Position numbers and translations under genes: made by a program. The notes under the pieces were generated by a model, which saw only the letters and a program-made list of their open reading frames with translations, was not told the DNA's origin and did no database searches. A stretch of DNA of 33,641 nt from a virus. Numbering within the stretch: the first letter of the stretch is position 1; every line of letters begins with the position of its first letter. This document shows, in pieces, positions 1 to 33,641 of the stretch. The stretch is taken from positions 1 to 33,641 of IMG/VR virus record IMGVR_UViG_3300042362_000069; one strand, 5' to 3'.

Positions 1-220
1 AAAAGAAATAACCAGACCGTCCACGATGACGCAAAAACTGCTGGGTACGAGGCCTAGCCTGACCACCGAACTCAGCACCAAAGAACACGTCACCCCTGGT
101 GACCTTCCGTTTACGCTTACGGTTCGGATTCGATTTAGAAACAAACGCAGACTTCTCACTCAACTTGATGGTAGGAATACGGTCACGCCTAGCTCGCATC
201 CCCTTCATAACCTCAGTTGC
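1..220. repeat. Terminal overlap, left copy
   Basis: These bases match 33422-33641 in the same orientation. The only difference I see is A at 128 versus G at 33549. The overlap falls inside a coding gene and joining the ends restores that gene. I therefore read it as the closing overlap of a circular or concatemeric genome of about 33,421 bases, not as a functional direct terminal repeat. Confidence 0.95.
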
Positions 221-427
221 CTGACGGGAACGAGTAACAGTTCCAGCCTCAACTTTTGCTTTGTCCACAAGATTCTCAGCCACATTCTGTGCAGCTTTAC
301 GCATCTCAGTATTGAACCGGTCATCAGCCTTCGCAGCATCACGCAAAAAGGCTGTAATACCAACAATCTCAATGGCATCGTTGCCACCAGTAATTGTGAC
401 CTGACCTGCTCTACCGAAAACCGCCAT
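1..427 (-). CDS. HK97 gp10-like head-tail/tail completion protein, 5' part (cut by window end)
   Basis: This is the first part of a 172-residue protein whose remainder lies at 33330-33421, once the duplicated overlap is removed. The ATG is at 427, ten bases after the stop of the frameshifted chaperone. The N-terminus (MAVFGRAGQVTITGG) leads into a helical, charged middle and then a strongly basic stretch (NRKRKRK). This is followed by FGAEFGGQARPRTQQFLRHRGR and a short helical end. That pattern is typical of the HK97_gp10 minor structural family, which acts at the head-tail joint or tail terminus. Its place next to the tail chaperone and close to the tape measure fits a structural role, although gp10-like genes more often precede the tube gene. 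The reading frame is open across the circular junction. Confidence 0.8.
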   Translation of the reverse strand, partial: MAVFGRAGQVTITGGNDAIEIVGITAFLRDAAKADDRFNTEMRKAAQNVAENLVDKAKVEAGTVTRSRQATEVMKGMRARRDRIPTIKLSEKSAFVSKSNPNRKRKRKVTRGDVFFGAEFGGQARPRTQQFLRHRGRSGYFF

Positions 428-436
428 ACAGCAAGA

Positions 437-846
437 CTACTTGTTTAGATGAATTGCTCTCCAACGCAAATAAGCAAACATGGTGAACAACATTCGAGGG
501 TCTTCTGCCAGCAAAGAGGAGGGCGATATCCCCGTTTCCACGGAGAGATACGCAATCATCCAATGTGCTGACTGATCTCCAAAGGGACAATCACAGCGTC
601 AGCTTGGTTACCCAACTCCAATGCTTCAATCTCGTTAATCCACGAATCAAAATCTAGGCCAGTACGTTTCGTGCGATGCTCAGAATGCCAAGCCAAGAAA
701 CCTAAATCGGTGAGCGTTAGTTCAGCCTCAAACTTCGCAACGCTTTTACTGAACTTCTGTTCAAACGCGATGAAGTCTGGGAACGCAGCAATGATGGTGC
801 GCTTTGATTGATCCAATGACGACGTTACTTCTAACGCTATTTTCAT
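437..846 (-). CDS. Tail assembly chaperone, frameshifted long form (gpGT-like)
   Basis: Reading frame 0 from the ATG at 846 to a CCCTTTG heptamer, then slipping back one base, gives a 136-residue protein. The short form ends at a stop at 556-558. The -1 frame runs on for 47 codons to TAG at 437-439. The extension contains HWMIAYLSVETGISPSSLL followed by AEDPRMLFTMFAYLRWRAIH, which looks like the T part of gpG/gpGT chaperones (ETGI, then P-x-hydrophobic-L). These chaperones coat the tape measure before tube assembly. Here the tape measure lies two genes downstream across the circular junction. Known for the family: a fixed ratio of short to long form by programmed slippage. Inferred here: the slip at this heptamer. 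Confidence 0.78.
556..846 (-). CDS. Tail assembly chaperone, short form (gpG-like)
   Basis: The protein has 96 residues, starts at ATG 846 and ends in TGA at 556-558. It is a small acidic helical protein directly after the tail tube gene, the classic place for gpG. The N-terminus (MKIALEVTSSLDQSK) and the following LTDLGFLAWHSEHRTKRTG segment resemble siphoviral tail chaperones. The same start also gives the longer frameshifted product. Only the short form is made when ribosomes do not slip. No sequence motif proves chaperone function. The call rests on position, size and the frameshift arrangement. Confidence 0.8.
   Translation of the reverse strand: MKIALEVTSSLDQSKRTIIAAFPDFIAFEQKFSKSVAKFEAELTLTDLGFLAWHSEHRTKRTGLDFDSWINEIEALELGNQADAVIVPLEISQHIG
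580..586 (-). promoter_or_regulatory. -1 ribosomal frameshift heptamer CCCTTTG
   Basis: On the coding strand the codons GTC CCT TTG place the heptamer as C CCT TTG, a perfect X XXY YYZ site. After a one-base slip the tRNAs re-pair on CCC TTT and translation continues GGA GAT CAG TCA into the extension. It lies 21 bases before the frame-0 stop. I did not identify a clear downstream pseudoknot by eye. Confidence 0.8.
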
Positions 847-875
847 TATTCCTCCGCAGGGTTAAAGGTTAAAAG

Positions 876-1301
876 TTATGCGCCAGTACCGGTCTTAGTT
901 ACAGCACCATCGATTGGATAGGTGACCGATGCGGTAGCAAGATCGCCAACAGCACCAGCAACAGGAGTCCAAGTCAAAGGAAGAACATTGAACGCAAACG
1001 AAGGGTTTGTGCTTGATGCAGCAGCAGTTCCGTTTGGCTTGACAGTCATTGCTACAGCAGTACCAGCGTTCCAAGCGTCAAAGAACAACTTCTCAATCGT
1101 TGGGTAATCCTGATGCAACTCAAGTGTGATTGAGTTGTCTTGAAGGCCTGCGATGCGAGTTGTCGCACCAGACGAACCGAACGAAGTTGTAGCAACCTCA
1201 GCCTTCGACAAGTTGAGCGTTACCGAAGCAACATAAGAAGTGATGTCCGTGTTCGCTGTACCGAAGGTAACCGCCACGTTTGTGAGAACTTGCTTTGCCA
1301 T
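876..1301 (-). CDS. Major tail tube protein
   Basis: This 141-residue protein (ATG at 1301, preceded by an AGGAG motif) has the composition of siphoviral tube subunits: Ser/Thr/Ala/Val-rich, predicted beta-sandwich, few charges. The conserved-looking stretch NSITLELHQDYPTIEKLFFDAW followed by MTVKPNG resembles short gpV-type tube proteins found next to a gpG/gpGT chaperone, as here. The C-terminus ends in a short Gly/Ala/Thr tail. It would polymerise in hexameric rings around the tape measure. I see no Ig-like C-terminal add-on domain. The family assignment is from pattern and context, not a search. Confidence 0.82.
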   Translation of the reverse strand: MAKQVLTNVAVTFGTANTDITSYVASVTLNLSKAEVATTSFGSSGATTRIAGLQDNSITLELHQDYPTIEKLFFDAWNAGTAVAMTVKPNGTAAASSTNPSFAFNVLPLTWTPVAGAVGDLATASVTYPIDGAVTKTGTGA

Positions 1302-1375
1302 GTTTGTGACTCCTGCCTTCCGGCACTCGAAGATTTACTATTTAAACTCTACACGCTCGCAGGAATGCGCATCAA

Positions 1376-1783
1376 CTAAGCGTACACCACCACACGGAAG
1401 TCAACCATCAGATAGGTTGCATCGTTGCCATCCATCGTGGAGATATTCGAGGCAGACTCAACCAGCAGGTTCTGCACCACCCCACCCAAAGACCTGTCAG
1501 CTTCCAAAGCAGCACGAACCGACGTCGTACCCTCATAGGACAAGTACCCGTCCAAAGCCGTCTGAGCTGTGCGTTCAGCAGACCTACCAACAACCACAGA
1601 CACATTGAAAATATGGGTCACCAACCCGCCACGCATAGCCCCGTTGTAAGTAATTGATTCCAACATAGGCCAAGCGAACGGGGCGTTCACATTGTCAGGT
1701 TGCTGGGCGTAAGCCCGCAAACCCTGAATCGTGGTCAAAGCGTTAGCGATACCAGTTTTGATATCGGTGACAGAGTAACTCAC
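1376..1783 (-). CDS. Tail terminator/tail completion protein
   Basis: This 135-residue protein starts with GTG at 1783, sharing GTGA with the stop of the adaptor gene, so the two are likely translationally coupled. The N-terminal helix (TDIKTGIANALTTIQGLRAY) is followed by alternating strands ending in TYLMVDFRVVVYA. That shape and size match tail terminator proteins (lambda gpU / HK97 gp10-neighbour type) encoded between the head-tail connector and the tube. They cap the finished tail and dock it to the head. The gene order adaptor-terminator-tube-chaperone is the standard one. No catalytic motif is expected. Confidence 0.65.
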   Translation of the reverse strand: MSYSVTDIKTGIANALTTIQGLRAYAQQPDNVNAPFAWPMLESITYNGAMRGGLVTHIFNVSVVVGRSAERTAQTALDGYLSYEGTTSVRAALEADRSLGGVVQNLLVESASNISTMDGNDATYLMVDFRVVVYA

Positions 1784-2403
1784 GCAAAAATCCGCATACG
1801 ACGATACGGTTCAACCAGCTGAGCCATATCAGGGTCAAGGAATCGAGATACACGGATAGCACCCAAGTCACCAAAGCCAGCCACCCCAAGAGGCGAGTCG
1901 TAGCGTTTGAAGATACGTGAAGCCTGAATGATCGTTGCCTGGGTTACTGGCTCCGGCACAGAAGGCCAACCAAAGATTGCAGTCACCTGAACCAAAGCCT
2001 GCTCACCATAGTTCGCATTCACCGTTGGGAACAGGTAATCGCCAACAGCACGAATCTTGTCATAACTCCAAGTCAACCCATCAAGGTTTCCGTTCAACGG
2101 TTCCAACTGATAATCCGAACGACTCCATTGCAAATCAAAAGTTCCGTCAGCCTGAGTAGAAGTTTTTAACGTCAACGCTGTACCAGCAATATCGTCAATG
2201 GAACAGTAGAACGAATCCTCAGCCTGATACACCCGTGCCTCAGCCGTGCCTGTCTGCCAGAAACGACGGTTGCAATAACCATCAATCAAACGCGAAGCAG
2301 CGCCGACACAGTTGTCAATCAAATCATCATCAAGGGTGTCGCCTACTGAAATGCGTAGAGCTGCCTTAACTTGGTTTCTGGTGGCGTACCCTTGGTTAAT
2401 CAT
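1780..2403 (-). CDS. Head-tail connector/adaptor protein (gp6-like)
   Basis: This 207-residue protein begins at ATG 2403. The N-terminal part (YATRNQVKAALRISVGDTLDDD, then LIDNCVGAASRLIDGYCNRRF) is the helical signature of phage head-tail adaptors of the HK97 gp6 / SPP1 gp15 type. It is longer than the usual ~100-150 residues because of a beta-rich middle (LTLKTSTQADGTFDLQWSR) and a C-terminal helical region ending YRRMRIFA. It would form the ring between portal and tail terminator. The gene follows the glycosyltransferase block after 12 bases and overlaps the next gene by four. Confidence 0.75.
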   Translation of the reverse strand: MINQGYATRNQVKAALRISVGDTLDDDLIDNCVGAASRLIDGYCNRRFWQTGTAEARVYQAEDSFYCSIDDIAGTALTLKTSTQADGTFDLQWSRSDYQLEPLNGNLDGLTWSYDKIRAVGDYLFPTVNANYGEQALVQVTAIFGWPSVPEPVTQATIIQASRIFKRYDSPLGVAGFGDLGAIRVSRFLDPDMAQLVEPYRRMRIFA

Positions 2404-2415
2404 GGTGTCCCGATT

Positions 2416-3081
2416 CTAGTTTATGTTCGCTGCTCCACGATACTGCACACCCTCAAGCGAATAGTTCACAAACGGATTCAGGCTGTACGTCTGACACGAA
2501 TACACATCCCACAACCGTTGCTTCATATCCCGAAGATGCTGCTCATACAAAGCCCAATGCGAATCACCAGGCACATAACCGTCAACCCTGTCACGCCCAC
2601 CCAAAGAACCACAATCAGCCCCAACCAACACAATGAACTTCGCCCCCATGTGCGCTGCAAGGTGCATCGCCCCATGAATGCTCGAAGACCCGATAGTCAA
2701 CTGACCTGACAACACAGGCCAATCCTTCCCATGCGGGTCGAAGGATGTTCCTGGTCTGCCGGTACGCGTACCGAACGTCACAATCTTTGGCATGAACCCT
2801 TGGAACTCTGCATCAGTCCCATGTTCTTTCAACGGGGTGAAGACTGCGATGCACTCATCCTGCATGGCCTCATGCTTAGAGTCTTCGTGATAATGGCTGA
2901 AACAGTAATAACCCTTCAACCCGAATACTGAGCCAACGAAGTTAACTGCAATCGTCAGCTTGTCGTCAAAGAAGTCTGGTGTCAGATAGTCGAGTGTTGC
3001 ACCTGAGCCAAGAACATAAATCGTTTCGCCTTCGTGGAGATTCTCATAATCATCCATCGGGTCGTACTCTCTTAATCCCAT
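2416..3081 (-). CDS. DUF115/GT42-like putative glycosyltransferase
   Basis: I chose ATG 3081 (221 residues) over an in-frame TTG at 3111, because AAGGGA lies at good distance before the ATG and the overlap with the previous gene falls to ten bases. Near the N-terminus IYVLGSGATLDYL followed by TIAVNFVG resembles the nucleotide-sugar-binding start of DUF115/MAF and CMP-sialic-acid-using enzymes. Further on, SSSIHGAMHLAAHMGAKFIV and LVGADCG match the second half of that fold. Together they suggest a sugar transferase, or a pseudaminic/sialic acid-type transferase, but substrate is unknown. It is the last of three glycosyltransferase-type genes between capsid and connector. Confidence 0.6.
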   Translation of the reverse strand: MGLREYDPMDDYENLHEGETIYVLGSGATLDYLTPDFFDDKLTIAVNFVGSVFGLKGYYCFSHYHEDSKHEAMQDECIAVFTPLKEHGTDAEFQGFMPKIVTFGTRTGRPGTSFDPHGKDWPVLSGQLTIGSSSIHGAMHLAAHMGAKFIVLVGADCGSLGGRDRVDGYVPGDSHWALYEQHLRDMKQRLWDVYSCQTYSLNPFVNYSLEGVQYRGAANIN

Positions 3082-3737
3082 CCCAAATCCCTTCGTCGTG
3101 TTAAATCCCAATGACCAGCATCAGGCAAACCAGACTGCCAACGCATCGCATGAAGCGAAGCATTCGCAGCGAAACTCTTATTGTTTTTCTCAGCCAACTC
3201 TGGTGCAGCTTGAATCGTAGAAGAATTGTCGTGAACAATTCCAGCGTCAGAAGTCCAGAACGGGATATTCACCCTTGTTGCCCGCTCTTGAAAATCTGTG
3301 TCCTCAAAATATGCGGGGACATACGCCTCACAGAAAAGCCCAACCTTTGCCACCACCTCAGACCCAACCCACGCACAACACCAACCAGGCTGAGCCTCAG
3401 TCAACGTTACCGAATCAGGTTTGCAATCGTTGTAGAAAACTTCCAACTGACCTGGCTCGAAGTACGCATCAGAGTTCAGCAGTATCCAGCCGTCAGCGTG
3501 AGGTGTTGCTTTGATACCGAGGTTCCACGATGGCGCGACACCAAGGTTCGTAGGCATAGACCAGATGTGATAGTTCTTCACATGGCGACGGTCAATGACC
3601 CAAGGCCAATCATGCAACGTGGACTGCCCACCGTTGTCAATGACGATGAGTGTCTCCACGTCGTAGTCGATAGAACTCAGGCAGCGCTCAAGCAGGTCGT
3701 AACGATTTAATACTGGAACGATTATGACGGGAACCAT
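3072..3737 (-). CDS. GT-A family 2 glycosyltransferase
   Basis: This 221-residue protein starts at ATG 3737 in a TGATG junction with the preceding glycosyltransferase. The N-terminus VPVIIVPVLNRYDLLERCL is the usual family-2 opening strand and helix, followed by LIVIDNGG. NLGVAPSWNLGI leads to WILLNSDAYF, the equivalent of the metal-binding DxD strand, here NSDA. The later YFEDTDFQERA segment holds the acidic acceptor-side ED. Length fits a single catalytic domain with no membrane anchor, so the enzyme is probably cytosolic. It would transfer a sugar from a nucleotide donor. The acceptor (virion protein, DNA or host glycan) cannot be read from sequence. Confidence 0.82.
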   Translation of the reverse strand: MVPVIIVPVLNRYDLLERCLSSIDYDVETLIVIDNGGQSTLHDWPWVIDRRHVKNYHIWSMPTNLGVAPSWNLGIKATPHADGWILLNSDAYFEPGQLEVFYNDCKPDSVTLTEAQPGWCCAWVGSEVVAKVGLFCEAYVPAYFEDTDFQERATRVNIPFWTSDAGIVHDNSSTIQAAPELAEKNNKSFAANASLHAMRWQSGLPDAGHWDLTRRRDLGWD

Positions 3738-5041
3738 CAGCCCTCCTTACACCACTCAGTCAGTTGCTTCATGATTGGCTTCCAGTAAGCGTCATACACC
3801 TTGTCTGCCCTGTATTGGTCAGCAAAGGCCACAGCCTCGTCTGACACGCCTCTAGGAGCCTCGTAGGCCTCAATCAGAGCCTCCACGATGGACGGCACCT
3901 GTGGCGTACAGAACCAAGACCTTTGATGGCTATCCCAGAACGGTTGAATCGCCACAGCTGACCCAACCCCAACCAACTCAGGCTGAGCCGTGTAGTCAGA
4001 AACAATCACCCTTGTACCGCAGGCTTGGGACTCGATGACCGGAACTCCGAAGCCCTCTCCCATACTGCAAGCCAACAGCACATCCGAAGCCGTGTACAAC
4101 GCTGCTAACGCTTGCTGAGGGAAACCAGTCCGATAAGCGTAAGGGTCAACAATCTTGTACTGCTCAGGCTTCACGTTGCAAGCCTGCAACAAGTGAACAA
4201 GGTTGATACCACCCATCGCACCGTCACGCTCCGTGTGCAGATAGAGCAAAGCATCAGGACGGTCTTGAGCGAAAATAGCGAACGCCAAAATGTTCTCACC
4301 AAAAGATTTCCGTGAAGGATTCTGACCCTTGTTCGCAGCATTCATCATCACCACAAACCTGTCCTCATCCACCTCCATCAACTCCCTACCGGTGAACTCG
4401 CCACGACTATTCACCAACTTCGGTGTAGGAACAAACACATCCTCAAACGCATGAGGCGCATACAACGCATCCACCCCAGCATTCTGCAACATATCCAAAC
4501 CAAACTTAGACATCGCAATCGGTTTCACATTCGGACGCTTACACCACTCAACCACAGCAGGCGGACAAGGCGCATGGTCAATCGGCACCCACGACGCAAT
4601 ATTCGGTACCTGATCCAACGACTGAGACTTCAAAACCCACACATCAAACAACGTCATCAACATCGCAGGAATATCACGATTACCGTTAGCCCAATCCATC
4701 CAATGCGCAACAAGCACATCATCGGAATATGGTGACATTCCACGCGGATAAAGTTTTATCCCATTCCACATCGAAGCCATACCCTCAATGCCGTACATCG
4801 CATGAATCGCTACTTCGTGTTTTTGTTTGATGAGCCTTTGGACGACTTGCGCTGTTTGGGTTCCGTAACCGGTTGGCGCGAACGGGGCGTTCGAGTACCA
4901 GAGGATTCGTAACGATTCGGAATTGGAAGGTCTGCTTGCTCTGGCAAGTTGGCTACTCCCCACCGGAGCAATATCTCTGCCTCCAGCTCTGGTAACTCGA
5001 CCGGAGTGTTTTTGATTATGACCAGCATTCTTTCCCACCAT
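3737..5041 (-). CDS. GT-B family glycosyltransferase (GT1/GT4-like)
   Basis: The 434-residue open frame starts at ATG 5041 with AAGGAG very close upstream. The catalytic fold clearly begins at about residue 44 (LRILWYSNAPFAPTGYG). The donor-site motif SMGEGFGVPVIESQACGTRV and IVSDYTAQPELVG near residue 340 are typical of GT4/GT1 enzymes. The first 43 residues are basic, polar and unlike the rest. This stretch overlaps a second frame that also looks coding, so the true start may be internal, though I find no better start with a good ribosome site. It lies just downstream of the capsid terminator and upstream of two more transferases. The acceptor is unknown. Confidence 0.82.
   Translation of the reverse strand: MVGKNAGHNQKHSGRVTRAGGRDIAPVGSSQLARASRPSNSESLRILWYSNAPFAPTGYGTQTAQVVQRLIKQKHEVAIHAMYGIEGMASMWNGIKLYPRGMSPYSDDVLVAHWMDWANGNRDIPAMLMTLFDVWVLKSQSLDQVPNIASWVPIDHAPCPPAVVEWCKRPNVKPIAMSKFGLDMLQNAGVDALYAPHAFEDVFVPTPKLVNSRGEFTGRELMEVDEDRFVVMMNAANKGQNPSRKSFGENILAFAIFAQDRPDALLYLHTERDGAMGGINLVHLLQACNVKPEQYKIVDPYAYRTGFPQQALAALYTASDVLLACSMGEGFGVPVIESQACGTRVIVSDYTAQPELVGVGSAVAIQPFWDSHQRSWFCTPQVPSIVEALIEAYEAPRGVSDEAVAFADQYRADKVYDAYWKPIMKQLTEWCKEG
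4810..5028 (-). CDS. Small post-capsid protein overlapping the GT-B gene start
   Basis: A 72-residue frame from ATG 5028 overlaps the first part of the GT-B gene in another frame. Its N-terminal half (MLVIIKNTPVELPELEAE, then ILLRWGVANL) has a regular amphipathic pattern and reads like a folded domain. Its C-terminal half is a basic Ser/Thr/Pro/Lys tail. In the same stretch the GT-B frame looks less protein-like, which favours this frame for bases 4920-5028. Small proteins directly after the capsid gene are common in phages, but I do not know a function. Ribosome site is weak, so it may depend on the AAGGAG used by the GT-B start. Confidence 0.5.
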   Translation of the reverse strand: MLVIIKNTPVELPELEAEILLRWGVANLPEQADLPIPNRYESSGTRTPRSRQPVTEPKQRKSSKGSSNKNTK

Positions 5042-5060
5042 TCTCTCCTTCGCAGGTCGC

Positions 5061-5114
5061 AGGGTATAAAAAAGAAATGAGGGTAGGCCACCCTGCGTGT
5101 TTGGCCTACCCTCA
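5061..5114 (-). terminator. Rho-independent terminator after the capsid gene
   Basis: On the minus strand a 13-base perfect stem (5102-5114 with 5078-5090) and an 11-base loop is followed directly by TTTCTTTTTTAT. It sits 44 bases after the capsid stop and just before the glycosyltransferase start. It would end or attenuate the head transcript there. Confidence 0.85.
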
Positions 5115-5157
5115 AACTTACACCGACATTGCTATCGGTTGCACTACCTCAAACCAA

Positions 5158-6336
5158 TTATGGCTGGAGGAGGTGCTTGATGTGTGATGTCTGTGGCAAA
5201 TCGCCGTCGACACGGAATGTCGCACGGAACGTGACGAGACCAGCATTGAATGCGAAGTCATCGGAACGATCCAAACGAAGACCGCCCACCGTACGTACGA
5301 AGTACGAAGGTAGGTGACCGAAGATGACCGACTTGGTGCCAGTTGCTACGTCAACCATTGATGGGTTTTCGTAGATTGGCTTACCGAGCAACATGTCTCG
5401 TGCGTCAGCTGACAAACTTGGGGCGAAAACGTAGTTCCCCGCGGAGTCTTTCAGCTTTCGAACCTGACCGATTGACTTGCCGTTCATCATGAAGCCACAA
5501 CCTGGGAGCAGACGAGCTGCACCATCAAGGCTGTAAACAAGGTCGATGAGGTTGTCTGCGGTGAACGCTGTAGCAGTTCCGGCCGTTCCGCCCACGCTTG
5601 ACGCGGTGACGATTCCGTTTGCGGTGTCCGTTCCTGAACCAACAGTCAATGCTGAACCAACTGCGAATCCGAGTGCGTTACCAACCTGGTCACCCAAGAA
5701 TGACAACATGTCAACGCCAGAGTCTTCAAGCAGTTCAGTTGAAACCTGCGTGATGAAGCTGAATTTGAATGCGCTCAAGGTGATGAACGAGTTGAATGCT
5801 GGATCGGATTCTCCGATTGCTGAACCTTCGCCAGTTACGGTGCCAACTGAATAAGTCGACAACGATGGGATTTGAAGGTTTTCGCCACCTGTGGTGTTCA
5901 ACACAGTTGAAGTCTCAAGTACTGGTGCGGTCAAACGAGCGCGCATGATTACCTGATCGTAGAACGATGTTGGAACTGGTGAACCTGTGCTTGACTTCAA
6001 GATGTCACGCTTCTCAAACGAATGGCTGCGCTTCTCACCTGTGAACAACGAACGAAGATTTGTGATGTCATCGCTTGCTGGAACGCCGGCAACAGGACGA
6101 ACCTGATCGGCGATTTCACGGGTTGCTGAATCCATGCGGAGTTCGCGAGCTTCGTCTTCACGAAGTTTTGCGATGGTCTGTCCACGCTCGTCCAGTTCCT
6201 TCGAGATGCGCTCGTAGGTTTGGTTTTCTTCTGCTGAGAGGTCACGCTTCTCTGCGGTGGCTTTATCCAAGATTGCCTTGGCTTCGTTCCATGCACGGTT
6301 GCGAATCTCAACCTGACGGTCAATATATTCTTTCAT
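5158..6336 (-). CDS. Major capsid protein (HK97 fold)
   Basis: This 392-residue protein starts at ATG 6336 behind an AAGGA site. Residues 1 to about 75 are a charged coiled coil (RQVEIRNRAWNEAKAILDK onward), the delta/scaffold domain removed by the prohead protease in HK97-type heads. After a linker, the rest has the capsid-family pattern: SFYDQVIMRARLTAPVLE, ETSTVLNTTGGENLQIPSL, and late FGHLPSYFVRTVGGLRLDRS. It follows the protease gene after a 133-base spacer and is followed by a terminator, fitting high, separately controlled expression. Length is normal for the family. Confidence 0.93.
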   Translation of the reverse strand: MKEYIDRQVEIRNRAWNEAKAILDKATAEKRDLSAEENQTYERISKELDERGQTIAKLREDEARELRMDSATREIADQVRPVAGVPASDDITNLRSLFTGEKRSHSFEKRDILKSSTGSPVPTSFYDQVIMRARLTAPVLETSTVLNTTGGENLQIPSLSTYSVGTVTGEGSAIGESDPAFNSFITLSAFKFSFITQVSTELLEDSGVDMLSFLGDQVGNALGFAVGSALTVGSGTDTANGIVTASSVGGTAGTATAFTADNLIDLVYSLDGAARLLPGCGFMMNGKSIGQVRKLKDSAGNYVFAPSLSADARDMLLGKPIYENPSMVDVATGTKSVIFGHLPSYFVRTVGGLRLDRSDDFAFNAGLVTFRATFRVDGDLPQTSHIKHLLQP

Positions 6337-6469
6337 GAGTATTTCCTTCTCCCCGTAGGGATGATGTTGAGTGTTTGGATACGCAGGGATTTAACTTAAA
6401 CCTGGTACGGCTCCGTACACAGCAACATCGAAGGCGGCTCCGCTCATTCGACGCAGTACTAAAAGAGTA

Positions 6470-8314
6470 CTAGAAGTTCTTCAACAATTCAAGATGCTTC
6501 GCCAACACACCAACGCTCGCAGGAGCAGACTCAGGTGTTGGTTCAAGTTTCGCAACAGTTTCACGCAACAACGCAGCATGGTTCGGGTCAAGAGTCTGAC
6601 CTGATTCCAACGCTGTGATAGCAACAGCGAGCTGATCGGCATCGATACCGGTGCGAGTAGCCAACGCATCAAACGAACGAACCTGTGCAGATGTCGCTGC
6701 ATACGCTGGGAAACCTGTCACCACCGAAACCTCATACAAACGAATCTGCTTCAGTTCACGTCGCGCACCATCATCAGACCAACGGTCACCACCTTGAGGA
6801 ACGGTAAACCCGAACGACATCGAATCCACATCACCACGTTGCATGAGTACCGACAGGTCACGCCCAACGGAAGTGTCAGGCAGGTCAGCGTCCACGAACA
6901 AGCCTTTAGAATCCTCAGACAAACGAACAGTTTTCGCCTTCGTTGTACCCAACAACATTGATGAGTCATGGTTCATGTACATACGGATATTGTTGCGCGA
7001 CTTCAACGACTTAGCGAACGCGCCAGGCGTAATGCGCTCAATGAACGGTAGTGGTTCAGAGTCAGAGTTGAATACCGCAGCATAACCAGAGAACGTCATC
7101 CCGTCACCTGATGCAGCTGCACGAAGTTCAAACTGGTTGAATGTGATGCGTCTTGTCTCTACCTGTTCACTCATACCTGAAACATTAGCAACAAAACCAC
7201 CAAGCGATCTAGAAGACTTCGGATGTCCCTTCGGGAGAAGGTCATTGTCGCCAACATATTTGTCGTTTTCAGGTCTGCCGTTACGCAACAAATACAGGAA
7301 CGCATTGACTCTCGCATAAGCCCATTGGTCGCGAGTCATACCTGGACGATGCGAAGTTGAATACGCTCCAGCACCACGACGGAACACAGCCCGCAACATC
7401 CCAATCGTTGCACGTTGACCAGGGTTGTCACCAACATTGTCGTTATGTTCCTCAACCTTGTTCGCCAACCCTGTCTCAATCGCCTCAGACAACTCAATCG
7501 TCCCAGCACCAGCAGGCGAATCAGCCGAACCAGGAGCGTTCTTATCTGACCCTACGATTTGATCCTTCTTCGGTGCCGGAGCATCAGCACGCTCATCTTT
7601 GATTTGTTCGGCTTTGCCAGCAAACCAGTCCATCGCAGGTTGAGGGTCAAGTGGGTTGATGCCCCAGAGGTAGAACGCCACAGCACCGGCACCAGGGAAC
7701 TCTTTGTCATCAGCGTTTGAGTTCTTCGCAGCATCCAAATCAACCATGTGACGTGCAGCCCAAGCGTTAGCACGAATCACCTTGTCTTCTGTAATTTCAC
7801 CTCTAGCCATGTCACGAGCCTCACGAACAGTCGAGGCAACGATGCCACCACCAGCGAGCTTCTGACCGTAATACGTTAAGCCTTTACGAGCAGCCGATTT
7901 GATGTATTCAGGCAAGTCAAGATTGACCTCACGAAATTCATCTTCGTCTTCATGCTCATATTCTTCTTCATGGTGAGGTTGCCAAGCGTTGCAATAAAAC
8001 CCTGCGTTGACATACGCATCCCACTTCTGACAATAAGCACGAATGTCATCGCCTTCGCCTTCAACCATGTCTTCGTTGTAAAACAAACAGTTCCCACACG
8101 CACGGCCTTCAGGCACATCCTCAGCCAACGCCGGACGATAGTTCTCTGGCAACGCCCGCTCACCACCAGGTTCCATCTCCTCAGCAATAGACACAGCGAC
8201 CATCTGGTCAACCGCATCTTGCTTGCTTTGATGGCAACCAATGACTTCGCCATCTTCCTTTTCTACAGCCCAACCAGCACAGTCAGCGTTCTTATCAGAA
8301 ATGAAGTATGGCAT
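6470..8314 (-). CDS. Composite prohead protease with long N-terminal extension
   Basis: I start at ATG 8314 (614 residues): it shares ATGA with the stop of the preceding gene and has GGAG at good spacing, unlike the TTG at 8335. The C-terminal part from about residue 395 is an HK97-type (U35) protease: FSGYAAVFN, then IRMYMNHDS with the likely catalytic His near 449, then GDVDSMSFGF with the catalytic Ser near 500. The N-terminal 380 residues are unusual. They hold a cysteine cluster (C12, C27, C73, C76, C95, C108), a helical block (ARDMARGEITEDKVIRAN to GAVAFYLWG) and a block RRGAGAYSTSHRPGMTRDQW ending DNDLLPKGHP. An internal ATG at 7174 could yield the protease alone, but has no good ribosome site. 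Confidence 0.85.
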   Translation of the reverse strand: MPYFISDKNADCAGWAVEKEDGEVIGCHQSKQDAVDQMVAVSIAEEMEPGGERALPENYRPALAEDVPEGRACGNCLFYNEDMVEGEGDDIRAYCQKWDAYVNAGFYCNAWQPHHEEEYEHEDEDEFREVNLDLPEYIKSAARKGLTYYGQKLAGGGIVASTVREARDMARGEITEDKVIRANAWAARHMVDLDAAKNSNADDKEFPGAGAVAFYLWGINPLDPQPAMDWFAGKAEQIKDERADAPAPKKDQIVGSDKNAPGSADSPAGAGTIELSEAIETGLANKVEEHNDNVGDNPGQRATIGMLRAVFRRGAGAYSTSHRPGMTRDQWAYARVNAFLYLLRNGRPENDKYVGDNDLLPKGHPKSSRSLGGFVANVSGMSEQVETRRITFNQFELRAAASGDGMTFSGYAAVFNSDSEPLPFIERITPGAFAKSLKSRNNIRMYMNHDSSMLLGTTKAKTVRLSEDSKGLFVDADLPDTSVGRDLSVLMQRGDVDSMSFGFTVPQGGDRWSDDGARRELKQIRLYEVSVVTGFPAYAATSAQVRSFDALATRTGIDADQLAVAITALESGQTLDPNHAALLRETVAKLEPTPESAPASVGVLAKHLELLKNF

Positions 8315-8592
8315 CAGATTGACTCCGTTAACCAAGACATGACATGACCAGCTTTAGTTGATACAGCGTATAGCAAATCGGTTGGTGAAACCGTCAACTG
8401 CAACATCACACCTTTATCCAACTTCAAACCAGTTGAAGTTGTCACAGCCGAACCACCGATATAAACAGAGTCCGTGTTGTCGTTGTTATGAATAATCAGA
8501 CGATACGGGTTGCCTGCATAAGCACCAATCAACACGCCGTCAATAACAGTCGCAGCCGTACCAATAGAAGTTTGCCCAGAATAAAACGCCAT
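8314..8592 (-). CDS. Small beta-rich virion-type protein
   Basis: This 92-residue protein starts at ATG 8592 after TAAGGA. It is rich in Ser/Thr/Gly/Ile and alternates like beta strands (GVLIGAYAGNPYRLIIHNN, then VYIGGSAVTTSTGLKL). Phage head genes often include such small proteins near portal and protease, sometimes decorating the capsid or neck. It overlaps the protease gene by four bases, so they are likely translated together. I do not recognise a named family and give no specific function. Confidence 0.65.
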   Translation of the reverse strand: MAFYSGQTSIGTAATVIDGVLIGAYAGNPYRLIIHNNDNTDSVYIGGSAVTTSTGLKLDKGVMLQLTVSPTDLLYAVSTKAGHVMSWLTESI

Positions 8593-8599
8593 AACGTCC

Positions 8600-8758
8600 T
8601 TAAATCAAAAGCAGTAACTCTGCCTCATCCTCAAGGATAGACCACCCAACCTCAACATCAGCGAAAGCACCAACAGCGGTTGAATAAGTCCACGTCTTAT
8701 CGCCAGCCGTGAATACTTGACCGTTTGTGGGGGATGTTGAAAAATCTATTGCAGCCAT
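8600..8758 (-). CDS. 52-residue fibre-associated small protein
   Basis: This gene starts at ATG 8758, immediately after the TAA of the previous gene (TAAATG), and stops at 8600. The N-terminus carries the pattern D-F-x-x-x-P-T-N-G-Q-V-F-T-A-G-D-K-T-W-T-Y, which I know from short repeats in phage fibre and neck proteins (P-x-x-G-Q-x-F-x-x-x-x-x-x-W). The C-terminus is acidic and ends in a run of leucines. It sits between a tail-assembly-chaperone-like gene and a beta-rich small protein, so a structural or fibre-assembly role is a fair inference. Confidence 0.6.
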   Translation of the reverse strand: MAAIDFSTSPTNGQVFTAGDKTWTYSTAVGAFADVEVGWSILEDEAELLLLI

Positions 8759-8977
8759 TTATGGTCTTTCTGGGAATTGTACGGTTGGGTTTGGTGTCCA
8801 TGTTTCAGGGAAGTCTCTGAGTGCTTGACGGTATTCGGCCCATGCTGTTTTGTCGGTGGGTGCGTCTGAGAGCATCGCCCAATCGGACTCGACCAAGAGT
8901 GCGTCACGGCGTAGACGCATACGCTCTAGTAGCCATTCGTCTGGTACTGAGGTTTCGTGAAATGACAATAGGTTCAT
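8759..8977 (-). CDS. Fibre assembly chaperone-like protein (Phage_tail_APC type)
   Basis: This 72-residue protein begins at ATG 8977, just after the fibre gene. The middle and end follow the known pattern of the APC-type domain: R-x-x-R-D-A-L-L-x-x-S-D-W, then S-D-A-P-T-D-K-T-A-W, then Y-R-Q-A-L-R-D-F-P. These domains occur next to or at the end of phage fibre proteins and are thought to help them fold or assemble. Its position right after a trimer-like fibre gene fits that. A Pro-rich C-terminus closes the protein. Confidence 0.72.
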   Translation of the reverse strand: MNLLSFHETSVPDEWLLERMRLRRDALLVESDWAMLSDAPTDKTAWAEYRQALRDFPETWTPNPTVQFPERP

Positions 8978-8978
8978 G

Positions 8979-9773
8979 TCATACGCCCTTGTAGTAAAGG
9001 TTAAAATTTATTTCGTCATTAACTGCCCAAGTAAACGGAACCGTTGAAGAAAGATTAAAGTCTGTGGTTGTATAGGTGGAACTTGCGTTCATAACTGCCA
9101 AAAAAGCGCGGTTAACAAGACCACCCGATTGGAAAGCAATCCCGACTCTAGACGCAGAACCTGAATTGTCCCACATTTGTACCATACCGAATGGAAAGTT
9201 CGCCGTAACTGCCGAGTCAATATTAACAGGGAGAGTGATATAAACAATTCCATTTACGGTTGTTGTGCTACCAAAAACAATCCGACATACAAGATGAACA
9301 AATTTATTCACTTGGCAATATGAAGCGGTAACTGTGCCGTTGCCGATTGTTATGTTGTTGACAGTTGGCGTGTACGCCGTGTACGTTCCAAACAGTTGGT
9401 TTGCAGTAGTAACAAACGCCGTAGTGGCAACCGCAGTCGTGCTATTGCCAGCAGTCTGTGTAGTAGCGATCGTGCCTGTAGGAAGTGTTGGTGTACCAGT
9501 AAAAGTTGGACTAGCCAAAGGTGCTTTTAACGCCAAATCAGAAACAAGACTTGTTACCTGCGACTGTGCGATAGTGATACCAGTTTGATCAATACCAATG
9601 TTCGCTGATGTTGATGTACCTGAATTGGTTATAGGTGCCGTTACAGCAATGACACCACTAGCGCCTGTAGCGCCTGTAGCGCCCGTCGCACCAACCGCCG
9701 AAATAACCGTCACCGTCAAATTGTCTTCAGAAACTTCAACAATGTTTGGTTTGTCGTTTGAACTCACACTCAT
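8979..9773 (-). CDS. Fibre protein with collagen-like start and fibre repeat
   Basis: This 264-residue protein (ATG 9773, ATGA overlap with the preceding gene) has a short collagen-like run of G-A-T triplets at residues 29-40. Then comes LALKAPLASPTFTGTPTLPT, the classic phage fibre repeat, followed by TTAVATTAFVTTANQLFGT and a C-terminal beta-rich domain ending VNDEINFNLYYKGV. Such proteins form trimers that bind surfaces. It lies between portal and protease, not in the tail block, suggesting a head, neck or collar fibre. The likely partner is the APC-type protein encoded next. Confidence 0.78.
   Translation of the reverse strand: MSVSSNDKPNIVEVSEDNLTVTVISAVGATGATGATGASGVIAVTAPITNSGTSTSANIGIDQTGITIAQSQVTSLVSDLALKAPLASPTFTGTPTLPTGTIATTQTAGNSTTAVATTAFVTTANQLFGTYTAYTPTVNNITIGNGTVTASYCQVNKFVHLVCRIVFGSTTTVNGIVYITLPVNIDSAVTANFPFGMVQMWDNSGSASRVGIAFQSGGLVNRAFLAVMNASSTYTTTDFNLSSTVPFTWAVNDEINFNLYYKGV
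9661..9690 (-). repeat. Nine-base tandem repeat coding Gly-Ala-Thr
   Basis: About three copies of a GC-rich nine-base unit (gcgcctgta on the plus strand, last copy diverged) encode the collagen-like run of the fibre protein. Copy number of such repeats often varies between related phages. Confidence 0.7.
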
Positions 9774-10126
9774 CGCGTCACCTCACCACGCACAACAAAC
9801 GAACCCTGAACAAGACGAGTCACCGTAGAACCCGAAACCAGTTCAAGGTCATAAACATAATTACCAGACTCAACAGCCTCAGTCGCAGTAGCTTCAGCAC
9901 TCAAACTGATTGTTCCCGCAGTACCACCCAAAACAATCCGACCATTCGTAGTTGTCAACGACAACACCGCAGCACCAGCCGCATCGATAGAAGTACGCAC
10001 ATCCATCCGAGCTGTGTAATTAGTTAAATTAACTGCCGAACCATTTGCATCATTCCACGTCAACTGGCGAGTAAACGTCGCACCCTGATCGCAGATGATG
10101 TTGTAGATACCAGCAGGAGCAGCCAT
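9770..10126 (-). CDS. BppU-N-terminus-like small structural protein
   Basis: This 118-residue protein starts at ATG 10126 in a TAATG junction with the portal gene. CDQGATFTRQLTWNDANGSA followed by NLTNYTARMDVRTS is a recognisable phage pattern, similar to the N-terminal domain of baseplate upper proteins (BppU) and to small proteins that sit before fibres. Later GTISLSAEATATEAVESGNY leads to VYDLELVSG, completing an Ig/jelly-roll-like fold. It probably anchors the following fibre to the particle. That role is inferred from order and pattern. Confidence 0.65.
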   Translation of the reverse strand: MAAPAGIYNIICDQGATFTRQLTWNDANGSAVNLTNYTARMDVRTSIDAAGAAVLSLTTTNGRIVLGGTAGTISLSAEATATEAVESGNYVYDLELVSGSTVTRLVQGSFVVRGEVTR

Positions 10127-11475
10127 TATTTCACCTCATAAGCAGACGAAGGGTCAAGTGGCGCGACAGTAGAAATCTGTTGCAACTGGCTCGAAGGAAG
10201 TCCAGTATGACCAATCGCAGGCAACCCGACAGTAGCCAACACCTCAGCCGGGTCAAAGCCTGACAGAATCAACTCTTTGGCAATGGCAGCCTTCGACTGC
10301 ATCTCAGCCAAGTTCGCAGCTGACAAATCCACGTTCGCCAACGGCACTCTATAACTATCGCCCCCGTCAACCGGTGCCATGTCCTCAAGACGATGAATGT
10401 CATTGATAGACAAGAACCCTGACTGCAAGCCTGTAGAGAACGATGCGTAACGCGAAGCCTGATCGCCACGCAACAACCCATCCACATTAAACTTCATGAA
10501 CGCACGACCATCCAACAAACGTGAATAGCCTTCCTCAATCTTTTCAATGTAAGGCCTCAACGTGTGGGTCACATACTGAATGCCGTTCTGTTCAACGGAG
10601 GCATACGACATCGCACCAGGCGTAGTCACACCAAGCATCGATGGAGGCACACGGAAGATACGGGCGATTTCTTCTACAGCGAAACGACGTGACTCCAAGA
10701 ACTGTGCAGAATCATTGTCAACAGTTGTCTTCGTGAACTTCGCCCCACCAAACAACACACCAGGACGATGCGACCTGCGCAAACCCTTATGGCCTTCCTC
10801 GAACCCTGACACCAAATCTTTAGCCTGCTCACGGGTCAGGTTGCCAGGGAACTCAATGATGCCCGAAGCCGATGAGCCTTGACCGAAGAAACGTGCAGCG
10901 AACTCCTCCAACGCTTTAGCCAACCCCAAGTTTTCTTTCATGAAGTCAATGCGTGAAATACCGCGCATGTCACCAGGCAAACGCAACTCGGTGATATGAA
11001 TCATGTCTGACGCTTGAATCACATCACGACTTTCAAAAACGTACACAGGACGACGATTCACAGGGTCACGACGACACTCAACCTTCTGAGGGTTCAACAC
11101 AACAAGAGCTGCAATCCCCTGATCGTCACGCACAATACGAGTGAACGAGTTACCGTTCAACATCAACGAAACCAACACCTGCTGGAAATGCTCGATACGG
11201 CTCACACCGGACTCAGGTGTGTCCAACCACATTGGGCGAGGACGGTAAGGGCGACGAGTCCCATCCAAGCGAAGGAACGTGTCAACAGGGAGTGTAGAAA
11301 TTGAATCCGAAATCATGCGCACACACGCATACACCGCTTCAATCTTTAGCGAATCTTTTTCTGTGACCACAGTTCCACTATTTGTGGTCACACTAAAACC
11401 GTCACCTAAAGCAAACAACGACTGTGTAGATATTGCTCGGCCTTCGTTGCCACCACCCAACAGTCTTGACAACAT
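10126..11475 (-). CDS. Portal protein (HK97 family)
   Basis: This 449-residue protein starts at ATG 11475 with AAAGG upstream. It has the HK97-type portal pattern: VYACVRMISDSISTLPVD near residue 50, PESGVSRIEHFQQVLVSLML then NGNSF, the stem region LGLAKALEEFAARFFGQG, and EEIARIFRVPPSMLGV followed by YASVEQN and RPYIEKIEEGYSRLL. It forms the dodecameric DNA channel. Length is typical. It is preceded by a tiny membrane-protein gene sharing the TAATG junction, and by terL. The C-terminal tail after about residue 390 is Ala/Pro-rich. Confidence 0.94.
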   Translation of the reverse strand: MLSRLLGGGNEGRAISTQSLFALGDGFSVTTNSGTVVTEKDSLKIEAVYACVRMISDSISTLPVDTFLRLDGTRRPYRPRPMWLDTPESGVSRIEHFQQVLVSLMLNGNSFTRIVRDDQGIAALVVLNPQKVECRRDPVNRRPVYVFESRDVIQASDMIHITELRLPGDMRGISRIDFMKENLGLAKALEEFAARFFGQGSSASGIIEFPGNLTREQAKDLVSGFEEGHKGLRRSHRPGVLFGGAKFTKTTVDNDSAQFLESRRFAVEEIARIFRVPPSMLGVTTPGAMSYASVEQNGIQYVTHTLRPYIEKIEEGYSRLLDGRAFMKFNVDGLLRGDQASRYASFSTGLQSGFLSINDIHRLEDMAPVDGGDSYRVPLANVDLSAANLAEMQSKAAIAKELILSGFDPAEVLATVGLPAIGHTGLPSSQLQQISTVAPLDPSSAYEVK

Positions 11476-11624
11476 TATTTAGCCTTTCCGCGACCACGCT
11501 CGTAAGCAGCCGTGAACAATAGAACTGACAGACCAACAAAAATTAGTCCTAATGGAATTGCTATCAAGAATAGTCCATAAGCGATGAGCAGGATTGAAAA
11601 AAGTTCTAGCAGGAAAATAGGCAT
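11475..11624 (-). CDS. 49-residue membrane protein between TerL and portal
   Basis: This gene begins with ATG 11624, four bases after the terL stop, and ends TAATG over the portal start. About residues 3-36 are almost wholly hydrophobic (FLLELFSILLIAYGLFLIA, then LGLIFVGLSVLLF), enough for two close membrane segments. A short basic tail YERGRGKAK follows. There is no strong ribosome site, so it may rely on coupling to terL. It could be a small inner-membrane protein acting late, for example in lysis, but nothing in it proves this. Confidence 0.65.
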   Translation of the reverse strand: MPIFLLELFSILLIAYGLFLIAIPLGLIFVGLSVLLFTAAYERGRGKAK

Positions 11625-11628
11625 GACT

Positions 11629-13104
11629 CTAGACTACAAAGAACCCAGGCACCGGTGCGACCTCTTCACGTCTGGTCGCACGATCCACCGCCATTGACAA
11701 CGCGATAGCAGCGTCAATCTTGCGCCTTGACTTACCTTTAGACAACCTCAACCCAGCATCGGTTTGACGTGGCACAGCAGACAACACCTGATCGGTGAAC
11801 ATCGGATCGCCATCATGAGCCAACTGCTGATTCACAATGCACTCATACAAAGTCCCGATAGCAGGCACCATACGTTGCGCGGACTGAGGGAACTCAACCA
11901 TTGGCAACCCATCATCAGCCAACGCCTCAGCCGAACGCTGGAAGAACGCTGGGTCATACGCAAACTCACGGACATTGAACTCACGATGCAGGCCACGCAG
12001 ATATTGCTCAACAGCTGCGATATCGGTCATCGCCCCATCAGGAATCCAAATCTTGGCTCGAACCACCAGACGATGACCCTGTGGTTGGCACAACACCACC
12101 GCTATTGAGTCATGCTTCAACGCCATGTCAACCCCCACAAACATCGGCAAGTCACGGTCAACCTGTAGTTCCGATTGGCATTGTTCCCAACCGCCAGCAG
12201 GTAGCCAAGGCGAATCTTCCTGACGCACCCATTGGTTCAACCTGTAGCGCCTAAACGGAATCTCGGCTGTTTGGTTCATGCTGACCTCCATGTCTTCCAT
12301 GTCCAGCAAACCTTCAGCCAAGTTTGGGTTAGACAAAGCCCACGCGTCCCTGTCATGAACCGTACAACCCTCTGGTGCTTCCCACCACCAAAAGCCGAAC
12401 CTCTCATCCTCGCGCTCACCCGAAATAACTTGCTTGCCATAGTTGTACAGCCGTCCGCAGATTGTGTCCAAGTCAAACCCTGCTGTAGTGATAGCAACAA
12501 TCATCGGGTCTTTACGCGCACCCGAACCCAACGTCAACGCATCCCACAGCTCTGAGTCGCGCTGAACATGCAACTCGTCAAACACCACGCACGACGGGTT
12601 GAGGCCTTGTTGAAGTTTGGCATCGCTAGATAGCACTCGATAGATCGCACCCGTAGACGGAACTTCAATCACATCCCGATACACCTTGCATACACCCGAC
12701 AACGCTGGCGACTGCATGATCTGCCATTTCGCCTCATTGAACACAACTCTTGCTTGCTGTCGGTCACCTGCTGCCGAATACACTTCGGCACCTGGCTCAC
12801 CTTCAATCAAATTGTAAAGAGCAATCAGGGAACCTAGAAGTGATTTTCCGTTCTTACGAGCAAGACCAATCAGCGACCGTCGGTAACGAAGGAGACCATC
12901 AGCACGACGCTCAAAAAGATTATCCAATAAATCAAACTGCCAATCAGTAAGCACCAATGGCTGACCCGCCAAAACACCCTTTGAAACGTGCAGAAAAGTC
13001 TCTGCAAAATCTGAGACAACCCGCCCGTCAGAGAACTCATAAACCTTCGGAGTCGACCACGTTGGTGCGCTGAGACTTTCGCTCACGGAATTGTTCAAGC
13101 TCAT
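11629..13104 (-). CDS. terL: Terminase large subunit
   Basis: This 491-residue ATPase-nuclease starts at ATG 13104 behind GGAGGTG, which supports this start even though it overlaps terS by 68 bases. The N-terminal ATPase has Walker A GLARKNGKS at residues 80-88 and Walker B VVFDE at 173-177, followed by LHVQRDSELWDALTLG. Motif III-like MIVAITTAG is near 201. The C-terminal nuclease has its first metal-binding aspartate in GVDMALKHDS (about 324-333) and a late KIDAAIALSMAVDRA. This is the Terminase_1/HK97-type layout. It cuts and drives concatemeric DNA into the head. Confidence 0.95.
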   Translation of the reverse strand: MSLNNSVSESLSAPTWSTPKVYEFSDGRVVSDFAETFLHVSKGVLAGQPLVLTDWQFDLLDNLFERRADGLLRYRRSLIGLARKNGKSLLGSLIALYNLIEGEPGAEVYSAAGDRQQARVVFNEAKWQIMQSPALSGVCKVYRDVIEVPSTGAIYRVLSSDAKLQQGLNPSCVVFDELHVQRDSELWDALTLGSGARKDPMIVAITTAGFDLDTICGRLYNYGKQVISGEREDERFGFWWWEAPEGCTVHDRDAWALSNPNLAEGLLDMEDMEVSMNQTAEIPFRRYRLNQWVRQEDSPWLPAGGWEQCQSELQVDRDLPMFVGVDMALKHDSIAVVLCQPQGHRLVVRAKIWIPDGAMTDIAAVEQYLRGLHREFNVREFAYDPAFFQRSAEALADDGLPMVEFPQSAQRMVPAIGTLYECIVNQQLAHDGDPMFTDQVLSAVPRQTDAGLRLSKGKSRRKIDAAIALSMAVDRATRREEVAPVPGFFVV

Positions 13105-13510
13105 TTTGAATCTTCACCTCCACGAAGCCAAGCCTTGCTCGATCAACAGGAGTAAAACCAAGCAGGGACAAACAATCTAACACCTGAGCATCTAAAGCTC
13201 GCAACGCTGAACGATCACGCCAATCACTTTCACGCAACACCTTCACACGTAACGCAGCTCTCTCATCAATCTGTTCAGCCACAATCTGTAACAACTCAAT
13301 ATCCATCTGCGGGCTAATCCAAGTGAAACCAACATTCCAAACACGATCCCAAAACTGGCGACCAGCCTGACCCAACGGCCTATGCGGTTCAGGCACCAAC
13401 GATGAAGTCGGGATAGCAATCACCGTGTCAGGCAAAGGACGCTTGCCAGGATTACCAGCACGACGCTTCTGCTCCACCGGCTTAGGGGGACGACCAACAG
13501 GTTTAGGCAT
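13037..13510 (-). CDS. terS: Terminase small subunit
   Basis: I place the start at ATG 13510 (157 residues), eight bases inside the end of the methyltransferase gene, which suggests coupling. An upstream in-frame TTG would add 16 unlikely residues. The N-terminus PKPVGRPPKPVEQKRRAGNPGKRPLP is the basic, Pro-rich start seen in P27-type small terminases. Then come a helical DNA-binding/oligomer core (FWDRVWNVGFTWISPQMD, LLQIVAEQIDERAALR) and LDCLSLLGFTPVDRARLGF. It would recognise the packaging site and bring DNA to TerL. Confidence 0.88.
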   Translation of the reverse strand: MPKPVGRPPKPVEQKRRAGNPGKRPLPDTVIAIPTSSLVPEPHRPLGQAGRQFWDRVWNVGFTWISPQMDIELLQIVAEQIDERAALRVKVLRESDWRDRSALRALDAQVLDCLSLLGFTPVDRARLGFVEVKIQNELEQFRERKSQRTNVVDSEGL

Positions 13511-14693
13511 TGAGGAAGTCGTGAACCTTCCCAGACGATTCCAACACCGGCAACACACCAGTCAGCTTCTGGAATCGAGCGCAGATCACATCAACATAGT
13601 GTGGGTCTAGTTCCATCAGGTATGCGACACGGTTGGTTTCCTGTGCTGCGATCAGGGTGCTACCAGAACCACCAAACACATCCAAAATACAACCGCTATC
13701 AGCATATTCATTTATGCACCAGGCAAGAAGTTTTGTTGGCTTCTGAGTCGGGTGAACTCTTTTGTCATGCTCACCTTCCCTAATCATTCCGTTCCATAGT
13801 TGTCTATGAATACGGACTGGACTAGCCATATTTGTCCAAGCAAGTTCTGCATCAGCAAAAGTATTTTCTATGCCTGAATCACCACGCTTATCCCAAACCA
13901 ACCAACATGAAGAAGGCGGGAGAGCGTTTGCATAATAATTACCACCCCACAAGATTTGCTTGTCAGATAAATCTTTGAGCAACTCATAACTTGCTATTGC
14001 AGTATCTGTTGAATCATCTCCAATAATTTGTTTATATTTTCCCTTCTTTGCAACACCAAAATCAGCACCAACTTTTCCATCTTTAACAACAGCAACACCA
14101 TATGGTGGGTCAGTTAAAACTAAACCTATTTTTGATTCATTGATGAGTACATCCAAATCAGATTTACTAATTGCGCTTCCACACATCACTCGATGTTTGC
14201 CAAGAAGCCACACATCACCCAACTTCGATACATCAGGCACGTCCTCAGAAACCTCATCAACATCAGTAGGCAACTCAATCTGCTCTACACGATCTAGCAA
14301 TTCCTGAACAGCCTTATCATCCCAACCCGATGACTCCAGCAGACCTGGGTTTAACGACCCAACATCGTTGATGAGATCAGCCAACGCCTCCTCGTCATAA
14401 TCACCCAACTCAGCTGTGCGATTATCTGCCAACGCAAACGCCTTAGAAGTCACCTCATCATCATCAACCCACACGACAGCAATCTCATCCCAACCCAAAG
14501 CCTGAGCAGCTTGCAAAGTGTGGTTGCCTGCGATGACGACGTTGTCTGTCCGGCGCACGACAATCGGTTTGCGTTGCCCGAACGCTTCAAGGCTTCGCTT
14601 CACGGCCTCGATGTCACCACGTCTTGGGTTGCCTGGTAGCAACTTCAGTTCGGTGATTGAGTGGGCGAGCTGGAGCAGGTCTTTTTGGATCAT
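13503..14693 (-). CDS. ParB-domain DNA methyltransferase (beta class)
   Basis: The start is ATG 14693 (396 residues) with AGGGTG upstream. The longer open frame to 14849 adds low-complexity residues through a hairpin region. Residues 12-110 form a ParB/Srx-like domain (LKLLPGNPRRGDIEAVKRSL, NVVIAGNHTLQAAQALGW, FALADNRTAELG). The catalytic DPPY is at 195-198 and the SAM-binding FGGSGS at 340-345. That order is beta class, so the enzyme makes N6-methyladenine or N4-methylcytosine. Such ParB fusions are common just before terminase genes and may protect or mark phage DNA. The stretch 13740-14170 is visibly more AT-rich than both flanks. Confidence 0.88.
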   Translation of the reverse strand: MIQKDLLQLAHSITELKLLPGNPRRGDIEAVKRSLEAFGQRKPIVVRRTDNVVIAGNHTLQAAQALGWDEIAVVWVDDDEVTSKAFALADNRTAELGDYDEEALADLINDVGSLNPGLLESSGWDDKAVQELLDRVEQIELPTDVDEVSEDVPDVSKLGDVWLLGKHRVMCGSAISKSDLDVLINESKIGLVLTDPPYGVAVVKDGKVGADFGVAKKGKYKQIIGDDSTDTAIASYELLKDLSDKQILWGGNYYANALPPSSCWLVWDKRGDSGIENTFADAELAWTNMASPVRIHRQLWNGMIREGEHDKRVHPTQKPTKLLAWCINEYADSGCILDVFGGSGSTLIAAQETNRVAYLMELDPHYVDVICARFQKLTGVLPVLESSGKVHDFLNA

Positions 14694-14767
14694 GACAAAC
14701 ACCCTAGTTTCGCGGAGGCGTGTCTTGCGCACGGCATGGGTAGTCCTGCCTTCCGACGTTTTGGGTT

Positions 14768-14802
14768 TGACCCCACCCCCCGAGGTGCCGGTGGGGGGGT
14801 CA
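14768..14802 (-). other. GC-rich hairpin containing the HNH stop codon
   Basis: TGACCCC at 14768-14774 (plus strand) pairs with GGGGTCA at 14796-14802. Inside lie a C-run (14776-14781) and a G-run (14793-14799), giving nested pairing. The HNH stop codon is the outermost three bases. No U-tract follows, so it is not a standard terminator. It could limit read-through or stabilise an mRNA end. Confidence 0.5.
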
Positions 14803-15102
14803 TGGCTTGCCTCGGTTGCCTCGACTGGCGTTGCATGAGCGGTGCGCACCCCGAAGCTCAGAGTTCACGTCACCTGGCAGAACATGGTCGGCTTGCCAAG
14901 GGTCGTTTGGGTCTGAGGGTTTGCCACATATCCAGCAGAGGATGGTGGAGTCCCTGACTCGTTTGGCGCGTGTGGCGTAGTCGCCTTGGTAATGAATGCG
15001 TTTCTTGTTTCGGCTGGCTTGCCATGCCTGTTGGCATGTGTTGCAGCGTTGGATGTTTTGTGTGAGTTGTCTGCACACTAGGCAGGGGCGTTGGATGGGC
15101 AT
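14800..15102 (-). CDS. HNH endonuclease
   Basis: This 100-residue protein starts at ATG 15102. It has a zinc-ribbon-like N-terminus (CLVC near residue 7, CNTC near 20) and a second pair CWIC near 56. Then comes DPWQADHVLPGDVNSELRG ending AHRSCNASRGN. The ADH, the following Asn and H-x-x-C-N match the HNH fold with a structural zinc. HNH proteins next to terminase genes assist packaging cleavage in HK97-like phages, which fits this location, one gene before terS. Free-standing homing activity cannot be excluded. Confidence 0.87.
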   Translation of the reverse strand: MPIQRPCLVCRQLTQNIQRCNTCQQAWQASRNKKRIHYQGDYATRAKRVRDSTILCWICGKPSDPNDPWQADHVLPGDVNSELRGAHRSCNASRGNRGKP

Positions 15103-15104
15103 GG

Positions 15105-17210
15105 TTACCAGAGTTCTGATTCGAGGTTGTCTTGATGGTCAAGTTGGTCAGGGTTGGGGTGGGCTGGGGTGGGGTTGGTGTCTAAGTGGTTCCGATTTTC
15201 TAGGGTTTCTGTTTGCGGTACGGAACCGCGTGTACCTATTCGGTACACACGCTGGTTCCTTTGTACACCATGGGCTGGATCAGGTGGTTCCGAAGTGGTT
15301 CCGAAGGTGGTTCCGAAATCGTTGGTGGTTCCGACTGGTTCCGTCCTTTGTGGTTGAGACTGGTTCAGGGGGTCTGGTCGGGGTTGTTTGCGACATTGGA
15401 TGGCTCGTCCGATGGCTGACTTGTGGCCTAGTGAGATGCCTTGGTCTTTGAGTTGGCGTATCACTTCGTTGACTCCGATGTTGATGGGGAATCCTAGTTC
15501 GTCTAGTCGGTTGGCTATTGCGATTTCTTTGACTGTCCAGCCTCGCTGCTCCTTCGAGCGGAGCCTGATGGTGATGACATCATCAAAGTCTTCAACGATG
15601 AGGCTGACGGTTTCTGGTACCCAGCTGATGCGTGTGTGGGTGCGCTTCAGGGTGAGGCCATCGTCAGACTTGTCGAGGCGGTACACGATGTCCACATCAT
15701 CGTTCTTGGCTGAGGAACCGCGTTGGCCTTGTTTCTTGCCACCGTCTTTGCCGGCGTGGTCTGTGCGTACACACGCAACGTTGGCACGTTTGAGGGCTAA
15801 GCCTGTGGTTCGTGCGAACTCACGGTAGGAGTCAGCAGAGTTCTCTTCACCATCAATGGCACGTCCTGTGGTATCTATCACTACAACCTCAGCCTTGGTG
15901 AGTTCTACGAGTTTGATGATGGCTGAGGCACCTTCGGTGGTGTTGAGTGAGGGGAGGTTTGGGATGAGTGCATAGTGGAGGTGGGATAGGTCGTCGTCTT
16001 CTGTGTATCCGAATTGTTCTAGGCGTTCGTATAGGTCGGCTTCAATCATTTCGTAATCCAAATACAGGCAATGGACTGGTGGTTGGGCTGGTTGTCCGAG
16101 GATTGGTTTGCCGGAGGCGAGTGCTGCGACGACGTTGAGTGTGAGCCAGGACTTCCCTGTCTTCGCTGAGGCATACAGCGCGGTCTGTCGGCCTTTGGCG
16201 ATGAGTGGTTTGGCTAACCATTCTTCTGTTGCATGTTCTAACGACCAGAAGGTTTTCCAGTCCACCAACATCGAGAGCATTTCGTCGGGTGTGGGGATTG
16301 GGGTGGTTGGTTCGGCTTTGCCTTCAGAGGTTGCTAGGAACGCTTGTGAGGCTTGTTTCCAGTCTCCGCCATGCTTTGATGCTGCATAGTATCCGAAGCG
16401 GTTGTAGCCCCCTTCGGGTAGCCAAGGGATGGAGCTGGTGAAGACGATGAGTGCGTCGTTGCCGTTGTGTCCGATGGTTGCGCTGGTGCCGTCGCGTGGG
16501 TCTTTGCCTGGGCGAACCCAATGCTGTTCACCATGACGGTCAGTCTTAGCGAGTGTCCAGCCGTCGGGGATGAGTAGCTGTTCCCATGTGGTCTTGGCGT
16601 TGTAGCGCGCTGATGGTGTGTTGGGGTCTGTGAGGAATGAGTCGGGTTGGCCTTGGGGTTTAACCATCTCTGGTTGTTTGGTTAAGAGTTTGACGAGCCA
16701 GTCTGGGGCTTTGGCTGGTTTGCGTTCATGTGGGCTGAACCCGTCTTCCCATTGGTAGGCACGTCCGTTTGGGTGGATGGTTGGGGCTGCGAGGACTTGG
16801 CCTCCGGTACCTCGGATATCGAGACCTACGCCGAGCCTGCTTCCAGCGTCGTTGCGTATGTCTTTATCACAATAGAAGTACAGGTGTTGTCCACCGCTAC
16901 CTGTGATTGCTGTAACTGTTTCGGGTAGCTGACCATACTTTTCTTGTAGGTCGTGCAGGGTGTCTGAGCCTTTGTATTCATCCCTATCGTCCACGTCGAG
17001 AACAAAGATGCGTCCGTGTTTGGTTTGCCCTGTGGCGATACCAATTCCGTATCCTGAGTATTGGCTGGTGAACCAGTCGTTGACAACATGGATGTCGTTG
17101 CTGGCTTTGTCTTGCCATGCGTTCATCGGTGGATACTTCTCACCAGGCTTGATAGGTATCACCCTGATACCTAGCTCAGCGAGTTTGATTGCTTCTTCAC
17201 GCATCGTCAC
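15105..17210 (-). CDS. Primase-polymerase/helicase replication protein
   Basis: The 701-residue protein starts with GTG 17210 (GTGA overlap with the previous stop, GGAG at good spacing). An in-frame ATG lies six bases on. Residues 1-165 are a prim-pol domain: D72-x-D74 in FVLDVDD, His109 in SGGQHLYF, and LDIRGTGGQVLAAP. A RecA/RepA-type ATPase follows with Walker A ASAKTGKS at 347-354 and Walker B VVVID at 442-446, plus DHAGKDGG at 484. A winged-helix-like region (about 570-610) leads to a disordered, charged tail. It should prime and unwind phage DNA. The tail is encoded by repeat-rich DNA that looks like an origin. Confidence 0.9.
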   Translation of the reverse strand: MTMREEAIKLAELGIRVIPIKPGEKYPPMNAWQDKASNDIHVVNDWFTSQYSGYGIGIATGQTKHGRIFVLDVDDRDEYKGSDTLHDLQEKYGQLPETVTAITGSGGQHLYFYCDKDIRNDAGSRLGVGLDIRGTGGQVLAAPTIHPNGRAYQWEDGFSPHERKPAKAPDWLVKLLTKQPEMVKPQGQPDSFLTDPNTPSARYNAKTTWEQLLIPDGWTLAKTDRHGEQHWVRPGKDPRDGTSATIGHNGNDALIVFTSSIPWLPEGGYNRFGYYAASKHGGDWKQASQAFLATSEGKAEPTTPIPTPDEMLSMLVDWKTFWSLEHATEEWLAKPLIAKGRQTALYASAKTGKSWLTLNVVAALASGKPILGQPAQPPVHCLYLDYEMIEADLYERLEQFGYTEDDDLSHLHYALIPNLPSLNTTEGASAIIKLVELTKAEVVVIDTTGRAIDGEENSADSYREFARTTGLALKRANVACVRTDHAGKDGGKKQGQRGSSAKNDDVDIVYRLDKSDDGLTLKRTHTRISWVPETVSLIVEDFDDVITIRLRSKEQRGWTVKEIAIANRLDELGFPINIGVNEVIRQLKDQGISLGHKSAIGRAIQCRKQPRPDPLNQSQPQRTEPVGTTNDFGTTFGTTSEPPDPAHGVQRNQRVYRIGTRGSVPQTETLENRNHLDTNPTPAHPNPDQLDHQDNLESELW
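15186..15343. repeat. Iteron-like direct repeats, candidate replication origin
   Basis: Five exact copies of GTGGTTCCGA (plus strand) start at 15186, 15284, 15295, 15307 and 15325. A shorter TGGTTCCG starts at 15336, TGGTTCC at 15253, and an inverted CGGAACC at 15221. From 15284 on, starts are 11, 12, 18 and about 11 bases apart, near one helix turn. The cluster lies in the coding DNA for the disordered tail of the replication protein, like the iterons inside lambda gene O. Origin function is inferred. Confidence 0.65.
15230..15248. repeat. Inverted repeat in the candidate origin
   Basis: GTGTACC at 15230-15236 and GGTACAC at 15242-15248 form a perfect seven-base inverted repeat with a five-base centre, lying between iteron copies. 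A related GTACACC follows at about 15263. It could be a dimeric protein-binding site. Confidence 0.5.
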
Positions 17211-17458
17211 GATGCCAACTCCACTTCATCGAACCAGTTTGACCAAATCTCTGATGGGTGTTTACCGAGTAGGCAAGCGTATTTGTCTGCACGCCATTGG
17301 TCTAGGTAGGTGTTGCCTTCACGCCATGTTTGGATTGCAGCTCTACCGACACCGAGGCGTTCACCGATGGTTGATGCCCACATGTCTTCAGGGAATTGTT
17401 TGAGTAATGCTGTGGTGGGATAGTTGTATCCCTTGTTGAGTCGTTGTTTAGTTTTCAT
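17207..17458 (-). CDS. Helix-turn-helix DNA-binding protein
   Basis: ATG 17458 (83 residues) has a strong GGAGGG site and forms TAATG with the methyltransferase stop, so I prefer it over the longer frame. The core WASTIGERLGVGRAAIQTWREG reads as a helix-turn-helix (IGERLGV then a recognition helix). The C-terminal part RADKYACLLGKHPSEIWSNW resembles small phage DNA-binding proteins with a HPSEIW motif. It overlaps the primase gene start by four bases. It may regulate this operon or help replication start. Confidence 0.75.
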   Translation of the reverse strand: MKTKQRLNKGYNYPTTALLKQFPEDMWASTIGERLGVGRAAIQTWREGNTYLDQWRADKYACLLGKHPSEIWSNWFDEVELAS

Positions 17459-18981
17459 TATCCCTCCAAGGATGTTTGTAGTTTCATGAGCTGCTTGCCA
17501 ATCCACTCAGCGACAGGTGAGGCGACTCCGTTACCGCATTGTTTATAGCGGTGAGTGTCAGCCTGCTCAGTACCATCAGCCTTGTAACGGGTGTGGTCAT
17601 CAGGCCAACCCATGAGGCGTTCACATTCCAACGGGGTTAGTCGACGTACAGCCATTGATGGCTCGGCGACTAGGTGTTCACCGCGTGACGATGGGACACC
17701 GCCTGAACCACCACTACGCAAAGTTCCAGCAACTTCACCTTCAAGCAGTACACCTGTTGATTGTTTGGTGCCTGCTCGTAAAGCGTGATGGGTTTCGTTG
17801 ATGCTGTCGTTGTATTCATCGTAAGCAACAGCGTTGACATGGGTTGAGGTGAGTGTTGCCATAGGGTCACCATCGTTACCAATACCTAAGCCTTGACGGT
17901 TTTGTGCATCATGTTTCTCTGGGTCACGCAAAGCGTTCCGAGTATCAATCGGGTAAGCAACAGCATGAATGTCGGTACCGGTCAGGGTGAACATTGGGTC
18001 ACCTTCTTCGGTGTGTCCTTTACCTGCTGGGCCGTTCTGAGGTTGGCGACCAATCACATTTCCTTGAATACCGTAAGCAACTGATGGTGCTGATTGCGCA
18101 CGACGCGACTTCACATATGGTTCAACTACGACTTTGTTTTCGTTGACATATTGGGAACCAACACCTTTGTAATCTCTAGCTGCTAAAGCACCAACGATTT
18201 CTTCATCCTCTACAACCATGTTGTAATACTCCGAACCACTTGGCCCTCCTGAACCTTTTGACCATTTGGAAGTTACGGAAGTTCTAAGGATGTCACCGTT
18301 GTCGGTGCTTCCAGCTGCCCATTGACCACTTGCTCCAATGCTTTCTGAAGTCTCGCTGGCAGCACTTTTCCTCTTCGGTTTGCCCTTCGTAATATCCCTT
18401 GGCAAGCTTTCGCGGATAGGTAGTAACGGGTTGGGACAGTTTGAGGCGGTTGCAGAATTGAAGATAGCGATGCAGAAGACTCTTCTGCGTCGTTGGGGGA
18501 TTCCGAAGTGTTGTGCATCCAAGAGTCCCCATTCGATGACCATCGCCCCTGCTTTAGCCATTTCGTCAATGATGACTCCGAAGTCAGCACCTCTGTTGGA
18601 AGATAATGCTCCTGCGACGTTTTCCCAAATAGAGATTTTTGGATATTCATTGTTCGTTTCCTTTCGTAGTTCGTTGATGATTCGTATGCCTTCATGGAAT
18701 AAGCCTGATCGTTCACCTTCTAGTCCGGCTCGTTTGCCTGCGACTGAGAGGTCTTGGCATGGGCTGCCCCATGCAACAACATCTGGTGGTGTTCCGTGTC
18801 GCAGGATTTCTTTTGCTGTGAGTGTTGAGATGTCACCCCATTTTGGTACTTGAGGCCAATGGCGTTCAAGGATTGATGTGGCGTGTTTGTCCCATTCGCA
18901 TTGGTAGATGGTTTTCATGCCAGCGTTTTCTAGTCCGAGGTCAAAGCCTCCGACACCGCTGAACAAGCTGAGTACATTCAT
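17458..18981 (-). CDS. DNA cytosine-5 methyltransferase
   Basis: This 507-residue enzyme starts at ATG 18981 after AGGAGGG. It has the C5 motifs in order: FSGVGGFDLGL (I, 7-17), SPCQ with catalytic Cys75 (IV), ENVAGA (VI, 120-125), QRRRR (VIII, 163-167), the RRLTPLECERLMGWPD segment (IX, about 445-460) and QCGNGVA (X, 480-486). The target-recognition region between VIII and IX is long, nearly 280 residues. It holds repeated units such as GDPMFTLTGTDIHAVAY (326-342) and GDPMATLTSTHVNAVAY (370-386). It probably protects phage DNA from host restriction. The long region may allow more than one target sequence. Confidence 0.93.
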   Translation of the reverse strand: MNVLSLFSGVGGFDLGLENAGMKTIYQCEWDKHATSILERHWPQVPKWGDISTLTAKEILRHGTPPDVVAWGSPCQDLSVAGKRAGLEGERSGLFHEGIRIINELRKETNNEYPKISIWENVAGALSSNRGADFGVIIDEMAKAGAMVIEWGLLDAQHFGIPQRRRRVFCIAIFNSATASNCPNPLLPIRESLPRDITKGKPKRKSAASETSESIGASGQWAAGSTDNGDILRTSVTSKWSKGSGGPSGSEYYNMVVEDEEIVGALAARDYKGVGSQYVNENKVVVEPYVKSRRAQSAPSVAYGIQGNVIGRQPQNGPAGKGHTEEGDPMFTLTGTDIHAVAYPIDTRNALRDPEKHDAQNRQGLGIGNDGDPMATLTSTHVNAVAYDEYNDSINETHHALRAGTKQSTGVLLEGEVAGTLRSGGSGGVPSSRGEHLVAEPSMAVRRLTPLECERLMGWPDDHTRYKADGTEQADTHRYKQCGNGVASPVAEWIGKQLMKLQTSLEG

Positions 18982-19022
18982 GTTTTGCCCTCCTAAAGGC
19001 TTGAGTGTTGTGAGTGTAACTG

Positions 19023-19262
19023 TTATTCGTCTTCGTCTTCGCGATGGTTGAATGACCGGGCGATCCGATACTTTTCGGCTGCGCTGGCTGATTCGAGTAG
19101 GCCGAGGCTGGTTGAGGCGGTTTGGTTGCGTAGGGTGGTGACCCAGAATGATTGGTCGCCGTTGATGCGTTCAATGTTGGCGATGACAACGTATCCGGTG
19201 CAGAGTCCTTGGGCTGATGCTTCTATGAATTCTGCGATTGGGTCTTCGTAGTCATTCGTCAA
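19023..19262 (-). CDS. Conserved-looking small phage protein
   Basis: The only start covering the full domain is TTG 19262, giving 79 residues. The protein reads DPIAEFIEASAQGLCTGYVV, then IERINGDQSFWVTTLRNQ and a helix SLGLLESASAAEKYRIARSF, ending in acidic residues. This is a compact alpha/beta pattern like other short early phage proteins, but I do not recognise a function. It overlaps the end of a 30-residue gene by 11 bases and lies 41 bases before the C5 methyltransferase. Start choice is uncertain. Confidence 0.6.
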   Translation of the reverse strand: MTNDYEDPIAEFIEASAQGLCTGYVVIANIERINGDQSFWVTTLRNQTASTSLGLLESASAAEKYRIARSFNHREDEDE

Positions 19263-19344
19263 AGTCGTCTGGCTTGTCTCCGCATAACGGTTTGGTTGGT
19301 AGTGCGCGTTGCGGGATGCAGGGGCAGAGTCGGGCTTGGGTCAT
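19252..19344 (-). CDS. 30-residue Cys-containing micro-protein
   Basis: This frame starts at ATG 19344, sharing ATGA with the stop of the zinc-finger-like gene, and ends at 19252. It has CPC near the N-terminus and one more Cys, then an acidic DKPDDFDE end. Its support is the four-base overlap shared with neighbouring genes of the train and the way it fills the gap exactly. With only 30 residues it may be a chance frame used for coupling to the next gene. Confidence 0.4.
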   Translation of the reverse strand: MTQARLCPCIPQRALPTKPLCGDKPDDFDE

Positions 19345-19511
19345 GCTTGCTCAAAGATGGTGTAGTCGGCATGGCTCATTTTGAGCATCCGTCCGTCTGG
19401 TTGGATTGCGATCCATGTTGGCGCGTCAGGGTCACATAGGCAGCCTTCAAGGGTTTTGGTGTCATGGTTGACCATCGCACCACATTTGTTGCATTGGACA
19501 CGGTAAATCAT
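19341..19511 (-). CDS. Small zinc-ribbon-like protein
   Basis: I choose ATG 19511 (56 residues), which overlaps the stop of the membrane micro-peptide by ATGA, over the TTG at 19523. The sequence MIYRVQCNKCGAMV then LEGCLCDPDAPTWI has C-x-x-C and C-x-C pairs, enough to bind one zinc ion. After that comes MLKMSHADYTIFE. It may bind nucleic acid or protein. There is no close family I can name. Confidence 0.65.
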   Translation of the reverse strand: MIYRVQCNKCGAMVNHDTKTLEGCLCDPDAPTWIAIQPDGRMLKMSHADYTIFEQA

Positions 19512-19570
19512 TTGGTGAGCCAAACATAGGTTCCGAAAAGGATGATGGCTACGACGAGCAGGTTGTTCAT
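19508..19570 (-). CDS. 20-residue single-span membrane peptide
   Basis: ATG 19570 overlaps the stop of the preceding coiled-coil gene (ATGA), and its own TGA overlaps the ATG of the next gene in the same way. The peptide is one hydrophobic helix (residues 3-18, LLVVAIILFGTYVWLT) with a short polar start and a final Lys. Two exact four-base overlaps on a frame this small argue that it is translated. If real it is a very small membrane peptide. It has no known counterpart that I can name. Confidence 0.5.
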   Translation of the reverse strand: MNNLLVVAIILFGTYVWLTK

Positions 19571-19740
19571 TGTTTGCCCCATAGTTCTTGTTGTGTGGTG
19601 TGTAACTCTGATTTGATTGAGTCCAGTTCGTTGCGTAATGACTCGATAAGGCTGGTGGCCTCGTTCAACATGTGTACCAGCTCGTTGCGTTCATAGCCAA
19701 GCATGAACAGGTCTAAGGCAAGTTCGTTGTCACGGCTCAT
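19567..19740 (-). CDS. Small coiled-coil protein
   Basis: ATG 19740 (57 residues) shares ATGA with the stop upstream, which favours it over a longer frame. The protein is almost all helix with a coiled-coil rhythm (MLNEATSLIESLRNELDSIK, then SELHTTQQELWGKQ). It is one of three or four short coiled-coil proteins in this gene train. They may pair with each other. No function is recognised. Confidence 0.65.
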   Translation of the reverse strand: MSRDNELALDLFMLGYERNELVHMLNEATSLIESLRNELDSIKSELHTTQQELWGKQ

Positions 19741-19976
19741 CGTCGCTCCAGTTGTATTGGTGGTGACCAGGTTGAGTCCCATGCGGAACCTGGCTTGGTT
19801 GCAACCCTGAGCGTACCGTCTTCTTCGAGGCTGACGAGGAGGTAGATGCCTCCGGCTAGGGCGGCTGAGGTGATGTCGTGGGACTTAATGTGTCCTACCC
19901 AGTTTGCCATCATGTCACGGTTGGCGAGGATGGTGATTGTTGAGGGTGCGTCTGGGAAGTTTTCTGTTGGGTTCAT
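19737..19976 (-). CDS. Small early protein of unknown function
   Basis: ATG 19976 (79 residues) overlaps the previous stop by ATGA. It has an N-terminal polar part, a middle ANRDMMANWVGHIKSHDITS then AALAGGIYLLVSLEEDG, and an end DSTWSPPIQLERR. The pattern suggests one small alpha/beta domain. Function unknown. Position between two ATGA-linked genes supports it as real. Confidence 0.65.
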   Translation of the reverse strand: MNPTENFPDAPSTITILANRDMMANWVGHIKSHDITSAALAGGIYLLVSLEEDGTLRVATKPGSAWDSTWSPPIQLERR

Positions 19977-20212
19977 GGGTTTACCTTTTGTGGGTTGATG
20001 TCTGTCCATTTGCCGTTGATGCTTGTGAAGCAAAGTGATTCGGTTAGGCCGTAGGTGATGAAGGTGGTTTGTTGTTCGGTGATTTCAGCGAATTTGGTGC
20101 AAGCTTCACGTTTGTCGTTGACTGCTTTCCATCCTGCGATGGTGAGTGCTGCGACGATGATGATTGTGGTGAGCGCTATACCGCTGAATACGTCAATGAA
20201 TCTATCGGTCAC
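19973..20212 (-). CDS. Small membrane protein with one N-terminal span
   Basis: Start is GTG 20212 (79 residues): GGGAGG lies six bases before it, far better than the ATG at 20233 or the TTG at 20257. A hydrophobic helix (FSGIALTTIIIVAALTIAGW, about residues 8-27) is followed by a soluble part with two cysteines (EACTKF, SLCFTS). The soluble part probably faces the outside. It may be an early membrane protein acting on the host, but no motif tells which. Confidence 0.7.
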   Translation of the reverse strand: MTDRFIDVFSGIALTTIIIVAALTIAGWKAVNDKREACTKFAEITEQQTTFITYGLTESLCFTSINGKWTDINPQKVNP

Positions 20213-20393
20213 GAATGACCTCCCGTAGTTCATCGTTCTCAACCAGTAGTTCTTCAACTTGGTTCTTTAGTTCGTTCATCATCAGGTTGAGTGTTTCAAT
20301 GCGTCTCATGGCTGAGGTGAGCGCAATGTCTTTGATACCGACTTTTACTTCTAGGTCTTTGATGATGCCAGCAACCTTGTCAGAGAGAATCAT
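20202..20393 (-). CDS. Coiled-coil small protein
   Basis: ATG 20393 (63 residues), five bases after the previous stop. The sequence has long helical heptads (AMRRIETLNLMMNELKNQVE, then ELLVENDELREVIRDR). The last 11 bases overlap the next gene and carry its ribosome site. Function unknown. Likely partners are the other coiled-coil proteins of this operon. Confidence 0.65.
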   Translation of the reverse strand: MILSDKVAGIIKDLEVKVGIKDIALTSAMRRIETLNLMMNELKNQVEELLVENDELREVIRDR

Positions 20394-20398
20394 TGGAC

Positions 20399-20608
20399 TC
20401 ACAGTTCGGCTCCTTGGGCTAGGTACACGCGCAAGCGTGAGATGTCTGAGCTGGCTTGGACAAGTGCGACGCGACATGATTCGAGTTCACGGAACAGGGA
20501 GTCCGCTGTGTCTTTGTAGTTGTCACGTTCCTCAGTCACCCTGGCAAGGGCGTTCGTTAGGTCGTTGACTCGCAGCTCTAACTCTGCGAACTGGATACTG
20601 TCAATCAT
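20399..20608 (-). CDS. Coiled-coil small protein
   Basis: ATG 20608 (69 residues) has GGAGG eight bases upstream and shares ATGA with the 43-residue gene before it. The protein is one helix with coiled-coil spacing (LELRVNDLTNALARVTEERD onward to SDISRLRVYLAQGAEL). Function unknown. Confidence 0.68.
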   Translation of the reverse strand: MIDSIQFAELELRVNDLTNALARVTEERDNYKDTADSLFRELESCRVALVQASSDISRLRVYLAQGAEL

Positions 20609-20736
20609 TTCTTTTGCCTCCTAGCAATTTCTATTTTGAGTGCTTCAATGGTTTTGAAGAGTCGTTCTTGGTCGCCTTGACCGACGAAACTTTTCTCAAG
20701 AAACGCAATCGCGTTCTTTAGGTCTTGGATTGTCAC
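20605..20736 (-). CDS. 43-residue helical micro-protein
   Basis: This gene starts with GTG 20736 behind a strong AAGGAG (six-base spacing) and ends TGA inside the next ATG (ATGA). The product is helical and charged (IQDLKNAIAFLEKSF, then ERLFKTIEALKIEIARRQKK). It is the first gene after the hairpin at 20759-20813. The good ribosome site and the overlap make it convincing in spite of its size. Function unknown. Confidence 0.7.
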   Translation of the reverse strand: MTIQDLKNAIAFLEKSFVGQGDQERLFKTIEALKIEIARRQKK

Positions 20737-20758
20737 CTTGTTCTCCTTGGATAAGTGC

Positions 20759-20813
20759 GACAGGTTGGGTACCGCAGGGGGTTGATGGGGGTCAACTCGA
20801 TACCCAACCTGTC
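20759..20813 (-). other. Long intergenic hairpin between SSB-like gene and the small-gene train
   Basis: A perfect 13-base inverted repeat (20759-20771 with 20801-20813) encloses a smaller one (GTTGA 20781-20785 with TCAAC 20792-20796). On the minus-strand transcript no U-tract follows. It could be a weak terminator, an RNase processing site or a protein-binding site setting the expression of the small genes. Confidence 0.65.
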
Positions 20814-20832
20814 ACGATTTATTGATGTGGGT

Positions 20833-21234
20833 TTACCACATTGATTCTGAGTCATCCTTCACGGCTGGCTCAACTTTGGCTTTGTACAACTTTGGTGCGT
20901 TAAAGGCTTTTGATTTCTTTTCGCCATCACCTGTGTACTTGACGGTCAACTTGGTTCCAATCATGGTGCTGGCACCGATGGCTTGAGCTGCTTCACGGAT
21001 GGCCTTGACCATCGCTCCACGCGCCCACAAGTTACCGATCCCGTCGGCTGTGTTAAGGGTGAATACGAAGACGTATCGCACGTCGCCGTTGTCCCAAGTT
21101 TTGACTGTTCCAGCAGGGTCACGGTCTTCGAGTTTCTTAACCTCGATTACTGTGCCGGTGTGGGTGTCGTTGACATTCTCAAACTTGAGTGCAGGATATT
21201 TACTGCCCCCGTCGCTAAGGAATATGTCTGTCAT
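20833..21234 (-). CDS. Putative single-strand DNA-binding protein
   Basis: ATG 21234 (133 residues) has AGGAG eight bases upstream, overlapping the previous stop by ATGA. The protein has an OB-fold-like strand order (HTGTVIEVKKLEDRDPAGTV, DVRYVFVFTLNTADG, LWARGAMVKAIREAAQAIGA, GTKLTVKYTGDGEK). It ends in an acidic tail with a terminal aromatic (DDSESMW), a common feature of SSBs. It follows a recombination nuclease and precedes replication genes. The role is inferred from fold pattern and context. Confidence 0.6.
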   Translation of the reverse strand: MTDIFLSDGGSKYPALKFENVNDTHTGTVIEVKKLEDRDPAGTVKTWDNGDVRYVFVFTLNTADGIGNLWARGAMVKAIREAAQAIGASTMIGTKLTVKYTGDGEKKSKAFNAPKLYKAKVEPAVKDDSESMW

Positions 21235-21656
21235 GATGCTTTCTCCTCTATGTGGAATTGATTGGTTTCTGGGATATAAATCAGGTTCAGCAAGTCGCGT
21301 GCGATGCCGTGACAAGCGTTAGCGAATCGCTGTGCTTGTTTCACGTCAAGGTTTGCTAATGCTTCACCTGGTTTGCTGTATTTTTGCGAGGTGATTTGGG
21401 AACAAATGTCCTTCACCAAGTCTTCATCGAATTGGCCTGAGTCGAACAGAAGGAATAACCCTCTGGCGATTTCAAACCTTCGAAGAGATTTTGTTTCCTT
21501 CAGGCTGATGCTACGACCAGCGAGTTCGGCCTGTGTAATGACCATTGCCATACGCGCCCTGTCAGCACCTTGGATGCTGTTGAGCCGTTCACGAAGATAA
21601 GTGACCGCCTGCTCATCACCAGGTTCAGTTAGTTCACGACCCTCAATGGCGTTCAT
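21231..21656 (-). CDS. Helical protein of the recombination operon, unknown function
   Basis: ATG 21656 (141 residues) is joined by ATGA overlaps to the nuclease before it and the SSB-like gene after it. The sequence is mainly helical: QAVTYLRERLNSIQGADRAR, MAMVITQAELAGRSISLK, then a region LANLDVKQAQRFANACHG. I recognise no catalytic motif. Tight coupling with nuclease and SSB-like genes suggests a partner in recombination or replication. Confidence 0.7.
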   Translation of the reverse strand: MNAIEGRELTEPGDEQAVTYLRERLNSIQGADRARMAMVITQAELAGRSISLKETKSLRRFEIARGLFLLFDSGQFDEDLVKDICSQITSQKYSKPGEALANLDVKQAQRFANACHGIARDLLNLIYIPETNQFHIEEKAS

Positions 21657-22795
21657 GCTGGCTCCGAATCAAACGCCTTCGACTTACGCTTCACAGGCTT
21701 CTTGGCTGTTGGGTCAGCGTCAAAGAACGGGATGTCATGCTCAGCTTCCACAACCTGTATCGCTGCAACCAGCCTGTCCAGCTGTGCGTTGTCACATTCA
21801 ACAAGTTTCGGACACCCTTCAGGCCATGTCACCTTCAACATCTTTTGCGCTGTCGGGTTGAGGTTGGCGATTCGTGCTTTAACCCAACCTTGCCGGATAG
21901 ACAACTCGTTTGACAAGGCAGGAATGTCGGCCTGTGGCATCGGATTTGCTACAGGCTCGACAACTCCCTGCTTCTCGTCAGAGAACTTGTACGGTTTAAA
22001 CAGGTCTTTACGTTTACGCCAGTTACGGGTAGCGAACGACATCTTCGCTGCTTCCCAACCAGCCTCTAGGTCAACGCTGTAGAACTGGCAGTTGGCTTCG
22101 CCTGCTGGAAGATGGCAGATGATGCCTTCTTTCATGTCTAAGCCTTCTGGGAGTGCTGTGCGTTCACCAGTTTTCCAATCATAAATCCAGTCAGCGTTCG
22201 CATACATGGCAAGTTGAACTGCGATTGAACCGAATGAGTAACTCAAATCGGTTCCAGTCTTCAGGTCGAAGATACAGATTTTGCCGTCACGGGTGGTGAC
22301 AATTCGGTCAGCTGTACCAGCGTATTCAAACTCGTCATTGATGAGTAGTACTTCAATCCATTCTTTGCGCATACCGAAGTCCCATGCTGCGATTGACGCA
22401 ACATAAGTTTCAATATCGGATTGCAAACCAGCAAGGATTTGTGGCTTCATACCGAGGTCAATTTGCTGTGTGATTGAATGCAACGCTGTACCAAGGTTGG
22501 CACGGCTGTATGCGCCTGCTGCTTCAATCGCATCGTTCGCAATCTTGTTCAGTTTGCTTCGATCATCCAACGATGTTGAAGCCTGCGCGAGCAGATCGGC
22601 ACGTTGCACAATCCCTGTGATTGCCATGCGGGTTTTCCAATCAGCTAATGAACTGGAATCGTCCAGAACTTTTGCGATTGTTGTGACACGGGTGTATCCG
22701 CGTTCTTTGCCGGACGCTGGATCACTAATTTTGTAGCGACCCCAACGGTCTTTTGGTGCTTCCGCTAACAAACTGAATTCGTCTGATGTAGTCAT
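21653..22795 (-). CDS. Cas4/RecB-like PD-(D/E)XK nuclease
   Basis: ATG 22795 (380 residues) follows a strong AGGAGG and the promoter at 22838-22865. Motifs: GTALH near 102-106, EYAGTADRI with Asp163, IFDLKTG with D177 and K179, and QLAMYA near 194-199. This is the order of RecB/Cas4-type exonucleases. The C-terminal third (from about 275) is charged, with RQGWVKARIANLNPTAQKML, and may bind DNA or a partner. Known phage relatives act in recombination, replication or host DNA breakdown. It starts a tightly coupled operon. Confidence 0.85.
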   Translation of the reverse strand: MTTSDEFSLLAEAPKDRWGRYKISDPASGKERGYTRVTTIAKVLDDSSSLADWKTRMAITGIVQRADLLAQASTSLDDRSKLNKIANDAIEAAGAYSRANLGTALHSITQQIDLGMKPQILAGLQSDIETYVASIAAWDFGMRKEWIEVLLINDEFEYAGTADRIVTTRDGKICIFDLKTGTDLSYSFGSIAVQLAMYANADWIYDWKTGERTALPEGLDMKEGIICHLPAGEANCQFYSVDLEAGWEAAKMSFATRNWRKRKDLFKPYKFSDEKQGVVEPVANPMPQADIPALSNELSIRQGWVKARIANLNPTAQKMLKVTWPEGCPKLVECDNAQLDRLVAAIQVVEAEHDIPFFDADPTAKKPVKRKSKAFDSEPA

Positions 22796-22837
22796 TTTCG
22801 CAGGCCTCCTGAGCTTGGGAATTTTGGGTGTGAATTG

Positions 22838-22865
22838 AACATAGCAGGTTGAACTGCGATGTCAA
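22838..22865 (-). promoter_or_regulatory. Consensus promoter for the recombination/replication operon
   Basis: On the minus strand TTGACA (22860-22865), a 16-base spacer, and TATGTT (22838-22843) match the TTGACA/TAnnnT form of actinobacterial housekeeping promoters. It lies in the only clear gap of this region, 43 bases before the nuclease start. Confidence 0.8.
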
Positions 22866-22874
22866 GCATTACTT

Positions 22875-23243
22875 CTACAGGTTCGGTGTACCAAGGTTTT
22901 GGGTCGGCTGGTCAAGCATGAACATCAGCTCACCCCACACCTTCGCTGGCATCACCGCATACCAATCATCAACATTGGTGGAGCCTCGGCGTTTGATAAT
23001 GACGGTACCAGTCCACGCTTTAGCGTTCTCCATCTCCACTTCAAGTTCACGCAAATAACCTGGCAAATCAAACTTCTTCTCGTTTTTTACCTCCACTACG
23101 ACCCCTGGCATGCCATCGATATCGCCGCGATCGTCCGACCAACCACAACGGCTGCGCTCAGCATGAATCCAGCCAAGTTTGCGCAACCATTTAGCAACAG
23201 CAAGTTCAGCTGCCGAACCTTTACGTTTCTGAGGTGAAGTCAC
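22875..23243 (-). CDS. Holliday-junction-resolvase-like nuclease
   Basis: Start is GTG 23243 (122 residues), with GGAGG seven bases before it. The layout QKRKGSAAELAVAKWLRKLG, RSRCGWSDDRGDIDGMPGVV, then VVEVKNEKKFDLPGYLRELE is that of small PD-(D/E)XK resolvases. The E in SAAE, the D in RGDIDG and E-x-K in VEVKN are the likely metal site. The end holds GTVIIKRRGS and DDWYAVM. It may resolve branched phage DNA before packaging. It overlaps the whiB-like gene by 23 bases. Confidence 0.8.
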   Translation of the reverse strand: MTSPQKRKGSAAELAVAKWLRKLGWIHAERSRCGWSDDRGDIDGMPGVVVEVKNEKKFDLPGYLRELEVEMENAKAWTGTVIIKRRGSTNVDDWYAVMPAKVWGELMFMLDQPTQNLGTPNL

Positions 23244-23523
23244 CGTTACGCCTCCGAGTCTTTCTTAACCGTTGACGTTCCATAGTAGTCGTACCACCCC
23301 AAATACCGACCTCATCGTTATCTAACGCGAACTTGAGACATATTCTGCGAACATTACATTTCTCACAAAACAGTTTCGCATCAGAAATCAAATTAGGGAA
23401 CGCTTCACTAAAGAACAGTTCGGTTTCACCACGACACAAAGCCTTGTCTTGCCAGTCTGGTCTGTGAGGTCTGAAGGTGTTGTCACCATCAGACCACATG
23501 TCAACAACGTGACCGTTGGTCAT
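23221..23523 (-). CDS. WhiB-family iron-sulfur transcription regulator
   Basis: ATG 23523 (100 residues) overlaps the previous stop by ATGA. Four cysteines lie as C30, C53-x-x-C56 and C62 (ALCRG ... LFCEKCNVRRIC), the WhiB cluster-binding pattern. The turn GIWGG (73-77) follows, then a basic C-terminus MERQRLRKTRRR. WhiB proteins are found only in actinobacteria and their phages, where they bind sigma factor and shift transcription. A phage copy may redirect host transcription or oppose a host WhiB, as known for mycobacteriophage WhiB proteins. This is the strongest host clue in the window. Confidence 0.93.
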   Translation of the reverse strand: MTNGHVVDMWSDGDNTFRPHRPDWQDKALCRGETELFFSEAFPNLISDAKLFCEKCNVRRICLKFALDNDEVGIWGGTTTMERQRLRKTRRRNGDFTSET

Positions 23524-23792
23524 TTTGCTGTTGGATGGTTGTTGCGCGCACGGGTTTCCATACGCTTCCAATAACTCTCGTTCGCTTCCATGCGCAACTG
23601 ACGATGATGTTCACGAATGTTGAGAATGTGAACGTAAACGATTAGCACGAAATTTAGTGCGATGAATAGTTTCCATTCGAGCGGTGTTGCTGGTTGTGCG
23701 TCAGGTATTTCTTCTGCTGTTGGCATCAGCCAGAAACCCCACATAATCGCCATACCGATTGCTACTGCTGCTTGCTTTTGACGGTTTGTCAT
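23520..23792 (-). CDS. Two-span small membrane protein
   Basis: ATG 23792 (90 residues) has GGAGGG just upstream. Hydrophobic stretches at about residues 8-24 (AAVAIGMAIMWGFWLM) and 41-58 (LFIALNFVLIVYVHIL) flank a short loop. A basic, helical C-terminal tail follows (IREHHRQLRMEANESY). It is joined by ATGA to the WhiB-like gene. Function unknown; a holin role is possible but two better holin candidates lie near the VanY gene. Confidence 0.7.
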   Translation of the reverse strand: MTNRQKQAAVAIGMAIMWGFWLMPTAEEIPDAQPATPLEWKLFIALNFVLIVYVHILNIREHHRQLRMEANESYWKRMETRARNNHPTAK

Positions 23793-23849
23793 TGTCCCTC
23801 CTTGGGTACTGATGACCTTAGGGGACGGCTGGGGCGTTGTGGTGGATGG

Positions 23850-24311
23850 TTAGAGACTCCAATGGCGTAGCCCGCCATTGTCGTAGAGATATTTTGCTAC
23901 GGCTAGGTTGCAGTCGACGTTGAATAGTCCTGTGATGTCGGTGCCACAGATGTTGCGGGTGACGGTTTTCCAACTGGAGTTGACTTGGACTAGGCCTAAG
24001 TCTTGTGAGCCGTTCCGGTTTAGGGTGGTGTTGTGGGCTTTGATTCGGCATCGGGATTCGCGCCAGGCGATGTAGGAGAACGCTTTGACTGGTAGGCCGT
24101 GTTGAGCGAACTTTGGTTCCCATTGTGGGCATCGCTTCAAAGGGTCTTTGGGTACTCCTGCTGGGAGTATCTCAACCACGTTGGTTTGTGGTTCGCGGGT
24201 GATTTGGGTTTGGGTGGCTGGGTGGGTTTGGGTGGCTTGGGGTTGGGCTGCGAAGGCTGTGCCTACGAAGATGGTGGATAGGGCGATGAGTGTTGCGGTG
24301 ATTATGCGCAA
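23850..24311 (-). CDS. Secreted lysozyme-like/lytic transglycosylase
   Basis: Start is TTG 24311 behind AAGGAA; this gives 153 residues with an intact signal peptide (ITATLIALSTIFVGTAFA, cleavage after AFA). After a Thr/Gln-rich linker comes a transglycosylase core: IAWRESRC with likely catalytic Glu85, GSQDLGLVQVN, and NLAVAKYLYDNGGLRHW at the end. Four cysteines (61, 88, 122, 134) could form disulfides outside the cell. A sec-exported muralytic enzyme could act in lysis or on the envelope. It lies apart from the VanY/holin group, near early genes, so timing is unclear. Confidence 0.8.
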   Translation of the reverse strand: MRIITATLIALSTIFVGTAFAAQPQATQTHPATQTQITREPQTNVVEILPAGVPKDPLKRCPQWEPKFAQHGLPVKAFSYIAWRESRCRIKAHNTTLNRNGSQDLGLVQVNSSWKTVTRNICGTDITGLFNVDCNLAVAKYLYDNGGLRHWSL

Positions 24312-24330
24312 GTTGTTTCCTTCCGTTTGT

Positions 24331-24369
24331 CCGATAAATAACGCACACCCAAGGAGGGGAAGGTGTGCG
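24331..24369 (-). terminator. Candidate Rho-independent terminator
   Basis: On the minus strand CGCACACC pairs with GGTGTGCG (24362-24369 with 24342-24349) and is followed by TTATTTATC. The stem is perfect over eight bases but the U-tract is interrupted. It lies after the gene at 24416 and before the exported transglycosylase. Confidence 0.55.
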
Positions 24370-24415
24370 GGTGTTCAAGCCCAAGAAAAGGCGGGCGAAC
24401 GATCCGAGGTTTAGT

Positions 24416-24703
24416 CTACTTGCTAGGTGCTAAGCCTGGGATGTTCTTGGTCATGACCTTCATGTCTTGAACCATAGCAACAGGGATACACAAAACCCCG
24501 TCGACGGAATCTGAGTCAGTTTTTGATTGGAATATGGTGATATGGCCTTCTTTGCCACCATCGCTGATGGGGAGCAGGAACCCACAGCTGACCACTTCAC
24601 AGGGGTCGGTACCGATGTCGGTGATAGGTGTCCAAGTGTCGGTGGCAGCGTGAGCGTCATGCCATGTCACAACAACCATTGTGCGCATTTCAGGATGCGA
24701 CAT
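24416..24703 (-). CDS. Conserved small phage protein
   Basis: ATG 24703 (95 residues) follows GGAGGGG and overlaps the phosphoesterase by 14 bases. The layout MVVVTWHDAHAATDTWTPI, then SCGFLLPISDGGKEGHITIF and LCIPVAMVQDMKVM is a pattern I have seen in many actinobacteriophage genomes as a hypothetical protein (VTW-DAH ... GYLL ... IP-x-x-MV). No function is known to me. It is followed by a hairpin terminator candidate. Confidence 0.75.
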   Translation of the reverse strand: MSHPEMRTMVVVTWHDAHAATDTWTPITDIGTDPCEVVSCGFLLPISDGGKEGHITIFQSKTDSDSVDGVLCIPVAMVQDMKVMTKNIPGLAPSK

Positions 24704-25658
24704 AATCTTTACCCCTCCACCTAGCCCAACCGTCACGGATAGGAATCATCTCAAGGTTGAACTCCCCGTCACCAGGTATGTACTCAACCACACTCAAGCC
24801 TTGTTGCCAGTCTTCCGCTCGATACAACGGGCGTCCGTCTAGGTCATGGCCTCCGCGTGTGCTTGGCACGACACCATCGATTCGAGCAAGACAACCTGGT
24901 GATGCTGCGAGGATCGTCCTAGAGCCGTCGTGGTCGTCCCTAGTGCGTTCAGCCCACTCCCGACGGTGAATATGCCCATAAATCACAGAGGTCTTTACAG
25001 TCGCTAAATACTTGTGCGCAGTCGAGCCTCCGGATGCAACCTTGTCACCGTGAATGACATGAAGACGCTGGTTGATCCAATGCGCCCCCGTCGGGTATCC
25101 AGGCAGATACTCCACCCCATAGTCGTCAAGGTTGCAAAGATACGGCACACTCATCACAGGCCATTCCTCAGGCCTCAACCCGCGCCTCAATCCGAACGCT
25201 GCACCAGCACCGTCAAGGATGAAGTTGCCGAGCCGTTCCTCATGGTTGCCAGCAATCCAAACAATTCGAGCATCGGGTGCCAGTTTGCGTAGCTGTGCGC
25301 AGAGTTGACTGGCACGGTCAATCGCCGCTTGGGTCGTTCTGGCGAAGGCTGGTGTGTATCTGTATTTCCCAAACTCACAGAGGTCTAGGTTGTCTCCGAC
25401 TAGAACGATTTGGTCAGGTTTGGACGCTTTCACGATTTGTAGTGCAACGTCTAACGCCTGCTCATCATGTATCGGTTCCAGAGAATTGTCGTGCGTTCGG
25501 AAGTATCCGAGTTGCATGTCAGGTAACACAACCGCTACCGCATAGTCTCGTTGAGGTGATTTGGTTCCAGACGATTTAGGCAACTGGTATTTCTTGCCTT
25601 GCTGAACCACAGGCCAAGCCGGATAATACGACTGGCGTATCTCGTTAAGAAGAGTCAC
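24690..25658 (-). CDS. Calcineurin-like metallophosphoesterase
   Basis: I choose GTG 25658 (322 residues), with AGGG six bases upstream and a 14-base overlap with the previous gene; the longer frame from 25745 adds residues lying inside that gene. Metal-site motifs appear in order: LPDMQLG (47), GDNLD (88-92), GNHEE (137-141), HGD (203-205), GHIH (228-231). This is a full set for a two-metal phosphoesterase. Substrate is unknown: DNA ends, nucleotides or a signalling nucleotide are all possible. Similar enzymes are common in actinobacteriophages. Confidence 0.85.
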   Translation of the reverse strand: MTLLNEIRQSYYPAWPVVQQGKKYQLPKSSGTKSPQRDYAVAVVLPDMQLGYFRTHDNSLEPIHDEQALDVALQIVKASKPDQIVLVGDNLDLCEFGKYRYTPAFARTTQAAIDRASQLCAQLRKLAPDARIVWIAGNHEERLGNFILDGAGAAFGLRRGLRPEEWPVMSVPYLCNLDDYGVEYLPGYPTGAHWINQRLHVIHGDKVASGGSTAHKYLATVKTSVIYGHIHRREWAERTRDDHDGSRTILAASPGCLARIDGVVPSTRGGHDLDGRPLYRAEDWQQGLSVVEYIPGDGEFNLEMIPIRDGWARWRGKDYVAS

Positions 25659-25869
25659 GAGTAGCCCTATATCGTGTGATAACTGAACCAGATAACGTGA
25701 TTTTTCTAGCCTGCAAAGCCTTGATGATTTGGGCTGGTCGCACACTCAAATCGTTTAGGGCTTCCAATAAATCTTTGCCATCGGCTTCACCGAGTTCAGC
25801 AATGATTTGGTTTATGCGACTATTTTGACCTGCTCGCTGCCCTTTTATTTCTGACAGGAATTTCCCCAC
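25645..25869 (-). CDS. Small helix-turn-helix-like protein
   Basis: Start is GTG 25869 (74 residues), six bases after a strong AAGGGGG; the longer frame to 25938 would overlap the previous gene further. The core DLLEALNDLSVRPAQIIKAL followed by ITLSGSVITRYRAT reads as helix-turn-helix with a basic recognition part. I have seen this pattern in small phage proteins between lysis and phosphoesterase genes. It may bind DNA and control late genes. Confidence 0.65.
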   Translation of the reverse strand: MGKFLSEIKGQRAGQNSRINQIIAELGEADGKDLLEALNDLSVRPAQIIKALQARKITLSGSVITRYRATRDSS

Positions 25870-26068
25870 TAGATGCCCCCTTAAGATGCCAATCGATATG
25901 TGCATCCAACTTACTATCAATCCTCTCCACTTTTCCACCGACGCTCCGCAGAATTTCCATCACGCTTGCATGGTCTTTAGTGTTCTCATGCTTCACCTTC
26001 AACAAAAGAGTAGTAACCACCCCACCAACAGCAGTCACAAGGCTCGCAATAACAATGCCCCAATCCAT
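25820..26068 (-). CDS. Holin-like membrane protein with coiled-coil tail
   Basis: ATG 26068 (82 residues) lies one base after the VanY stop. One membrane span (IVIASLVTAVGGVVTTLLL, about 5-23) is followed by a charged helix (SVMEILRSVGGKVERIDSKL) and a basic tail. This resembles the one-span proteins that accompany endolysin genes in actinobacteriophages, often called holin or antiholin. It overlaps the HTH gene by 50 bases. Confidence 0.65.
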   Translation of the reverse strand: MDWGIVIASLVTAVGGVVTTLLLKVKHENTKDHASVMEILRSVGGKVERIDSKLDAHIDWHLKGASSGEIPVRNKRAASRSK

Positions 26069-26069
26069 C

Positions 26070-26654
26070 TCAAACCCCAACCTTCAGCTGTGCCGGTGTC
26101 TTATCACCAGCAACATAACGGATATGCCAAGGCTCAGATTGCAGCTCCCAAGACCAACCCAACGACGGTGCCTCAGACAACAAAAAATCTAGCCCAGACC
26201 GTTTAGCACCTTTGGGTTTCGTTGAAATTGTGACAACACCAGCCTTCGTTTTAAGTGCAGCATCAATGGCTAAACCCCAACCATGATTACTGGTGCCAGG
26301 TGTTGCGACGGGTGCGCCAACATGCAGAAACCATTTCTCGCCGTTGAATATGCGGATAACTTGCACGTTTTTCTTTGCGTCAGGGAACGGTTTCATCCTC
26401 GACCTAAACAAAGCCATCTGTTGCTCATAGGGGCGGTAGTCGCCAACATGCACCAAATCTAAACCTTCTTCCGCAGCAAGCCCGCGAAGCATCGCCCAAG
26501 ATGTTGCTGCGTAATGGTGCATCTGGCCTGACGGCGCGATCGGACGTAACAACGACTTAGGGAGTTTGCCGTTCTGACAGCCCTTCAAATCTTGTGGCAA
26601 CACCATCTTTGCCACAGGCAAACCGCCCACCGAAACCCTCCTACCGAACGCCAT
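26070..26654 (-). CDS. VanY-type D-Ala-D-Ala carboxypeptidase/endolysin
   Basis: ATG 26654 (194 residues) forms TGATG with the previous stop; a GTG at 26657 is also possible. The core has HVGDYRPYEQQMALF, then TSNHGWGLAIDA (His124, Asp131 as zinc ligands) and SEPWHIRY (catalytic Glu174, His177). These are the VanY/M15 peptidase motifs. The enzyme would cut peptidoglycan stem peptides. No signal peptide is present, and holin-like genes lie on both sides, so this is a lysis cassette. Confidence 0.88.
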   Translation of the reverse strand: MAFGRRVSVGGLPVAKMVLPQDLKGCQNGKLPKSLLRPIAPSGQMHHYAATSWAMLRGLAAEEGLDLVHVGDYRPYEQQMALFRSRMKPFPDAKKNVQVIRIFNGEKWFLHVGAPVATPGTSNHGWGLAIDAALKTKAGVVTISTKPKGAKRSGLDFLLSEAPSLGWSWELQSEPWHIRYVAGDKTPAQLKVGV

Positions 26655-26878
26655 CACTCAGCGATTTCAGGCACTTCAGCAAACAACGCTTCAACAGTTT
26701 TCTTATCCTCAGCACGTTGAGCGAACTCACCCAAACCCAAAGCCGACAACACGAACGCGATAGCAGGTTCCGTTGGTACATCAGGTACAACAAAGGCAAC
26801 AACCAGCGCAATAGTCGAAGATATGAACGCTGCAACACGAACAGGATTGTTGTGAACAAACGTGCTGATTCTTTTCAT
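26654..26878 (-). CDS. Two-span holin candidate
   Basis: ATG 26878 (74 residues) with AAGGG upstream. Two hydrophobic helices (VRVAAFISSTIALVVAFVV, and PAIAFVLSALGLGEFA) are followed by an acidic charged tail (AEDKKTVEALFAEVPEIAE). Size, topology and position right before the VanY enzyme fit a class II holin. Confidence 0.7.
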   Translation of the reverse strand: MKRISTFVHNNPVRVAAFISSTIALVVAFVVPDVPTEPAIAFVLSALGLGEFAQRAEDKKTVEALFAEVPEIAE

Positions 26879-26931
26879 ATCAAACCCTTCGAGACGGTAC
26901 CCAGCAAGTGTACCAAAACAAGGTTTAACGG

Positions 26932-27276
26932 TTAAAAGGAGGCAACCCAATCCTCGTTCGCTTCATCCCAAACAAACATTCCTTCACCGTCCGGATACGG
27001 GACTGGTGGTTGCCAGTCATAATTCTCGTCAAGATACCAAGAGTTAAACGGTGCAGGTGCGATGAACACGTCATCAACGTCATCGTAGGTGTAACCAACA
27101 CCTGCGAACTGTTTGCGAATGTTGTTGTTGAACGATGTACGTTTGCATACCTGCCCACGAATGTTGCCGTAATAGGTTTCCCAATCGGATACACCGTCAA
27201 CGGTTTCATCTTCGTTGCGTCCAACAATCACTTCGGTCACAATGTTTTCTTCGTCTAAGAATGCGTAGTGTGCCAT
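26932..27276 (-). CDS. MAHFAKLD-type small phage protein
   Basis: This 114-residue protein starts at ATG 27276. The opening MAHYAFLDEENIVTEVIVGR is a widespread phage pattern, found in many tailed phages near fibre genes. Further on VCKRTSFNNNIRKQFAGVGY, then DDVFIAPAPFNSWYLDE and a Trp-rich acidic end. It is thought to be a small structural protein, maybe attached to the fibres, but its role is not established. It follows the Gly-rich adhesin directly. Confidence 0.75.
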   Translation of the reverse strand: MAHYAFLDEENIVTEVIVGRNEDETVDGVSDWETYYGNIRGQVCKRTSFNNNIRKQFAGVGYTYDDVDDVFIAPAPFNSWYLDENYDWQPPVPYPDGEGMFVWDEANEDWVASF

Positions 27277-27277
27277 G

Positions 27278-28129
27278 TTAAACCGTTATTGAATCTGTTC
27301 CAGCGGTGAATGTGTAGACACGGAAACCGCTTCTGGTCGATGTGTCAACTGTGTATGTTAAACCTGCGCCGATCGAGGTGAGTGGGTCGAATGCGGTTGA
27401 GTAGGCGATGATGACAACACCTGACCCACCGTTGGAGTTGTTGTCTGCTGTGAGGTTTCCTCCACCGCCACCGCCGCCTGTGTTGTCTGTGCCTGGTGTT
27501 GGCCCAACGCCACCTCCACCTGATGCTGTACCGTTCGCCGTATATCCTGCACCTGCACCGCCACCACCGCGAGTGACTGACACACCAGTTATTGATGACG
27601 CTGTACCTGTTCCACCGTTGCCACCCGTAGAGTTCCCTGACCCAGATGTGCTTCCCGTTCCTCCGGTAGCTGTAGCACCACCACCGCCACCACCCCAACG
27701 ATAGGTGGCACTATCTGTTCCACCTGACCCACCGTTGTTACCTTGTGATGGTGAAGTTGAAGGGGTGTTACCTGAACCACCAGTTAAAAATCCTGCTGTA
27801 CCGCCACCACCGCCACCTGAACCACCGTTAGAGGCCAACACACCAGATGTACCACCACCTGCACCACCACCGGCAGTAGATGTGATGGAAGACAAAACGG
27901 AATCATTACCATTTGAACCGTTAGCAGTACCAACACCTTTAGCCCCACCACCACCAACAGTTACAGTCACAGTTCCAGCCAAAGCAAACGATGCGCTAGA
28001 CCGATAACCTCCAGCACCACCGCCACCACCACCGTTTTGACCTCCACCGCCACCGCCACCAGCGATGACCAGATACTCGACAGTTGCAGGAGGATTAGAA
28101 CCCGCACCCACTCCAGCGAAGATTTGCAT
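27278..28129 (-). CDS. Glycine-rich adhesin/receptor-binding protein
   Basis: This 283-residue protein starts at ATG 28129. After a short head (VEYLVIAGGGGGGG), most of the chain is poly-Gly runs broken by Ser/Thr/Asn loops, up to about residue 240. It closes with GVVIIAYSTAF and a beta-rich end. That layout resembles adhesins such as T4-like gp38, whose glycine-rich layers carry hypervariable loops for receptor contact, and the VIAGGGGGG start is common in phage fibres. Placed at the end of the tail genes, it is the best receptor-binding candidate. Confidence 0.78.
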   Translation of the reverse strand: MQIFAGVGAGSNPPATVEYLVIAGGGGGGGQNGGGGGGAGGYRSSASFALAGTVTVTVGGGGAKGVGTANGSNGNDSVLSSITSTAGGGAGGGTSGVLASNGGSGGGGGGTAGFLTGGSGNTPSTSPSQGNNGGSGGTDSATYRWGGGGGGATATGGTGSTSGSGNSTGGNGGTGTASSITGVSVTRGGGGAGAGYTANGTASGGGGVGPTPGTDNTGGGGGGGNLTADNNSNGGSGVVIIAYSTAFDPLTSIGAGLTYTVDTSTRSGFRVYTFTAGTDSITV

Positions 28130-28133
28130 GACG

Positions 28134-28517
28134 TTAAGCGGTTACGTTGCCAACCATAACCCAAGCGTCAGTATCCCACTTGAGAACAGTACAAACAGCG
28201 TATTGGGTTGTGAGTTTAAGTTTGCTACCAGCGGAACGAATCACAGCAGTACCACCAGCAACAAAAGTCGCGGTACCAGTACCCAACAACATGAAGTTCA
28301 GTTGGTCACCAATAGCGAACGCCGTTGTAGCGTTCGCAGGGATAGTAATCGTTTGTGCTGCTGCGTTATTTAACGTCGTCAACTGGCCTACCTGAGCGGT
28401 GCCAGGTGTGTAAGCCGTACCAGTCTGAGCGTTGACTGTTATCAGCGCATTAGCAAGGATGTTCATGTTGTTACTGGTGAGCGTGTCCCCAGGAGCGAAA
28501 GTAGGTCTAACTGCCAT
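28134..28517 (-). CDS. Beta-rich tail fibre/minor tail protein
   Basis: ATG 28517, 127 residues. The start FAPGDTLTSNNMNILANALI is helical, followed by a beta domain: AAAQTITIPANATTAFAIGD, FMLLGTGTATFVAGG, and KLTTQYAVCTVLKWDTDAWV. This strand pattern is common at fibre ends and caps in phages. It lies between the carbohydrate-binding tail protein and the Gly-rich adhesin. Exact role is not known. Confidence 0.7.
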   Translation of the reverse strand: MAVRPTFAPGDTLTSNNMNILANALITVNAQTGTAYTPGTAQVGQLTTLNNAAAQTITIPANATTAFAIGDQLNFMLLGTGTATFVAGGTAVIRSAGSKLKLTTQYAVCTVLKWDTDAWVMVGNVTA

Positions 28518-28528
28518 AACCGTTGAGT

Positions 28529-29761
28529 CTAGCCCAAGCCCTTCGTGACATCATCCAACTCCGAACCAACGAAACTTGATGTCAACCCCCATGTGGCTGT
28601 GCTGGTAGAAGCGTTGGCTGTGCCGTTCCAAGCCTGTTCGGTGAGTGTGTAACCCGTGTACGGCTCGGCATAAGTACCGTCAAAATAAGGTAGTAGGCTC
28701 GAGGTTTGTTCTACAAGTACAGCGTCGCAATATACTTGATCGCCTATGGCCCCAGTATTTGCGTTTCCTAATCTAATTTCCAAAAAATTGGAATTTGCGT
28801 TAGTAAGCGTGCAGGTGCTGCTTGCCTGTGTCCATGTTGTTGGGTTTGTTATTGCGGTACCAGTAAGGAAACTTTCCACGGTTGTGGTGCTTGTTGATGT
28901 TTGGTATGTGAAAAAAACAACCCGCCAGTTTCTTGTACCGACAAGATTTTTGAAATACGCTGACGCTGTAAAAGTTTGACCTTGAGCACAAGGAATACGG
29001 TAAGTGGCGTTGTTAAGAAACTCGGCGCCACCGTTTAATCCCGACGTAGCGTTGCACGTCAACAACAATGAACCTGTGCCAATGTAAGCATCAGCAGTTG
29101 ACGCTGCGACCGTGTAGTTGACGTTTGTGTTTGTCCAACCCGTAATACCAGTTTCAAAATTAGGGTTAACTACAAGGTTGGTGCGTGTCGTTGTAGTTGT
29201 GTAACCACCAACAATGAAGTAGGTGTAAATACGGGCAGGGTTCGGGTACAGGGTGACGATATGACGGTCAGGGCTGATGTCATGGCTAATCCCTTCCAAA
29301 GCCATGAGCTGTGTCACCGTTGATGGGGTGCTGTTCGGGAACGATTTAGTTACCGAAACCTGCGACCCGATATCAAGACTGTTAATCGTGGTGCGTTGCG
29401 CGTCAGTCAACCCATTCATAATGATTTGAATGTTCCCGAACCAGAACGCTGGTGCGGAACGGATCAGATACTCTGCAAGCAACGCAGCATCCTCAAGCGT
29501 TGCTAGAAGAGTAATAACGACAGGTGTTTCCTGTACACCATATTCGGCTACCGATTCAGAAACTATCCCCTGCGCATACTCGATAGTTGTCGCAAGGGTA
29601 CCAGTCGTTGGTGCAGGTGGGGCGATACCGACGTTCACCACGTTCACCACCGAAGGGTTTAGAGGGGTGAAGTCGTTAGGCCGTGAAGCCGAAGGTGCAA
29701 CAAAAGAATCTTCAAGTGTTCCCGCTGCACCAATAGTTTGATTAGTTACCGCAAAAGGCAT
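28529..29761 (-). CDS. Minor tail protein: second part of the hub plus carbohydrate-binding-like domain
   Basis: ATG 29761 (410 residues) forms TAATG with the previous stop. Residues about 45-180 look like the C-terminal half of a siphoviral tail hub: VAEYGVQETPVVI, LLAEYLIRSAPAF, then LDIGSQVSVTKSFPNSTPS and EGISHDISPDRHIVTLY. From about 195 comes a module NLVVNPNFETGITGWTNTNV ... GTGSLLLTCNA typical of CBM4/9-like sugar-binding domains. After it a short end follows. So this protein joins a hub piece to a glycan-binding module. In many actinobacteriophages the hub is one polypeptide with the gene before it. Confidence 0.8.
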   Translation of the reverse strand: MPFAVTNQTIGAAGTLEDSFVAPSASRPNDFTPLNPSVVNVVNVGIAPPAPTTGTLATTIEYAQGIVSESVAEYGVQETPVVITLLATLEDAALLAEYLIRSAPAFWFGNIQIIMNGLTDAQRTTINSLDIGSQVSVTKSFPNSTPSTVTQLMALEGISHDISPDRHIVTLYPNPARIYTYFIVGGYTTTTTRTNLVVNPNFETGITGWTNTNVNYTVAASTADAYIGTGSLLLTCNATSGLNGGAEFLNNATYRIPCAQGQTFTASAYFKNLVGTRNWRVVFFTYQTSTSTTTVESFLTGTAITNPTTWTQASSTCTLTNANSNFLEIRLGNANTGAIGDQVYCDAVLVEQTSSLLPYFDGTYAEPYTGYTLTEQAWNGTANASTSTATWGLTSSFVGSELDDVTKGLG

Positions 29762-30561
29762 TAGTTGCTCACAATATCAAACGTCGTGTAAGGGATAGCA
29801 GTACCACCAGTATCAGACAGGTAGCCTTCGATGGCTTCCAGTTCACCTGTGAGGCGACGGTCAAAGTTGAACCGACCTGAACCGTCAACCCAAACCCTTC
29901 CCTGCTCAGAGTTGTTGATACGCATAATGTATTCCAACACCGAAGTACTTTCATCCACAGGTGCATTACCAAGGTTCGCTAAACCAGTTTCCAAAACACG
30001 TTGACCTGGCCTAGAGAACGCACCAGCGTTCGACAGAACGGTGTTGATACGGGTATCAGACCGTTCTGGTGTTGCTGTAAAGAACGCGGTTTTAGAATTG
30101 TTCAATGTGAACAGCTCATCAGAACAGTTGACGGTCACAACTGACCTGTTCGGGTTTTCAATCTTCTGGTCATATTGGGTGATAACACCAGTAAACAAAT
30201 ATGTTCCGTTACGGCTGATCCGAACACCAGAGTTCAACTCAAACCCCAACCGTCCCTTAGTGGTGTTCCAATATGGTGAACCCTCATTTACCATGCTGAA
30301 CTTGTAATCCAAATCCTCAATCTGCAACACCGCAGTCGAAGACTGACCGGTAGGGTCACGGAACCTGTTCTGGCGACCACGATTGATTGACACCTGTTTC
30401 ACATAAGAGGTCACATCCTGCCAGTCAGTAGTACCTTCCAAGACATACACCGTTTGGTCAAGAACACCAGACACAGCGTTATCCAAAATAAACGCATTGG
30501 TTGACGCACCATAATCCATCTCCACCGTATAGGTGCCACAGTTAGGAATCGTGACAGGCAT
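29761..30561 (-). CDS. Minor tail protein: first part of the tail hub
   Basis: ATG 30561, 266 residues. The pattern VKQVSINRGRQNRFRDPTGQ, then STAVLQIEDLDYKFSMVNEG and FTGVITQYDQKIENPNRS matches the N-terminal half of hub/minor tail proteins that cap the tape measure end (gp27-like fold). It ends AIPYTTFDIVSN, exactly where one-piece hubs continue into the strand found in the next gene. The stop overlaps that gene's ATG. The two products may assemble as a split hub. Confidence 0.78.
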   Translation of the reverse strand: MPVTIPNCGTYTVEMDYGASTNAFILDNAVSGVLDQTVYVLEGTTDWQDVTSYVKQVSINRGRQNRFRDPTGQSSTAVLQIEDLDYKFSMVNEGSPYWNTTKGRLGFELNSGVRISRNGTYLFTGVITQYDQKIENPNRSVVTVNCSDELFTLNNSKTAFFTATPERSDTRINTVLSNAGAFSRPGQRVLETGLANLGNAPVDESTSVLEYIMRINNSEQGRVWVDGSGRFNFDRRLTGELEAIEGYLSDTGGTAIPYTTFDIVSN

Positions 30562-30565
30562 CTGG

Positions 30566-32569
30566 TCACTTACCAGTCGTTACAGGAATCTTGCCCACAG
30601 AACGATTGTATTGTTGCAACGCCTCAACGACCTTCTGAGGCAAACCCTGCTCCGCAATCGCAGCATTGATATTGATTGCATACGTATCCCCAGAACGAGT
30701 CTGAAACCCAACACCACCAGCCGTCGCAGCAGGCTGACCCACCATCCCAGCCATCGGATTAGCCATCCCACCCAACACCTTCGGATACTTCAAAATCAAA
30801 TCAGCTGTGGCCTGCAATGACTTATTGAACTCATCCTGCGCATCCTTAGTGCTAGTGACCGCCTCCTCCCAAGCCTCAAACGCTGACACCTGGTCATTGA
30901 ACGCATCAGTCACACCAGCCAACGCCTCATCGTAAAGAATCGAACCAACCGTTGCACCAAACACAGTTTCATTCAACAACTTCTGCTGGTCATTCAACTC
31001 CCTCGTCGAATCAATCTGCGAATCAATAGCATCCGTCACCGACAACTTCGCCTCAGCCAGATTCAGCTCTGCGCGACGAACATCAATCGCAGACGACAAA
31101 GGATCGCTACGAACGTCAGCCAAATTCTTTTCAGCATCAGCCACCGAATAAATAGCTTCCTCAACCGCATACGTCGCCCGCTCCTGACCACGCTGAGCCT
31201 TAGCCAACTCAGCCTGCGCCGCCAACGCCTCCGGCGAACCAGCACCAAACCCACGCTCAATCTGAGCCAACTTCGCCTTAGCGTTAGCCAACCTCGTATT
31301 CGCATCAGTCAACGAAGACAACGCCCCCGACTCAGACTTCCCAGCCTTCGTCAACCTGTCCTGCAAACGCTCAGACACCCCAAGACTCTTGTTGTATTCA
31401 TCCAACTTTTCGGTAACAGTTTTCAACACCTTCTTAACCTTGCCCAAACCAGAAGTGTCATCAGCCAGTTCCTCAATAGAACCTTTCAAACCTTGTTGCG
31501 CTCGAATCGCTGACGGAATACCACGCACCGCATAGTTGTCAATACCTACTGCGAGTGCGTCAAAGGTTTTTTCAAGTTTGTCAATGTCAATAAAATCTGA
31601 GTTGAAAAGTGCTTTGCCATACAATTGAAGTTTTTTAATCGGATTTAATTCAGCCGCAGCTTGTATGAAATATCCAGCTCTTGCAGCAAGGTTTATGACC
31701 TCAGCAAGTGAAAGAGCAATTACTTTGAATGCTTTAGCAACAGCAGGCCCAGCGTTGCCAGATTCAAAAATAAGTTGCTGAAGACCAGCAACCAAACCTT
31801 TTTCACCAATAACTGTGGTTATCCGTTGAATCGCTGGAGCAACATTGTCTACCAAAAACTTTGACAACTTTTGTAGATATGGCAATAATGCTGCACCAAT
31901 AGTTTCAACAATCTCCCCGAACTGTCCACGCAAAATCTTTAACTGCCCACCAAACGTGTTGGCTTGCGCAGCCGCAGCACCACCGAACTGGTCATTCAAC
32001 AACCCAAGTACCTTTTCAAAGTCTTTAGACTTCTTTGTTGCATCATCGAGCGGAATACCCAGCCTTGATAGCGCTGTGAACTGTCCCTGGCTGGCACGGG
32101 CTAGAGCGGTGGTCACGCTGCTTAGGTCTTTTCCCGTGGATGCTGATATGTCTTGCGCAGTATTTAACAATGATTGCGCTTGAGTGAGGTCACCTGTGGC
32201 ACGAACCAACAAACCCAGCGACGAACGAAGCTCTGTGTCCGACGTTCCGGTGCGGAGCTGTGTCACCGACACATACCGTTCAGCGGATTGAGTCAACGCC
32301 TCATTAGCACCAAAGGTTTTCTCCAACTGACGCTGCAACTCAACTTGTGACTTCTGGTCTTCCATCGCAGCCTTCACCGCAGAGGTCAATCCCGCAGCGA
32401 TACCAGCGAACGCAGCACCACCAGCAATCGCCAACTGACCGAAACCAGGTATCGCATTACCAACCGACTTCTGTAAACCTTTCAGGCCACCAGATATACC
32501 TTTGAAGCCTGCTGTTGCCTTAGCGGTATCAGAAATAAATTTAACAACGAACGTCCGCTCACCAGCCAT
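30566..32569 (-). CDS. Tail tape measure protein
   Basis: ATG 32569, 667 residues. The N-terminus (VVKFISDTAKATAGFKGISG) leads to a hydrophobic segment (about 43-68, LAIAGGAAFAGIAAGL) and long helical stretches (LLVRATGDLTQAQSLLNTAQ, SSVTTALARASQGQFTALSR). The coiled-coil C-terminal half has many A/E/K heptads. The TALARASQGQFTALSRLGI segment is common in tape measures. Length suggests a tail of roughly 100 nm. The DNA for the middle (about 31540-31900) is much richer in A+T than the flanks. Confidence 0.92.
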   Translation of the reverse strand: MAGERTFVVKFISDTAKATAGFKGISGGLKGLQKSVGNAIPGFGQLAIAGGAAFAGIAAGLTSAVKAAMEDQKSQVELQRQLEKTFGANEALTQSAERYVSVTQLRTGTSDTELRSSLGLLVRATGDLTQAQSLLNTAQDISASTGKDLSSVTTALARASQGQFTALSRLGIPLDDATKKSKDFEKVLGLLNDQFGGAAAAQANTFGGQLKILRGQFGEIVETIGAALLPYLQKLSKFLVDNVAPAIQRITTVIGEKGLVAGLQQLIFESGNAGPAVAKAFKVIALSLAEVINLAARAGYFIQAAAELNPIKKLQLYGKALFNSDFIDIDKLEKTFDALAVGIDNYAVRGIPSAIRAQQGLKGSIEELADDTSGLGKVKKVLKTVTEKLDEYNKSLGVSERLQDRLTKAGKSESGALSSLTDANTRLANAKAKLAQIERGFGAGSPEALAAQAELAKAQRGQERATYAVEEAIYSVADAEKNLADVRSDPLSSAIDVRRAELNLAEAKLSVTDAIDSQIDSTRELNDQQKLLNETVFGATVGSILYDEALAGVTDAFNDQVSAFEAWEEAVTSTKDAQDEFNKSLQATADLILKYPKVLGGMANPMAGMVGQPAATAGGVGFQTRSGDTYAININAAIAEQGLPQKVVEALQQYNRSVGKIPVTTGK

Positions 32570-32578
32570 GCGACGATT

Positions 32579-33289
32579 CTACTCAATAACAGACAACCCA
32601 TTTCGCAAAGCAACAAACTCATCCAGCATCGCAGAATATAAAGCCTTACCTGTGAGGCCATCCCAACGGGAAATATCTACAGGCGCATTCCACCAAGCCT
32701 CATCCAACACCTCTGCATCAGCACGACGCTGACGTGGCTGACGGGTTTGACGTGCGCGTGGTGACACAGGATTCGAAGCAACCTGCACATCAAGCGTGAA
32801 CGAAGAATCCAACAACTCGCCATGACCCTCATGGAACTCAAACGGCTGATCCGGTGCATGCTGTGGCAGATAGAAAATACGTGCAGGGTCTTTAGTCTGT
32901 GGGTCACCAACCAAACCGATACGGTCATGCAGCTCCTGCCACACCACACGCCACAACGACGCAGGCACCTTCTCCGCTAATGGCAAAACAAGGTGATAGT
33001 GAGGGTCATCCAAACGATGCGAATACGTGGAATAAGCAAACCATTCCAACCCATCCAATCTTGCCTCATCAAACGCTTCACCGTCCATGTCAATCACCAA
33101 CGCTTCAACGAACCTGACATTACGGTTCCCTCTAGTAGTGCCAGCGTCATACTCAACAGGCGACCACAACGCCCCAGAAGCCTTCTCAGCGTTCTCCTCA
33201 TGGAACGCCAACAAACCCCTCAACTCGTCCCAAGACGAAGCCAACGGCTTCGGATAAACCGACTTCACATTCTTAAACAAAACAGCCAT
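32579..33289 (-). CDS. Primase/Rep-like (AEP-type) protein inside the tail operon
   Basis: ATG 33289 (236 residues) has GGAGGGG and its own promoter just upstream. Residues 1-150 contain ALVIDMDGEAFDEARLDGLE (a DxD pair), then YSTYSHRLDDPHYHLVLPL, LWRVVWQELHDRIG, and DPQTKDPARIFYLPQHAP. This order resembles the catalytic part of small archaeo-eukaryotic-type primases and replication initiators. The C-terminal part is basic (RARQTRQPRQRRADAE) and then helical. It lies between gp10 and the tape measure, where no replication gene is expected. Alternative: a structural or regulatory protein derived from such a domain. Confidence 0.6.
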   Translation of the reverse strand: MAVLFKNVKSVYPKPLASSWDELRGLLAFHEENAEKASGALWSPVEYDAGTTRGNRNVRFVEALVIDMDGEAFDEARLDGLEWFAYSTYSHRLDDPHYHLVLPLAEKVPASLWRVVWQELHDRIGLVGDPQTKDPARIFYLPQHAPDQPFEFHEGHGELLDSSFTLDVQVASNPVSPRARQTRQPRQRRADAEVLDEAWWNAPVDISRWDGLTGKALYSAMLDEFVALRNGLSVIE

Positions 33290-33305
33290 AACCCCTCCTA
33301 CCTAG

Positions 33306-33333
33306 AGGGTACAGGAAACCAGCCCGATGTCAA
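33306..33333 (-). promoter_or_regulatory. Promoter candidate in front of the primase-like gene
   Basis: Minus-strand TTGACA (33328-33333), 16-base spacer, TACCCT (33306-33311). The -35 is perfect and the -10 fits TAnnnT. The 11-mer GCTTGACATCG is shared with the promoter at 22838-22865. The -35 overlaps the end of the gp10 gene and the predicted start lies very near the ribosome site. Confidence 0.6.
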
Positions 33334-33641
33334 GCCTTATCTTTCAGGGTGTTCAACACCTTCTGAATAGCGTCCAAATACTCCCTAGCAATATTGCCCT
33401 TTTCCTTACGAACAGTCTGCCAAAAGAAATAACCAGACCGTCCACGATGACGCAAAAACTGCTGGGTACGAGGCCTAGCCTGACCACCGAACTCAGCACC
33501 AAAGAACACGTCACCCCTGGTGACCTTCCGTTTACGCTTACGGTTCGGGTTCGATTTAGAAACAAACGCAGACTTCTCACTCAACTTGATGGTAGGAATA
33601 CGGTCACGCCTAGCTCGCATCCCCTTCATAACCTCAGTTGC
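33330..33641 (-). CDS. HK97 gp10-like protein, 3' part (continues at left end of window)
   Basis: This part encodes the basic middle (NRKRKRK, then GDVFFGAEFGGQARPRTQQF) and the end SGYFFWQTVRKEKGNIAREY to the stop at 33330. Bases 33422-33641 duplicate the window start, so only 33330-33421 are new sequence. It is one gene with the left-end fragment, 172 residues in all, once the circle is closed. Confidence 0.8.
   Translation of the reverse strand, partial: ATEVMKGMRARRDRIPTIKLSEKSAFVSKSNPNRKRKRKVTRGDVFFGAEFGGQARPRTQQFLRHRGRSGYFFWQTVRKEKGNIAREYLDAIQKVLNTLKDKA
33422..33641. repeat. Terminal overlap, right copy
   Basis: Same 220 bases as 1-220, with G at 33549 in place of A at 128. The single difference may be a population variant, as both versions keep the reading frame of gp10 open. 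Confidence 0.95.

Follow-up and report, generated by a model that had tools for sequence, protein, structure and literature searches.

The 3' end of the PrimPol gene (primase-polymerase/helicase, 701 residues) in a 33,641-base phage record, hereafter the window, carries an array of short direct repeats joined to a DNA hairpin. The best explanation for this element, which we regard as highly probable, is an iteron-plus-hairpin replication origin recognised by the C-terminal domain (C-domain) of PrimPol itself, at which, we infer, the protein binds and replication fires. Origins are rarely located in phages known only from metagenomes; here, dozens of genomes, a conserved layout and natural specificity swaps make initiator–iteron recognition and the role of the hairpin testable in one polypeptide.

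Nearly all genes of the window lie on the minus strand, and the parts of the PrimPol gene (Pfam and AlphaFold model) that concern this study are as follows.

15105 to 17210, minus strand: PrimPol gene
15360 to 15566, minus strand: codons of the C-domain, residues 549–617, the predicted iteron-recognition domain (helices; replaced in L055 along with the iteron word)
15108 to 15359, minus strand: codons 618–701 of the disordered tail (pLDDT; the tail is absent in the sister clade L058–L080)

Residues 7–171 form a Prim-Pol domain (PF09250, E = 1.2e-38), and residues 326–490 form an AAA_25/RepA-like RecA-fold ATPase (PF13481, E = 1.1e-23). The ATPase fold resembles RecA-like proteins, including RSF1010 RepA (1nlf; Foldseek rank 12, TMt 0.61, E 1e-8); phmmer gave only 0.059 for the likeness to RSF1010 RepA. 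In the AlphaFold model, the C-domain (about residues 549–617) has three predicted helices (560–571, 580–589, and 597–607) and appears HTH-like; because its searches against Pfam and PDB folds returned nothing significant, this label rests on a model of moderate confidence. Residues 613–701 are predicted to be disordered (pLDDT below 50).

The array spans 15186–15344 and consists of seven direct copies and one inverted copy of a GGTTCC core, distributed over all three PrimPol reading frames. The elements of the array and the hairpin within it are listed below.

15186 to 15195, plus strand: exact iteron GTGGTTCCGA, distal to the hairpin
15220 to 15229, minus strand: inverted iteron, one outer arm of the hairpin (GGAACC at 15222–15227 on the plus strand)
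15222 to 15259, minus strand: 38-nt hairpin or dyad, GGAACCAGCGTGTGTACCGAATAGGTACACGCGGTTCC on the coding strand (15 pairs, −13.7 kcal/mol with DNA parameters, z −6.2)
15252 to 15261, plus strand: direct iteron that is third in the conserved layout and supplies the second outer arm of the hairpin (core GGTTCC at 15254–15259)
15284 to 15293, plus strand: exact iteron GTGGTTCCGA, its core 32 bp from the hairpin iteron
15295 to 15304, plus strand: exact iteron GTGGTTCCGA, 11 bp from the 15284 copy
15307 to 15316, plus strand: exact iteron GTGGTTCCGA, 12 bp from the 15295 copy
15325 to 15334, plus strand: exact iteron GTGGTTCCGA, 18 bp from the 15307 copy
15335 to 15344, plus strand: iteron variant CTGGTTCCGT

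The seventh core, CTGGTTCC, is found at 15252–15259. GGTTCC or GGAACC occurs 8 times in the 155 bp of the array compared with 20 times in the remaining 33.5 kb, and the array is the densest 6-mer cluster of the window except for an ACC-repeat stretch near 27.8 kb. Spacings of 10, 11, 12, and 32 bp are near whole helix turns, but that of 18 bp is not. The exact copies occupy all three codon phases. When the 89 residues of the tail were recoded synonymously with genome codon usage, 8 cores were obtained in 0 of 20,000 trials, and synonymous shuffling of the tail's own codons yielded them in 1 of 20,000. The repeats are clearly real and beyond chance, and at least three direct repeats of an initiator-specific word thus lie in or beside the initiator gene, as in iteron origins. 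An earlier note on this DNA had described five exact copies plus shorter ones and an inverted copy in a disordered tail, and had argued that codon choice alone would not keep them exact; our data agree on each point. Its spacings of 11, 12, and 18 bp among the last five copies were also reproduced, whereas the final one is 10 bp and not about 11 bp.

The outer arms of the hairpin are the inverted pair of the iteron. The earlier note had rightly recognised an inverted repeat among the iterons, which extends over 38 nt (15222–15259) rather than over 15230–15248; it had overlooked this full length, the participation of the third and inverted copies in the hairpin, and the genome end described below. 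Among the relatives, the interiors of the hairpins are nearly wholly different in sequence and retain their pairing. Native interiors form 9.2 pairs on average, compared with 4.0 when arms are swapped between unlike elements, and in L049 and L051 a C-to-T change in one arm is matched by a G-to-A change. Only 1 of 369 stem pairs, from 25 distinct hairpins, is G.T, as folded with DNA parameters, which disfavour G.T; this Watson–Crick pairing therefore argues for selection on DNA and not on RNA. The 5' arm is longer than the 3' arm, by 2–3 nt, in about 20 of 23 hairpins. The loops vary by clade (TATTC or similar, GTA, GATA, and TATA). An HUH (rolling-circle) or integron-like reading was set aside, because loop sequences that differ between clades leave no conserved nick site.

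Two further observations concern the surroundings of the hairpin. The spacer between it and the next iteron (e.g., in L043 and L072) holds a conserved box, AGAACCCA / TGAAACC(C/G)TTGCCAGACAAA, which does not change with the iteron word, is present in the window only in degenerate form, and may be the site of a second protein. In L224, a locus without a PrimPol match, the hairpin core TGTGTGACGTAGTCACA is found inside a longer palindrome, a match that may be due to chance.

A DNA similarity search against cultured phages gave no match for the window, and the PrimPol search of genome contigs found none. The nearest cultured relative of the window terminase is that of the Pontimonas phage phiPsal1 (40.8%), and this relationship, together with a WhiB-like gene in the window phage, points to an actinobacterial host. 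The relatives are probably freshwater actinophages. The first set comprised 79 distinct loci from IMG/VR, to which further loci were added later; the loci are partly non-independent, and several are near-identical. Because the 5' arm is the longer one, many elements escaped a blind exact-palindrome search, which an anchored search then replaced. A scan blind to the word accepted any 6-mer arranged as repeat, 10–14, repeat, 31–33, repeat, 26–34, and inverted repeat with a stable hairpin. This word-independent scan detected the element in 75 of the 79 loci whose PrimPol end is complete; the background, taken from the rest of these loci, was 7 matches in 1.18 million positions. The observed layout was repeat, 11–13, repeat, 32, repeat, about 32, and inverted repeat, with the hairpin. 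The window and nine further genomes, 10 in all, each had one well-folding element, at the PrimPol 3' end only, and shuffled sequence windows contained no element.

The word differs by clade (GGAACC, GGTACC, GGGACA, AGACAC, or AGACCC). It is translated in frame 1 in the clade of the window, where the hairpin overlaps the end of the PrimPol gene, and in frame 0 in others. In the sister clade L058–L080, PrimPol stops before the element, the tail is absent, and the element is intergenic. The 32-bp spacing is kept across these different frames and in non-coding DNA. The comparison of relatives proposed in the earlier note thus came out in favour of an origin: the repeats remain at their 32-bp spacing through changes of frame, tail protein, coding status, and word, which is the opposite of homologues that keep the amino acids and lose the DNA repeats, the pattern that the note had named as contrary evidence. 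This DNA-level conservation supports its reading of origin iterons inside the replication gene, with origin activity itself presumed.

The element was absent from four cultured phages whose PrimPol or helicase is a distant relative (Eileen, Shambre1, mu1/6, and Shagrat) and from phiPsal1, which combines a related terminase with a RepO-type replication module. Arrangements of a related kind exist at more distant PrimPol genes. In L187, six GGGACAGG copies lie in the coding tail with an 18-pair stem. L226, a PrimPol relative (48%), has a hairpin over the stop codon (around 5384–5422) and weaker CACGCG repeats. In L185, a distant relative, a 28-bp perfect palindrome, GAAGATTATTGTAATTACAATAATCTTC, follows the PrimPol stop (about 4844–4872); it is absent in the near twin L184.

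Three comparisons between loci indicate what the word follows. L055 and L036 are 96% identical over residues 1–536 of PrimPol but only 33% identical in the C-domain, with a switch of word from GG(A/T)ACC to GGGACA. L127 and L058 have TerS, TerL, and HNH proteins that are 100%, 96%, and 96% identical, but their C-domains are 38% identical and their words differ. L012 and L008 have PrimPol and iterons in common, whereas their TerS proteins are 37% identical. The word therefore follows PrimPol, and most closely its C-domain, not the packaging proteins. The co-change in the first two pairs is indirect evidence suggesting that word specificity matches the DNA-binding domain of the initiator. Co-inheritance of the C-domain and the iterons is possible because they are adjacent DNA; L055, however, shares its hairpin interior with its sister L024 and has a similar spacer, so the block was not simply swapped for an unrelated one.

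The contigs of about 20 relatives end at one homologous site 3' of the HNH gene, just before CCATGCCGT, and two complete contigs, G013 and G014, begin directly after it. This sequence is a probable cos site:

Window 14731 to 14739, minus strand: probable cos with a 9-nt 3' overhang, CCATGCCGT (contig ends and starts)

Between the HNH gene and cos, a GC-rich hairpin, CCCCCCACCGGCACCTCGGGGGGTGGGG (window about 14765–14800, minus strand), is kept in most relatives and could be a packaging signal or a terminator. The element lies about 0.45–0.6 kb from this physical genome end. Because of this closeness, a cosB-like terminase site, at which TerS or HNH bound to the repeats would guide cleavage of cos, was worth testing, and direct repeats are typical of such sites. 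However, the word differs between L127 and L058 despite their near-identical packaging proteins and is unchanged between L012 and L008 despite their divergent TerS; CCATGCCGT is constant across most iteron words, and the HNH gene intervenes between the element and cos. The site does not vary with terminase or TerS as a cosB would, and we consider terminase binding, the second option of the earlier note, quite improbable, since the word tracks the PrimPol C-domain and not TerS, TerL, or HNH. It is likewise unlikely that the iterons are a regulatory array rather than an origin, through which a phage protein such as PrimPol would control late transcription or its own expression. Initiator iterons often double as regulatory sites, and the array sits at the border between replication and packaging genes, but its position is the 3' end of the gene, a scan of 14600–15600 for sigma-70 promoters and terminators (generic consensus only) found no such site, and neither a conserved hairpin nor the DnaA boxes of one relative would be expected for an operator.

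Two further explanations place the selection elsewhere than on DNA. The hairpin could form in the transcript and act in the mRNA as a terminator or in stability or translational control; this we judge very improbable, given the near absence of G.T pairs noted above, the lack of a T-run after the hairpin, and the direct repeats, whose largely helix-phased spacing would be a feature of double-stranded DNA. Selection for GTT, EP, or NH peptides in the tail might in principle create repeats, and GTT does recur within the encoded peptide. The units nevertheless fall in three codon phases, and the synonymous nulls almost never reproduced them. With the layout also kept in the non-coding copies of the sister clade, which already refute it, this explanation has a negligible probability.

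Other signals of an origin were uneven among the genomes. In G013/L053, the perfect DnaA box TTATCCACA occurs three times around the element in a span of about 270 bp, compared with a single further DnaA-type box in 31.9 kb; among the loci generally, such boxes near the element were limited to L053/G013 and one TTGTCCACA in L184. No A+T-rich unwinding element was found within 14600–15889, about 500 bp either side, where the lowest GC content of a 60-bp segment was 0.467. GC skew flips at the PrimPol end in 11 of 11 genomes; it was set aside as origin evidence, being confounded by the border between early and late modules and by cos.

Several known systems resemble the iteron-plus-hairpin origin proposed here. 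In lambda, four 19-bp inverted-repeat iterons bind dimers of O, which is neither a primase nor a helicase, and the origin has a 40-bp A+T-rich segment; to our knowledge, no hairpin has been described there, and we know of no iteron-plus-hairpin layout at the P4 origin. Lambda shares with the window the location of origin iterons inside the initiator gene O (PMC5043065), and the P4 alpha protein likewise has primase, helicase, and an iteron-binding winged helix on one polypeptide, but with a Toprim-type primase (PMC4234260). SaPI Rep and SCCmec Cch2 are helicase-initiators whose direct-repeat binding sites follow directly after the genes that encode them; in SaPI, the C-terminal domain recognises these short repeats (PMC7581432). 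SCCmec additionally carries inverted repeats with the potential to fold into hairpins, the deletion of which left Cch2 binding unaffected (PMC7581432). Both initiators differ in being D5-type helicases with a separate primase (PMC7581432), and their repeats lie between genes, whereas those of the window are inside coding sequence. Experiments on pRN1 showed that replication needs a stem-loop immediately 3' of the prim-pol gene, and that the stem of this structure must be intact; pRN1 and phage BIP-1 share with the window a prim-pol replication protein, with a C-terminal winged helix, and an essential stem-loop 3' of the gene that is conserved in structure and not in sequence (PMC4234260). The window correspondingly has a PF09250 prim-pol protein with a predicted three-helix C-domain (moderate confidence) and a stem-loop at the 3' end of the replication gene whose structure is kept and whose sequence is not. 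By contrast, pRN1 has an SF3 helicase and no iterons, while the window has a RecA-fold (RepA-like) ATPase and iterons that are integral to the element. RSF1010 oriV uses iterons together with short primase stem-loops (PMC4234260) and a hexameric RepA helicase of the same fold. It differs in its three proteins (RepA, RepB', and RepC), two opposed stem-loops, and another primase family; the window has a RepA-fold helicase within one polypeptide, and one hairpin was found, with no separate RepB' or RepC. The best explanation by analogy is that the window element works like the SaPI/SCCmec, pRN1, and RSF1010 origins, uniting features that are separate among them. It joins iterons and hairpin, runs through the coding tail of its own initiator, and is most likely recognised by a single protein.

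In the mechanism that we consider most likely, the HTH-like C-domain of the PrimPol-helicase would bind the GGAACC iterons, as suggested by their co-change, and this binding may assemble a RepA-like ring beside the hairpin, as the fold suggests. The hairpin would then open or extrude to provide a loading structure, a primer-start structure for the Prim-Pol domain, or both, by analogy with pRN1 and RSF1010. Because the reading frame in the window's clade runs through the origin, the protein tail would largely be a by-product of origin DNA. More tentatively, and with slightly less than even confidence, these loci may represent a phage-wide class of origin in which one PrimPol/RepA-like-helicase/HTH protein reads its iterons and initiates on a DNA hairpin that is bulged in the 5' arm, and in which recognition domain and word are exchanged together as a specificity pair without change of hairpin or body. 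In such a class, selection on DNA structure would preserve the origin through frame changes, and whole tails would therefore be "translated origin." A variable disordered protein tail can be a by-product of DNA selection, which is a warning for its interpretation.

Minor features were also noted in the neighbouring genes. A ParB-like/N6-methyltransferase gene (window 13503–14693, minus strand) is inserted between cos and TerS. The relatives have either a longer gap with a window-type TerS or a short gap with a TerS that is about 33% identical, a pattern that is a mosaic module swap exchanging TerS. A C5 cytosine methylase of 507 amino acids (window 17458–18981, minus strand) matched Pfam in two stretches, the best covering residues 1–192 only, which is possibly due to an insertion in its middle.
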